Shown here one piece after another: positions 1 to 37,362 of a stretch of 37,362 nucleotides of DNA. The translations under genes were made by a program, and so were the position numbers. Source of the stretch: an uncultured Pseudomonadales bacterium (lineage in GTDB: Bacteria; Pseudomonadota; Gammaproteobacteria; Pseudomonadales; Azotimanducaceae); contig CAJJAQ010000025.1 of assembly GCA_905182095.1 (NCBI GenBank), positions 1 through 37,362 of the forward strand, read 5' to 3'. The notes below the pieces were generated by a model that was given only the letters and a program-made list of their open reading frames with translations, was not told the origin of the DNA and did no database searches. The stretch's first letter is position 1. The number at the start of each line of letters is the position of its first letter.

Positions 1-35
1 TGGACTGGACTGGACTGGACTGGACTGGACTGGAC
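1..35. repeat. Pentanucleotide tandem repeat (TGGAC)x7
   Basis: Seven perfect copies of TGGAC begin at the window edge, so the array may extend further left. It ends just before the 3' end of the small minus-strand ORF at 78-329. A 5-bp unit would change the reading frame if it lay inside a coding region, but nothing visible here shows that it does. Copy number probably varies by polymerase slippage (inference). Confidence 0.9.
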
Positions 36-77
36 TACTTTGCGCCACTGAGGTTGTGGTGAAGGAGGTTGGTGTCG

Positions 78-329
78 CTAGAGGTCTTCTTTAGATTCTT
101 TTAGCGCCGCTTTCTTTTCTTGTCGAGCTTCGCGAATTTTCCAAAACACTACAATGATTAGGGCGATAACTATGAAGTTTGCTACCACTTCATGCAGGGG
201 TATAGCTGGAGGCTGTAAATCATGCTGCGTGCCGATTAACACTAGTAGCGGTATGCCAAGCATAAGAAAATAGCGAATCTGCCGGCAGACAGCGCAAACT
301 GGTTCCTTCTTTTTCGTTTTATTATGCAT
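78..329 (-). CDS. Small two-helix membrane protein downstream of fliD
   Basis: This ORF encodes 83 residues. It has a lysine-rich N-terminus, a CxxC pair (C12, C15), a first hydrophobic segment at about 20-36, a proline-containing loop, a second hydrophobic segment at about 48-64, and a highly charged K/E-rich tail. The layout is that of a small inner-membrane protein with both ends in the cytoplasm. It starts 32 bp after the fliD stop and could be co-transcribed with it. This is where fliS/fliT chaperone genes usually sit, but the sequence does not resemble either (both are soluble helical proteins). No strong ribosome-binding site is visible. The function is unknown; reality as a gene is likely but not certain. 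Confidence 0.5.
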   Translation of the reverse strand: MHNKTKKKEPVCAVCRQIRYFLMLGIPLLVLIGTQHDLQPPAIPLHEVVANFIVIALIIVVFWKIREARQEKKAALKESKEDL

Positions 330-361
330 TAAGGGCCGTTGGCTGGCTGACTAGCAAGGCG

Positions 362-1741
362 TTAGTTTTTGTTGGAAAACGGTAGGTTTTCGAAACTGTT
401 CTTCATGCTTTCACTGGTGCTGTTCATTTGTTCAATGATCTGCTGCATGGCTAAAAACTGGCTTGTATAACGTGCCTCTACCTTGGCCATTTTTTCTTCC
501 AAAGTAGTTAATTCTTCTGCGTAGTCAGAGTTTTTGCTCTTAAGAGAGGATTGCTGGGTATTCAAATAGGCATCTGATGCGGTTGCTTCTGAAATCAGCT
601 TTGCTAAGTCTCCAGCAATACCCGCCGAGGCGGTGCTGTTTGTTGACTGATCGTCTGTGTTGGCGGAAAAAGCTTTTACAATATCTGCGTAGTTATCGGC
701 TAAGGCGATATCTAACTTCTTATCGTCAACTTCCATTTGCCCTGTTTTGTTCACACTAATGCCCATATCGGACAAGGTGTTGATATTGGTGCCAGGCGTA
801 GACGACGTGTTCAGTACCACGTTTCGCAGCTGTCTGGTCATAGACCGAAAAATGCTATCGCCTGCTAGTGGGCCATCTACGGTGGAGCTAGATAGTTCAT
901 CTAATTGACGCTTGGCCTCATTGTAGATGGCTACGAAATCTACAATATTTGCTCTGGCTTCGCTATTGTCTTGATTGATCGCCAGGGAAGCGGCGCCGGT
1001 CGTTGGCCCGTTAAGGGTTAGAGTTACACCGGTCAAAACATCATCAATGACGTTAGTTGCTCGGGTGAAATCGATACCATTAAGTGAAATGTTGGCATCG
1101 GTTGCAGTTTGCACAGACGAAAAGGTCAGTGAGCTTTCGCTGGAGGTAAGACTAAAGGCTTTTTCTGCACCGGTCTCACCGATCAATTGAATTCTGTAGT
1201 TGTTGCCGTTACCGCCGGTATCGACAATCTCTGCGGTGACACCCAAGTTGGCATTATTAATTGCAGCAACGGTACTTTGGAGGGTTGGCTCGTTAACAAC
1301 AATATTTGTCGTAGAGGTGGAAGAGGAACCGATCACCATAGATAGGGTAATGGCAGCCCCGCCGTTTAAGCTTGCACTAGTGGAGGCAAACTCACTTGAA
1401 ACACTGCGCTGCTCCTGGGCAATTTGGCTTACGGTGATAGAGTTCGACCCGGTTCTCGCGTTGCTGGTTGTGGTAACGGAGAACGCATCTTTTTGGCTAT
1501 TGCTGACGCCGTAAGTCTTAAAGTCTGAGGCGTCGTTGAGGCGCTCTGCGGCCGCGGACAATACGTTGAGTACAGATACTGCTTTGCCCATGCCACTAAT
1601 GGAGGCTTCTGAGTTGGCGATGCGTCTTTCAATACGAGCTTTTGCTGGAGCTCTTTCGGCCTCAACCAATGCATCAACAATCTTCCTAGTATTAAAGGAA
1701 GCGCCGGCGCCAAGCGCATTAATGAAATCTGTTTCAGCCAT
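362..1741 (-). CDS. fliD: Flagellar filament cap protein FliD (hook-associated protein 2)
   Basis: FliD is exported through the flagellar apparatus and forms the cap under which flagellin subunits fold at the filament tip. The 459-residue product has the family layout: an N-terminal helical region beginning after the FNTRKIVDALVEAER stretch, a beta-rich Ser/Thr/Asn-rich middle, and a C-terminal helical region (about 380-459) ending in the typical FLAMQQIIEQMNSTSESM-type tail. The length is usual for the family, and it has no signal peptide, as expected for a type III export substrate. It is transcribed away from the regulator gene at 2368. Two minus-strand -24/-12 elements lie upstream (1867-1882 and 2003-2018). 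Cap proteins vary strongly in the middle domain, so species-level assignment is not possible from it. Confidence 0.95.
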   Translation of the reverse strand: MAETDFINALGAGASFNTRKIVDALVEAERAPAKARIERRIANSEASISGMGKAVSVLNVLSAAAERLNDASDFKTYGVSNSQKDAFSVTTTSNARTGSNSITVSQIAQEQRSVSSEFASTSASLNGGAAITLSMVIGSSSTSTTNIVVNEPTLQSTVAAINNANLGVTAEIVDTGGNGNNYRIQLIGETGAEKAFSLTSSESSLTFSSVQTATDANISLNGIDFTRATNVIDDVLTGVTLTLNGPTTGAASLAINQDNSEARANIVDFVAIYNEAKRQLDELSSSTVDGPLAGDSIFRSMTRQLRNVVLNTSSTPGTNINTLSDMGISVNKTGQMEVDDKKLDIALADNYADIVKAFSANTDDQSTNSTASAGIAGDLAKLISEATASDAYLNTQQSSLKSKNSDYAEELTTLEEKMAKVEARYTSQFLAMQQIIEQMNSTSESMKNSFENLPFSNKN

Positions 1742-1866
1742 AACGGTATGTCAGTTTGTGTTTTGGTTTAATTGTAAGTGTAGTCGGTATATTTCATGAA
1801 AACTTTAGTTTTTCACCTAAATGTATACCGTAAATGCACTCACGCCCTTGCTCTCCGGTTTTTATG

Positions 1867-1882
1867 GGCAAGCTTTTAGCCA
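1867..1882 (-). promoter_or_regulatory. Possible sigma-54 promoter for fliD (proximal)
   Basis: On the minus strand the sequence reads TGGCTAAAAGCTTGCC. GG and GC dinucleotides are separated by exactly 10 bp and TTGC is intact at -12. The CAC part of the -24 element is degenerate. Transcription would begin about 115 nt before the fliD ATG. It is a weaker match than the distal site at 2003-2018. Confidence 0.45.
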
Positions 1883-2002
1883 GCCATATAAGCAGGCGTC
1901 TTCGCAGACTCTCAGTTCCGGAGAAAAATTCCAAGCTATTTAGCCTGATTAGGTGGTTAAGATGCGTAACCTGTCAGATTTTCACCACTTTGGAGTAAAC
2001 AA

Positions 2003-2018
2003 AGCAACTACCGTGCCA
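2003..2018 (-). promoter_or_regulatory. Sigma-54 promoter for fliD (distal)
   Basis: The minus strand reads TGGCACGGTAGTTGCT. This is an essentially consensus -24/-12 element (TGGCAC, N5, TTGC; GG-N10-GC). Transcription would start near 1990, giving a leader of about 250 nt before fliD. No palindrome like those at 3572 and 17375 was found upstream of it. Confidence 0.65.
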
Positions 2019-2054
2019 TTTTTCCGGTAACTCTTTGAAATTTAGGAGAAGTAT

Positions 2055-2087
2055 GGGTGAACTAGATAAAACTTCGTTGGTTCACCC
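2055..2087. promoter_or_regulatory. Inverted repeat GGGTGAAC-N17-GTTCACCC
   Basis: Perfect 8-bp arms at 2055-2062 and 2080-2087 flank a 17-bp spacer. A related weaker pair (GGTTC at 2160-2164 and GAACC at 2178-2182) lies 75 bp downstream. The wide spacer and absence of a T-tract favour a protein-binding site over a terminator. The region sits between two divergent flagellar genes. The binding protein is unknown. Confidence 0.35.
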
Positions 2088-2367
2088 CAATTTTGGAAGT
2101 TTTTGCCACACGTGTGCTCTTCCCCCGTCGTTACTGTAGTCCCATTCTTGGCACTATATGGTTCTTTGTTCGATTGTGAACCAGTTTCATTGAAGGCTTG
2201 TTACGGCGAGTAATCCACTTTTGTGATCTTTTTGATAAATCGGACTGCCTGTTGTCGGACTATGTGCAGGTTGCCTTGAAGATATAGCTCGCGCTTTTAT
2301 GGGTATCGCAAATTCTTAGGTGTTCCTATAAAGTTGACAGATCCTTCATGAACAGAAGCCCCGTTTA

Positions 2368-3507
2368 GTGTCTGAAACGATCATCGGCAACAGTCCTGCG
2401 ACCCAGGACCTCCTAGCACTGATAGGCGCCATTGCGCCAACAGAAGCCAGTGTGTTGATCACAGGGGAAAGTGGTGCAGGTAAAGAACTGGTAGCCCAAG
2501 GCATTCACGACAAATCACTGCGCAACACCCAACCCTTTGTGGCGGTAAACTGTGGGGCTATTCCCGCCGAGCTTTTAGAGAGTGAGCTTTTTGGTCATAA
2601 AAAGGGCTCCTTTACGGGTGCCATTAGTGATCATGTGGGACGGGTGCAATCTGCACACACAGGAACCCTCTTTTTAGATGAAATAGGCGATATGCCTATG
2701 GCCATGCAAGTAAAATTGCTGCGGGTGCTACAAGAGAAGGTTGTGGTGCCTGTAGGCTCGAACAAACCGATCAAGGTAGATATAAGGGTGGTTGCCGCCA
2801 CCCACAGAAATCTTGAAGAGGAGATAACGGCAGGGCGCTTTCGTGCCGACCTCTACTATCGTATTAATGTTGTGCCAGTTTGTGTTGCTCCGCTGCGCGA
2901 ACGCAGGGAGGAGGTACCCGCTTTGGTGGAGCACTTTGCAAAGATTTTTGCAGCGGATAAAAACGCCGTACTTATCCTTGATAGTAAATTTCTGCGGGTA
3001 ATGAAAGCCTACGATTGGCCCGGCAACGTGCGTGAGTTATCTAATATGATGCACCGCCTTTCGGTTTTACATCCAGCTCAGCACCTATCTATTCAAGACG
3101 TAGCGCCAACTATGTTGCCGGCAGGTATGGGTGACCTTGCCTGTGATGTAGGTGAGTCAGAGCAGTCTTCGCTGTTAGACATGATGTTCGATGATGATGC
3201 CCTCCCGGCTTCGCAATCAACAGATATGCAACGGGCTGGCCCTGTAGCCACTGGTAGCCAGGAATCGCTCTCAGAGGATGATAGAGAGTTTGAATCTATC
3301 ATCATGCGCGCCCAAGGGTTCGACGACTTCCGGCAACAAGGCCAATCCCTGAAGGGTATTCTGAGCGATGTGGAACAAGATATTATCCAGCGAGCATTGA
3401 CCGAAACCGATGGCAATGTAAGCCGTTGTGCGAAGTTGTTGCGTATGCAGAGGACGACGCTAATAGAGCGCATTAAGAAGTACGACCTTAAAGTGGTTGC
3501 CGCCTAA
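2368..3507 (+). CDS. FleQ/FlrA-type sigma-54 activator lacking a receiver domain
   Basis: This is an enhancer-binding protein, probably the master activator of the flagellar genes. The 379-residue product starts (GTG) directly at the AAA+ domain. Walker A is GESGAGKE at 33-40, the sigma-54 contact loop is GSFTGA at 80-85 (the usual GAFTGA with Ala replaced by Ser), and Walker B is LFLDE at 101-105. The C-terminal helix-turn-helix (about 335-379), with VEQDIIQRAL and RMQRTTLIERIKKY, closely matches the FleQ/FlrA pattern. FleQ normally has about 140 extra N-terminal residues; here the in-frame sequence upstream is closed by TGA at 2335-2337, so the domain is truly absent. The LFRS motif that precedes the AAA+ domain in Pseudomonas FleQ is missing. 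The Arg after Walker A that binds c-di-GMP there (R185, recalled from the FleQ structure) is Gln44. Loss of c-di-GMP response is inferred. Confidence 0.88.
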   Translation: MSETIIGNSPATQDLLALIGAIAPTEASVLITGESGAGKELVAQGIHDKSLRNTQPFVAVNCGAIPAELLESELFGHKKGSFTGAISDHVGRVQSAHTGTLFLDEIGDMPMAMQVKLLRVLQEKVVVPVGSNKPIKVDIRVVAATHRNLEEEITAGRFRADLYYRINVVPVCVAPLRERREEVPALVEHFAKIFAADKNAVLILDSKFLRVMKAYDWPGNVRELSNMMHRLSVLHPAQHLSIQDVAPTMLPAGMGDLACDVGESEQSSLLDMMFDDDALPASQSTDMQRAGPVATGSQESLSEDDREFESIIMRAQGFDDFRQQGQSLKGILSDVEQDIIQRALTETDGNVSRCAKLLRMQRTTLIERIKKYDLKVVAA

Positions 3508-3571
3508 TAATTTGTCAAATTGGTTGGCCGTGTACCCACAGACCAGAGCCTAGGGAGGTTGTGGCAGGCCT

Positions 3572-3585
3572 GTCGAAATAACGAC
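3572..3585. promoter_or_regulatory. FleQ-box-like palindrome upstream of the FleR-like gene
   Basis: GTCGAAATAACGAC is a 14-bp inverted repeat with GTCG/CGAC arms. Pseudomonas FleQ boxes follow GTCAATnnATTGAC, the same length with the same outer GTC...GAC. Its centre lies about 102 bp upstream of the -24 GG of the promoter at 3679. A nearly identical element, also preceded by GCCT, lies upstream of fliP at 17375-17388. Confidence 0.55.
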
Positions 3586-3678
3586 ACTTACCTTTTCAAC
3601 AACACGGCAAGCGCCGGCAAATACTGGCAATTATTCGCCACTCCTCCATAACCTATTGTTTTATAACAATTTTATTCT

Positions 3679-3694
3679 TGGCACGGCATTTGCT
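3679..3694 (+). promoter_or_regulatory. Sigma-54 promoter of the FleR-like gene
   Basis: The element reads TGGCACGGCATTTGCT, a full -24/-12 match (GG-N10-GC). Transcription is expected near 3705, about 29 nt before the ATG at 3734. It probably drives the regulator and the tightly packed fliE-fliJ genes behind it. This suits the known hierarchy in which FleQ activates fleSR (established for Pseudomonas). Confidence 0.8.
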
Positions 3695-3733
3695 TTAAGT
3701 CCTGCATCGAATGTTATTTTGTGAAGCGATTTT

Positions 3734-5266
3734 ATGTATCAAGAACAATCAATAGACCTTATCTGGGACGAGTCCTCACCCATAGACACCAGCGTTATGG
3801 CGTTATTGACCAAGGCCGGCTTCTTGCCACAGAGCATGGGTCCTGCCGAAGTGGCGCGCTACGTTGACCAAAATGGCTTCGGCCCCTGTGTTTTGTGCAT
3901 GCACCGCAGAGAACTGCCGAACATAGAAATGATTCGTACCCTAAAGCAGCATTACGGCGCCAAGATCTATTTGGTACTGCGCGTTGCACCGGGTGATTTG
4001 GACAGCACCATCGAGGCCATTAAGTGTGGTGTAGATGATGTGATCTCCGATGGCGATGATCAACTGCATCGTTGGGAAAAGATTGCCAGCCTCGCACGCT
4101 TGCGCCTATTGAAAAACGATTCCTACGTCTTTGTCGATGAAACCAGCCAGCACTTATTGGCCTTGGTAGAAAGAGTCGGTGCCGCTGAAGTGACCGCGTT
4201 AATGTGTGGTCCCACCGGATCAGGTAAAGAAGTGCTAGCGCACTTGACTCACGATTTTTCACCGCGCCGAGATGGCCCGTTTATTCCCGTGAACTGTGCG
4301 GCATTGCCTGAGGCATTGGCTGAAAGCCTCTTATTCGGTCATGCCAAAGGCGCTTTCACTGGTGCTACTAAAAGCACTGACGGATTTTTTACACAGGCCC
4401 AGGGCGGTACGCTATTTCTTGACGAAATCGGCGAGTTAACCTTGGCCCTACAAGCAAAACTACTCAGAGCAATTCAAGAGAAAGAGATATTGCCAGTGGG
4501 TAGTGCGGTTTCCCATAAAGTTGATGTACGCATTGTCGCAGCCACCAACAGAGATTTGCGCGCAGCCATCCGCAGCGGCATGTTTCGCGAAGACCTATAT
4601 TTCCGCGTCAGTACCTTCCGTATCAATGTACCGGGGCTATCTGCGCGCTTAGATGACATTTTGCCACTGGCGAATTATTTCTTGGTTAAGCATGGGCGCG
4701 AGGAAGTTATGTTGCAACTTGCACCCGAGGCATCCGCTAAGCTTTTGTCCTACTCTTGGCCGGGCAATGTTCGGGAACTAGAAAATGTCATTCAACGAGC
4801 AATCGTTTTGACCAATGGCGGCGTTATTGATGCCACCAACCTGATTTTTGATGACCCTATTGAAGACTATGGTCAGAGCTACGTGCCGAATTTCCCGCCC
4901 AGCTACCGCTCCTCCTATGCGGATAATCAGCGACCTCAAGAGCCACAACATTTTGATGGTGCTCAATCTGCAAGAAACACAGCTTGGTCTGAGGGTTTGG
5001 AAAGAGTCAGCAACCCATTTGCAATGCAGACGAACAATGGCAACGGCTATGTTAGCGCACCGGAAACTCAACGCAGTGACTCAGGTCCTGGGCTGCAGGG
5101 TGCCATGGATGCGAACGAATTCCGTATTATTGTCGACACCATTAAAAACACTCGTACCCGCCAGGAAGCCGCAGACGTACTAGGCATTAGCCAACGTACT
5201 TTGCGTTACAAAATTGCGCGTATGCGCGAGCGCGGTATCCAGATTCCTAAGCGACGGTCGGCGTAA
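3734..5266 (+). CDS. FleR/FlrC-type sigma-54 activator with degenerate receiver domain
   Basis: This second enhancer-binding protein (510 aa) sits directly before fliE, the usual place of fleR. Residues 1-130 have receiver-like features (a fold-like pattern ending in EAIKCGVDDVISD), but the segment 50-60 (GPCVLCMHRRE), where the phosphorylated Asp should lie, has no aspartate. The AAA+ core carries Walker A GPTGSGKE (159-166), the GAFTGA loop (206-211) and a Walker B FLDE. A low-complexity linker of about 75 residues precedes the helix-turn-helix (about 460-505; EAADVLGISQRTLRYKIARMRE), which is of FleR/FlrC type. No FleS-like histidine kinase lies before it. It is therefore probably phosphorylation-independent (inference). 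The stop is 3 bp before fliE. Confidence 0.88.
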   Translation: MYQEQSIDLIWDESSPIDTSVMALLTKAGFLPQSMGPAEVARYVDQNGFGPCVLCMHRRELPNIEMIRTLKQHYGAKIYLVLRVAPGDLDSTIEAIKCGVDDVISDGDDQLHRWEKIASLARLRLLKNDSYVFVDETSQHLLALVERVGAAEVTALMCGPTGSGKEVLAHLTHDFSPRRDGPFIPVNCAALPEALAESLLFGHAKGAFTGATKSTDGFFTQAQGGTLFLDEIGELTLALQAKLLRAIQEKEILPVGSAVSHKVDVRIVAATNRDLRAAIRSGMFREDLYFRVSTFRINVPGLSARLDDILPLANYFLVKHGREEVMLQLAPEASAKLLSYSWPGNVRELENVIQRAIVLTNGGVIDATNLIFDDPIEDYGQSYVPNFPPSYRSSYADNQRPQEPQHFDGAQSARNTAWSEGLERVSNPFAMQTNNGNGYVSAPETQRSDSGPGLQGAMDANEFRIIVDTIKNTRTRQEAADVLGISQRTLRYKIARMRERGIQIPKRRSA

Positions 5267-5269
5267 ATC

Positions 5270-5635
5270 ATGAACAGTGTAAGTAATCATTATCAGTCCC
5301 AAGTTGCTGACTTGTTGAGTCAGATCAGAGCACAACAAAGTCGTAACGATCTTGTTCGCGGCGACACAAGTATGGACCTTAGCCAACTTGTTCAAGGCGC
5401 AGAACAGACCTCGAGCAAGGGTTTTGGCAACCTTATGGTTGAGGCTTTAAATGACGTCAATGAAACCAGTCATGCCAGTATGGTGTTGAAAGATGCATAC
5501 GAAAAGGGTGAAAACATCCCTCTTACAGATGTAGTTTTAGCGATGCAAAAGGCCTCAATTGGTTTTGAAGCAACCCTCCAGGTGCGCAATAAGCTAGTTC
5601 GCGCATACGAAGACATTAAGAATATGCCGGTTTAG
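5270..5635 (+). CDS. fliE: Flagellar hook-basal body protein FliE
   Basis: FliE connects the MS ring to the proximal rod and helps to open the export gate. The 121-residue product has the family C-terminal half (SFxxLMxEALNDVNETSHASMVLKDAYEKGE, then LTDVVLAMQKASIGFEATLQVRNKLVRAYEDIKNMPV), which matches well. The N-terminus is glutamine- and serine-rich and variable. It begins 3 bp after the regulator stop, so it is transcribed with it from the promoter at 3679. The ribosome-binding site is poor, which suggests translational coupling to the upstream gene. An internal ATG at 5372 is a less likely start. Confidence 0.95.
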   Translation: MNSVSNHYQSQVADLLSQIRAQQSRNDLVRGDTSMDLSQLVQGAEQTSSKGFGNLMVEALNDVNETSHASMVLKDAYEKGENIPLTDVVLAMQKASIGFEATLQVRNKLVRAYEDIKNMPV

Positions 5636-5676
5636 GCACTGACCTTTTCCGCATTAGTTAATAAATAGAGAATCCC

Positions 5677-7494
5677 ATGGCAGAAGCTACTCTTGACCCA
5701 AATTCAAACGCACTAATGGCAAATCCATTAGGCGCAGGTGCACCCAGTCCAGCAGGGAATTTACCCAGCGCAGGTTTGGGCGGACAGATGAGTGCCCCAT
5801 TGGGAGGTAATCCAGGCAACGGTCTAACTGAGACCCCTGCCGTAACTGGACCATTAGCGATTTTAGAAAACCCTGCGGTGAAACAGGCGTTGCCAGCAAT
5901 TTTCGGACTTGTTTCATTAGCAGTATGCGTACTTTTTTACTTATGGGTCTCTGCACCTACTTACCGCTCCGTATATCCAGGTATGTCCGAGTCGGATAGA
6001 CAAACCGCACGTGAGGCGTTATCCGCTGCAGGTTTTACTTCGCGCATTGATCAAAATAATGGCGCTCTTGAAGTAGAAGAAAAACGCTACCACGAAGCGC
6101 GCATTCTTTTGGCCTCACAAGATATTCCCCGTAGCGCAAGTTTGGGCGGCATGGAATCGCTATTGGAACAGGGGTCTATGACCACCAGTCGTTTCATGGA
6201 GCAAGTCAGCTACCGAGCCGCGATGGAAGCAGAGCTGGCAAAATCGATTTCAGAAATCAGTACTATCAAGGCCGCTAGAGTGCATTTGGCTGAACCTCAG
6301 CAGAGTGTTTTCGTGCGCAATCAAACGCCAGCTAAGGCGTCTGTAGTGGTTATGCCCTACCCTGGCCGTGTTGTTTCGCTCTCACAAATTCGCGCTATAG
6401 TCCATTTGGTCTCGGCCAGCATTCCCTATCTGCCAGCAGAAAATGTCGCCGTCGTTGATAACACCGGAAACCTTTTGACCGATACCGAGGGCGAGACAGC
6501 CATGACCCTCACAAACGCACAATCTGATCATAAACGCTCGTTAGAAATGTCCTACCAGCGTCGTATAGAGCAAATACTCTCCTCCATCCTAGGTCTCGGT
6601 AATGTGCGCTCTGAGGTTGATGTGGCGCTAGATTTCACCGAAGTTGAAACCACTTTTGAGGAGTTCGATAAAGGCGGTCAGGGACCTATGACTAGGTCCG
6701 AGTCTATCGATTTTGAAAAAGATGCCATGGCCGGCGCTTCTGGTATGCCCGGTAGTTTCTCTAATACACCCCCTGATTCTCCTGAAATGGTTGCTTCGGG
6801 CTCGTTAGGCGAAACTTCTGGCGCAGATATGTCGAGTATGGCGAGTTCTTCTTCAACCCGTAATTATGAGTTGGACAGAGAAATCCGCTACGTGAAGCAG
6901 CAGGTTGGACGTATAGATCGAATTTCTGTAGCTGTAGTTGTTAATCAGGATTTTCTCTCCTCCAAAGATTCTGAGGATGGCGATCCACGGGGTATTTCTG
7001 AAGCCGAATTGGCGCAATTTATTGATGTTGTGAAGGGCGTAATTGGCTTTAGCGAAGGTCGCGGTGATACCGTTACCGTCGTACCTTCTTCCTTTGCAGT
7101 GGCGGTAGATCAAATGCCTGATTTGCCCTGGTACAAAGACCAGGAAATGGTCGACTTGATCAAGTACGGCGCCAGTTTGTTACTTATCCTTGCAGTACTG
7201 CTGTTTGTTGCAAGACCGATAATTAAGGCGAACATGCCAGAAGTAGAGCTAGATATACCGATCGCGGCATTGGATGGCGAGCTCTCAGACGGCGACAGGC
7301 AGATGATCAGTATGGGTGAGGGCGAGACTCTTGAGGAAATTAAGGCGAAACTTAGGCCCAAGAAGTCCTCCATACCTTTGGAAATGCTGGACACGGCTAA
7401 TACCTACGATGACAAGGTCGCTGTTCTGCGAATGCTGTCAGCAGATGATGCTGGCCGCGTCGCGAATCTACTTAAACGAATGATAGACGCGTAA
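5677..7494 (+). CDS. fliF: Flagellar MS-ring protein FliF
   Basis: FliF forms the membrane ring on which the rotor and export apparatus assemble. The 605-residue product starts with a Gly/Pro/Ala-rich cytoplasmic stretch of about 65 residues, followed by TM1 (about 70-92). The ring-building motifs lie in the periplasm (RTAREALSAAGFTSRI; YRAAMEAELAKSISEISTIKAARVHLAEPQQSVFVRNQTPAKASVVV). After a low-complexity Ser/Gly/Met loop come TM2 (about 493-512) and the cytoplasmic tail, the last part of which binds FliG. The N-terminal extension before TM1 is longer than in enteric FliF. An RBS-like GAGA lies before the ATG. The order fliE-fliF-fliG is standard. Confidence 0.96.
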   Translation: MAEATLDPNSNALMANPLGAGAPSPAGNLPSAGLGGQMSAPLGGNPGNGLTETPAVTGPLAILENPAVKQALPAIFGLVSLAVCVLFYLWVSAPTYRSVYPGMSESDRQTAREALSAAGFTSRIDQNNGALEVEEKRYHEARILLASQDIPRSASLGGMESLLEQGSMTTSRFMEQVSYRAAMEAELAKSISEISTIKAARVHLAEPQQSVFVRNQTPAKASVVVMPYPGRVVSLSQIRAIVHLVSASIPYLPAENVAVVDNTGNLLTDTEGETAMTLTNAQSDHKRSLEMSYQRRIEQILSSILGLGNVRSEVDVALDFTEVETTFEEFDKGGQGPMTRSESIDFEKDAMAGASGMPGSFSNTPPDSPEMVASGSLGETSGADMSSMASSSSTRNYELDREIRYVKQQVGRIDRISVAVVVNQDFLSSKDSEDGDPRGISEAELAQFIDVVKGVIGFSEGRGDTVTVVPSSFAVAVDQMPDLPWYKDQEMVDLIKYGASLLLILAVLLFVARPIIKANMPEVELDIPIAALDGELSDGDRQMISMGEGETLEEIKAKLRPKKSSIPLEMLDTANTYDDKVAVLRMLSADDAGRVANLLKRMIDA

Positions 7495-7537
7495 TTAAGA
7501 TTTCTTAGTTAAACGTAAGTATTAGAGGAATAAAACA

Positions 7538-8602
7538 ATGGCTGAACAACCGTTAGTAGCGCCTGCAGGAGCAGTGGAGTTATCCCCAGAGGTAGCTCTA
7601 GAGCTTGAATCTCTGCGCCCAACTGAAAGAGCAGCATTGCTGATGTTGTTGTTAGGTGAGCAGCAGGCTTCGGATATCGTAGCTTACCTTAGCCCCAGAG
7701 AAGTACAGGCGGTTGGTTCGGCAATGGTTAACGTCAGCGATGTTTCCCAGGAAGCCGTTAGCTTAGTGCTAGATGAATTTATTACTGAGTTGAAGAAGCT
7801 AACCAATCTTGGCCTAGGTTCCCCTGACTATATTGAAGGCGTATTGAATAGAGCGCTGGGTCCGGAGCGCGCATCTTCAGTATTGAGTAGAATTTTACCC
7901 AGCTCTTCAAGCAAAGGTTTGGAGATTCTGGCTTGGATGACGCCACGCGCAATTTGCGACATGGTGGGTGATGAGCACCCACAGGTCATTGCAATCATTT
8001 TATCCGTGCTTGAAGACGAAACCGCCGCTGATGTTTTGACCTTTCTACCTGCTGACATTCGCCCTGAAGTGGTTCGTCGTGTGGCCAATTTGGACACCGT
8101 ACAGCCCAACGCCATGGCCGAATTAGAATTGGTGATGGCAAAACAATTTGCACACTCAACGACCACGTCGTCCGCTTCTGTTGGTGGTGTTAAAGCCGCT
8201 GCTAAGATTATGGGCAAAACGAAGTTGGATCTTGAATCTGCGATTATGTCGGATATCAACTTGGTGGACGAGGATCTGGCGCTGCGTATTCAAGATAATA
8301 TGTTCGACTTTGAGAACTTGGTTGATCTGGACAACAGAAGTATTCAAATCCTTATGCGCACACTTGAGCAAGAGCAAATGGCCTATGCCTTGAAGGCTGC
8401 TCCTGAGGCGGTGGTAGAGAAATTCTTGGGCAATATGTCGCAACGCGCTGGCGCAATGTTCCTCGATGAAATGGAAATGATGGGTATGGTTAGAGTGACC
8501 GATGCTGAGGAAGCACAACGTAATATTATCCGCCAAGCACGTAAGTTGCAGGATGCCGGTGAAATCATCCTAGCATCGGCAGATGGAGGCGGTTTTGTAT
8601 AG
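7538..8602 (+). CDS. fliG: Flagellar rotor/switch protein FliG
   Basis: FliG is the rotor component that receives torque from the stators and binds FliF and FliM. The 354-residue protein shows the N-terminal FliF-binding helices, the middle-domain EHPQ motif (DEHPQVIAIILSVLE) and the C-terminal torque domain. Aligned from memory with E. coli FliG, the torque residues appear conserved: Arg in NMSQRA, the acidic pair DE in place of DD, and Arg in MVRVTD. The length is slightly above the usual 330-340 because of a short N-terminal extension. A good ribosome-binding site (AGAGGA) precedes the ATG. The 3' end overlaps fliH by 20 bp. Confidence 0.96.
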   Translation: MAEQPLVAPAGAVELSPEVALELESLRPTERAALLMLLLGEQQASDIVAYLSPREVQAVGSAMVNVSDVSQEAVSLVLDEFITELKKLTNLGLGSPDYIEGVLNRALGPERASSVLSRILPSSSSKGLEILAWMTPRAICDMVGDEHPQVIAIILSVLEDETAADVLTFLPADIRPEVVRRVANLDTVQPNAMAELELVMAKQFAHSTTTSSASVGGVKAAAKIMGKTKLDLESAIMSDINLVDEDLALRIQDNMFDFENLVDLDNRSIQILMRTLEQEQMAYALKAAPEAVVEKFLGNMSQRAGAMFLDEMEMMGMVRVTDAEEAQRNIIRQARKLQDAGEIILASADGGGFV

Positions 8603-9521
8603 TCGTGAACCGCAGTCGTGGCAAAGAAATAGCACAAGGCGAGACGAGCTTAATGCAGCTGGCTTTGTATTAGACGGCATTCTTTCAAAGGCTAAGCCTG
8701 GATCAATAGATTTAGAAGAAAAGTTTGTTATATCGCCAGTACCATTGGATAAAACGCTAGTTGAGCCGGTCACTGAGGTATTAGAAAGTGAAGCGCTGCC
8801 CGTTGAAGAACGTGAACCGTTAGAGACACCGGCTCTTGATTCAGATACTGAAGTAGATTCCGTCAGCGCTGAAGAGCGCGAGCAGGAACTCAGCGCGGCG
8901 AAGGCTCAAGCCTTTGCCGAAGGTCAGACCCAAGGTCAAACGGAAGCACGTCAATCTATGCGCGTGGAAGCCGAAGAAGTGTCAGCTGAATTGAATATTA
9001 AATTGCGCGATGAGTTCAGTGAATTCTTGGCGGCGGTAGAGGAAAGTTTGGTAGATAGTCAAAATTTATTTGATCCACTAAAGAAACTGGCACTGACATT
9101 AGCCGAGCAAATTGCTCGTGCGGAGCTAACCCATAACGATGAAAGCATACGTCGTTTTATTGAGCGCAGTATTGCGGAAATAGAACCCACTCAGCTTAAA
9201 GCCCTGGTGTTGCATGTTTCTAGTGCCTGGCATGAGCGCCTACAGAGCGAACCCCTGAAAACTGTTGTACAAAATTATGAAGTTAGAGAGGATGACAAAC
9301 TCAGCGTCGGTAGCATTCGACTAACCATCCAAGATACGACCATCGAAGATCTAATAGAGCGGCGTATTGGTCAATTGTCTGAGCAACTATTTACCCCGTC
9401 GCCCATATCTGAAGATCAACAATTGCTTTTCCCAGAAGAGAATGATGATGGTTTTGTGATACCAGGAGACTTCGCAGAAGTAGAAGTTGATGACATTTTC
9501 TTTAATGCGCCAGACGAATGA
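8583..9521 (+). CDS. fliH: Flagellar export ATPase regulator FliH
   Basis: FliH is the peripheral-stalk protein of the export ATPase complex; it docks FliI to the C-ring. The 312-residue product has a variable acidic N-terminus, a Q/A/E-rich helical stretch (AKAQAFAEGQTQGQTEARQSM, about 105-125) typical of FliH, and a C-terminal domain with LAEQIARAELTHN. It is longer than enteric FliH (about 235 aa), mainly through the acidic N- and C-terminal extensions. The start at 8583 overlaps the end of fliG by 20 bp and the stop overlaps the fliI ATG (ATGA), so translation of the three genes is likely coupled. Confidence 0.9.
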   Translation: MEAVLYSREPQSWQRNSTRRDELNAAGFVLDGILSKAKPGSIDLEEKFVISPVPLDKTLVEPVTEVLESEALPVEEREPLETPALDSDTEVDSVSAEEREQELSAAKAQAFAEGQTQGQTEARQSMRVEAEEVSAELNIKLRDEFSEFLAAVEESLVDSQNLFDPLKKLALTLAEQIARAELTHNDESIRRFIERSIAEIEPTQLKALVLHVSSAWHERLQSEPLKTVVQNYEVREDDKLSVGSIRLTIQDTTIEDLIERRIGQLSEQLFTPSPISEDQQLLFPEENDDGFVIPGDFAEVEVDDIFFNAPDE

Positions 9522-10888
9522 ATAAAGTACTCGAGTTTCCTAGCTTTAATGACCACGTTAACGATGCTCAGCTGCATCTTCGTGGCCCAGCGTTGCGGCG
9601 TTATGGTGTGCTGACAAGAATTGTTGGTTTAACCATCGAAGCCAAAGGCATTACTGCCACAGTGGGTTCGATTTGCCGAATTCTAAAAAGTTCTGCCGTT
9701 GAAGGTGTTGAGCAAACGAATAAGGATCATTACGTCGACGCTCAAGTTGTGGGTTTTGAAAGCGGAACACTATTTATGATGCCGCTATGGAACGCCTTTG
9801 GTCTGCAGGCTGGGGCTAAAACGTATTTACTCTCGGAGACTGATAGCGCAGCTGTTGGTGATGAACTTCTAGGTCGTGTGGTTAATGCTCTGGGTGAGCC
9901 GCTGGATGGTCTGGCCGAGATCCAGTGTAGTGAAAGCAGTGGTCTTATGGGTAGCCCAATCAATCCCATGGAGCGCAAACCTATTGATAGAATTTTGGAT
10001 GTTGGTGTAAAAGCCATCAATGCAATGCTAACCGTGGGCTGTGGCCAGCGTTTAGGCCTTATTGCTGGCTCCGGGGTTGGTAAAAGTGTTTTATTAGGAA
10101 TGCTAACTAAGTTCACCGCAGCAGATGTTGTGGTTATTGGTCTAATCGGCGAACGTGGTCGCGAAGTAAAAGAATTCATAGAACAAATTTTGGGCTCTGA
10201 GGGCATGCAGCATGCAATCGTTGTTGCTGCTCCTGCAGATAATTCCCCGCTACTGAGAATTCGTGCAACCCATTTGGCGCACCTTTATGCAGAACATTTT
10301 CGCGCCCGAGGCAAAGATGTTTTATTGCTTGTTGATAGTTTGACTAGGGTTGCTCACGCGCAACGCGAAATCGGCCTAGCCATTGGCGAGCCGCCCACTG
10401 CCAAGGGCTACCCACCCTCTGTATTTAGTCTTTTGCCCAATCTGATTGAACGCTCTGGTACCGGCAAAGCGGATCAAGGTTCGATTACTTCTATATATAC
10501 GCTCTTAGCTGAGGGCGATGATTTGCAGGACCCGGTCGTGGACTTGGCGCGAGCCTCGCTGGACGGTCAGGTTGTATTGAGTCGTGCGTTAGCCGATGCC
10601 GCCCACTATCCGGCCATAGATCTAGCGGGGTCGATCTCTCGTTTGATGCCAATTTTGGCGGAATCTGAGAACTTTGATTCGGCAAACATGTTCAGAAGGT
10701 TGTGGACCCTCTACCAACAGAATTTGGATTTAATCCAAGTTGGCGCCTATGAAATGGGGACAAACCCTGACCTAGATCGCGCCATCGCATTACGTGCAGA
10801 TATGGAAGCATTTCTGCGACAACCCATGGATGAATTAGCAACCTTTGAAGCATCTGCGCAAGGGTTAAAGGAGTGCCTAAATGTCTAA
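9518..10888 (+). CDS. fliI: Flagellum-specific export ATPase FliI
   Basis: FliI is the hexameric F1-like ATPase that powers unfolding and delivery of export substrates. In its 456 residues the P-loop reads AGSGVGKS, the catalytic ER motif is IGERGREVKEF, and Walker B is DVLLLVDSLTR. The family signature AQREIGLAIGEPPTAKGYPPSVFSLLPNLIERSG follows. The N-terminal beta-barrel and C-terminal helical domain are complete, and the length is normal. It starts within the fliH stop codon and overlaps fliJ by 8 bp. Confidence 0.97.
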   Translation: MNKVLEFPSFNDHVNDAQLHLRGPALRRYGVLTRIVGLTIEAKGITATVGSICRILKSSAVEGVEQTNKDHYVDAQVVGFESGTLFMMPLWNAFGLQAGAKTYLLSETDSAAVGDELLGRVVNALGEPLDGLAEIQCSESSGLMGSPINPMERKPIDRILDVGVKAINAMLTVGCGQRLGLIAGSGVGKSVLLGMLTKFTAADVVVIGLIGERGREVKEFIEQILGSEGMQHAIVVAAPADNSPLLRIRATHLAHLYAEHFRARGKDVLLLVDSLTRVAHAQREIGLAIGEPPTAKGYPPSVFSLLPNLIERSGTGKADQGSITSIYTLLAEGDDLQDPVVDLARASLDGQVVLSRALADAAHYPAIDLAGSISRLMPILAESENFDSANMFRRLWTLYQQNLDLIQVGAYEMGTNPDLDRAIALRADMEAFLRQPMDELATFEASAQGLKECLNV

Positions 10889-11339
10889 AGAACTCAAATC
10901 TTCAATACAACGCTGGGACACACTTGCCGAAGGTGTTGGCAATAAAGTCAATGAAGTACAAAAGGTACTCATTTTTGTGCGCAACAAACAAACTAAATTG
11001 GACGGTGAACGAACTAAGCTGGGTGATATGAAGGTTGAATACGCCAACAAGCTAAAAGAAGTGCAAATCGGTCCCCATGACATGGAAAAGGTCACCTATT
11101 TGCGTCGGTTTCTCGGTCAGCTGGATATTGCTGCTAAGGCTATCTGTACGGAATTGGAAGTTTTGGCAATTCAACAGGGCAAAATTCAAGAGCAATTTCG
11201 AACCCTTAATAGTGAACAAGTAAAATTTACCACCCTAGCCTCGCGATCGCGTAAGCAGTTGCGTGACATATTGCAGCGCGCAGATCAGAAAGACCAAGAC
11301 ATGATGAATGTAATGCGTTTTGAAGCGCTGAAGCGTTGA
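10881..11339 (+). CDS. fliJ: Flagellar export protein FliJ
   Basis: FliJ is the central-stalk coiled coil of the FliHIJ complex and contacts FlhA. The 152-residue product is almost entirely alpha-helical, rich in K/Q/E, without membrane segments. It has the usual length and the position directly after fliI, with an 8-bp overlap. AAAGGAG at about 10867-10873 serves as its ribosome-binding site inside fliI. The family is weakly conserved in sequence, so the call rests on size, composition and context. The gene is followed by a fresh sigma-54 promoter, marking the end of the fliE-fliJ transcription block. Confidence 0.88.
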   Translation: MSKELKSSIQRWDTLAEGVGNKVNEVQKVLIFVRNKQTKLDGERTKLGDMKVEYANKLKEVQIGPHDMEKVTYLRRFLGQLDIAAKAICTELEVLAIQQGKIQEQFRTLNSEQVKFTTLASRSRKQLRDILQRADQKDQDMMNVMRFEALKR

Positions 11340-11360
11340 ATATGACTTGGGATGCATTGG

Positions 11361-11376
11361 TGGCACATATATTGCT
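11361..11376 (+). promoter_or_regulatory. Sigma-54 promoter upstream of fliK
   Basis: The sequence is TGGCACATATATTGCT, a consensus -24/-12 element with GG-N10-GC. It lies in the 85-bp gap between fliJ and fliK, with the -12 element 49 bp before the fliK ATG. It probably gives separate transcription of fliK-L-M-N-O and the following unknown gene. No clear palindromic activator site was found close upstream; it may lie in fliJ. Confidence 0.75.
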
Positions 11377-11424
11377 CTTACTTAGATAAAACCAAGTTAA
11401 GTAAACGAGTTAGATTGAAATATT

Positions 11425-12975
11425 ATGTCTGATAATTTTTTATCCTTTGTAAGTAAAGTTGTTAAAAGTAGCACCGACACGGGCGCCGAAAAATCGCCTC
11501 TCGCTGCAGCTGTGCCGTCTCAAGTCGCTGATTTCAGTAAAGTTTTTGCCAAAGAGGCTGTTGCTTCAACTGAAGAGGTTGAAGTCAAGGGCGCTGATCA
11601 AAGTGCGCCTGTGGTTGCTCAGTCTGCTGCTGTCGAAGATCAAATGGCTGCGCAGGCTGAGAGCATAGTTGCGCCGGTTACGCTGCCAGTTATTCCGGAT
11701 AACGGCAACCCGTTGCCAAAGCTGTCGATCTATACCCCTGGCTTACAGGTTGGGCGAGTCATTCTGACGACGACCAATACTAAAGTGAATGAAGACAGCC
11801 TAACCGCTTTTGCGCGGGCTCAAGGAATCAGCGAAGCAGTGTTGAAACAGCCTCAATTTGCTGAGGCAAATCCTGTGAGCCGATCTGCGCAGGTTGCAGG
11901 TTTAAAAGCAGAGACAGCACCGTCAATTTTAAGTGGCCTTTTGAGTAACAGTGCATTGCAACGCAATCCTCTGGAAGGTCAGCAGGTAGGGGCGCCGAAT
12001 GATGCGTCAACGGGTGCAGACGCTGGGGCTAAAGTCGTAGACGGCACATTGTCTGCGTTACGCGCGCAGCAGGCTTTTGCAGTAACTAACTCCGCTGTTA
12101 AGACTAGCGAGCCAAAGCTTGCTGGCGGCGAATTGGTTAACCCCTTAGCAACTACGATGATGGGTGCCCAGGAGTTGCGGGTGCAACGTCAACAAAGCAG
12201 CCGCGTGGAACAAGTTACTGACCAGGGCAAAGAATTTACTGACAAGCAGTTGGATGGTTTAGGTAAAGGCATAGAAGCTAAAGTTTTGTCTGAAAAATTA
12301 TCTATCTCAGAATTGAGACAAGCAAGACAAGCAATTGATTCAGTTATGGAAATAGCGCGCTCGAACGTCCAGAATGGAGCAGACGTTGGGGTGTCCTCGG
12401 GGCTAAGTGAAAGTACTATCGCGGCGACCGCTTCGTTATCAGCGCCGCCAGTTAGCGCGCTTCAAGGTGCGGCGCCTAGTGTGGCGGCAATGCCCACTAG
12501 CTTAGGCACTCTACTCAGCGCTAATGACCCGAGTTTGATGCAGGCGCGTATGCAGCCTTATCAGGATTGGGCGGAAAAATTTGGTGAAGTGCTGGGACAA
12601 AAGTTGTCTCTTGCAGTGAAGCAGGGAACATGGGCAGTAAAGTTGAATTTAAACCCCCACAGCCTTGGTGAAATTACCATAGCACTGGAGGTTGGAGAGA
12701 AGGGAATAGAAGGCCAATTGTCGGCAAATGATGGTGCGGTACGTCAATTATTAAGTGACGCTCTGCCCAAATTGCGTTCCTCTTTAGAGGATCTTCTTGG
12801 TCAAAGCGGCAGCGTTAATATTGAGGTTGGCGATGACAAAGCGGGCAAAGATAAGCAGCCTGCAGACGACATGCTAGAAATTGTCATAGACCTTGAAGAT
12901 GAAATTTTTAACGGCAACAAAGTACTTGCAGACAGCGGTACCACACTGCGGGACGGTTTTGATGTCTTGGTTTAG
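11425..12975 (+). CDS. fliK: Flagellar hook-length control protein FliK
   Basis: FliK is the secreted molecular ruler that measures hook length and switches FlhB specificity. The 516-residue product is Ala/Ser/Gln/Val-rich and low in conservation over the first 370 residues. The C-terminal hook-length domain (about 390-480) is recognisable: GQKLSLAVKQGTWAVKLNLNPHSLGEITIALEVGEKGIEGQLSANDGAVRQLL shows the LxLxPxxLGxVxVxL pattern of the family. An acidic tail follows. It is the first gene behind the promoter at 11361. The partner specificity switch FlhB is encoded at 19452. Confidence 0.9.
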   Translation: MSDNFLSFVSKVVKSSTDTGAEKSPLAAAVPSQVADFSKVFAKEAVASTEEVEVKGADQSAPVVAQSAAVEDQMAAQAESIVAPVTLPVIPDNGNPLPKLSIYTPGLQVGRVILTTTNTKVNEDSLTAFARAQGISEAVLKQPQFAEANPVSRSAQVAGLKAETAPSILSGLLSNSALQRNPLEGQQVGAPNDASTGADAGAKVVDGTLSALRAQQAFAVTNSAVKTSEPKLAGGELVNPLATTMMGAQELRVQRQQSSRVEQVTDQGKEFTDKQLDGLGKGIEAKVLSEKLSISELRQARQAIDSVMEIARSNVQNGADVGVSSGLSESTIAATASLSAPPVSALQGAAPSVAAMPTSLGTLLSANDPSLMQARMQPYQDWAEKFGEVLGQKLSLAVKQGTWAVKLNLNPHSLGEITIALEVGEKGIEGQLSANDGAVRQLLSDALPKLRSSLEDLLGQSGSVNIEVGDDKAGKDKQPADDMLEIVIDLEDEIFNGNKVLADSGTTLRDGFDVLV

Positions 12976-13014
12976 AATTTACCGGTGCGATGCGCCAATA
13001 GTTAGGAGATTAAA

Positions 13015-13590
13015 GTGGCTGAAGTAGAAGATGGTGAAGCATCCGGCGGTAGTGGTGGCCTAATTAAAATTATTTTAGTGGTTTTGTTGGTGCTGATTGT
13101 CGCCATTGGTTCTGCTCTGGGTAGTTTGTTTTTTACCGGGTTTTTTGATGCCGCCGAGGAAGATGCGGCAGCACAAGCAATTGCTGAATTAGAGGCGGAA
13201 ATTGAAAATACCGAAGCTCTTCAGCAACCAGAAAAAGTTGCCAAGGAGACTGTGGACGAGGAAAAATTTAAACCTGCGTATCATTCCTTTTCGGCGCCGT
13301 TTGTTGCAAACGTAATGAACTCGCGCAAGGTCTTGCAAATTTCTCTGGCGATAATGACCTATTATGATGAACGGGTAATTACCGCAATTACTACCCACGA
13401 GTTGGCAATTACTTCGTCAATTCTAGATCGCCTACGCATGATTACGGAGGCCGAGATCAAAGAGCCAGATTTTCGTCGCGAGCTAGCGGAGGAACTCACC
13501 CTAGTGATTAATGAAGTTCTAGAGAAGTTCGAGGAATTCAAATTTGCCGGGGTAGAGGAAGTATATTTCACAGGATTTGTAGTTCAGTAG
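13015..13590 (+). CDS. fliL: Flagellar basal body-associated protein FliL
   Basis: FliL is a single-pass inner-membrane protein that surrounds stator units and supports torque at high load. The 191-residue product has a short cytoplasmic N-terminus with a Gly-rich patch, TM at about 16-40, an acidic A/E-rich linker, and a periplasmic domain with the typical ending (LAEELTLVINEVLEKFEEFKFAGVEEVYFTGFVVQ). The start is a GTG at 13015 preceded by TTAGGAGA, which decides it. FliL here is slightly longer than in enterics because of the linker. Confidence 0.92.
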   Translation: MAEVEDGEASGGSGGLIKIILVVLLVLIVAIGSALGSLFFTGFFDAAEEDAAAQAIAELEAEIENTEALQQPEKVAKETVDEEKFKPAYHSFSAPFVANVMNSRKVLQISLAIMTYYDERVITAITTHELAITSSILDRLRMITEAEIKEPDFRRELAEELTLVINEVLEKFEEFKFAGVEEVYFTGFVVQ

Positions 13591-13654
13591 AGTTCTAGCC
13601 CGTAGTTTATAGTTGGCGTGATCCTCAGATCGCGCCCTGATTCAGAAGAAAAAT

Positions 13655-14662
13655 ATGGCTGATGACAATAGTAGGTTGCTATCCGATGAGGAATTACTCG
13701 CCATTGAAGAAATGGTGGCTTCAGGTGATCTAGATGGCGACGGCTTTAATGTTGGCGTTGCTGCAAATCGCTATGACCTGACACTGCAAGACACCAGTGT
13801 TGGCGTTAACGTAACGGCGATTGAGCAGATCAATGACCGCTTTCACCGCTTTTTCCGGGCAGGCTTGCTCGAAGACTTACGTTACAACCCAAGGCTCAAA
13901 GCCGGGCGCATAGACATTATTAAATATAGTGAATATGTCCAAAGCACCGAATCACCAATTTCTGTCAATGTGCTGAAGATAGACCCGTTACGTGGCGAGT
14001 GTTTGTGTTTAATCCATTCTCAGGTGGTGTTTAGTTGTTTAGATAATTGGTTTGGCGGCAATGCGCGAACATTAACCTCAGTGCCAGCCGGGCGGATTTT
14101 TACGCCTACAGAAACAGCCGTGATTGAAAAAATTCGCGCAGTAGTTTTTGAATCATTAACGGAAGCTTGGGCACCTTTTCTAAAGATTGCGTGTGAGATT
14201 TCTTCTTCTGAAATTAGTGCAGTTTTTGCCAACATCGCCGCGGACGACGACATGGTCATACTCAACCGCTTTGAAACCGACATATTAGGCGATGATGGCG
14301 ATAAAGGGTTCGTAGATATTGTCTACCCTTATGCCAGTTTAAAACTTGTACGTGACGTGCTTCGCGCGCGAGTTGAAACCAGTGGCGGCAATGCTCAAGC
14401 AGACACTGACTGGACCAAAACATTGAGTGCAAGCTTAGACGAAGTGCCCGCAGAGGTCGTCGTTAAAGCCGCGGAATTCTCAATTTCAATAGATCAGTTA
14501 TCAAACCTTAAAGTTGGCGATTGGTTGCCGTTTAGAGCGCCAGATCACGCCGAAGTCTCCGTCAATGGATTCCCAATTTTCAACGCCGATGTTGGAAGTC
14601 GCGGTAATCAAGTAGCGGTTCAAATTGTCAGCAGCGTCTTGCCAGAGGAAAGTCATGAGTGA
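13655..14662 (+). CDS. fliM: Flagellar motor switch protein FliM
   Basis: FliM forms the middle of the C-ring and binds phospho-CheY through its N-terminus. The 335-residue length is normal. The CheC-like middle domain and the FliN-like C-terminal domain (from about 255; ISIDQLSNLKVGDWLPFRAPDHAEVSVNGFPIF) are present, and the GG motif region reads LDNWFGGNARTL. The N-terminal peptide reads RLLSDEELLAIEEMVASGDL instead of the usual LLSQDEIDALLHG, so the CheY-binding segment is recognisable but altered. The gene overlaps fliN by 8 bp. Confidence 0.94.
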   Translation: MADDNSRLLSDEELLAIEEMVASGDLDGDGFNVGVAANRYDLTLQDTSVGVNVTAIEQINDRFHRFFRAGLLEDLRYNPRLKAGRIDIIKYSEYVQSTESPISVNVLKIDPLRGECLCLIHSQVVFSCLDNWFGGNARTLTSVPAGRIFTPTETAVIEKIRAVVFESLTEAWAPFLKIACEISSSEISAVFANIAADDDMVILNRFETDILGDDGDKGFVDIVYPYASLKLVRDVLRARVETSGGNAQADTDWTKTLSASLDEVPAEVVVKAAEFSISIDQLSNLKVGDWLPFRAPDHAEVSVNGFPIFNADVGSRGNQVAVQIVSSVLPEESHE

Positions 14663-14963
14663 AAATGAAGAAAATTTAGACAGCCCAGCAGTTGTGGTGG
14701 AAGCGAATATAGATCAAGAAGTTATTCGTGCGATACCTATTACAATGACGGTGGAAGTAGGTACTACCAGCCTTAAACTACGTGATCTGTTGCGCCTTTC
14801 CCAAGGTAGCGTGCTTGAATTAGATCGCTCTGTGGGCGAATTAATGGATGTCAAAATCAATAATACAATCATTGCCAAAGGCGAAGTGGTCACCGTCGGC
14901 GATAAACTCGGTATCAGCGTTGTTGAAATTGTAGCGCCGCTGGAAAGAGTTAAGCCGGTCTAA
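14655..14963 (+). CDS. fliN: Flagellar motor switch protein FliN
   Basis: FliN forms the base of the C-ring and a docking site for FliH. The 102-residue product consists of a short acidic N-terminus and the complete SpoA-type domain (AIPITMTVEVGTTSLKLRDLLRLSQGSVLELDRSVGELMDVKINNTIIAKGEVVTVGDKLGISV). I chose the ATG at 14655 inside the fliM stop region (ribosome-binding AGAGGA at about 14645-14650). A start 30 bp upstream at 14625 would add ten residues deep in fliM and lacks such a site. The protein is short compared with the 137-155 residues common elsewhere, only the variable N-terminus being reduced. Confidence 0.94.
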   Translation: MSENEENLDSPAVVVEANIDQEVIRAIPITMTVEVGTTSLKLRDLLRLSQGSVLELDRSVGELMDVKINNTIIAKGEVVTVGDKLGISVVEIVAPLERVKPV

Positions 14964-14967
14964 TTTG

Positions 14968-15327
14968 ATGGAAGTGTCTCCACTAATATCGGCTATTCTT
15001 AGCTTTATCTTCGTTATTGGTTTACTGCTTTTAACACTGTGGTTTATGAGAACGAAAGGCATTGGCGTGACGCCAAGGACCGGGGGCGACTTGTACGTTG
15101 TGCAAACCCTTCGTCTTGGCACGAAGCACAATCTCAGTGTGGTCAAATATGGCAGCCGCACATTATTGTTAGGCATAAGTGGACAACAAATATCGCTGTT
15201 AGATAATCAAGCCAGTGCTGACATATCCACCTTTGAAAGTGCCGCTGCGGAACAGAGTCCGGCCGCAGCCGAACAAGTTCCAACGTCCTTCGCGGAGCAT
15301 TTTAAAAGCCTCTTAGTAAAACGCTGA
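14968..15327 (+). CDS. fliO: Flagellar biosynthesis protein FliO
   Basis: FliO assists assembly of the FliP ring of the export gate. The 119-residue protein has one N-terminal membrane segment (about 6-28) and the conserved cytoplasmic core (GDLYVVQTLRLGTKHNLSVVKYGSRTLLLGISGQQISLL), followed by an Ala/Glu/Gln-rich tail. The ATG at 14968 is preferred over the TTG at 14965. It follows fliN by only 4 bp. In most relatives fliP follows directly; here it is 2.3 kb away behind two inserted genes. Confidence 0.92.
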   Translation: MEVSPLISAILSFIFVIGLLLLTLWFMRTKGIGVTPRTGGDLYVVQTLRLGTKHNLSVVKYGSRTLLLGISGQQISLLDNQASADISTFESAAAEQSPAAAEQVPTSFAEHFKSLLVKR

Positions 15328-15334
15328 ATTCAAG

Positions 15335-15347
15335 CTGGAAGTTCCAG
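15335..15347 (+). other. Short palindrome after fliO
   Basis: CTGGAAGTTCCAG is a 13-bp perfect inverted repeat 8 bp after the fliO stop. Folded as RNA it gives a 5-bp stem with a 3-nt loop and no T-tract, so it is at best a weak pause or attenuator. It could also be an operator for the gene at 15426. The significance is uncertain. Confidence 0.25.
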
Positions 15348-15425
15348 AGTGCTGAGTCTTGTACCTAGGTGGCCAGCGGTTCATAGTAGCTTTGCTTAGG
15401 AACATAATAATAAGAGTCCCCGCCT

Positions 15426-16139
15426 GTGAACAAAAGTGAAAACCCCGTTTCCGATAATACGTACCGAAAAAGGCTTTTCGAGTTAGGTTCTTTGGTTAAT
15501 GGTAATCGCGCAAAGAGCCATGCCCACCGAAGCCAAATTATTGACAATGTAACAAACGGCCTGAGCAGTTTGCTAACGGCGTTTGGTCGAAATCGCAATT
15601 TAATGAGCGAGTCGACAACGAACATCTATCGATCGCGCAGAATTTTTGTTGAAAGCAATCCAGAATATCAGGCGCTGAGTGAGGGGCAGCGGCAACGAGT
15701 CATGGATGAGATTGAATACCAGTGTCTCAAGCAGCGCTCGGATAGCAATCGTGAAATTATGAGTCTGAATGTGGCGTTGACCCGCTTCAACAAAGAATTT
15801 GTCCAACTTTTACAAGCCGTGGGTGAAACCGATGCCGCGAAACTGCGTTTTAATCTTGATCAGCAAGAGCATAATGCCGACATATTGGCGCAAGGGCTGA
15901 ATGCATTGGAGCTTACTCCAGATTTGACCACATTAGATGGACTCATCGCGCAGTTGACTGAGCAAGTAGGCGGAAATACCGAGCTATTGGAAGAAGGCTT
16001 TGAAGCATCTAATCTCAACGGCGAAAAATTTGCAGAACTTCGTGCAAGCCTTGATAGCGAATTGGAAGCCATAGATGAGTGTTGGGGGCGAATTGAAGCC
16101 CAGCAGCTATTGGCGGCAGAATTGCTCGCCAGTTCTTGA
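15426..16139 (+). CDS. Unknown helical cytoplasmic protein inserted between fliO and fliP
   Basis: I do not recognise this 237-residue protein. It has no signal peptide or membrane segment and looks almost entirely alpha-helical. An N-terminal basic region rich in N/R/S (1-70, with two RNR/NRN patches) precedes a Q/R/E-rich middle, and an acidic Leu-rich C-terminal third (about 140-237) looks like a helical bundle or coiled coil. The start is GTG at 15426; the ribosome-binding site is weak. It follows fliO by 98 bp in the same direction, and no separate promoter is obvious, so it is probably read through from fliK-O. Size and composition would allow a chaperone-like role (as FlgN or FliT have), but no sequence match supports that. 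Confidence 0.75.
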   Translation: MNKSENPVSDNTYRKRLFELGSLVNGNRAKSHAHRSQIIDNVTNGLSSLLTAFGRNRNLMSESTTNIYRSRRIFVESNPEYQALSEGQRQRVMDEIEYQCLKQRSDSNREIMSLNVALTRFNKEFVQLLQAVGETDAAKLRFNLDQQEHNADILAQGLNALELTPDLTTLDGLIAQLTEQVGGNTELLEEGFEASNLNGEKFAELRASLDSELEAIDECWGRIEAQQLLAAELLASS

Positions 16140-16157
16140 TCTCAAGATTTAGTGCAT

Positions 16158-16195
16158 AGTGATTGGCCGAAGTGACTGGCCGAAGTGATTGGCGA
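16158..16195. repeat. Three tandem copies of a 13-bp unit
   Basis: Units AGTGATTGGCCGA, AGTGACTGGCCGA and AGTGATTGGCGA follow each other in the 77-bp gap between two convergent genes (unknown protein, ending 16139; lytic transglycosylase, ending 16217). The third unit is one base short. The unit length matches that of other intergenic arrays in this window. Confidence 0.75.
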
Positions 16196-16216
16196 AGATG
16201 CAACGCCATGCTCGAC

Positions 16217-17230
16217 CTATTGTGAGGCCCTCTTCTCTTCCATAAGTATTTCTACTGCACCAAGCAGATTGGAGTTAAGCGCAGTGCCTAGCCACAGTGG
16301 CAGGCTATTACGCAGTGTAATGAGCTGCGATTCTGTGCAATTGATGCCAGTTATCTTCAACCATTGGTCAAATTTTTCTCCACGTACGGTGGGGTTGTGA
16401 GTGCCTAACATCAGTGTACGTACCGAAGCTGTTGAGCACGGATTGATCTGCGGAAGCGACTCTACCGGCCCAAGGTCACTTGGTTTTGCCGAATCTAAAT
16501 CTGCGAGGTTTAGGCCCTGATTACTAAATGTGTTCTCAGGGGCGCTGGGGTTGTTTTCTCTCAGCACATTTAGATTTGTTACCGCTTCATTACTCTCCAG
16601 TGCCTGACGCAGTCCAGCGGTTTCTTCAGCTAGTGCTTCCTCCGCAGTCGCTGACCCTAGGCTTTGCTCTGCAACAACATCTTCCTCAGTTAGGATGTCT
16701 CGCTGCTTGAATATAGCTTCTGCATAGTCAGCTGCCTGCTCTGGTAAAGACGCTGCATTGGCGATAGTAGTCGGCCCCAGACGATAGCTGGCTAGGGTTT
16801 GGGTTAGCAGATCTTCACCTTGGGAGGTCGCATTGAGATCCATTAACTCTCTTAGGTAACTAACCCCTGCATCTATGTTTATGCACGGATCAAATAATAG
16901 GTCGCGCTGGGTAATGCCCAAATGTTCAGCGGTAAGAGGCCACTTTATTTGCATCAAACCAATGGCGCCTGAACTTGAAATGGCGTCGGGGTTGAGGCTG
17001 CTTTCTACAATAGCCACTGCTATGGCCAATTCAACTTCCACCTCGTAGCGATCAGCGGACCGAATAAAGCAATCGATATAGGGAATGTCGCCGAGGCGTT
17101 TGGCGCTGTCCTCGCTAAGTTCCGCCTCCTCTGCCCAACTTAGGCTACATGTCGCTGTCGCCAGAAGGACCAATACGGCCAGTCCTATTTGTCGTATGAA
17201 TGTTGACGAGGGCAGTAGTGTTTTAATCAC
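16217..17230 (-). CDS. Secreted lytic transglycosylase (SLT domain) inside the fli cluster
   Basis: This is a peptidoglycan-cleaving enzyme of the Slt/MltC-like fold. The 337 residues begin with a signal peptide (hydrophobic about 14-30, cleavage near SWA-EE). The transglycosylase domain follows, with catalytic Glu76 in AIVESSLNPDAISSSGAIGLMQI, the classic ESxxNPxAxSxxGAxGLMQI motif, and the later INIDAGVSYLRELM and ASYRLGPTTI motifs. The C-terminal half is Glu/Ala/Asn-rich linker plus a small helical end domain with two Cys. The gene runs antisense to the flanking fli genes and splits fliO from fliP. A role in opening peptidoglycan for the flagellar rod is suggested by context only; FlgJ normally does this job. 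Confidence 0.9.
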   Translation of the reverse strand: MIKTLLPSSTFIRQIGLAVLVLLATATCSLSWAEEAELSEDSAKRLGDIPYIDCFIRSADRYEVEVELAIAVAIVESSLNPDAISSSGAIGLMQIKWPLTAEHLGITQRDLLFDPCINIDAGVSYLRELMDLNATSQGEDLLTQTLASYRLGPTTIANAASLPEQAADYAEAIFKQRDILTEEDVVAEQSLGSATAEEALAEETAGLRQALESNEAVTNLNVLRENNPSAPENTFSNQGLNLADLDSAKPSDLGPVESLPQINPCSTASVRTLMLGTHNPTVRGEKFDQWLKITGINCTESQLITLRNSLPLWLGTALNSNLLGAVEILMEEKRASQ

Positions 17231-17374
17231 GTTGAGGTATTCCTAAATTCATCTATAGCGGCCGGTAATAAATGGCCACTTCCCTTGGGGGTCGACCTAT
17301 GCAGGAACCCCAACGCAAATAAAGGCGCTGGGAATATGCTGTTGCCAAGTTTTTAAAGGCTTCGCAAAAAGCCT

Positions 17375-17388
17375 GTCGAAAAATCGAC
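17375..17388. promoter_or_regulatory. FleQ-box-like palindrome upstream of fliP
   Basis: GTCGAAAAATCGAC is a 14-bp inverted repeat (GTCGA/TCGAC arms, 4-bp centre). It shares GCCTGTCGAAA and CGAC with the element at 3572-3585. Its centre is about 91 bp upstream of the -24 GG of the fliP promoter, against 102 bp at the FleR-like gene; the 11-bp difference is about one helical turn. Confidence 0.55.
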
Positions 17389-17470
17389 CAAAGTAGTGGG
17401 AAAAACGTCAGTTTCCCCGGCAACAACACCCTTTCAACACTAACTCATTGATTTATATAAGTATTATTGT

Positions 17471-17486
17471 TGGCATCGACTTTGCA
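17471..17486 (+). promoter_or_regulatory. Sigma-54 promoter upstream of fliP
   Basis: The sequence TGGCATCGACTTTGCA shows TGGCA and TTGCA with GG-N10-GC spacing. Transcription is expected near 17498. It restores expression of the fliP-Q-R-flhB block, which is cut off from fliO by the two inserted genes. Confidence 0.78.
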
Positions 17487-17604
17487 TCTTACATCTTCGT
17501 AAGACCGCCTGGCAAGAAATTGCCACCGTTCATAATTCTGGCAAAGCCTTGCAGGCTTTCTACCGGAAAAGACGGAAAGGGTCGAAATGAAAATGAAGGC
17601 TTAA

Positions 17605-18396
17605 ATGTTAGCACCGAATAAAATTATTGGCGAAACCCGCAGAACTCAGATCAAAAGATCTTTGGCAGTTATGGCGGGCCTGTGTTTAACGATCCTCGTG
17701 CCTGGCCTGGTCTATGCTGAGGGCATTCCTGCGTTAACGATTCTAGAAGCCAGCGAAGGCGGTACGGAATACAGTTTGTCTATACAACTGCTTATTGTCA
17801 TGACGCTTTTGGGCTTTTTGCCTTCTATCCTTATTCTGATGACTTCCTTTACCCGAATAATTATTGTCCTATCTTTGTTGCGTCAGGCTATGGGCACCGC
17901 GCAAACCCCTCCCAACCAAGTGCTAGTGGGCATAGCGATCTTTCTAACACTTTTTATTATGAATCCGGTTTTGGAATCCATTTATACAAACGCCTTAGAG
18001 CCGGTACAAAATAACGAGATTACCTTTCAAGAGGGTTTAGACCGAGCGCGTATACCGCTGCAAGAATTTATGCTCAATCAGACTCGTGAAAAAGATCTGA
18101 TTATGTTTATGGAAATGTCTCAATCGCCTGCGGTAGACAACGCCGACGATATACCACTGAGTGCACTGGTCCCTGCATTTATTACCTCAGAGTTAAAAAC
18201 AGCTTTTACCATTGGGTTTTTGATCTATATCCCTTTCATCATCATTGACCTGGTCGTGGCCAGCGTTTTGATGTCTATGGGTATGATGATGCTCTCGCCG
18301 ATGATGATCTCCATGCCTTTTAAACTTCTTCTCTTTGTACTCGTCGACGGCTGGGGTTTAGTCACCAGTTCACTCGTCGCTACATTCGTAACTTAA
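17605..18396 (+). CDS. fliP: Flagellar export gate protein FliP
   Basis: FliP forms the core pentamer of the type III export gate. The 263-residue product has an N-terminal cleavable signal peptide (ending near VYA-EG), as in other FliP proteins. Four membrane segments follow, with the signature motifs MTSFTRIIIVLSLLRQAMGTAQTPPNQVLVGIAIFLTLFIM and, at the end, MSMGMMMLSPMMISMPFKLLLFVLVDGW. The ATG at 17605 has GAAGG five bases upstream and directly follows the stop of a micro-ORF. The stop lies 8 bp before fliQ. Confidence 0.97.
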   Translation: MLAPNKIIGETRRTQIKRSLAVMAGLCLTILVPGLVYAEGIPALTILEASEGGTEYSLSIQLLIVMTLLGFLPSILILMTSFTRIIIVLSLLRQAMGTAQTPPNQVLVGIAIFLTLFIMNPVLESIYTNALEPVQNNEITFQEGLDRARIPLQEFMLNQTREKDLIMFMEMSQSPAVDNADDIPLSALVPAFITSELKTAFTIGFLIYIPFIIIDLVVASVLMSMGMMMLSPMMISMPFKLLLFVLVDGWGLVTSSLVATFVT

Positions 18397-18404
18397 GGCA
18401 AATC

Positions 18405-18674
18405 ATGGATACATCACTTGTAATGGACATAGCGGTGGATTCTTTGCGGGTAACCGTATTGGTTGCGTCGCCCATTCTAGCTGCCGCTTTAATGTCTGGT
18501 CTGCTCGTTGGTATTTTGCAGGCAGCTACTTCCATTCAGGAAATGACATTAAGTTTTATTCCCAAATTAGTCGTCATGGTTTTGGCAATTATTTTATTTG
18601 GTGAATGGCAGATAGCAGTGTTAGCAGACTACTTTGAAACAATATTTGAACGCATAAGAACGATTACGTTGTAG
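18405..18674 (+). CDS. fliQ: Flagellar export gate protein FliQ
   Basis: FliQ wraps around the FliP-FliR core of the export gate. The 89-residue product has two membrane hairpin segments (about 15-37 and 50-72) and the family motif LVGILQAATSIQEMTLSFIPKLVVM. The length is exactly typical. It lies between fliP and fliR with gaps of 8 and 7 bp. Confidence 0.97.
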   Translation: MDTSLVMDIAVDSLRVTVLVASPILAAALMSGLLVGILQAATSIQEMTLSFIPKLVVMVLAIILFGEWQIAVLADYFETIFERIRTITL

Positions 18675-18681
18675 CCAGCTA

Positions 18682-19452
18682 ATGAATATCATGCTTCCAG
18701 AAATCGTCAACCTACTACAAAATTTTATGTGGCCCTTTGTCCGCGTATCTGTAGTACTGATTGCCGCGCCTTTGTTTGGTCTAGAAGCAATGAATCTGCG
18801 TATACGAATTGCCATTGGATTTGTCTTAACCTGGATGATCTTCCCGCTTGTGGATGTCCCGGATGTTGACCCCTTAAGTATTTTTGCAATCCAACTGATG
18901 ATCAACGAAATCATAGTTGGCGTAATGATGGGTCTCACTTTGCAGATCGTTATCGCTGCAATCTTAACCAGTGGGCAAGCAGTGTCATCGAGTATGGGTT
19001 TGGGTATGGCCAATATGGTAGACCCTAACTTAGGTAATGTTCCTACCTTGTCGCAGTTTTTCCTAGTCATCAGTATGTTGATTTTTCTCGGCCTGGGTGG
19101 CCATTTGGTAATTATCAGCATTCTGGTGCAAAGCTTTAGCTTGTTACCTATTGGATCAGGCTTGACCGGCACTAATGCTCTGGAAGGCTTCCTTGTTTGG
19201 TCATCGCAAATTTTTATTGGCGCTCTATCCTTGGTGCTACCTATAATCTTAGGTCTGCTTATGGTTAACGTCTGTTTGGGTGTTATCTCTAGAGCATCGC
19301 CAAGCTTGAATGTATTCGCTGTGGGTTTCCCTGCACTGATTCCTCTTGGTTTTGGCATGGTGATTATCACCATGGGGTTTATTGGATCCAGAATAGAAAG
19401 TCTGTGGTTTGCTGGCTTTCAAGTCCTTAACGAAAATTTGTTGGGCATATAA
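18682..19452 (+). CDS. fliR: Flagellar export gate protein FliR
   Basis: FliR completes the FliP5-FliR1 gate core. The 256-residue product is very hydrophobic with about six membrane segments. It carries the family pattern: VLIAAPLFGLEAMNLRIRIAIGF near the N-terminus, LMINEIIVGVMMGLTLQIVIAAILTSGQAVSSSMGLGMANMVDPNLGNVPTLSQF in the middle, and RASPSLNVFAVGFP in the C-terminal third. The stop TAA shares its last base with the flhB ATG, so the two are translationally coupled. Confidence 0.96.
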   Translation: MNIMLPEIVNLLQNFMWPFVRVSVVLIAAPLFGLEAMNLRIRIAIGFVLTWMIFPLVDVPDVDPLSIFAIQLMINEIIVGVMMGLTLQIVIAAILTSGQAVSSSMGLGMANMVDPNLGNVPTLSQFFLVISMLIFLGLGGHLVIISILVQSFSLLPIGSGLTGTNALEGFLVWSSQIFIGALSLVLPIILGLLMVNVCLGVISRASPSLNVFAVGFPALIPLGFGMVIITMGFIGSRIESLWFAGFQVLNENLLGI

Positions 19453-20603
19453 TGGCTGAAGAATCCTCACAAGACGATAAGACAGAAGAACCCACCGCGC
19501 GGAAATTGGAAAAAGCTCGGGAAGATGGCCAGGTTCTCCGCTCTCAAGACATGACAATTGCGGCAGTGACTATTTCTGTAATTGCCTCGATGTATGTTGG
19601 CGGTTTTTGGTTAGGCCCACAGTTTGTTGCAATATTTACTGAAGCCCTAACTATTCCGCCAAACTTTGCATTTGAAGAAAACTTGGCAATTGGCAGGTTT
19701 GGTAGATTAACTGCTGACAGTTTTTATGTGATGTTTCCAGTCTTTGCTGTGGCAGTGGTTATGGCAATTGCTTCAGCTACTGCGTTAGGTGGCTTTGTGG
19801 TCTCCGGTAAAGCGTTAATGCCGAAGGCGAGCAAATTAAACCCGCTTAAAGGTTTGGCGAGAATTTTTGGTACCAAAGCCCTAGTAGAGCTGGGTAAAGC
19901 GCTACTGAAATTTTCTATGGTGGCGCTCATTGGTGGCACTTACCTCTACTTTAATTTCGATCAAGTTCTGATGATTGGCCAAAGCCCAATTATGCGCGCC
20001 ATAGTACAAAGTATTGAATTTGTCTTGTTTGGTGCTCTTATAACTTCCTTGGCTCTGTTGGTGATTGCCGCCGTAGATGTGCCTTATCAAACCTATGAGT
20101 TTTTCAAAAAACTCAAGATGACCAAACAAGAAATAAAAGATGAGATGAAAGAGGTTGAGGGCCAGCCTGAAGTAAAACAAAAGATACGTCAGAAACAGCA
20201 GGAAATGGCTCAAGGCAGAATGCTCGATGATGTGCCTAAAGCCGATGTCATTGTCACCAACCCACAGCACTTCTCCGTGGCTTTAGTCTATGAAATGGAC
20301 CAGGAAGAGGCTCCCAAGGTGTTGGCCAAAGGTACAAATATGATGGCGCGACGTATCAGAGAAGTCGCCACAGAAAATGGCATTGAAATATTTGAGGCGC
20401 CACTATTGGCTCGTGCTTTGTATTTTACCACCAATATTGGTATGCCTATACCTCCAGGCTTATTTCATGCAGTGGCTCAAGTCATAGCTTATGTATATAG
20501 CCTAAATTCTATTACCCCAGGTGGTGGCGCAATGCACAAACCACGACCTAAAGTGCCAGATGAGTTGATATTTGATGAACTTGGACGCCGTAACGTTGAT
20601 TAA
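19452..20603 (+). CDS. flhB: Flagellar export specificity switch protein FlhB
   Basis: FlhB switches the export apparatus from hook-type to filament-type substrates. The 383 residues begin with the typical DDKTEEPTARKLEKAREDGQVLRSQDM motif, then four membrane segments, then a charged linker (KMTKQEIKDEMKEVEGQPEVKQKIRQKQQEMAQ). The cytoplasmic domain carries the autocleavage site at residues 270-273. That site reads NPQH, where most FlhB proteins have NPTH; the Asn and Pro needed for cleavage are present. The C-terminal domain (APLLARALYFTTNIGMPIP) is normal. In relatives flhA follows; here three unknown genes do. Confidence 0.97.
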   Translation: MAEESSQDDKTEEPTARKLEKAREDGQVLRSQDMTIAAVTISVIASMYVGGFWLGPQFVAIFTEALTIPPNFAFEENLAIGRFGRLTADSFYVMFPVFAVAVVMAIASATALGGFVVSGKALMPKASKLNPLKGLARIFGTKALVELGKALLKFSMVALIGGTYLYFNFDQVLMIGQSPIMRAIVQSIEFVLFGALITSLALLVIAAVDVPYQTYEFFKKLKMTKQEIKDEMKEVEGQPEVKQKIRQKQQEMAQGRMLDDVPKADVIVTNPQHFSVALVYEMDQEEAPKVLAKGTNMMARRIREVATENGIEIFEAPLLARALYFTTNIGMPIPPGLFHAVAQVIAYVYSLNSITPGGGAMHKPRPKVPDELIFDELGRRNVD

Positions 20604-20622
20604 AAACGACAGGACAAAAACA

Positions 20623-22059
20623 ATGATCCCTTTAAAAGAAGAACCAATATTGGCCGAAGGCTTATGTTTTAGCCCAGAAGACAGCCATGCAGTGGATACC
20701 TGCCGGAATGCTCTGATCTACGCAGGATCGGTCGTCATCACAGCTGCTGGCAATGAAAGTCTGCTGGCTCATTATACCCGAGTGCTGCTCAGCCAAATGC
20801 CCGGGCAAACTGCTACCGGTCAACGCAAGCTGTCCGTACGCAGAATGCCCGGAGATAAAGATGGCTTATTGGCCGCATTGAACCGGTTACTTGCGGAACT
20901 AGATTTTAAGAGCGTTGAGGCAAAGAAAAAGGTCCCAACCACAGAAATCTGGTTGTATGAATTGCCAGGACCCAGTGACTCAGAAATGATTGTTACTACG
21001 GCAAAGATGATTCGACAGTTTAAGGCGGCCGGAGTTTCCATCATTGTTAACTCTCGACAAGCGCGTCCAGGCTCTGAGCTATTGAGCAAATTGGCTCAGC
21101 GAATTAAAGGTACGTTAGTAGAGTTCGCCTTACCAAATAAAGATTCTTGTATAGCGCTAGCAGAGAAAGTGGCTGGCAGTTCGGATGCGTTACAGGTGAA
21201 TGGCCTGATTAGAGATCTGGGTTATACCATTCAGAAAAGTCAGCCAGCAACCCTGTCCGTCTTTCCTCAAGAAGCAAGTGATGGCCTATCGACTGCAGAG
21301 TTTTTGACTCAACGTCAAACCGAAAAAATTAAACGACCTGTGACGGCGAAAACCAATTCGGCAGCCAAACTGCCTACGCCTAGGTATATTGGCAAAGGCT
21401 CTAAACGGTCTTTGTTAGTGGGTGGTGTAGTTGCTTCTATAGCTCTGTTTGGCCTGTATGCTGTTAATGACAAAGATTGGCACGAGGAGCAAAGTGCAAT
21501 CAGTAATTTATATGCGGGTTTAACTGAAAGTGCGCCAATAGCCGCCGCCAGTCAAATTGCAGGCGCGCTGCCGGATGCAATCGTTGTGGGCGCTGCCACT
21601 AACGCAATCGTCGAAAATCCAGCTGTAGAAAAGTTAGATGTTGGGGCTGCAGAAAAAATTGCCGTCGGTAAATCGCCAGCACAAATGGCCTCGCTCGCAG
21701 CTTCCCTAGCAGAAACCTTGCAACCTGCGGATGCAGAGGACATTTTGTCTGAGCTTTTTATTGTTAAGCCGCCGCGGCCTAACGCGAAGGCGGTTTACGT
21801 ACAACATGCTTCCTTTCGGCTGACTCAGGGTGCATATATTTGGAAGAGCAATGCAAAACGCTTAGCGAACGCACAAATTTATAGTAAAGGCAGTGTGGAT
21901 ACCCGTTTCGTAGTAGTTAGCGGCCCCTTTGCCGACCGACTTGAAGCTCAGGCATATTTAGATAGTGTAGGTGTAATGGACAAAGCCTATTTCATTCTAG
22001 GCGGTGCCTTAGGCGAGCCTCTGGCTGGGGCCAACAACGTTTTAGCGAGTATGGAGTAG
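20623..22059 (+). CDS. Membrane protein with degenerate ATPase-like N-terminus and C-terminal SPOR-like domain
   Basis: The 478-residue product resembles DamX/ExeA-type architecture. Residues 1-210 look like a P-loop-type domain in which the Walker A is lost (VVITAAGNESLLAHY lacks GKS/T) while a Walker B-like strand remains (EIWLYELPG). There is one membrane segment at about 263-283. An Ala-rich periplasmic linker leads to a SPOR-like domain at about 388-460 (YVQHASFRL ... RFVVVSGPFADRLEAQAYLDSVG). SPOR domains bind denuded glycan strands at division sites (established). ATG 20623 with AGGAC seven bases upstream is preferred to 20575, which would overlap flhB. It is followed 3 bp later by the next gene. 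A role in placing or anchoring the flagellum is inferred from context. Confidence 0.8.
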   Translation: MIPLKEEPILAEGLCFSPEDSHAVDTCRNALIYAGSVVITAAGNESLLAHYTRVLLSQMPGQTATGQRKLSVRRMPGDKDGLLAALNRLLAELDFKSVEAKKKVPTTEIWLYELPGPSDSEMIVTTAKMIRQFKAAGVSIIVNSRQARPGSELLSKLAQRIKGTLVEFALPNKDSCIALAEKVAGSSDALQVNGLIRDLGYTIQKSQPATLSVFPQEASDGLSTAEFLTQRQTEKIKRPVTAKTNSAAKLPTPRYIGKGSKRSLLVGGVVASIALFGLYAVNDKDWHEEQSAISNLYAGLTESAPIAAASQIAGALPDAIVVGAATNAIVENPAVEKLDVGAAEKIAVGKSPAQMASLAASLAETLQPADAEDILSELFIVKPPRPNAKAVYVQHASFRLTQGAYIWKSNAKRLANAQIYSKGSVDTRFVVVSGPFADRLEAQAYLDSVGVMDKAYFILGGALGEPLAGANNVLASME

Positions 22060-22062
22060 ACC

Positions 22063-23055
22063 ATGGCTGACGAAGATAATAAGAATAACGAAACGCAGTT
22101 ACCTGAAGCAGAAGAAACCTTCGATTCTAGCGCCGCTGTAGATGCAATTGTTGAGGGCACACGCAACCGAGCTGATGAAATTGAAGAGGCGTTGGATGGC
22201 GCCTTAGCCGACAAAGAAGCAGCCAGCAGTAGCGAAGTTGCGGAGGCGAGCCCTGAGATCGTCCTGGATTTGGGCGAGGCAGAAATAGTCAAACCAGCGG
22301 GCAAGCCAGCCGATAAGGCAGCTAACAAGGCGGCCGATAAAAAAGGCGATGTCGAAGAACCTAAATTACAAATTCATGTAGGCAAAGATGATGTGCGGAT
22401 TTCTACTGGGCATCCGCTGATAGATGACATTGCGGCGCAGCTGGAAAAGTCTCGCAAGTTCACCATGTATGCCGTGTCATCTCTATGTATTGCGTTGCTT
22501 GCCGGTGTTTTGTTTTACATCTTTATGTCGACGCAGATCTCGAAAAAAATATCAGAAGTAGATTCGATGATCGGCCTTGTTGCCAAACGTACCTTGCAGG
22601 TGACGAAAGGCATTGAAACCTTTAGCACGTTGGAGCAAAGCATTGGCAAAACGCTAGAGAATCAGACCTCATTAGCTGAAACTTTAGCAGCCAACGAGTT
22701 GGCGGTAGTACAATTGGAACTTAAAATTGCCGCATTAAACGAAAATATGCAGGCAGATATTGGACGAGTGGTAGATGAAAGTAGTAATTATCTGGTGCAA
22801 ACTAGAAGTGTTCTGCAAGAAGAAAACCAGAAGACTTTCAATACCTTAGGCGAGTTGCAAAGCGTTTTGACGGAGCAGCGTGGAATGATTGCTCCTATCA
22901 GCAATCTGAGTCGTGAGCTTAGTCAGGTCAGAGTCGACCTAGCCGAGGTGCGACAGACTATAGATGATTTATATATTATTGAACGCGCTCGTATGGCCCG
23001 GGAGTTGTTGGACCAAAGGGACGCGACGGTGAGTCAATCGAGTGTCGAAAAATAG
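22063..23055 (+). CDS. Unknown single-pass membrane protein with long coiled coil
   Basis: The 330-residue product is not recognised. It has an acidic, Ala/Lys-rich disordered cytoplasmic part (1-110, with a short KPADKAANKAADKK repeat-like stretch), one membrane segment at about 134-155, and a long C-terminal helical coiled-coil region (about 157-315) rich in L/E/Q/T. The coiled coil would lie in the periplasm if the N-terminus is inside. The gene starts 3 bp after the SPOR protein's stop, so the two are almost certainly co-translated. Its layout is compatible with a scaffold or with a peptidoglycan-reaching tether. No enzyme motif is visible. Confidence 0.8.
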   Translation: MADEDNKNNETQLPEAEETFDSSAAVDAIVEGTRNRADEIEEALDGALADKEAASSSEVAEASPEIVLDLGEAEIVKPAGKPADKAANKAADKKGDVEEPKLQIHVGKDDVRISTGHPLIDDIAAQLEKSRKFTMYAVSSLCIALLAGVLFYIFMSTQISKKISEVDSMIGLVAKRTLQVTKGIETFSTLEQSIGKTLENQTSLAETLAANELAVVQLELKIAALNENMQADIGRVVDESSNYLVQTRSVLQEENQKTFNTLGELQSVLTEQRGMIAPISNLSRELSQVRVDLAEVRQTIDDLYIIERARMARELLDQRDATVSQSSVEK

Positions 23056-23150
23056 CGGCATACTTCGATTGCTATAGACTGGCTGCGAAAACTTTTGGTA
23101 GATAATATTGGGAACTGTTGCCGAGCCATTTTTTGAGGAATAGCTAAATC

Positions 23151-23780
23151 ATGTCACAGTCGTTTGTCGTTCCAGCGTTAATTATCGCCGTAGGTTTGCT
23201 GATTTCACTGATTTTTGTCTTCATGATCTATCTTTGGCAGCGCATAACAGCATTAGAAAAAAGTAGGGGCAAGGACGCGGCAGTAGAAGTTAAGCAGGCT
23301 GGCGCGGCGCTACTTGGGTTTAAGGGCAAAGAAATTTGGGATGTGCTTGAAAACCCGGATAAAGCGCCAGTAAATATCGATGAGTTAAGGCAACGCTACT
23401 CCTTCACCCTGTCTCGGCATATAGAACAAATTATTGATCAAGGCCAAATGGACAAGCAAGCCGGGCGAGAGTCGATGCCGCAAAGTAATGCCGCTATTGG
23501 TGGTTTGCGAGGCGAAATTGAATCTTGGTTGCCGCCGTCCTATGTCTCTCGTTTTTATCGCATTGGTCAAGATTCCGCCATTCTATCTGACGATGAGGTT
23601 GCGGAGTTGCGTACGGAAGTGAGGGTTTTAGTAAAGGAGATATTGACGCGTTTAGGTATGTCGGCTGAAGCCAGTGGCATTGGCAGCCTGATTACTTCGC
23701 ACACTTTAGAATTCCGCAGCAACGCAGCTAACCCAGAGCCTGAAGAAGAAGACCCGGAACAGGGCAAAGCAAATCCCTAA
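23151..23780 (+). CDS. Unknown N-terminally anchored membrane protein at the end of the fli cluster
   Basis: The 209-residue protein has an N-terminal membrane anchor (about 6-29), a basic patch, and a cytoplasmic domain with two apparent halves: about 45-100 (GAALLGFKGKEIWDVLENPDK ... DELRQRYSFTLSRHIEQIIDQG) and about 120-190 (PPSYVSRFYRIGQ ... EVAELRTEVRVLVKEILTRLGM). It ends in an acidic Pro/Glu tail. It is not recognised as a known flagellar protein. A 95-bp gap separates it from the coiled-coil gene, and a GAGGAATAG stretch precedes the ATG. It is the last gene of the flagellar block; uvrD begins 360 bp further on. Confidence 0.75.
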   Translation: MSQSFVVPALIIAVGLLISLIFVFMIYLWQRITALEKSRGKDAAVEVKQAGAALLGFKGKEIWDVLENPDKAPVNIDELRQRYSFTLSRHIEQIIDQGQMDKQAGRESMPQSNAAIGGLRGEIESWLPPSYVSRFYRIGQDSAILSDDEVAELRTEVRVLVKEILTRLGMSAEASGIGSLITSHTLEFRSNAANPEPEEEDPEQGKANP

Positions 23781-24140
23781 ATTGCCAGATATCTGCGTCA
23801 GAGCTTAAATTCCACACTTATGGGCGACTCGCTAGGTAGAACATAGCGGGCTTTGCGGCTTGGGCCACTAGTTTGCCAAACCTCAATTCCTAGAACTATA
23901 TCTAGAGCTGTATCTAGAGCTGTATCTAGGGCTATACCTAGGGCTATACCCAGAGCTATACCCAGAACCCCAATTGGGCCGAGAGTAGGTTGCGAAAACC
24001 GTAACGCCGAGCCCGCCTGATAGCCCAAATAGCTACTGAACACCTTTTAGCTCTGTAACGCCCAGCCAAGATCCGCCGAGTAATGTATTATCCTTAGAAC
24101 TTAAGCCTATTTTGCATGATTCGCGTTTTCGAGGAATAAA
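23781..24140. other. 360-bp intergenic region before uvrD
   Basis: The gap contains the 12-bp tandem array at 23890-23968. It also contains a minus-strand frame of 81 codons (23798-24043, GTG start, no good ribosome-binding site) that reads across the array as GIAL/DTAL tetrapeptides. I treat that frame as unproven. No convincing terminator or promoter is visible; GAGG at 24131-24134 serves uvrD. Confidence 0.6.
23890..23968. repeat. 12-bp tandem repeat array, six copies plus a partial copy
   Basis: Units of the form CTAGAGCTGTAT / CTAGGGCTATAC / CCAGAGCTATAC follow without gaps from 23890, diverging gradually from left to right. The left units resemble each other most and the right units carry CCAGA. 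Gradual change along the array suggests growth by slippage followed by mutation. Because the unit is a multiple of three, any frame across it stays open. Confidence 0.9.
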
Positions 24141-26327
24141 TTGGACATCACTCATATTATCGACGGGCTCAATGAGCCCCAACGCGAGGCTGTATCTGCG
24201 CCCCTCTCCAATGCCTTGGTTATTGCCGGCGCCGGGAGTGGTAAAACTCGAGTACTGGTGCATCGAATCGCTTGGCTAGTAGACATCGAGCACGTATCTC
24301 CTCATGGCATCTTGGCCGTTACATTTACTAACAAGGCCGCTGCTGAGCTACGCGCGCGCACTGAATCGCTGCTTAATGTTTCCGCTAGATCCATGTGGGT
24401 GGGTACATTTCACAGCTTGGCTCATAGGCTGCTGCGTATGCATTGGTTGGAAGCGAAATTACCGCAGAGCTTCCAGATTTTAGACAGCGATGACCAACTG
24501 CGGTTGATTAAGCGAATAATGAAGGCCCAGAGCATTGATGACAAAAAGTGGCCTGCGCGACAAATTGCCTGGTTTATTAACGGCCAAAAAGATGAGGGTC
24601 GAAGGGCTAAAGAAGTGCCTACAGGCGATGATTTGTTTCAAATTACTCATCAGCAGGTATACCAAGCTTATGAAGACGCCTGTAACCAAGGCGGCCTAGT
24701 AGATTTTGCCGAGCTGCTTTTACGTAGTCACGAGCTATGGCTGAACAACCCTGAGTTACTGGCCCATTACCAAACGCGCTTCCAGCACGTACTGGTGGAC
24801 GAATTCCAAGACACCAATACAATTCAATATGCTTGGCTGCGAGTGTTGGTGGGCACAAATTCAAAAATTATGGCGGTGGGCGATGATGACCAGTCAATTT
24901 ATGGCTGGCGTGGCGCCAAGATTGAAAATATTCAGCGTTTTAGCGAAGACTTCAGCGATGTAATGACCGTTCGTTTGGAGCAAAACTACCGCTCCACCCA
25001 AACTATTCTAGAGGCTGCCAACAGCCTTATTCAGCGTAATACCAACCGACTCGGTAAAGAGTTATGGTCCGAAGGGGAAAAAGGCGAGTTGATAAAACTC
25101 TATGCCGGCTTTAACGACTTGGACGAAGCTCGCTTCATTGCCGAACGTATTGCTCAATGGATAGAGGGCGGTGGCAGTCCAAATGAAGCGGCAATTTTGT
25201 ATCGTTCAAATGCTCAGTCCCGGGTTTTAGAGGAAGCCTTACTGCGCGCGAATATTCCCTACCAAATTTACGGTGGACAGCGTTTCTTTGATCGCATTGA
25301 AATTAAGAATGCGTTGGCCTATATGCGCCTTATCGAAGATCGTAATTCCGATCCAGCTTTTGAACGGGTGGTGAATACACCGCCCAGAGGCATTGGCGAC
25401 AAAACCATAGAAGGCGTGCGCGCTCTTGCACGAACAAGAGGTGTGTCACTCTGGATTGCGGCTGAGGCCGGTATAGCCGAAGGGCTTTTTACCTCGCGGG
25501 TTCACGGCGCAATTGGCGCCTTCCTTGGTCTGATCAACGATCTTGCAGAAGCGGTAGCGCCACTAGATTTAGACGAGTTAGCCCAGCAAGTTGTTGAGGT
25601 CAGTGGGCTTATGCTCTTTCACAGTCAAGAGCGTGGTGAGCGCGGTTTAGCGCGCAAAGAAAACTTAGAAGAATTGGTCACTGCCTGTCGCCAGTTTAGC
25701 GGTGATCTGGTTTTTCCATTTGAAGATGGTGATCGAACTGAAGTCAGCGTTTTGCAAGAATTTCTAGATCAGATGACATTAGATGCGGGTAACCGCCAGG
25801 CGGCACAAGGTCCTAGTGTTCAAATGATGACCCTCCATTCGGCGAAAGGCCTTGAGTTTCCACTGGTATTTTTGGGCGGCATGGAAGAAGGCTTGTTCCC
25901 TCATCGAATGTCGGCCGACGAGCCTGGCCGCATGGAAGAAGAGCGACGTTTAGCCTATGTGGGGATCACTCGTGCAATGAAAGAGTTGTACTTAACCTAT
26001 GCCGAGAGCCGTCGCTTGCATGGCCAAGAAAACTATAATCGCCCAAGTCGCTTTTTGTTAGAGATGCCGAAAGAGCTGTTGTCTGAAGTGCGCATGAAAG
26101 GCAGTGGCAGTCGTTCTTATGGCGCCCCGGCTCCTCAGCGATCGATGTACAGCGACGAAGCTGTAGACGGTATGCGCATGGGGCAACGAGTGATGCATGG
26201 CAAATATGGTGAAGGGGTAGTACTGCAGTTTGAAGGCGGCGGCGAACGCGCCAAAGTTCAGGTTAATTTTGCTGAAGGTGCCAAGTGGTTAATGGTGGGC
26301 TACGCGAATCTACAAACTTTAGATTGA
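24141..26327 (+). CDS. uvrD: DNA helicase II UvrD
   Basis: UvrD is a 3'-5' superfamily 1A helicase for nucleotide excision and mismatch repair. All motifs are present in the 728 residues: AGAGSGKT (Walker A), VDEFQDTN (motif II), DDDQSIYGWRGA (III), LEQNYRSTQTIL (IV), MTLHSAKGLEFPLVF (V) and AYVGITRAMKELYLTYAESR (VI). The C-terminal Tudor-like domain (GMRMGQRVMHGKYGEGVVLQFEGGG) is complete. The start is TTG at 24141 with GAGG upstream; it gives the family N-terminus MDITHIIDGLNEPQREAV. Length and order of domains are normal. Confidence 0.96.
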   Translation: MDITHIIDGLNEPQREAVSAPLSNALVIAGAGSGKTRVLVHRIAWLVDIEHVSPHGILAVTFTNKAAAELRARTESLLNVSARSMWVGTFHSLAHRLLRMHWLEAKLPQSFQILDSDDQLRLIKRIMKAQSIDDKKWPARQIAWFINGQKDEGRRAKEVPTGDDLFQITHQQVYQAYEDACNQGGLVDFAELLLRSHELWLNNPELLAHYQTRFQHVLVDEFQDTNTIQYAWLRVLVGTNSKIMAVGDDDQSIYGWRGAKIENIQRFSEDFSDVMTVRLEQNYRSTQTILEAANSLIQRNTNRLGKELWSEGEKGELIKLYAGFNDLDEARFIAERIAQWIEGGGSPNEAAILYRSNAQSRVLEEALLRANIPYQIYGGQRFFDRIEIKNALAYMRLIEDRNSDPAFERVVNTPPRGIGDKTIEGVRALARTRGVSLWIAAEAGIAEGLFTSRVHGAIGAFLGLINDLAEAVAPLDLDELAQQVVEVSGLMLFHSQERGERGLARKENLEELVTACRQFSGDLVFPFEDGDRTEVSVLQEFLDQMTLDAGNRQAAQGPSVQMMTLHSAKGLEFPLVFLGGMEEGLFPHRMSADEPGRMEEERRLAYVGITRAMKELYLTYAESRRLHGQENYNRPSRFLLEMPKELLSEVRMKGSGSRSYGAPAPQRSMYSDEAVDGMRMGQRVMHGKYGEGVVLQFEGGGERAKVQVNFAEGAKWLMVGYANLQTLD

Positions 26328-26374
26328 TTTGCGAGTAATCGAATGGAATGTGAGAAAGAATTTAGGGAAGAGAT

Positions 26375-27460
26375 ATGAAGAATGTTAGCTTAATCGTTAT
26401 TGCTGTGATTTTGGCGAGCTGCAGCGGTGAGAGTGGACAGCCCACGGTTTCGGCGGCTAGCCCTTCTAAAGCGCAAGTTTACCGATGGAAAATGATCACC
26501 ACTTGGCCCAAAAATCTACCTGGCTTAGGCACTGCACCTGAACGACTAGCCCAAAAGCTGAAGATTATGAGCGCTGGACGCCTAGATATTAAGGTGTATG
26601 GCGCTGGAGAATTGGTCGGTGCACTCGAAGTTTTTGATGCAGTGTCTCAGGGCACTGCCCAGATGGGACATGGCGCCGCCTACTACTGGCGCGGCAAGAT
26701 TCCTGCCGCTGCGTTTTTTGCTACGGTCCCATTCGGTATGAACGCCCAAGAAATGAATGGTTGGCTGCACTATGGAGGCGGTCTAGAACTTTGGCGTGAA
26801 CTCTACGCGCCGTTCAATTTAGTGCCTTTTGCCGCCGGTAATTCAGGTGTGCAAATGGCCGGTTGGTTTAACAAGGAAATTAACTCAGTTGCAGATCTAG
26901 AAGGCTTGAAGATGCGCATCCCCGGTTTAGGTGGAGAAGTTTTGGCCAGAGCCGGTGGTACGCCAGTGGTCTTACCCGGTGGTGAAATTTTCACCGCACT
27001 ACAAACGGGGGTTATTGACGCTACCGAATGGGTGGGGCCTTACAACGATTTAGCTTTCTCATTACATACTGCCGCAAAATACTATTACTACCCCGGATGG
27101 CACGAGCCGGGCCCTACATTAGAAGCAATGGTTAATAAGGAAGCTTGGGATTCCTTGCCAGATGATTTGCAGATGATGATAGAAGTGGCCACTAAAGCGA
27201 TTAACGAGGACATGTTGAGTGAGTTTACTGCGCGCAATAATGCAGCTCTGGTGACCCTTGTTGAAGAACACGGTGTGCAACTGCGCAGGCTACCCGATGA
27301 TGTATTAGCCAAACTAAAAGATATATCCCAAGAGGTAGTCGCAGAAGCAGCCCTAGAAAATGAACTGGCTGGGCGCATCCATGATTCTTATACAACCTTC
27401 CAGCAAGATGTCAGCAAGTATCATGCATATAGCGAACAAGCATATCTAAACGCGCGGTAG
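26375..27460 (+). CDS. TRAP transporter substrate-binding lipoprotein (DctP/TakP-like)
   Basis: This is a periplasmic solute receptor for a TRAP transporter. The 361 residues start with a lipoprotein signal (lipobox LASC at 13-16). The DctP fold follows, with the segment typical of organic and keto-acid binders: KMITTWPKNLPGLG, the ligand Arg in LEGLKMRIPGLGGEVLARAGGTPVVLPGGEIFTALQTGVIDATEWVGP, and KYYYYPGWHEPGP. These features resemble TakP (2-oxoacid binding) more than C4-dicarboxylate DctP; the substrate remains a guess. GGGAAGAGAT precedes the ATG. The matching membrane subunits are probably dctM/dctQ at 28455-30343, oddly encoded on the opposite strand. Confidence 0.9.
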   Translation: MKNVSLIVIAVILASCSGESGQPTVSAASPSKAQVYRWKMITTWPKNLPGLGTAPERLAQKLKIMSAGRLDIKVYGAGELVGALEVFDAVSQGTAQMGHGAAYYWRGKIPAAAFFATVPFGMNAQEMNGWLHYGGGLELWRELYAPFNLVPFAAGNSGVQMAGWFNKEINSVADLEGLKMRIPGLGGEVLARAGGTPVVLPGGEIFTALQTGVIDATEWVGPYNDLAFSLHTAAKYYYYPGWHEPGPTLEAMVNKEAWDSLPDDLQMMIEVATKAINEDMLSEFTARNNAALVTLVEEHGVQLRRLPDDVLAKLKDISQEVVAEAALENELAGRIHDSYTTFQQDVSKYHAYSEQAYLNAR

Positions 27461-27475
27461 TGGGAGTAGGCGAGT

Positions 27476-28303
27476 ATGGAATTAAAGTGCACTGAGTACC
27501 AAGTAGACGCTGACGGCATCGCAACGATCTGGTTGAACCGTCCGCATCGGATGAACGCCTGGACCGGTAGACTACACACCGAATATCGCTATTTGCTGGA
27601 ACAAGCCAACGATGATCAAAAGGTTCGAGTGATTGTTGTTAGCGGTAGAGGCAAAGGGTTTTGTGTTGGCGGCGATAGTGATGCGCTTAATGGTCATTCG
27701 GAACGTGGTGGCTACGATTCTGGCACCAAAGCAGATATTGCGCAGCCAGGTTTCGGCACCAGTCCGGAATTCGATGCAGCTTTTGCCTATCATTTTGGGT
27801 TAGATAAACCTGTGATTGCGGCAATGAACGGTCCGGCTGCGGGGGTTGGTTTAGCCCTCGCTTGCTTTGCCGATTTGCGTTTTGCTGTGCCCGGTGTGAA
27901 ATTCACAACTGCTCACGGCAAACTCAATTTGCCCGCCGAATATGGCCTTTCTTGGATGTTGCCAAAGATTATGGGTCTTGGCCGGGCTAATGATTTACTC
28001 CTAACCAGTAGAGTGTTTACTTCAGACGAAGCCCAGCAATTGGGTTTTGTGAATCAACTGTTTAGTGCCGATGAACTGCTGCCTAAATGCTACGAATATG
28101 CGCGCAACCTGATTCGTAGCGTTTCACCTAATTCTTTGCGGCAGACCAGATGGCAAATTTATCGTGACTTACACCGAGATGTGGCGGCGTCTGTGAAGGA
28201 CTCGGAACATTTAATTAACGAGATGGCAAAGGAAGAAGATTTTCGCGAGGGCGTGGCCGCTCTGGTTGAAAAGCGCAGTCCTGATTGGCCTTCTCTGAAG
28301 TAA
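27476..28303 (+). CDS. Enoyl-CoA hydratase/isomerase family protein
   Basis: This is a crotonase-fold enzyme of 275 residues acting on acyl-CoA thioesters. The first oxyanion-hole segment (VVSGRGKGFCVGGDSDAL), the second (AAMNGPAAGVGLALACFADLRFAV) and the catalytic-side loop with a Glu (LNLPAEYGLSWMLPKIMGLGRAN) are all visible, as is the C-terminal EDFREGVAALVEKRSPDW. The reaction and CoA substrate cannot be deduced. It starts 15 bp behind the TRAP receptor gene with a good GGGAGTAGG site and is likely co-transcribed. That suggests catabolism of an imported organic acid (inference). Confidence 0.9.
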   Translation: MELKCTEYQVDADGIATIWLNRPHRMNAWTGRLHTEYRYLLEQANDDQKVRVIVVSGRGKGFCVGGDSDALNGHSERGGYDSGTKADIAQPGFGTSPEFDAAFAYHFGLDKPVIAAMNGPAAGVGLALACFADLRFAVPGVKFTTAHGKLNLPAEYGLSWMLPKIMGLGRANDLLLTSRVFTSDEAQQLGFVNQLFSADELLPKCYEYARNLIRSVSPNSLRQTRWQIYRDLHRDVAASVKDSEHLINEMAKEEDFREGVAALVEKRSPDWPSLK

Positions 28304-28354
28304 ATCATACTGTGGTGTAGCGGAAAGACTGTTTGGGTTTTTCCCCTGGTTGAC

Positions 28355-28432
28355 TTAGATTTTCAGTCTAGATTTTCAGTCTAGATTTTTGGTCTAGATT
28401 TGCGTTCTAGATCTGCGCTCTAAACCTGCGCG
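28355..28432. repeat. 13-bp tandem repeat array, six copies
   Basis: Six gapless 13-bp units run from TTAGATTTTCAGT through CTAGATTTTCAGT, CTAGATTTTTGGT, CTAGATTTGCGTT and CTAGATCTGCGCT to CTAAACCTGCGCG. They fill the gap between the convergent enoyl-CoA hydratase gene and dctM. Units change step by step from AT-rich to GC-rich along the array. The CTAGA core is shared with the 12-bp array at 23890, though the units differ otherwise. Confidence 0.9.
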
Positions 28433-28454
28433 ATATGGTTTTCGGCAGCGCAGA

Positions 28455-29810
28455 TTATTTCAGCAGCCCGGGTAACCATGTTGCCATTTCGGGCCATACT
28501 AGCAGTGCACAGAGCAATACTAGCTGTAATCCGATAAAGGGCGCCACGCCACGGTAGATTTCTGCGGTAGCTACTGAAGCCGGGGCGACCCCGCGTAAAT
28601 AAAATAGCGCAAAGCCAAAGGGTGGGGTTAGAAAGGAGGTTTGCAGATTAACCGCGATCAAAATGCCGAGCCAGATGGGGTCTACTCCCATTGCCATAAG
28701 CACCGGCCCAACTATAGGCACCACGACAAATGTTATCTCGATAAAATCGAGGATAAAGCCCAATAAAAAAATCACCAGCATAACGATAGCTAGCGCGCCC
28801 CACATGCCGCCAGGCATTTGCTCGAACATTGACTGCACCAATTCTTCGCCGCCGAAGCCGCGAAAGACTAACGAAAAAATAGAAGCACCCAGCAAGATAA
28901 AAAACACCATGCCAGTGGTGGACAAGGTTGCGGAACAAACTTCGGAGAGGTTCTGTAAGTTGATACGAGAATAAAGCAGACCCAAGATCAGTGCGCCAGA
29001 AGCCCCCACTCCTGCCGCCTCAGTCGGCGTAGCATAGCCGCCAATAATGGAACCGAGTACTGCGAGGATCAGTAGCAGCGGCGGTGCCAATGCTTTGAAA
29101 ATGGGGGTTAAGGCAACTGCTTCAGTACGCTCTGCTTTGGGCATAGAGTCTGGATAAACGATTACCCGAAAAATAATGTAACCCAAGTACAACAAAACCA
29201 AACAAATGCCCGGAATAATCGCCCCTGCGAACAGGTCGCCAACGGAAATGGATTTGGGTGCAAAAATACCCATATTTAGCTGGGCCTGCTGGTAACCGTT
29301 GGACAACACGTCGCCGAGCAACACCAGAGCAATAGACGGCGGGATGATTTGCCCCAATGTGCCAGTGGCGCAAATTGTTCCCGTAGCGACACTGGCTGGG
29401 TAGTTGCGCTCCAGCATAATAGGTAGAGACATTAAGCCCATGGTGACTACTGTTGCCCCCACAATGCCAGTACTTGCGGCCATTAACATGCCGACCAAAA
29501 TCACTGTCACCGCAAGACCACCTCTGAAGCGGCCTAGCAATGCCGATAGGTTCGAGAGTAGGTCTTCGGCGATTTTGGTTTTTTCTAGCAACACACCCAT
29601 AAAAACAAACAGGGGTACTGCAATCAGTGTTTGGTTGGTAATGATGCCAAAGAGGCGGCCTGACACGAAGCCAAGATCGTTGGCGTCGAAGGTGCCGGTG
29701 GCAATGCCGAACATAGCAAAGATCAATGAAACCCCAGCCAGGGTCAATGCCACGGGGTATCCACTGAGTAATACGAGGAAGGTTACGGCAAATAGAAGGA
29801 GTGGCAACAT
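28455..29810 (-). CDS. dctM: TRAP transporter large membrane subunit (DctM-type)
   Basis: This is the channel-forming subunit of a tripartite ATP-independent periplasmic transporter. The 451-residue product has about 11-12 membrane segments and DctM family motifs (PLFVFMGVLLEKTKIAEDLL, ASTGIVGATVVTMGLMSLPIML, GTICATGTLGQIIPPSIALVLLGD, GGYATPTEAAGVGASGALILGLLY, LQTSFLTPPFGFALFYLRGVAP). It follows dctQ by 5 bp, so the two are one transcription unit. It belongs to the larger subtype usually paired with TakP-like receptors. Transcription converges on the receptor and hydratase genes. Confidence 0.93.
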   Translation of the reverse strand: MLPLLLFAVTFLVLLSGYPVALTLAGVSLIFAMFGIATGTFDANDLGFVSGRLFGIITNQTLIAVPLFVFMGVLLEKTKIAEDLLSNLSALLGRFRGGLAVTVILVGMLMAASTGIVGATVVTMGLMSLPIMLERNYPASVATGTICATGTLGQIIPPSIALVLLGDVLSNGYQQAQLNMGIFAPKSISVGDLFAGAIIPGICLVLLYLGYIIFRVIVYPDSMPKAERTEAVALTPIFKALAPPLLLILAVLGSIIGGYATPTEAAGVGASGALILGLLYSRINLQNLSEVCSATLSTTGMVFFILLGASIFSLVFRGFGGEELVQSMFEQMPGGMWGALAIVMLVIFLLGFILDFIEITFVVVPIVGPVLMAMGVDPIWLGILIAVNLQTSFLTPPFGFALFYLRGVAPASVATAEIYRGVAPFIGLQLVLLCALLVWPEMATWLPGLLK

Positions 29811-29815
29811 AGGCG

Positions 29816-30322
29816 TTATTTGGTCTTACCGGCGTTTAGGAGTAGTGAGGCCTGCGCCGCAATGGAGGCTAAGCCCTGTAAGAACATTAACGCTGCGGTA
29901 ATTGGTAAAAGGGTTTTCAGCAGAAATACGCCGGGAATACCGCCAACTTCAGAAGATCTTTCAGTAATGCGCCAACTGTTTTCTACATAGGTAAAGCTAA
30001 TGAAGAAGATAAAACCAGCGACTGGCAGCAAAAACAAACAATGGCCTAACAAATCTATAACGGCTCTTTTGGTCTCGCTGAGATTGCTATAAATAATGTC
30101 CACCCGCACGTGGGAGTTTTCAGCGATACCCATTGGAATGGCGAGCATGAATAAAACGCCGTGCATATACATGATCGACTCTTGGATAAATACACTGCCG
30201 CTGCCAAAAGCGTAACGCAGCAAAACGATGCCCATGGTCAGTACAACCATGGCCAGGGTTAGCCAGCGAATAGGTTGGCATGCGGCGACAGCTATTTGCC
30301 CTGCGCGGGCGAAAAACCCCAT
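29816..30322 (-). CDS. dctQ: TRAP transporter small membrane subunit (DctQ-type)
   Basis: This is the four-helix accessory subunit of the TRAP transporter. About 168 residues contain four hydrophobic segments and the DctQ-like stretch MVVLTMGIVLLRYAFGSGSVFIQESIMYMHGVLFMLAIPMGIAENSHVRVDIIY. I use ATG at 30322, with GAGAG eight bases before it. A TTG at 30343, overlapping the ubiA stop as TTGA, would add seven residues and imply coupling to ubiA; both are possible. It lies between ubiA and dctM. Confidence 0.88.
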   Translation of the reverse strand: MGFFARAGQIAVAACQPIRWLTLAMVVLTMGIVLLRYAFGSGSVFIQESIMYMHGVLFMLAIPMGIAENSHVRVDIIYSNLSETKRAVIDLLGHCLFLLPVAGFIFFISFTYVENSWRITERSSEVGGIPGVFLLKTLLPITAALMFLQGLASIAAQASLLLNAGKTK

Positions 30323-30339
30323 TAGTGAATCTCTCACGC

Positions 30340-31227
30340 TCAAGGGCTACCCGTCAAAACGTACTGCGTTAACAATAGTTCGATCAGAGTGAAGGAGAGT
30401 AGGCTGGCGCCCACCAAGATGTTATTACGGAAAGCCGCGAAACAACCCATACGCTCGCGGTCGCGGATCAGCCATTGTTGATAAACGAAAAAGCCTGCAA
30501 TGACGATTAAGCCAGCATAATAGGCGTGCGCATAACCCAGCCTTTGCCCGAGTAAATATAGACCCGTTAAGGTTAGCGCTTGCAGAATGCCGATCATCAC
30601 CTTGTCTAAATCACCAAATAGTATCGCGGTGCTTTTAATGCCAACTTTTAGGTCGTCGTTGCGATCTACCATTGCATATTGCGTATCGTAGGCAACGATC
30701 CATAGCAGACTGGTAAAAAACATCAGTATGCTTTCTGATGGAACTGCTAGGCCTTGGGCAGACCAAGCCATTGGAATACCCCAGCTAAATGCTGCCCCAA
30801 GTACTACCTGTGGCATGTGTGTCCAGCGTTTCATGAACGGGTAAGCAATGGCGAGGGCCAAGCCACCAAAAGCTAGAAGCTGGGTGGTTTGGTTGAGAAA
30901 TAGCAGCAGCACGCCGGCACTGATTATGAGGCCGAAAAACAAACTCAACGCCTGTTTGGAAGAAATTACTCCGGTGACTAAGGGTCGCTCTTTGGTGCGT
31001 TCAACAAAGCCGTCTACCTTGCGGTCAGCAAAGTCGTTAATAACGCATCCTGCACTGCGCATAATAAAAGTGCCAAGGGTGAAGATCACAACCAGGTGCA
31101 ATGGCGGCAAGCCCCCGGCTGCCATGCACAGTGCTGCCAATGTGGGCCAGAGCAGCAATAGTGTGCCCACGGGCTTATCTAGGCGCATGAGCTGTAAATA
31201 ATCTTGCAGTGTGGGCGAGTTCATCAA
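30340..31227 (-). CDS. ubiA: 4-hydroxybenzoate octaprenyltransferase UbiA
   Basis: UbiA is the membrane prenyltransferase that joins the polyprenyl chain to 4-hydroxybenzoate in ubiquinone synthesis. The 295-residue, multi-helix product contains both Asp-rich catalytic motifs: NDFADRKVDGFVERTKERP and YDTQYAMVDRNDDLKVGIKSTAILFG. The N-terminal MRLDKPVGTLLLLWPTLAAL is also diagnostic. Length is normal. It is divergent from the rubredoxin gene at 31453; ubiA, ubiC and rubA also lie near one another in Pseudomonas (recalled). No ubiC is present here. Confidence 0.96.
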   Translation of the reverse strand: MMNSPTLQDYLQLMRLDKPVGTLLLLWPTLAALCMAAGGLPPLHLVVIFTLGTFIMRSAGCVINDFADRKVDGFVERTKERPLVTGVISSKQALSLFFGLIISAGVLLLFLNQTTQLLAFGGLALAIAYPFMKRWTHMPQVVLGAAFSWGIPMAWSAQGLAVPSESILMFFTSLLWIVAYDTQYAMVDRNDDLKVGIKSTAILFGDLDKVMIGILQALTLTGLYLLGQRLGYAHAYYAGLIVIAGFFVYQQWLIRDRERMGCFAAFRNNILVGASLLSFTLIELLLTQYVLTGSP

Positions 31228-31311
31228 ATAAGGACGATTCGTTGATTGAGTTCTAGAGTTTAGTGATTTAGTGGGCTTAGGACCACAATGTAGCCAAATA
31301 GCTTTGCTTTA

Positions 31312-31321
31312 GTGACGTCAC
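31312..31321. promoter_or_regulatory. Perfect 10-bp palindrome GTGACGTCAC
   Basis: This perfect palindrome lies in the 225-bp divergent gap between ubiA and the rubredoxin gene. It could be an operator; the binding protein is not known. A 10-bp palindrome can also arise by chance. Confidence 0.25.
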
Positions 31322-31385
31322 AGAAGGAAAATATTCGTAGATCCACGCTAAAACTCAATTTACGGGCAATATTTGCATGCCGGCG

Positions 31386-31414
31386 TTGATTTTTTCAAGT
31401 TCTCAGCTTAGTTT
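31386..31414 (+). promoter_or_regulatory. Possible sigma-70-type promoter of the rubredoxin gene
   Basis: TTGATT (31386-31391) and TAGTTT (31409-31414) are separated by 17 bp, 38 bp before the rubredoxin ATG. The -10 element is a weak match, so this is tentative. Confidence 0.35.
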
Positions 31415-31452
31415 AGCGCGCCTCAATAGTGTCGACTTAAGGTCAGAATTAC

Positions 31453-31620
31453 ATGAAGAAATGGCAGTGTATCGTCTGTGGTTGGATTTACGATGAAGCG
31501 GAAGGCTGTGAAGATGAAGGCGTACCACCAGGTACTGCATGGGATGACGTCGATGCAGATTTCGCATGCCCTGAATGTGGCGTGGGTAAAGACGATTTCG
31601 AAATGGTTGAGATCGGCTAA
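31453..31620 (+). CDS. rubA: Rubredoxin
   Basis: Rubredoxin is a small iron electron carrier. The 55-residue protein begins [18 protein letters not shown] and carries both iron-binding knuckles, C6-x2-C9-G and C39-PEC42-G, plus the [21 protein letters not shown] pattern of the family. It is complete and of normal length. AAGGT at about 31439-31443 is the probable ribosome-binding site. It is divergent from ubiA. In pseudomonads such rubredoxins serve alkane hydroxylation or oxidative-stress reactions; which applies here cannot be told, as no hydroxylase or rubredoxin reductase is in the window. Confidence 0.95.
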
Positions 31621-31894
31621 AGCCGAATTTTGACCACCTCATTGCGGATGGGTGATGTGCATTCTATGTAGTATTGTTCTGCGCAATATTCTTGTTCCCT
31701 TGCGGCTCTAATTATTTCTCTTCGTGATATGGCCGTTCGGCCGAGTGTTTTCTGCACCCACATTGAATGGTTTGGGTGCACACCTCTAAATTCCTCGTCT
31801 GGGTTCGCTGCGGTAGCTTTGCGCTGCTGCCAATTTTTTGGTGGTCCTTGATCTGTCGTGTATGAGCGCAAAAAAGGCAAAAGATTGAAAAATC

Positions 31895-31909
31895 AGAACC
31901 ATTGGTTCT
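31895..31909. promoter_or_regulatory. Perfect inverted repeat AGAACCA-T-TGGTTCT
   Basis: Seven-base arms surround a single central base, an operator-like geometry. It lies about 265 bp upstream of the membrane/ImmA cassette. No T-tract follows, so it is not a terminator. The binding factor is unknown. Confidence 0.35.
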
Positions 31910-32101
31910 AGAACGTATGTCCTATATTTCTTACCTGCTTGGTGGTGAATGTACTAAGCACTGACACCCTCGGTGATATTTTTCGCTTCCTGAAACAAAG
32001 TTAGTCTTTTGGTTATTAACTTTAAGCTTGGCTTCAAGCCCGTTGGTCGGAAAGAAATATAACTAAGGTGTGGGCTGAGAGATGCTCATACGAGCGAATG
32101 G

Positions 32102-32141
32102 TTGATTTTGCTAAATTGATTTTGCAAATTCGATTTTAAAT
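32102..32141. repeat. Three imperfect 13-14-bp repeats
   Basis: TTGATTTTGCTAAA, TTGATTTTGCAAA and TTCGATTTTAAAT are arranged head to tail, 33 bp before the TTG start of the membrane protein. They may be a slippage product or repeated binding sites in the promoter region. Confidence 0.6.
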
Positions 32142-32173
32142 AGGGAAAGCATTGATGCAGACTAAGGTAGGGG

Positions 32174-32599
32174 TTGAGCCTTGCGGTGAAGCTATTTGGC
32201 ACACAGGTGAGTAGCAGTAAAACATTGGCGTTATGTTTGGGCGTAGCGGTGGTATGCATTTTTGTCCTGATTTTGTTTGTTTTTTCTCCAATTTCATTAG
32301 GTATAGTCGATTGCGAGGGCTGTTCTACTGAGTCAATTGCACTGGCCGGTCATCTTGGTCGGTTGGATATTGTTTCCTTAGCACTGGTATTTGTTGGACT
32401 AGGCGTTGGTTTCTTCGCGCTTTTTGGATTTGGTACGATCAAGGAAGATGTTGTGAACTCGGCGAAGAAAGCTGCAATTGAAGCGGTCCGGGCGGAGTTA
32501 AAAGCAGAAGTAGAACGGGCCCACACCAACTATATGTTGGCTCTTGAGACATCAGAGCGCACTAATGCAGGCTCTACCGGAAAGTTGGAGGATTTGTGA
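32174..32599 (+). CDS. Two-helix membrane protein with extracytoplasmic CxxC, paired with ImmA/IrrE peptidase
   Basis: This 141-residue protein is not a recognised family. There is a first membrane segment at about 17-41, a short loop containing C47-EG-C50, a second membrane segment at about 65-87, and then a charged helix (about 90-125; AKKAAIEAVRAELKAEVERA) likely to form a cytoplasmic coiled coil. The TTG start at 32174 has AAGG seven bases upstream; a GTG at 32186 is an alternative. Its stop overlaps the ATG of the peptidase gene (TGATG), so the two are translationally coupled. A sensor or anchor that presents the peptidase is an inference from this pairing. Confidence 0.75.
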   Translation: MSLAVKLFGTQVSSSKTLALCLGVAVVCIFVLILFVFSPISLGIVDCEGCSTESIALAGHLGRLDIVSLALVFVGLGVGFFALFGFGTIKEDVVNSAKKAAIEAVRAELKAEVERAHTNYMLALETSERTNAGSTGKLEDL

Positions 32600-33069
32600 T
32601 GACTATCGGCACGTATTGGGAGGTTATGAAGAAGTTCCAGCAAACGCTTCCGGTGGACGTTATCGGCTTGGCCAAGGAAATGGGGCTCAAACTTTCAAAA
32701 ACAGCTGAATGGAGCAATGGCCTCTCAGGCATGATTCGCCTTGAAGAAGGTGGCGTCTATAGAATTATCGTCAACGCTAAGCATAGCCAGCATAGGCAAC
32801 GATTCACCATTGCCCACGAGCTAGCGCACTTTATGCTACATAAACCTTTGATCGGCGATGAGCTAACAGATGATGCGTTATACCGCTCCGGCTTATCTAA
32901 CGGTGTTGAGATGGAAGCTAATGCTATGGCCGCAGACATATTGATGCCACGTGCTGAAGTTTTAAGATTTAAGCGCGACAGGGATATGACCTCTACTTCA
33001 ATGGCCGAAAAGTTTGACGTTTCTCAATCTGCCATGGACATTCGATTGGGTGTGCCCTCTGAGCAGTAA
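32599..33069 (+). CDS. ImmA/IrrE-family zinc metallopeptidase
   Basis: The 156-residue product has the gluzincin signature of the ImmA/IrrE family: H73-E74-L-A-H77 in FTIAHELAHFMLH, then the third-ligand segment VEMEANAMAADILMP (Glu104/Glu106). The C-terminal part (SMAEKFDVSQSAMDIRLGV) is typical. Family members cleave repressors of mobile elements or stress regulons (ImmA of ICEBs1, IrrE/PprI of Deinococcus), usually with an Xre-type repressor gene next door. No repressor is present here; the partner is the membrane protein upstream. ATG 32599 has GGAGG seven bases upstream and is preferred to GTG 32596. The substrate is unknown. Confidence 0.9.
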   Translation: MTIGTYWEVMKKFQQTLPVDVIGLAKEMGLKLSKTAEWSNGLSGMIRLEEGGVYRIIVNAKHSQHRQRFTIAHELAHFMLHKPLIGDELTDDALYRSGLSNGVEMEANAMAADILMPRAEVLRFKRDRDMTSTSMAEKFDVSQSAMDIRLGVPSEQ

Positions 33070-33077
33070 TTTTACCT

Positions 33078-33096
33078 AAGCCTATGTTAGGCTTTT
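33078..33096 (+). terminator. Probable intrinsic terminator after the ImmA/IrrE gene
   Basis: AAGCCTA-TGT-TAGGCTT forms a 7-bp perfect stem with a 3-nt loop, 8 bp after the peptidase stop. It is followed by only a short T run, so its efficiency is uncertain. Confidence 0.5.
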
Positions 33097-33168
33097 GACT
33101 TCTCTGCTGGCTTTTGTGCATCAGCAGCAAAAGGTTTTATCCAAAATCTTATTCTAGATGAGGTGAAT

Positions 33169-34467
33169 ATGAGTCTTACCCAACGCATTCTTTTGGCCAT
33201 GTTTTTCGGCCTGATTCTTGGCGCGGTTCTGCAATGGGCAGATTTACCCCAAGAGCATTTTCTTTCGCTGTATTTTTTAGATGGCCTAATAGACTCAGGC
33301 GGCAAGATTTTTGTCACCTTGTTGAAGATGATGGTGGTGCCTTTGGTCTTTGTCTCGCTGGTTTGCGGTGCAGCCAGTTTAGGTGCTACCGGTAGTGTTG
33401 GGCGCTTGGGCGGTAAAACCATTGGTCTTTATTTGCTCACCACGGCAATGGCCGTGTCCATGGCGCTTTGCATGGCCTTGGTGATTAATCCGGGCTTAGG
33501 TGCTGTGGATGATACCGGTGAAAAAACTCAATACACCGCCTATGAAGCGAAACAAGCGCCCAGTGTTAAAGACACGCTGATTGGTATTTTTCCAAGTAAT
33601 CCAGTGAAGGCTATGGCCGAAGGCAAAATGCTCCAAGTCATTATCTTTGCATTGCTGATGGGTTTAGCTCTGAGTCAAGCCGGTGAGGCTGGCGCGAGGA
33701 TAGTGAGTGTCTTTAATGACCTCAATAGTGTGTTCATGAAAATGATCACGATGGTGATTATGCTCACGCCCTACGGCGTTTTTTGTCTCATGGTGAAGTT
33801 GGGTGCCACTGTGGGGCTGGGGGAAATCGGTAAGGTATTTGTTTACTTTATTACCGTTGTGCTGGCGCTGCTGTTCCACGCCTGCATCGTTTATCCGAGT
33901 TTGTTGAAGACAATTGCCGGACTCAGTCCCCGTGTATTCCTACCAAAAATGAAAGAGCCTTTATTGGTTGCCTTGTCTACCGCGTCCAGTGGCGCAACGC
34001 TACCCGTGACCTTACGTACGGTGCAGAACAAACTTGGGGTTAATAACAATGTAGCTTCTTTTGCAGTACCCCTCGGCGCCACCATCAATATGGATGGCAC
34101 CGCAATCATGCAAGGTGTGGCCACGGTTTTTATTGCGCAATATTTTGGCTATGACTTGGGCCTTGCCGCTTACCTAACAGTTATACTCACGGCGACATTG
34201 GCGTCCATTGGTACCGCTGCTGTGCCGGGAGTGGGGCTTATTACGTTGACCTTGGTATTAGACCAAGTGGGCTTACCTGTGGAAGGAATTGGTTTAATCA
34301 TTGGTGTTGATCGACTGCTTGATATGTTGCGTACGGCGGTGAATGTCACCGGTGATGCAACGGTGGCCACAGTCGTTGCTAAGTCTGAAGGGCAACTGGA
34401 TCTGGACGTCTACCATGATCCTGAAGCGGGCTTGGCCATTGATGAGGTGAGCGAGAGAACAGCTTAA
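33169..34467 (+). CDS. Dicarboxylate/amino acid:cation symporter (DAACS, GltP-like)
   Basis: This is an inner-membrane secondary transporter for glutamate/aspartate or C4-dicarboxylates. In about 432 residues it shows the family hallmarks: the hairpin-1 serine-rich motif STASSGATLPVTLRTVQ, the NMDGTAI cation-site motif in TM7, and the end segment GLIIGVDRLLDMLRTAVNVTGDATVATVVAKSEG. ATG 33169 has AGG about five bases upstream and is preferred to GTG 33163. The RxxxNVTGD segment carries the Asp seen in glutamate-type members, but exact substrate and Na+ or H+ coupling cannot be told. It is convergent with recG. Confidence 0.92.
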   Translation: MSLTQRILLAMFFGLILGAVLQWADLPQEHFLSLYFLDGLIDSGGKIFVTLLKMMVVPLVFVSLVCGAASLGATGSVGRLGGKTIGLYLLTTAMAVSMALCMALVINPGLGAVDDTGEKTQYTAYEAKQAPSVKDTLIGIFPSNPVKAMAEGKMLQVIIFALLMGLALSQAGEAGARIVSVFNDLNSVFMKMITMVIMLTPYGVFCLMVKLGATVGLGEIGKVFVYFITVVLALLFHACIVYPSLLKTIAGLSPRVFLPKMKEPLLVALSTASSGATLPVTLRTVQNKLGVNNNVASFAVPLGATINMDGTAIMQGVATVFIAQYFGYDLGLAAYLTVILTATLASIGTAAVPGVGLITLTLVLDQVGLPVEGIGLIIGVDRLLDMLRTAVNVTGDATVATVVAKSEGQLDLDVYHDPEAGLAIDEVSERTA

Positions 34468-34480
34468 ACAGCTTTGCTTA

Positions 34481-34511
34481 AGGGGCGGTGCGCCAGCCCC
34501 TATAGCTGGCG
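34481..34511. terminator. Two overlapping, mutually exclusive hairpins between symporter and recG
   Basis: AGGGGC (34481-34486) can pair with GCCCCT (34496-34501), or CGCCAGC (34491-34497) can pair with GCTGGCG (34505-34511). Both stems are perfect and share bases. The site lies between convergent genes, so it may serve as a bidirectional terminator. No strong T-tract is present on either side. Confidence 0.4.
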
Positions 34512-34525
34512 TCAGGTTGGCCTAG

Positions 34526-36553
34526 TTAGACCGTTAGGTGGCCATGGTCGGCGGGTGCCCAGGTCATCAGCAAACCTTTCAGGGTAGCGTGCTCCTCACT
34601 CCCTGGTTCTGCGTTCATTAAACTTTCGCTGCGCTTGATTACTCTTGGCATAAGAAAAGCGTGAACCGCTAAGTCTGCAATCTTGAAGCTTTGTTCGCCG
34701 GCTTGGCGTGTGCCTAAAATGTCACCAGGTCCTCTGAGCTTTAGGTCTTGCTCGGCGAGATAAAAACCGTCCTGGCTTTGCCTTAGGGCATTCAGTCTAT
34801 GTTTTCCGGCTTGGCTCAGACCCGGTTTGAAAAGTAAAAAGCAGCGACTGGCTACTTGCCCTCTGCCCACACGGCCGCGCAATTGGTGTAGTTGCGCTAA
34901 ACCCAAACGCTCAGAATTTTCAATTACCATATGCGTTGCGTTAGGCACATCTACACCCACTTCAACCACTGTAGTGGCAACAAGAATGTCGTATTCGCCA
35001 GACTTGAAGGCATCCATGATGGCGACTTTCTCATCACCGCGCATACGCCCGTGGAGTAGCCCTACGCGGAAATTTGGTAAATTTTTGGCTAAATATTCAA
35101 ACGACGCATTGGCAGACATCGCATCAATTTCGTCAGAGTCTTCAATTAATGTACAAACCCAATAGGCTTGCTGACCCTGAGCAAGTGCTTGAGTTACCTG
35201 CTGAACAACCTTTTCGCGATTGTCCTCCTTCACGGTGTGGGTTGTGATGGGCTGACGACCTTTGGGCAATTCATCAATTACCGATACGTCCATATCAGCA
35301 TAGAGAGTCATGGTAAGCGTTCTTGGAATAGGGGTAGCTGTCATCACCAGTTGGTGCGGAAAGTTGCCTTTGTTTTGCAAGATCATGCGTTGGTGAACCC
35401 CGAACCGGTGTTGCTCATCAATGATCACCAATGCAAGTCGAGCAAAATTGACGCGATCTTGAAACAGTGCGTGAGTGCCTACGATAACTTGAGCTGTGCC
35501 ATCGGCAATCTCCGCAAGGGTTTCTCGCTTAACTTTGGCGGGCATTTGGCCGGTGAGCAAGGTCACTTTAATGCCCAACGGTGTTAGCCAATTACTAAAG
35601 TTATGAAAATGCTGTTCTGCCAACAGTTCCGTTGGCGCCATGATTGCGGCTTGGCTTGCGTGCTCCACCGCACGTATTGCCGCAAAAGCCGCCACTACGG
35701 TTTTTCCTGAGCCTACATCGCCCTGAACCAGTCTAAGCATGGGCGTCGTACTTTCTAAATCTGTTAGCGTCTCGCCCACTACGCGAACTTGGGCTGCGGT
35801 TAAATTGAAGCCTAGATTGTCCAGCAGTGTTCTACCCAGCCCATCAGCCCGTGGCAGTGACATGGCTTGTTGCTGACGCCTTTTCAGCGCACGTCCCTTC
35901 ATAACAATGTAATAGGCGCACAGCTCATCCATTGCTAAGTCTTGCTGTAGTTCCTCAACGCTAGTCAGGCTGGTGGGTTGATGCAGTGCAATGAGCTTTT
36001 CGTAGGGCGTGCCCTGTTGCTGTGGCCAGGGCAATGCACAGATCTTAGTCGCAAGATTACGTAGACGTTGCTGACCTAGGCCTTGGGTAGTTGGATATAC
36101 AGGAGTTAACTCGGCTTTGGGTGGGGCCGGTTCGTGATCAAAAGTTTGGTATTCGGGGTGGGCCATGGCCAGGTTACGACCGACAAAGCCAACACTGCCA
36201 AATGCTCGAATATACTTCGCGTTATCTATGGCGCTTTTTTGAAATTTCGAAAAGCGGAAAAAGCGCAAGCGAATATCGCCGCCTAACCCTTCGGAGCTAT
36301 TGCCTACCAATACTTCAAGGCTGCGCTGTCTGCCGAATAAAATTTTGCTGCCTAGCACTTGACCGCAGATATAGCCCTCATCCCCTGAACGCAGTTGTCC
36401 AATGGTTAGCACTTTAGATCTGTCTTGGTAGCGCATGGGTAAGTGCACTAGCAGGTCAATGAGGCGAAAGATCCCTAACTTTTTTAAAGTCTGTGCAAGT
36501 GCGGGACCAACACCTTTAAGCTCGGTAATTTCAGCTTGGGGATCTATAGCCAT
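34526..36553 (-). CDS. recG: ATP-dependent DNA helicase RecG
   Basis: RecG remodels stalled replication forks and branch-migrates Holliday junctions. The 675-residue product has the N-terminal wedge domain (ELKGVGPALAQTLKKLGIFRLIDLLVHLPMRYQDRS), Walker A in VQGDVGSGKTVVAAFAAI, a DEQH box (VIIDEQHRFGVHQR), MTATPIPRT, VATTVVEVGVDVPNATHMVIENSERLGLAQLHQLRGRVGRG and the end region LRGPGDILGTRQAG. The length is close to the E. coli protein (693). The spoT-ridA-recG order is standard in gammaproteobacteria. Confidence 0.96.
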   Translation of the reverse strand: MAIDPQAEITELKGVGPALAQTLKKLGIFRLIDLLVHLPMRYQDRSKVLTIGQLRSGDEGYICGQVLGSKILFGRQRSLEVLVGNSSEGLGGDIRLRFFRFSKFQKSAIDNAKYIRAFGSVGFVGRNLAMAHPEYQTFDHEPAPPKAELTPVYPTTQGLGQQRLRNLATKICALPWPQQQGTPYEKLIALHQPTSLTSVEELQQDLAMDELCAYYIVMKGRALKRRQQQAMSLPRADGLGRTLLDNLGFNLTAAQVRVVGETLTDLESTTPMLRLVQGDVGSGKTVVAAFAAIRAVEHASQAAIMAPTELLAEQHFHNFSNWLTPLGIKVTLLTGQMPAKVKRETLAEIADGTAQVIVGTHALFQDRVNFARLALVIIDEQHRFGVHQRMILQNKGNFPHQLVMTATPIPRTLTMTLYADMDVSVIDELPKGRQPITTHTVKEDNREKVVQQVTQALAQGQQAYWVCTLIEDSDEIDAMSANASFEYLAKNLPNFRVGLLHGRMRGDEKVAIMDAFKSGEYDILVATTVVEVGVDVPNATHMVIENSERLGLAQLHQLRGRVGRGQVASRCFLLFKPGLSQAGKHRLNALRQSQDGFYLAEQDLKLRGPGDILGTRQAGEQSFKIADLAVHAFLMPRVIKRSESLMNAEPGSEEHATLKGLLMTWAPADHGHLTV

Positions 36554-36574
36554 CTTGGCAAATCGATCAGTATG

Positions 36575-36964
36575 TTAAGTACTGACCATAATGGCATCGA
36601 CTTCTACTTGAGCGCCTTTAGGTAGTGCGCTTACTTCAACCGCCGCTCGGGCAGGGTAGGGTTCGCTAAAGTATTCGGCCATTACAGTATTAAGGTTAGC
36701 GAATTCGTTTAAGTCGGTAAGGTAAATGGTCAGCTTTACACAATCGCTGAGACTGCCCTGGGATGCTTGCGCAACAGCAGCCAAATTTTTAAACACTTGA
36801 TGGGTCTGTTCAATAAAGGTATCGCTGACCAGTGTCATTGTTTCTGGCACCAAGGGAATCTGCCCGGATATAAAAGTCATGCTGCCTTGAGTCACTTTGA
36901 CTGCTTGTGAATAAGTGCCAATGGCAGCAGGTGCAGAGTCAGTTTGAATAATTGTACGAGTCAT
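36575..36964 (-). CDS. ridA: RidA-family enamine/imine deaminase
   Basis: RidA hydrolyses reactive 2-aminoacrylate and related imines made by PLP enzymes. The 129-residue protein has the family start (IIQTDSAPAAIGTYSQAVKV), the FISGQIPLVPET segment, and the end PYPARAAVEVSALPKGAQVEVDAIMV, including the Arg that binds the carboxylate in active RidA. It lies between spoT and recG, its usual location. AGAGAAAAA-type sequence precedes the ATG. Confidence 0.95.
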   Translation of the reverse strand: MTRTIIQTDSAPAAIGTYSQAVKVTQGSMTFISGQIPLVPETMTLVSDTFIEQTHQVFKNLAAVAQASQGSLSDCVKLTIYLTDLNEFANLNTVMAEYFSEPYPARAAVEVSALPKGAQVEVDAIMVST

Positions 36965-36989
36965 TTTTTCTCTCAGAATACAGAAATTG

Positions 36990-37362
36990 TTAGTTATTGG
37001 TGCGCGCTAGGGTAATTACCGAGGTAATGTTTTTTAGTTTACGCATCAATCTTGCTAGGTGAGAGCGGTTGCGAACGGTGGTACCTATTATCAGCGTACT
37101 GATTTCAGCACTGCGTTCTTTAACGCTTATGTTATCCACCCCGGCATCTGCTGCAGCAACTTCTGCGGCAATTTCGGCCACAATACCTTTGCGTCGATTA
37201 ACATCCACTCTTAAGGTAGTGAGGAATTCGCCCTCGGTAGTAGATGTCCATCTGGCGGGTATGATCTCATGGGCCGAGCGTCGGCGTAGCTCACTCAAGT
37301 TGGTGCACGTTTCAATATGTACAACAAAGCCCTTGCCCGCAGTCATGTGACCAACAATATGG
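36990..37362 (-). CDS. spoT: Bifunctional (p)ppGpp synthetase/hydrolase SpoT, C-terminal end (partial)
   Basis: The minus-strand frame stays open to the right window edge, so only the last 123 or so codons are visible. They include the end of the conserved HIVGHMTAGKGFVVHIETC region and a complete C-terminal ACT domain (GEFLTTLRVDVNRRKGIVAEIAAEVAAADAGVDNISVKE ... NRSHLARLMRKLKNITSVITLARTNN), matching the end of SpoT/RelA proteins. The position before ridA and recG identifies it as SpoT rather than RelA. The synthetase and hydrolase domains lie outside the window. Confidence 0.95.
   Translation of the reverse strand, partial: HIVGHMTAGKGFVVHIETCTNLSELRRRSAHEIIPARWTSTTEGEFLTTLRVDVNRRKGIVAEIAAEVAAADAGVDNISVKERSAEISTLIIGTTVRNRSHLARLMRKLKNITSVITLARTNN

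Follow-up and report, generated by a model that had tools for sequence, protein, structure and literature searches.

FlhF recruits FliG and FliF to the cell pole together with HubP and FipA, as set out in passages of PMC11620751 and PMC12826062. How a polar flagellum finds the pole, and whether this is coupled to wall growth, is an open question, and part of a 2025 review both counts spatial factors for FlhF as missing and raises a coupling to cell-wall growth (PMC12826062). SPOR domains bind glycan without stem peptides (a title cited in PMC12918733), and in Sinorhizobium the SPOR protein RgsS selects the new pole (excerpt of PMC7822825). Two further systems have a comparable architecture. 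DamX combines an AAA-type N-terminal domain, a membrane segment and a C-terminal SPOR domain. ExeA-ExeB (GspA-GspB) of type II secretion has, as outlined in a portion of PMC4098917, an AAA domain inside, one membrane segment, a wall-binding domain outside and a single-segment membrane partner.

Here, we analysed a 37,362 nt stretch of DNA from an uncultured Pseudomonadales bacterium (the window), in which flhB is followed by three genes that we call P1, P2 and P3. The order of domains in P1 is that of DamX, but DamX has a Walker A motif that P1 lacks, and the DamX gene lies behind aroB, whereas the P1 gene lies behind flhB and its occurrence tracks flagella. P1-P2 shares the plan of ExeA-ExeB, and differs in its SPOR domain, in having no ATPase motif and in its flagellar rather than type II secretion context. 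By description and not by sequence, P1 would resemble RgsS in the use of a SPOR domain to read processed wall as a new-pole landmark, although the part of the RgsS report cited above concerns polar growth and not flagella. The P1-P3 system amounts to a new form of FlhF-type flagellation, one that includes a relative of DamX, and our searches of an open-access library found no description of such a module.

Three genes behind flhB

The features of the window on which the analysis rests are as follows.

17471..17485, forward strand: sigma-54-like site with one mismatch, 5' of fliP-fliQ-fliR-flhB-P1-P2
19452..20603, forward strand: flhB (TIGR00328, 378.8 bits, above cut-off), immediately 5' of P1
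20623..22059, forward strand: P1, 478 aa; degenerate AAA+ domain, membrane segment, linker and SPOR domain; DamX-related
20671..21222, forward strand: P1 N-domain, residues 17-200; AAA+ fold that lacks the Walker A motif
21409..21465, forward strand: P1 membrane segment, residues 263-281, from hydropathy
21790..22023, forward strand: P1 SPOR domain, residues 390-467, from Pfam profile and structure model
22063..23055, forward strand: P2, 330 aa; one membrane segment (residues 137-155) and a coiled-coil-type C-terminal part
23151..23780, forward strand: P3, 209 aa; N-terminal anchor (residues 10-28) and helical domain

An earlier, sequence-only reading of the window had described three ORFs behind flhB with P2 starting 3 bp behind P1, and this arrangement was confirmed; the gap from the flhB stop to P1 is 19 bp, and that from P2 to P3 is 95 bp. 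The three genes are conserved across relatives: identity is 69-84% for the three closest genomes and falls to 17-28% in the most distant aligned rows. They are therefore real genes rather than chance ORFs. The same reading held that the three membrane proteins stood in place of flhA-flhF-flhG. The trio does lie behind flhB, but those genes are not missing: flhA, flhF, flhG and fliA of this genome are found on a separate contig (C11), relocated and not lost. P1-P2 had also been proposed to follow the promoter of fliP-flhB. The sigma-54-like site lies 5' of fliP, and the terminator scan found no terminator-like site on the forward strand in the flhB/P1 or P1/P2 gap; however, sigma-54-like sites in the window are not more numerous than expected by chance (54 observed, 45.5 expected). 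The sigma-70 and terminator scans of the window likewise gave counts at chance level.

Domain composition of P1, P2 and P3

SPOR in P1 was the only family to reach its cut-off in a Pfam scan of the P1-P3 proteins. With the cut-off at 21 bits, the P1 protein of the window reached 22.1 when its genome was searched but 19.0 under hmmscan, and the homologues from G050 (family f15) and G352 (family f41) exceeded this cut-off unaided, with 21.1 and 22.2 bits. The mean pLDDT of the P1 model was 62, low owing to long linkers. Its C-terminal domain (residues 391-467, block scores 66-86) is modelled as strand-helix-strand-strand-helix-strand. The charge bias predicts that the N-domain is inside and the SPOR domain outside, and a second, borderline hydrophobic segment is found at residue 312. 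The presence of a SPOR domain suggests that the outer part of P1 may bind peptidoglycan.

The N-domain of P1 (residues about 17-200) was modelled with 10-residue block means of 70-89, except for one block at 57 and one at 63. The fold search, confined to P1 outside the SPOR part, assigned the N-domain to the AAA+ class. The Foldseek matches were AAA+ proteins, with clamp loaders, ORC and DnaA among them (lowest E 1.3e-4), and VIA-align gave Z scores of up to 9.8, where a best Z of 7 to 8 is common, with nearly all of the rows listed being AAA+. The Walker A motif has been lost: none of 14 aligned rows has GK[ST] at that position. A SPOR domain, a dead P-loop-type domain and a membrane segment had all been proposed for P1 from the sequence, and are supported by profiles, fold search, alignment and hydropathy.

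P2 and P3 each have one strong hydrophobic segment, and the C-terminal part of P2 is coiled-coil-like, in agreement with the membrane segment and coiled coil read into P2 and the N-terminal anchor read into P3. The C-terminal end of P2 is conserved (DLYxIExAR), and no relation of P2 to DamX was found. The P3 model is helical (mean pLDDT 71). Fold searches with it yielded nothing informative, the top values being E 1.2 for Foldseek and Z 4.7 for VIA-align, which is no proof of a new fold.

P1 is linked to flhB and to flagella

The distribution of P1 was followed in 58 near relatives and in an order sample of 390 genomes, in which P1 is carried by families f1, f15 and f41. P1 was present in 26 of the 58 near relatives, namely 25 of 37 genomes of genus g1 and G050 from another family, and lay immediately behind flhB in all 26 (the contig of G023 holds only the tail of flhB). 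Nine g1 genomes have flhB without P1, and in every one of them flhA comes directly after flhB; P1 is absent from all three g1 genomes that have no flhB. Of ten loci from other families, nine have flhA as the first flagellar gene after flhB, three of them with intervening genes (G043, G055 and G057), and flhA was not seen near flhB in the examined locus of G054.

The P1 profile matched 31 of the 390 genomes in the order sample: 23 strongly (five in f1, 11 in f15, seven in f41) and eight weakly and in part. All 23 genomes with strong matches also matched flhB, weakly so in G339, whose contig starts at P1. Both genes were absent from at least three g15 genomes (G092, G179, G223) and at least two g99 genomes (G316, G387). 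The eight weak matches covered the SPOR part (E 6e-7 to 7.5e-4), and no flhB was seen in the four of their eight neighbourhoods that were read. A scan of named genomes yielded 24 P1 loci, all from uncultured bacteria, several of them labelled K189A clade, OM182 or HTCC2089.

The sequence-only reading had tied the trio to flagella, and had named homologues occurring mostly without flagellar genes as the finding that would speak against the tie; we found the opposite. P1, P2, P3 and a further gene, x179, very probably form a dedicated flagellar module of one flagellar lineage.

Locus arrangement and FlhB phylogeny

In f15 and f41, flhB-P1-P2 converges with an opposite-strand flhA-flhF-flhG-fliA operon in all 15 mapped loci, two of which are cut by a contig end, and most loci of these families have a small gene between P1 and P2. 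The flhA operon terminates in x179-P3 in 14 of the 15, and G419 lacks both genes. This terminal position of x179-P3 places P3 in the flhF operon. Genomes of the window's clade have the flhA operon at another site, where nine loci show x179 behind fliA, and P3 lies behind P2. P3 and x179 were jointly present or jointly absent in all 25 scored genomes (20 with, five without), although each changes twice on the FlhB tree, and two independent pairs do not suffice for statistical significance. Ten loci have P1-P2 without P3, those of nine g1 genomes and of G419, for which the locus alone was examined. Weak stray matches to x179 (E 8e-4 to 0.004), away from fliA, occurred in L094, L096 and L203, which are loci scored as lacking x179 or not scored, and we took these matches as chance. 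FlgP-like and FlgT-like genes adjoin flhA in the P1 loci that reach that far.

A tree of 63 FlhB rows placed the 39 P1-positive rows, from three families, on one side of a single branch (support 100/99). Topologies that kept f41 together (p-AU 2e-6) or f15 together (p-AU 2.9e-6) were rejected, although the single P1-negative f15 row, G243, falls just outside the P1-positive FlhB clade on a long branch. Sibling genera within f41 and f15 (G277, G335, G143, G216 and G243) have flhB-flhA and no P1. Either the P1 locus has moved from one family to another, or it represents an ancient alternative type.

Comparison with FipA and HubP/FimV

P3 resembles FipA in two respects. Hydropathy and charge predict that P3, like FipA, consists of an N-terminal anchor and a domain in the cytoplasm. 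A further likeness is that P3 closes the flhF-flhG-fliA operon in f15 and f41, though in the window's clade P3 is found behind P2. The two differ in sequence: P3 has no DUF2802 match in Pfam and no profile similarity to FipA (hhalign 0.9%), and we rejected P3 as a FipA homologue.

FipA (DUF2802) was found in 161 of the 390 genomes of the order sample. It was absent from all 23 P1-positive genomes and present in 157 of the 272 other flhB-positive genomes (Fisher p 9e-9, with kinship ignored). However, only one of nine P1-negative, flhB-positive genomes of the P1 families has FipA (f1 0/3; f15 1/2, G243; f41 0/4). Since the P1-negative relatives in f1, f15 and f41 mostly have no FipA, the contrast is mostly one of kinship. 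The exclusion of FipA as proof of its replacement is weakened, because eight of nine P1-negative flagellated genomes of the same families also have none.

The job we propose for P1-P3, that of a wall-linked landmark bringing FlhF to the pole, would be like that of HubP/FimV. P1, P2 and P3 differ from these proteins in having no match to FimV or LysM domains in Pfam or NCBIfam, and the genome of the window encodes a separate FimV C-terminal domain. As FimV_Cterm occurs in 359 of 390 genomes, this one included, the idea that P1-P3 replace HubP/FimV is also weakened.

A candidate module for flagellar placement or anchoring

The best single reading is that P1-P2-P3-x179 is a peptidoglycan-reading placement or anchoring module, to which we assign a probability of roughly 0.45. 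This figure was lowered because the P1-negative flagellated relatives mostly lack FipA. The reading is favoured by a SPOR domain on a membrane protein whose N-domain is predicted to be inside, by the degenerate FlhF of the window's clade and by the Sinorhizobium example. Against it count the FimV C-terminal domain that the genome of the window retains, the lack of similarity between P3 and FipA, and the ten P1-P2 loci that have no P3. What we infer for the localization, partners and function of the four proteins is as follows. The SPOR domain of P1, outside the inner membrane, would bind denuded glycan at the septum and the young pole, and the nucleotide-dead AAA+ domain on the inside would serve as a fixed scaffold, with P2 as the membrane partner of P1. 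P3 and x179 might act beside FlhF and FlhG, their genes taking the place where other gammaproteobacteria have FipA. The FlhF-FliG-FliF seed would in this way be held at the pole via the cell wall. A role in flagellar placement or anchoring was also the proposal of the sequence-only reading; the link of P3 to flhF-flhG in two families fits it, and the role itself stays a candidate at the probability given above.

A SPOR protein kept behind flhB in three families, whose partner genes end the flhF operon, offers a direct candidate for pole finding that can be tested. P1 also seems to be a protein of division type that a flagellar locus has co-opted.

Alternative readings

The main rival, which we consider unlikely, is that P1-P2 work like ExeA-ExeB: a wall-bound complex of the inner membrane that multimerizes on peptidoglycan and scaffolds assembly of a structure spanning the envelope, here the rod together with rings of the P, L or FlgP/FlgT type, with no part in site choice. 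The shared membrane and wall-binding plan (PMC4098917, in part) is consistent with such a scaffold, as are the FlgP-like and FlgT-like genes beside flhA. However, the portion of the same paper that deals with the ATPase domain describes it as required by ExeA, and P1 has no Walker A; the wall domain of ExeA is not SPOR; and the membership of P3-x179 in the flhF operon of f15 and f41 argues against this reading.

A second alternative is that P1 is a relocated DamX still at work in division; its tie to flagellar genes would be no more than shared expression, serving to coordinate division with motility. A profile built from six DamX proteins (AAA_22 plus SPOR, with genes behind aroB), in whose alignment G57, G59 and K60 are invariant, matched the P1 N-domain in hhalign with a probability of 98.1% (E 1.4e-13, 169 columns), and P1 may descend from DamX. 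In further agreement with relocation, a full DamX lies behind aroB in six of eight P1-negative genomes and in none of seven evaluable P1-positive genomes. Among these seven, G000 and G036 have SPOR-only proteins there; G050, and G125 by likeness, have an AAA protein with a membrane segment and no SPOR; and in G195, G257 and G352 no gene intervenes at aroB. Behind aroB the genome of the window has a 156-aa SPOR protein. Against a retained division role, the g1, g15 and g99 genomes that lack flhB all lack P1 as well; P1 stays with flhB where present and has lost the AAA+ motif, and we regard this alternative as improbable. The sequence-only reading had cautioned that a better match to DamX, with a pure division role, would weaken the flagellar idea. 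The N-domain is indeed DamX-related, but a division-only role is improbable for a protein that tracks the presence and absence of flhB and whose AAA+ motif is gone.

Least probable is an export-gate or motor accessory in which P1-P2, perhaps with P3, brace FlhB/FlhA or the stator against the wall: the constant position of P1 behind flhB and its membrane-spanning, wall-binding plan are compatible with this, but we found no FlhB- or stator-specific feature, and two families carry P3-x179 within the flhF operon.

FlhF in the window's clade

The FlhF proteins compared were 16 from the 25 P1-positive g1 genomes (the remaining nine being truncated or not retrieved), 14 from f15 and f41, and 18 from P1-negative genomes (two of 20 were dropped). 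The FlhF of the window's clade retains its N-terminus and P-loop but has lost switch I and carries altered DTAG and TKxDE motifs. SRP54 matched none of the 16 proteins of this clade, all 14 from f15 and f41, and 17 of the 18 P1-negative proteins. Judged by profile, FlhF of the window's clade is no longer recognized as an SRP-type GTPase, and the clade offers a case of an FlhF that has lost its recognizable GTPase domain. A degenerate FlhF does not mark every P1 locus, as the f15 and f41 proteins are still recognized, and altered motifs were also seen in the FlhF of some P1-negative genomes.

Within the placement or anchoring reading, we tentatively suggest a history that we hold to be rather doubtful as a whole. 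An entire flagellar lineage of marine gammaproteobacteria would use the cell wall as its guide in positioning the flagellum. A division protein of the DamX kind would have been recruited, lost its ATPase and become, with P2, P3 and x179, a landmark for flagella in the wall of the septum or the young pole. FlhF of the window's clade would thereby have come to do without its GTPase switch, which then decayed.

FlhF and the DamX gene adjoining aroB

The FlhF of the window's own genome is encoded on contig C11, which also carries flhA, flhG and fliA.

L108:1776-3017, minus strand, FlhF

This protein retains the P-loop, and its other GTPase motifs are altered or gone. It had no Pfam match at a threshold of E 0.001, and SRP54 matched none of the 16 FlhF proteins of P1-positive genomes in the window's genus.

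Two forms of reduction were observed in the DamX gene behind aroB, one in the window's genome (G000) and the other in G050, a genome of family f15.

L286:2783-3253, minus strand, reduced DamX of G000, SPOR only
L278:1438-2256, plus strand, reduced DamX of G050, AAA domain without SPOR

Proteins related to P3 in occurrence or sequence

The gene x179 lies behind fliA and encodes a soluble protein, without a Pfam match, that co-occurs with P3 in both presence and absence. G050 encodes a second P3-like protein outside the flagellar locus, sharing 34% identity with the flagellar P3 of that genome.

L098:9754-10293, minus strand, x179
L107:8253-8891, minus strand, second P3-like protein of G050

The fliO-fliP stretch and tandem repeats

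A lytic transglycosylase gene (SLT, 80 bits) sits between fliO and fliP in the orientation opposite to its neighbours, and the gene behind fliO encodes a 237-aa protein.

15426-16139, plus strand, 237-aa protein
16217-17230, minus strand, lytic transglycosylase

The 237-aa protein had no Pfam match, and blastp recognized it in some but not all loci of the window's genus. Among loci mapped across this stretch, the transglycosylase was also present in the P1-positive loci of family f1, and was not seen in those of f15 and f41.

Short tandem repeats, with units of 12 and 13 bp, follow P3 and the ECH-like gene.

23890-23960, repeats behind P3
28356-28431, repeats behind the ECH-like gene
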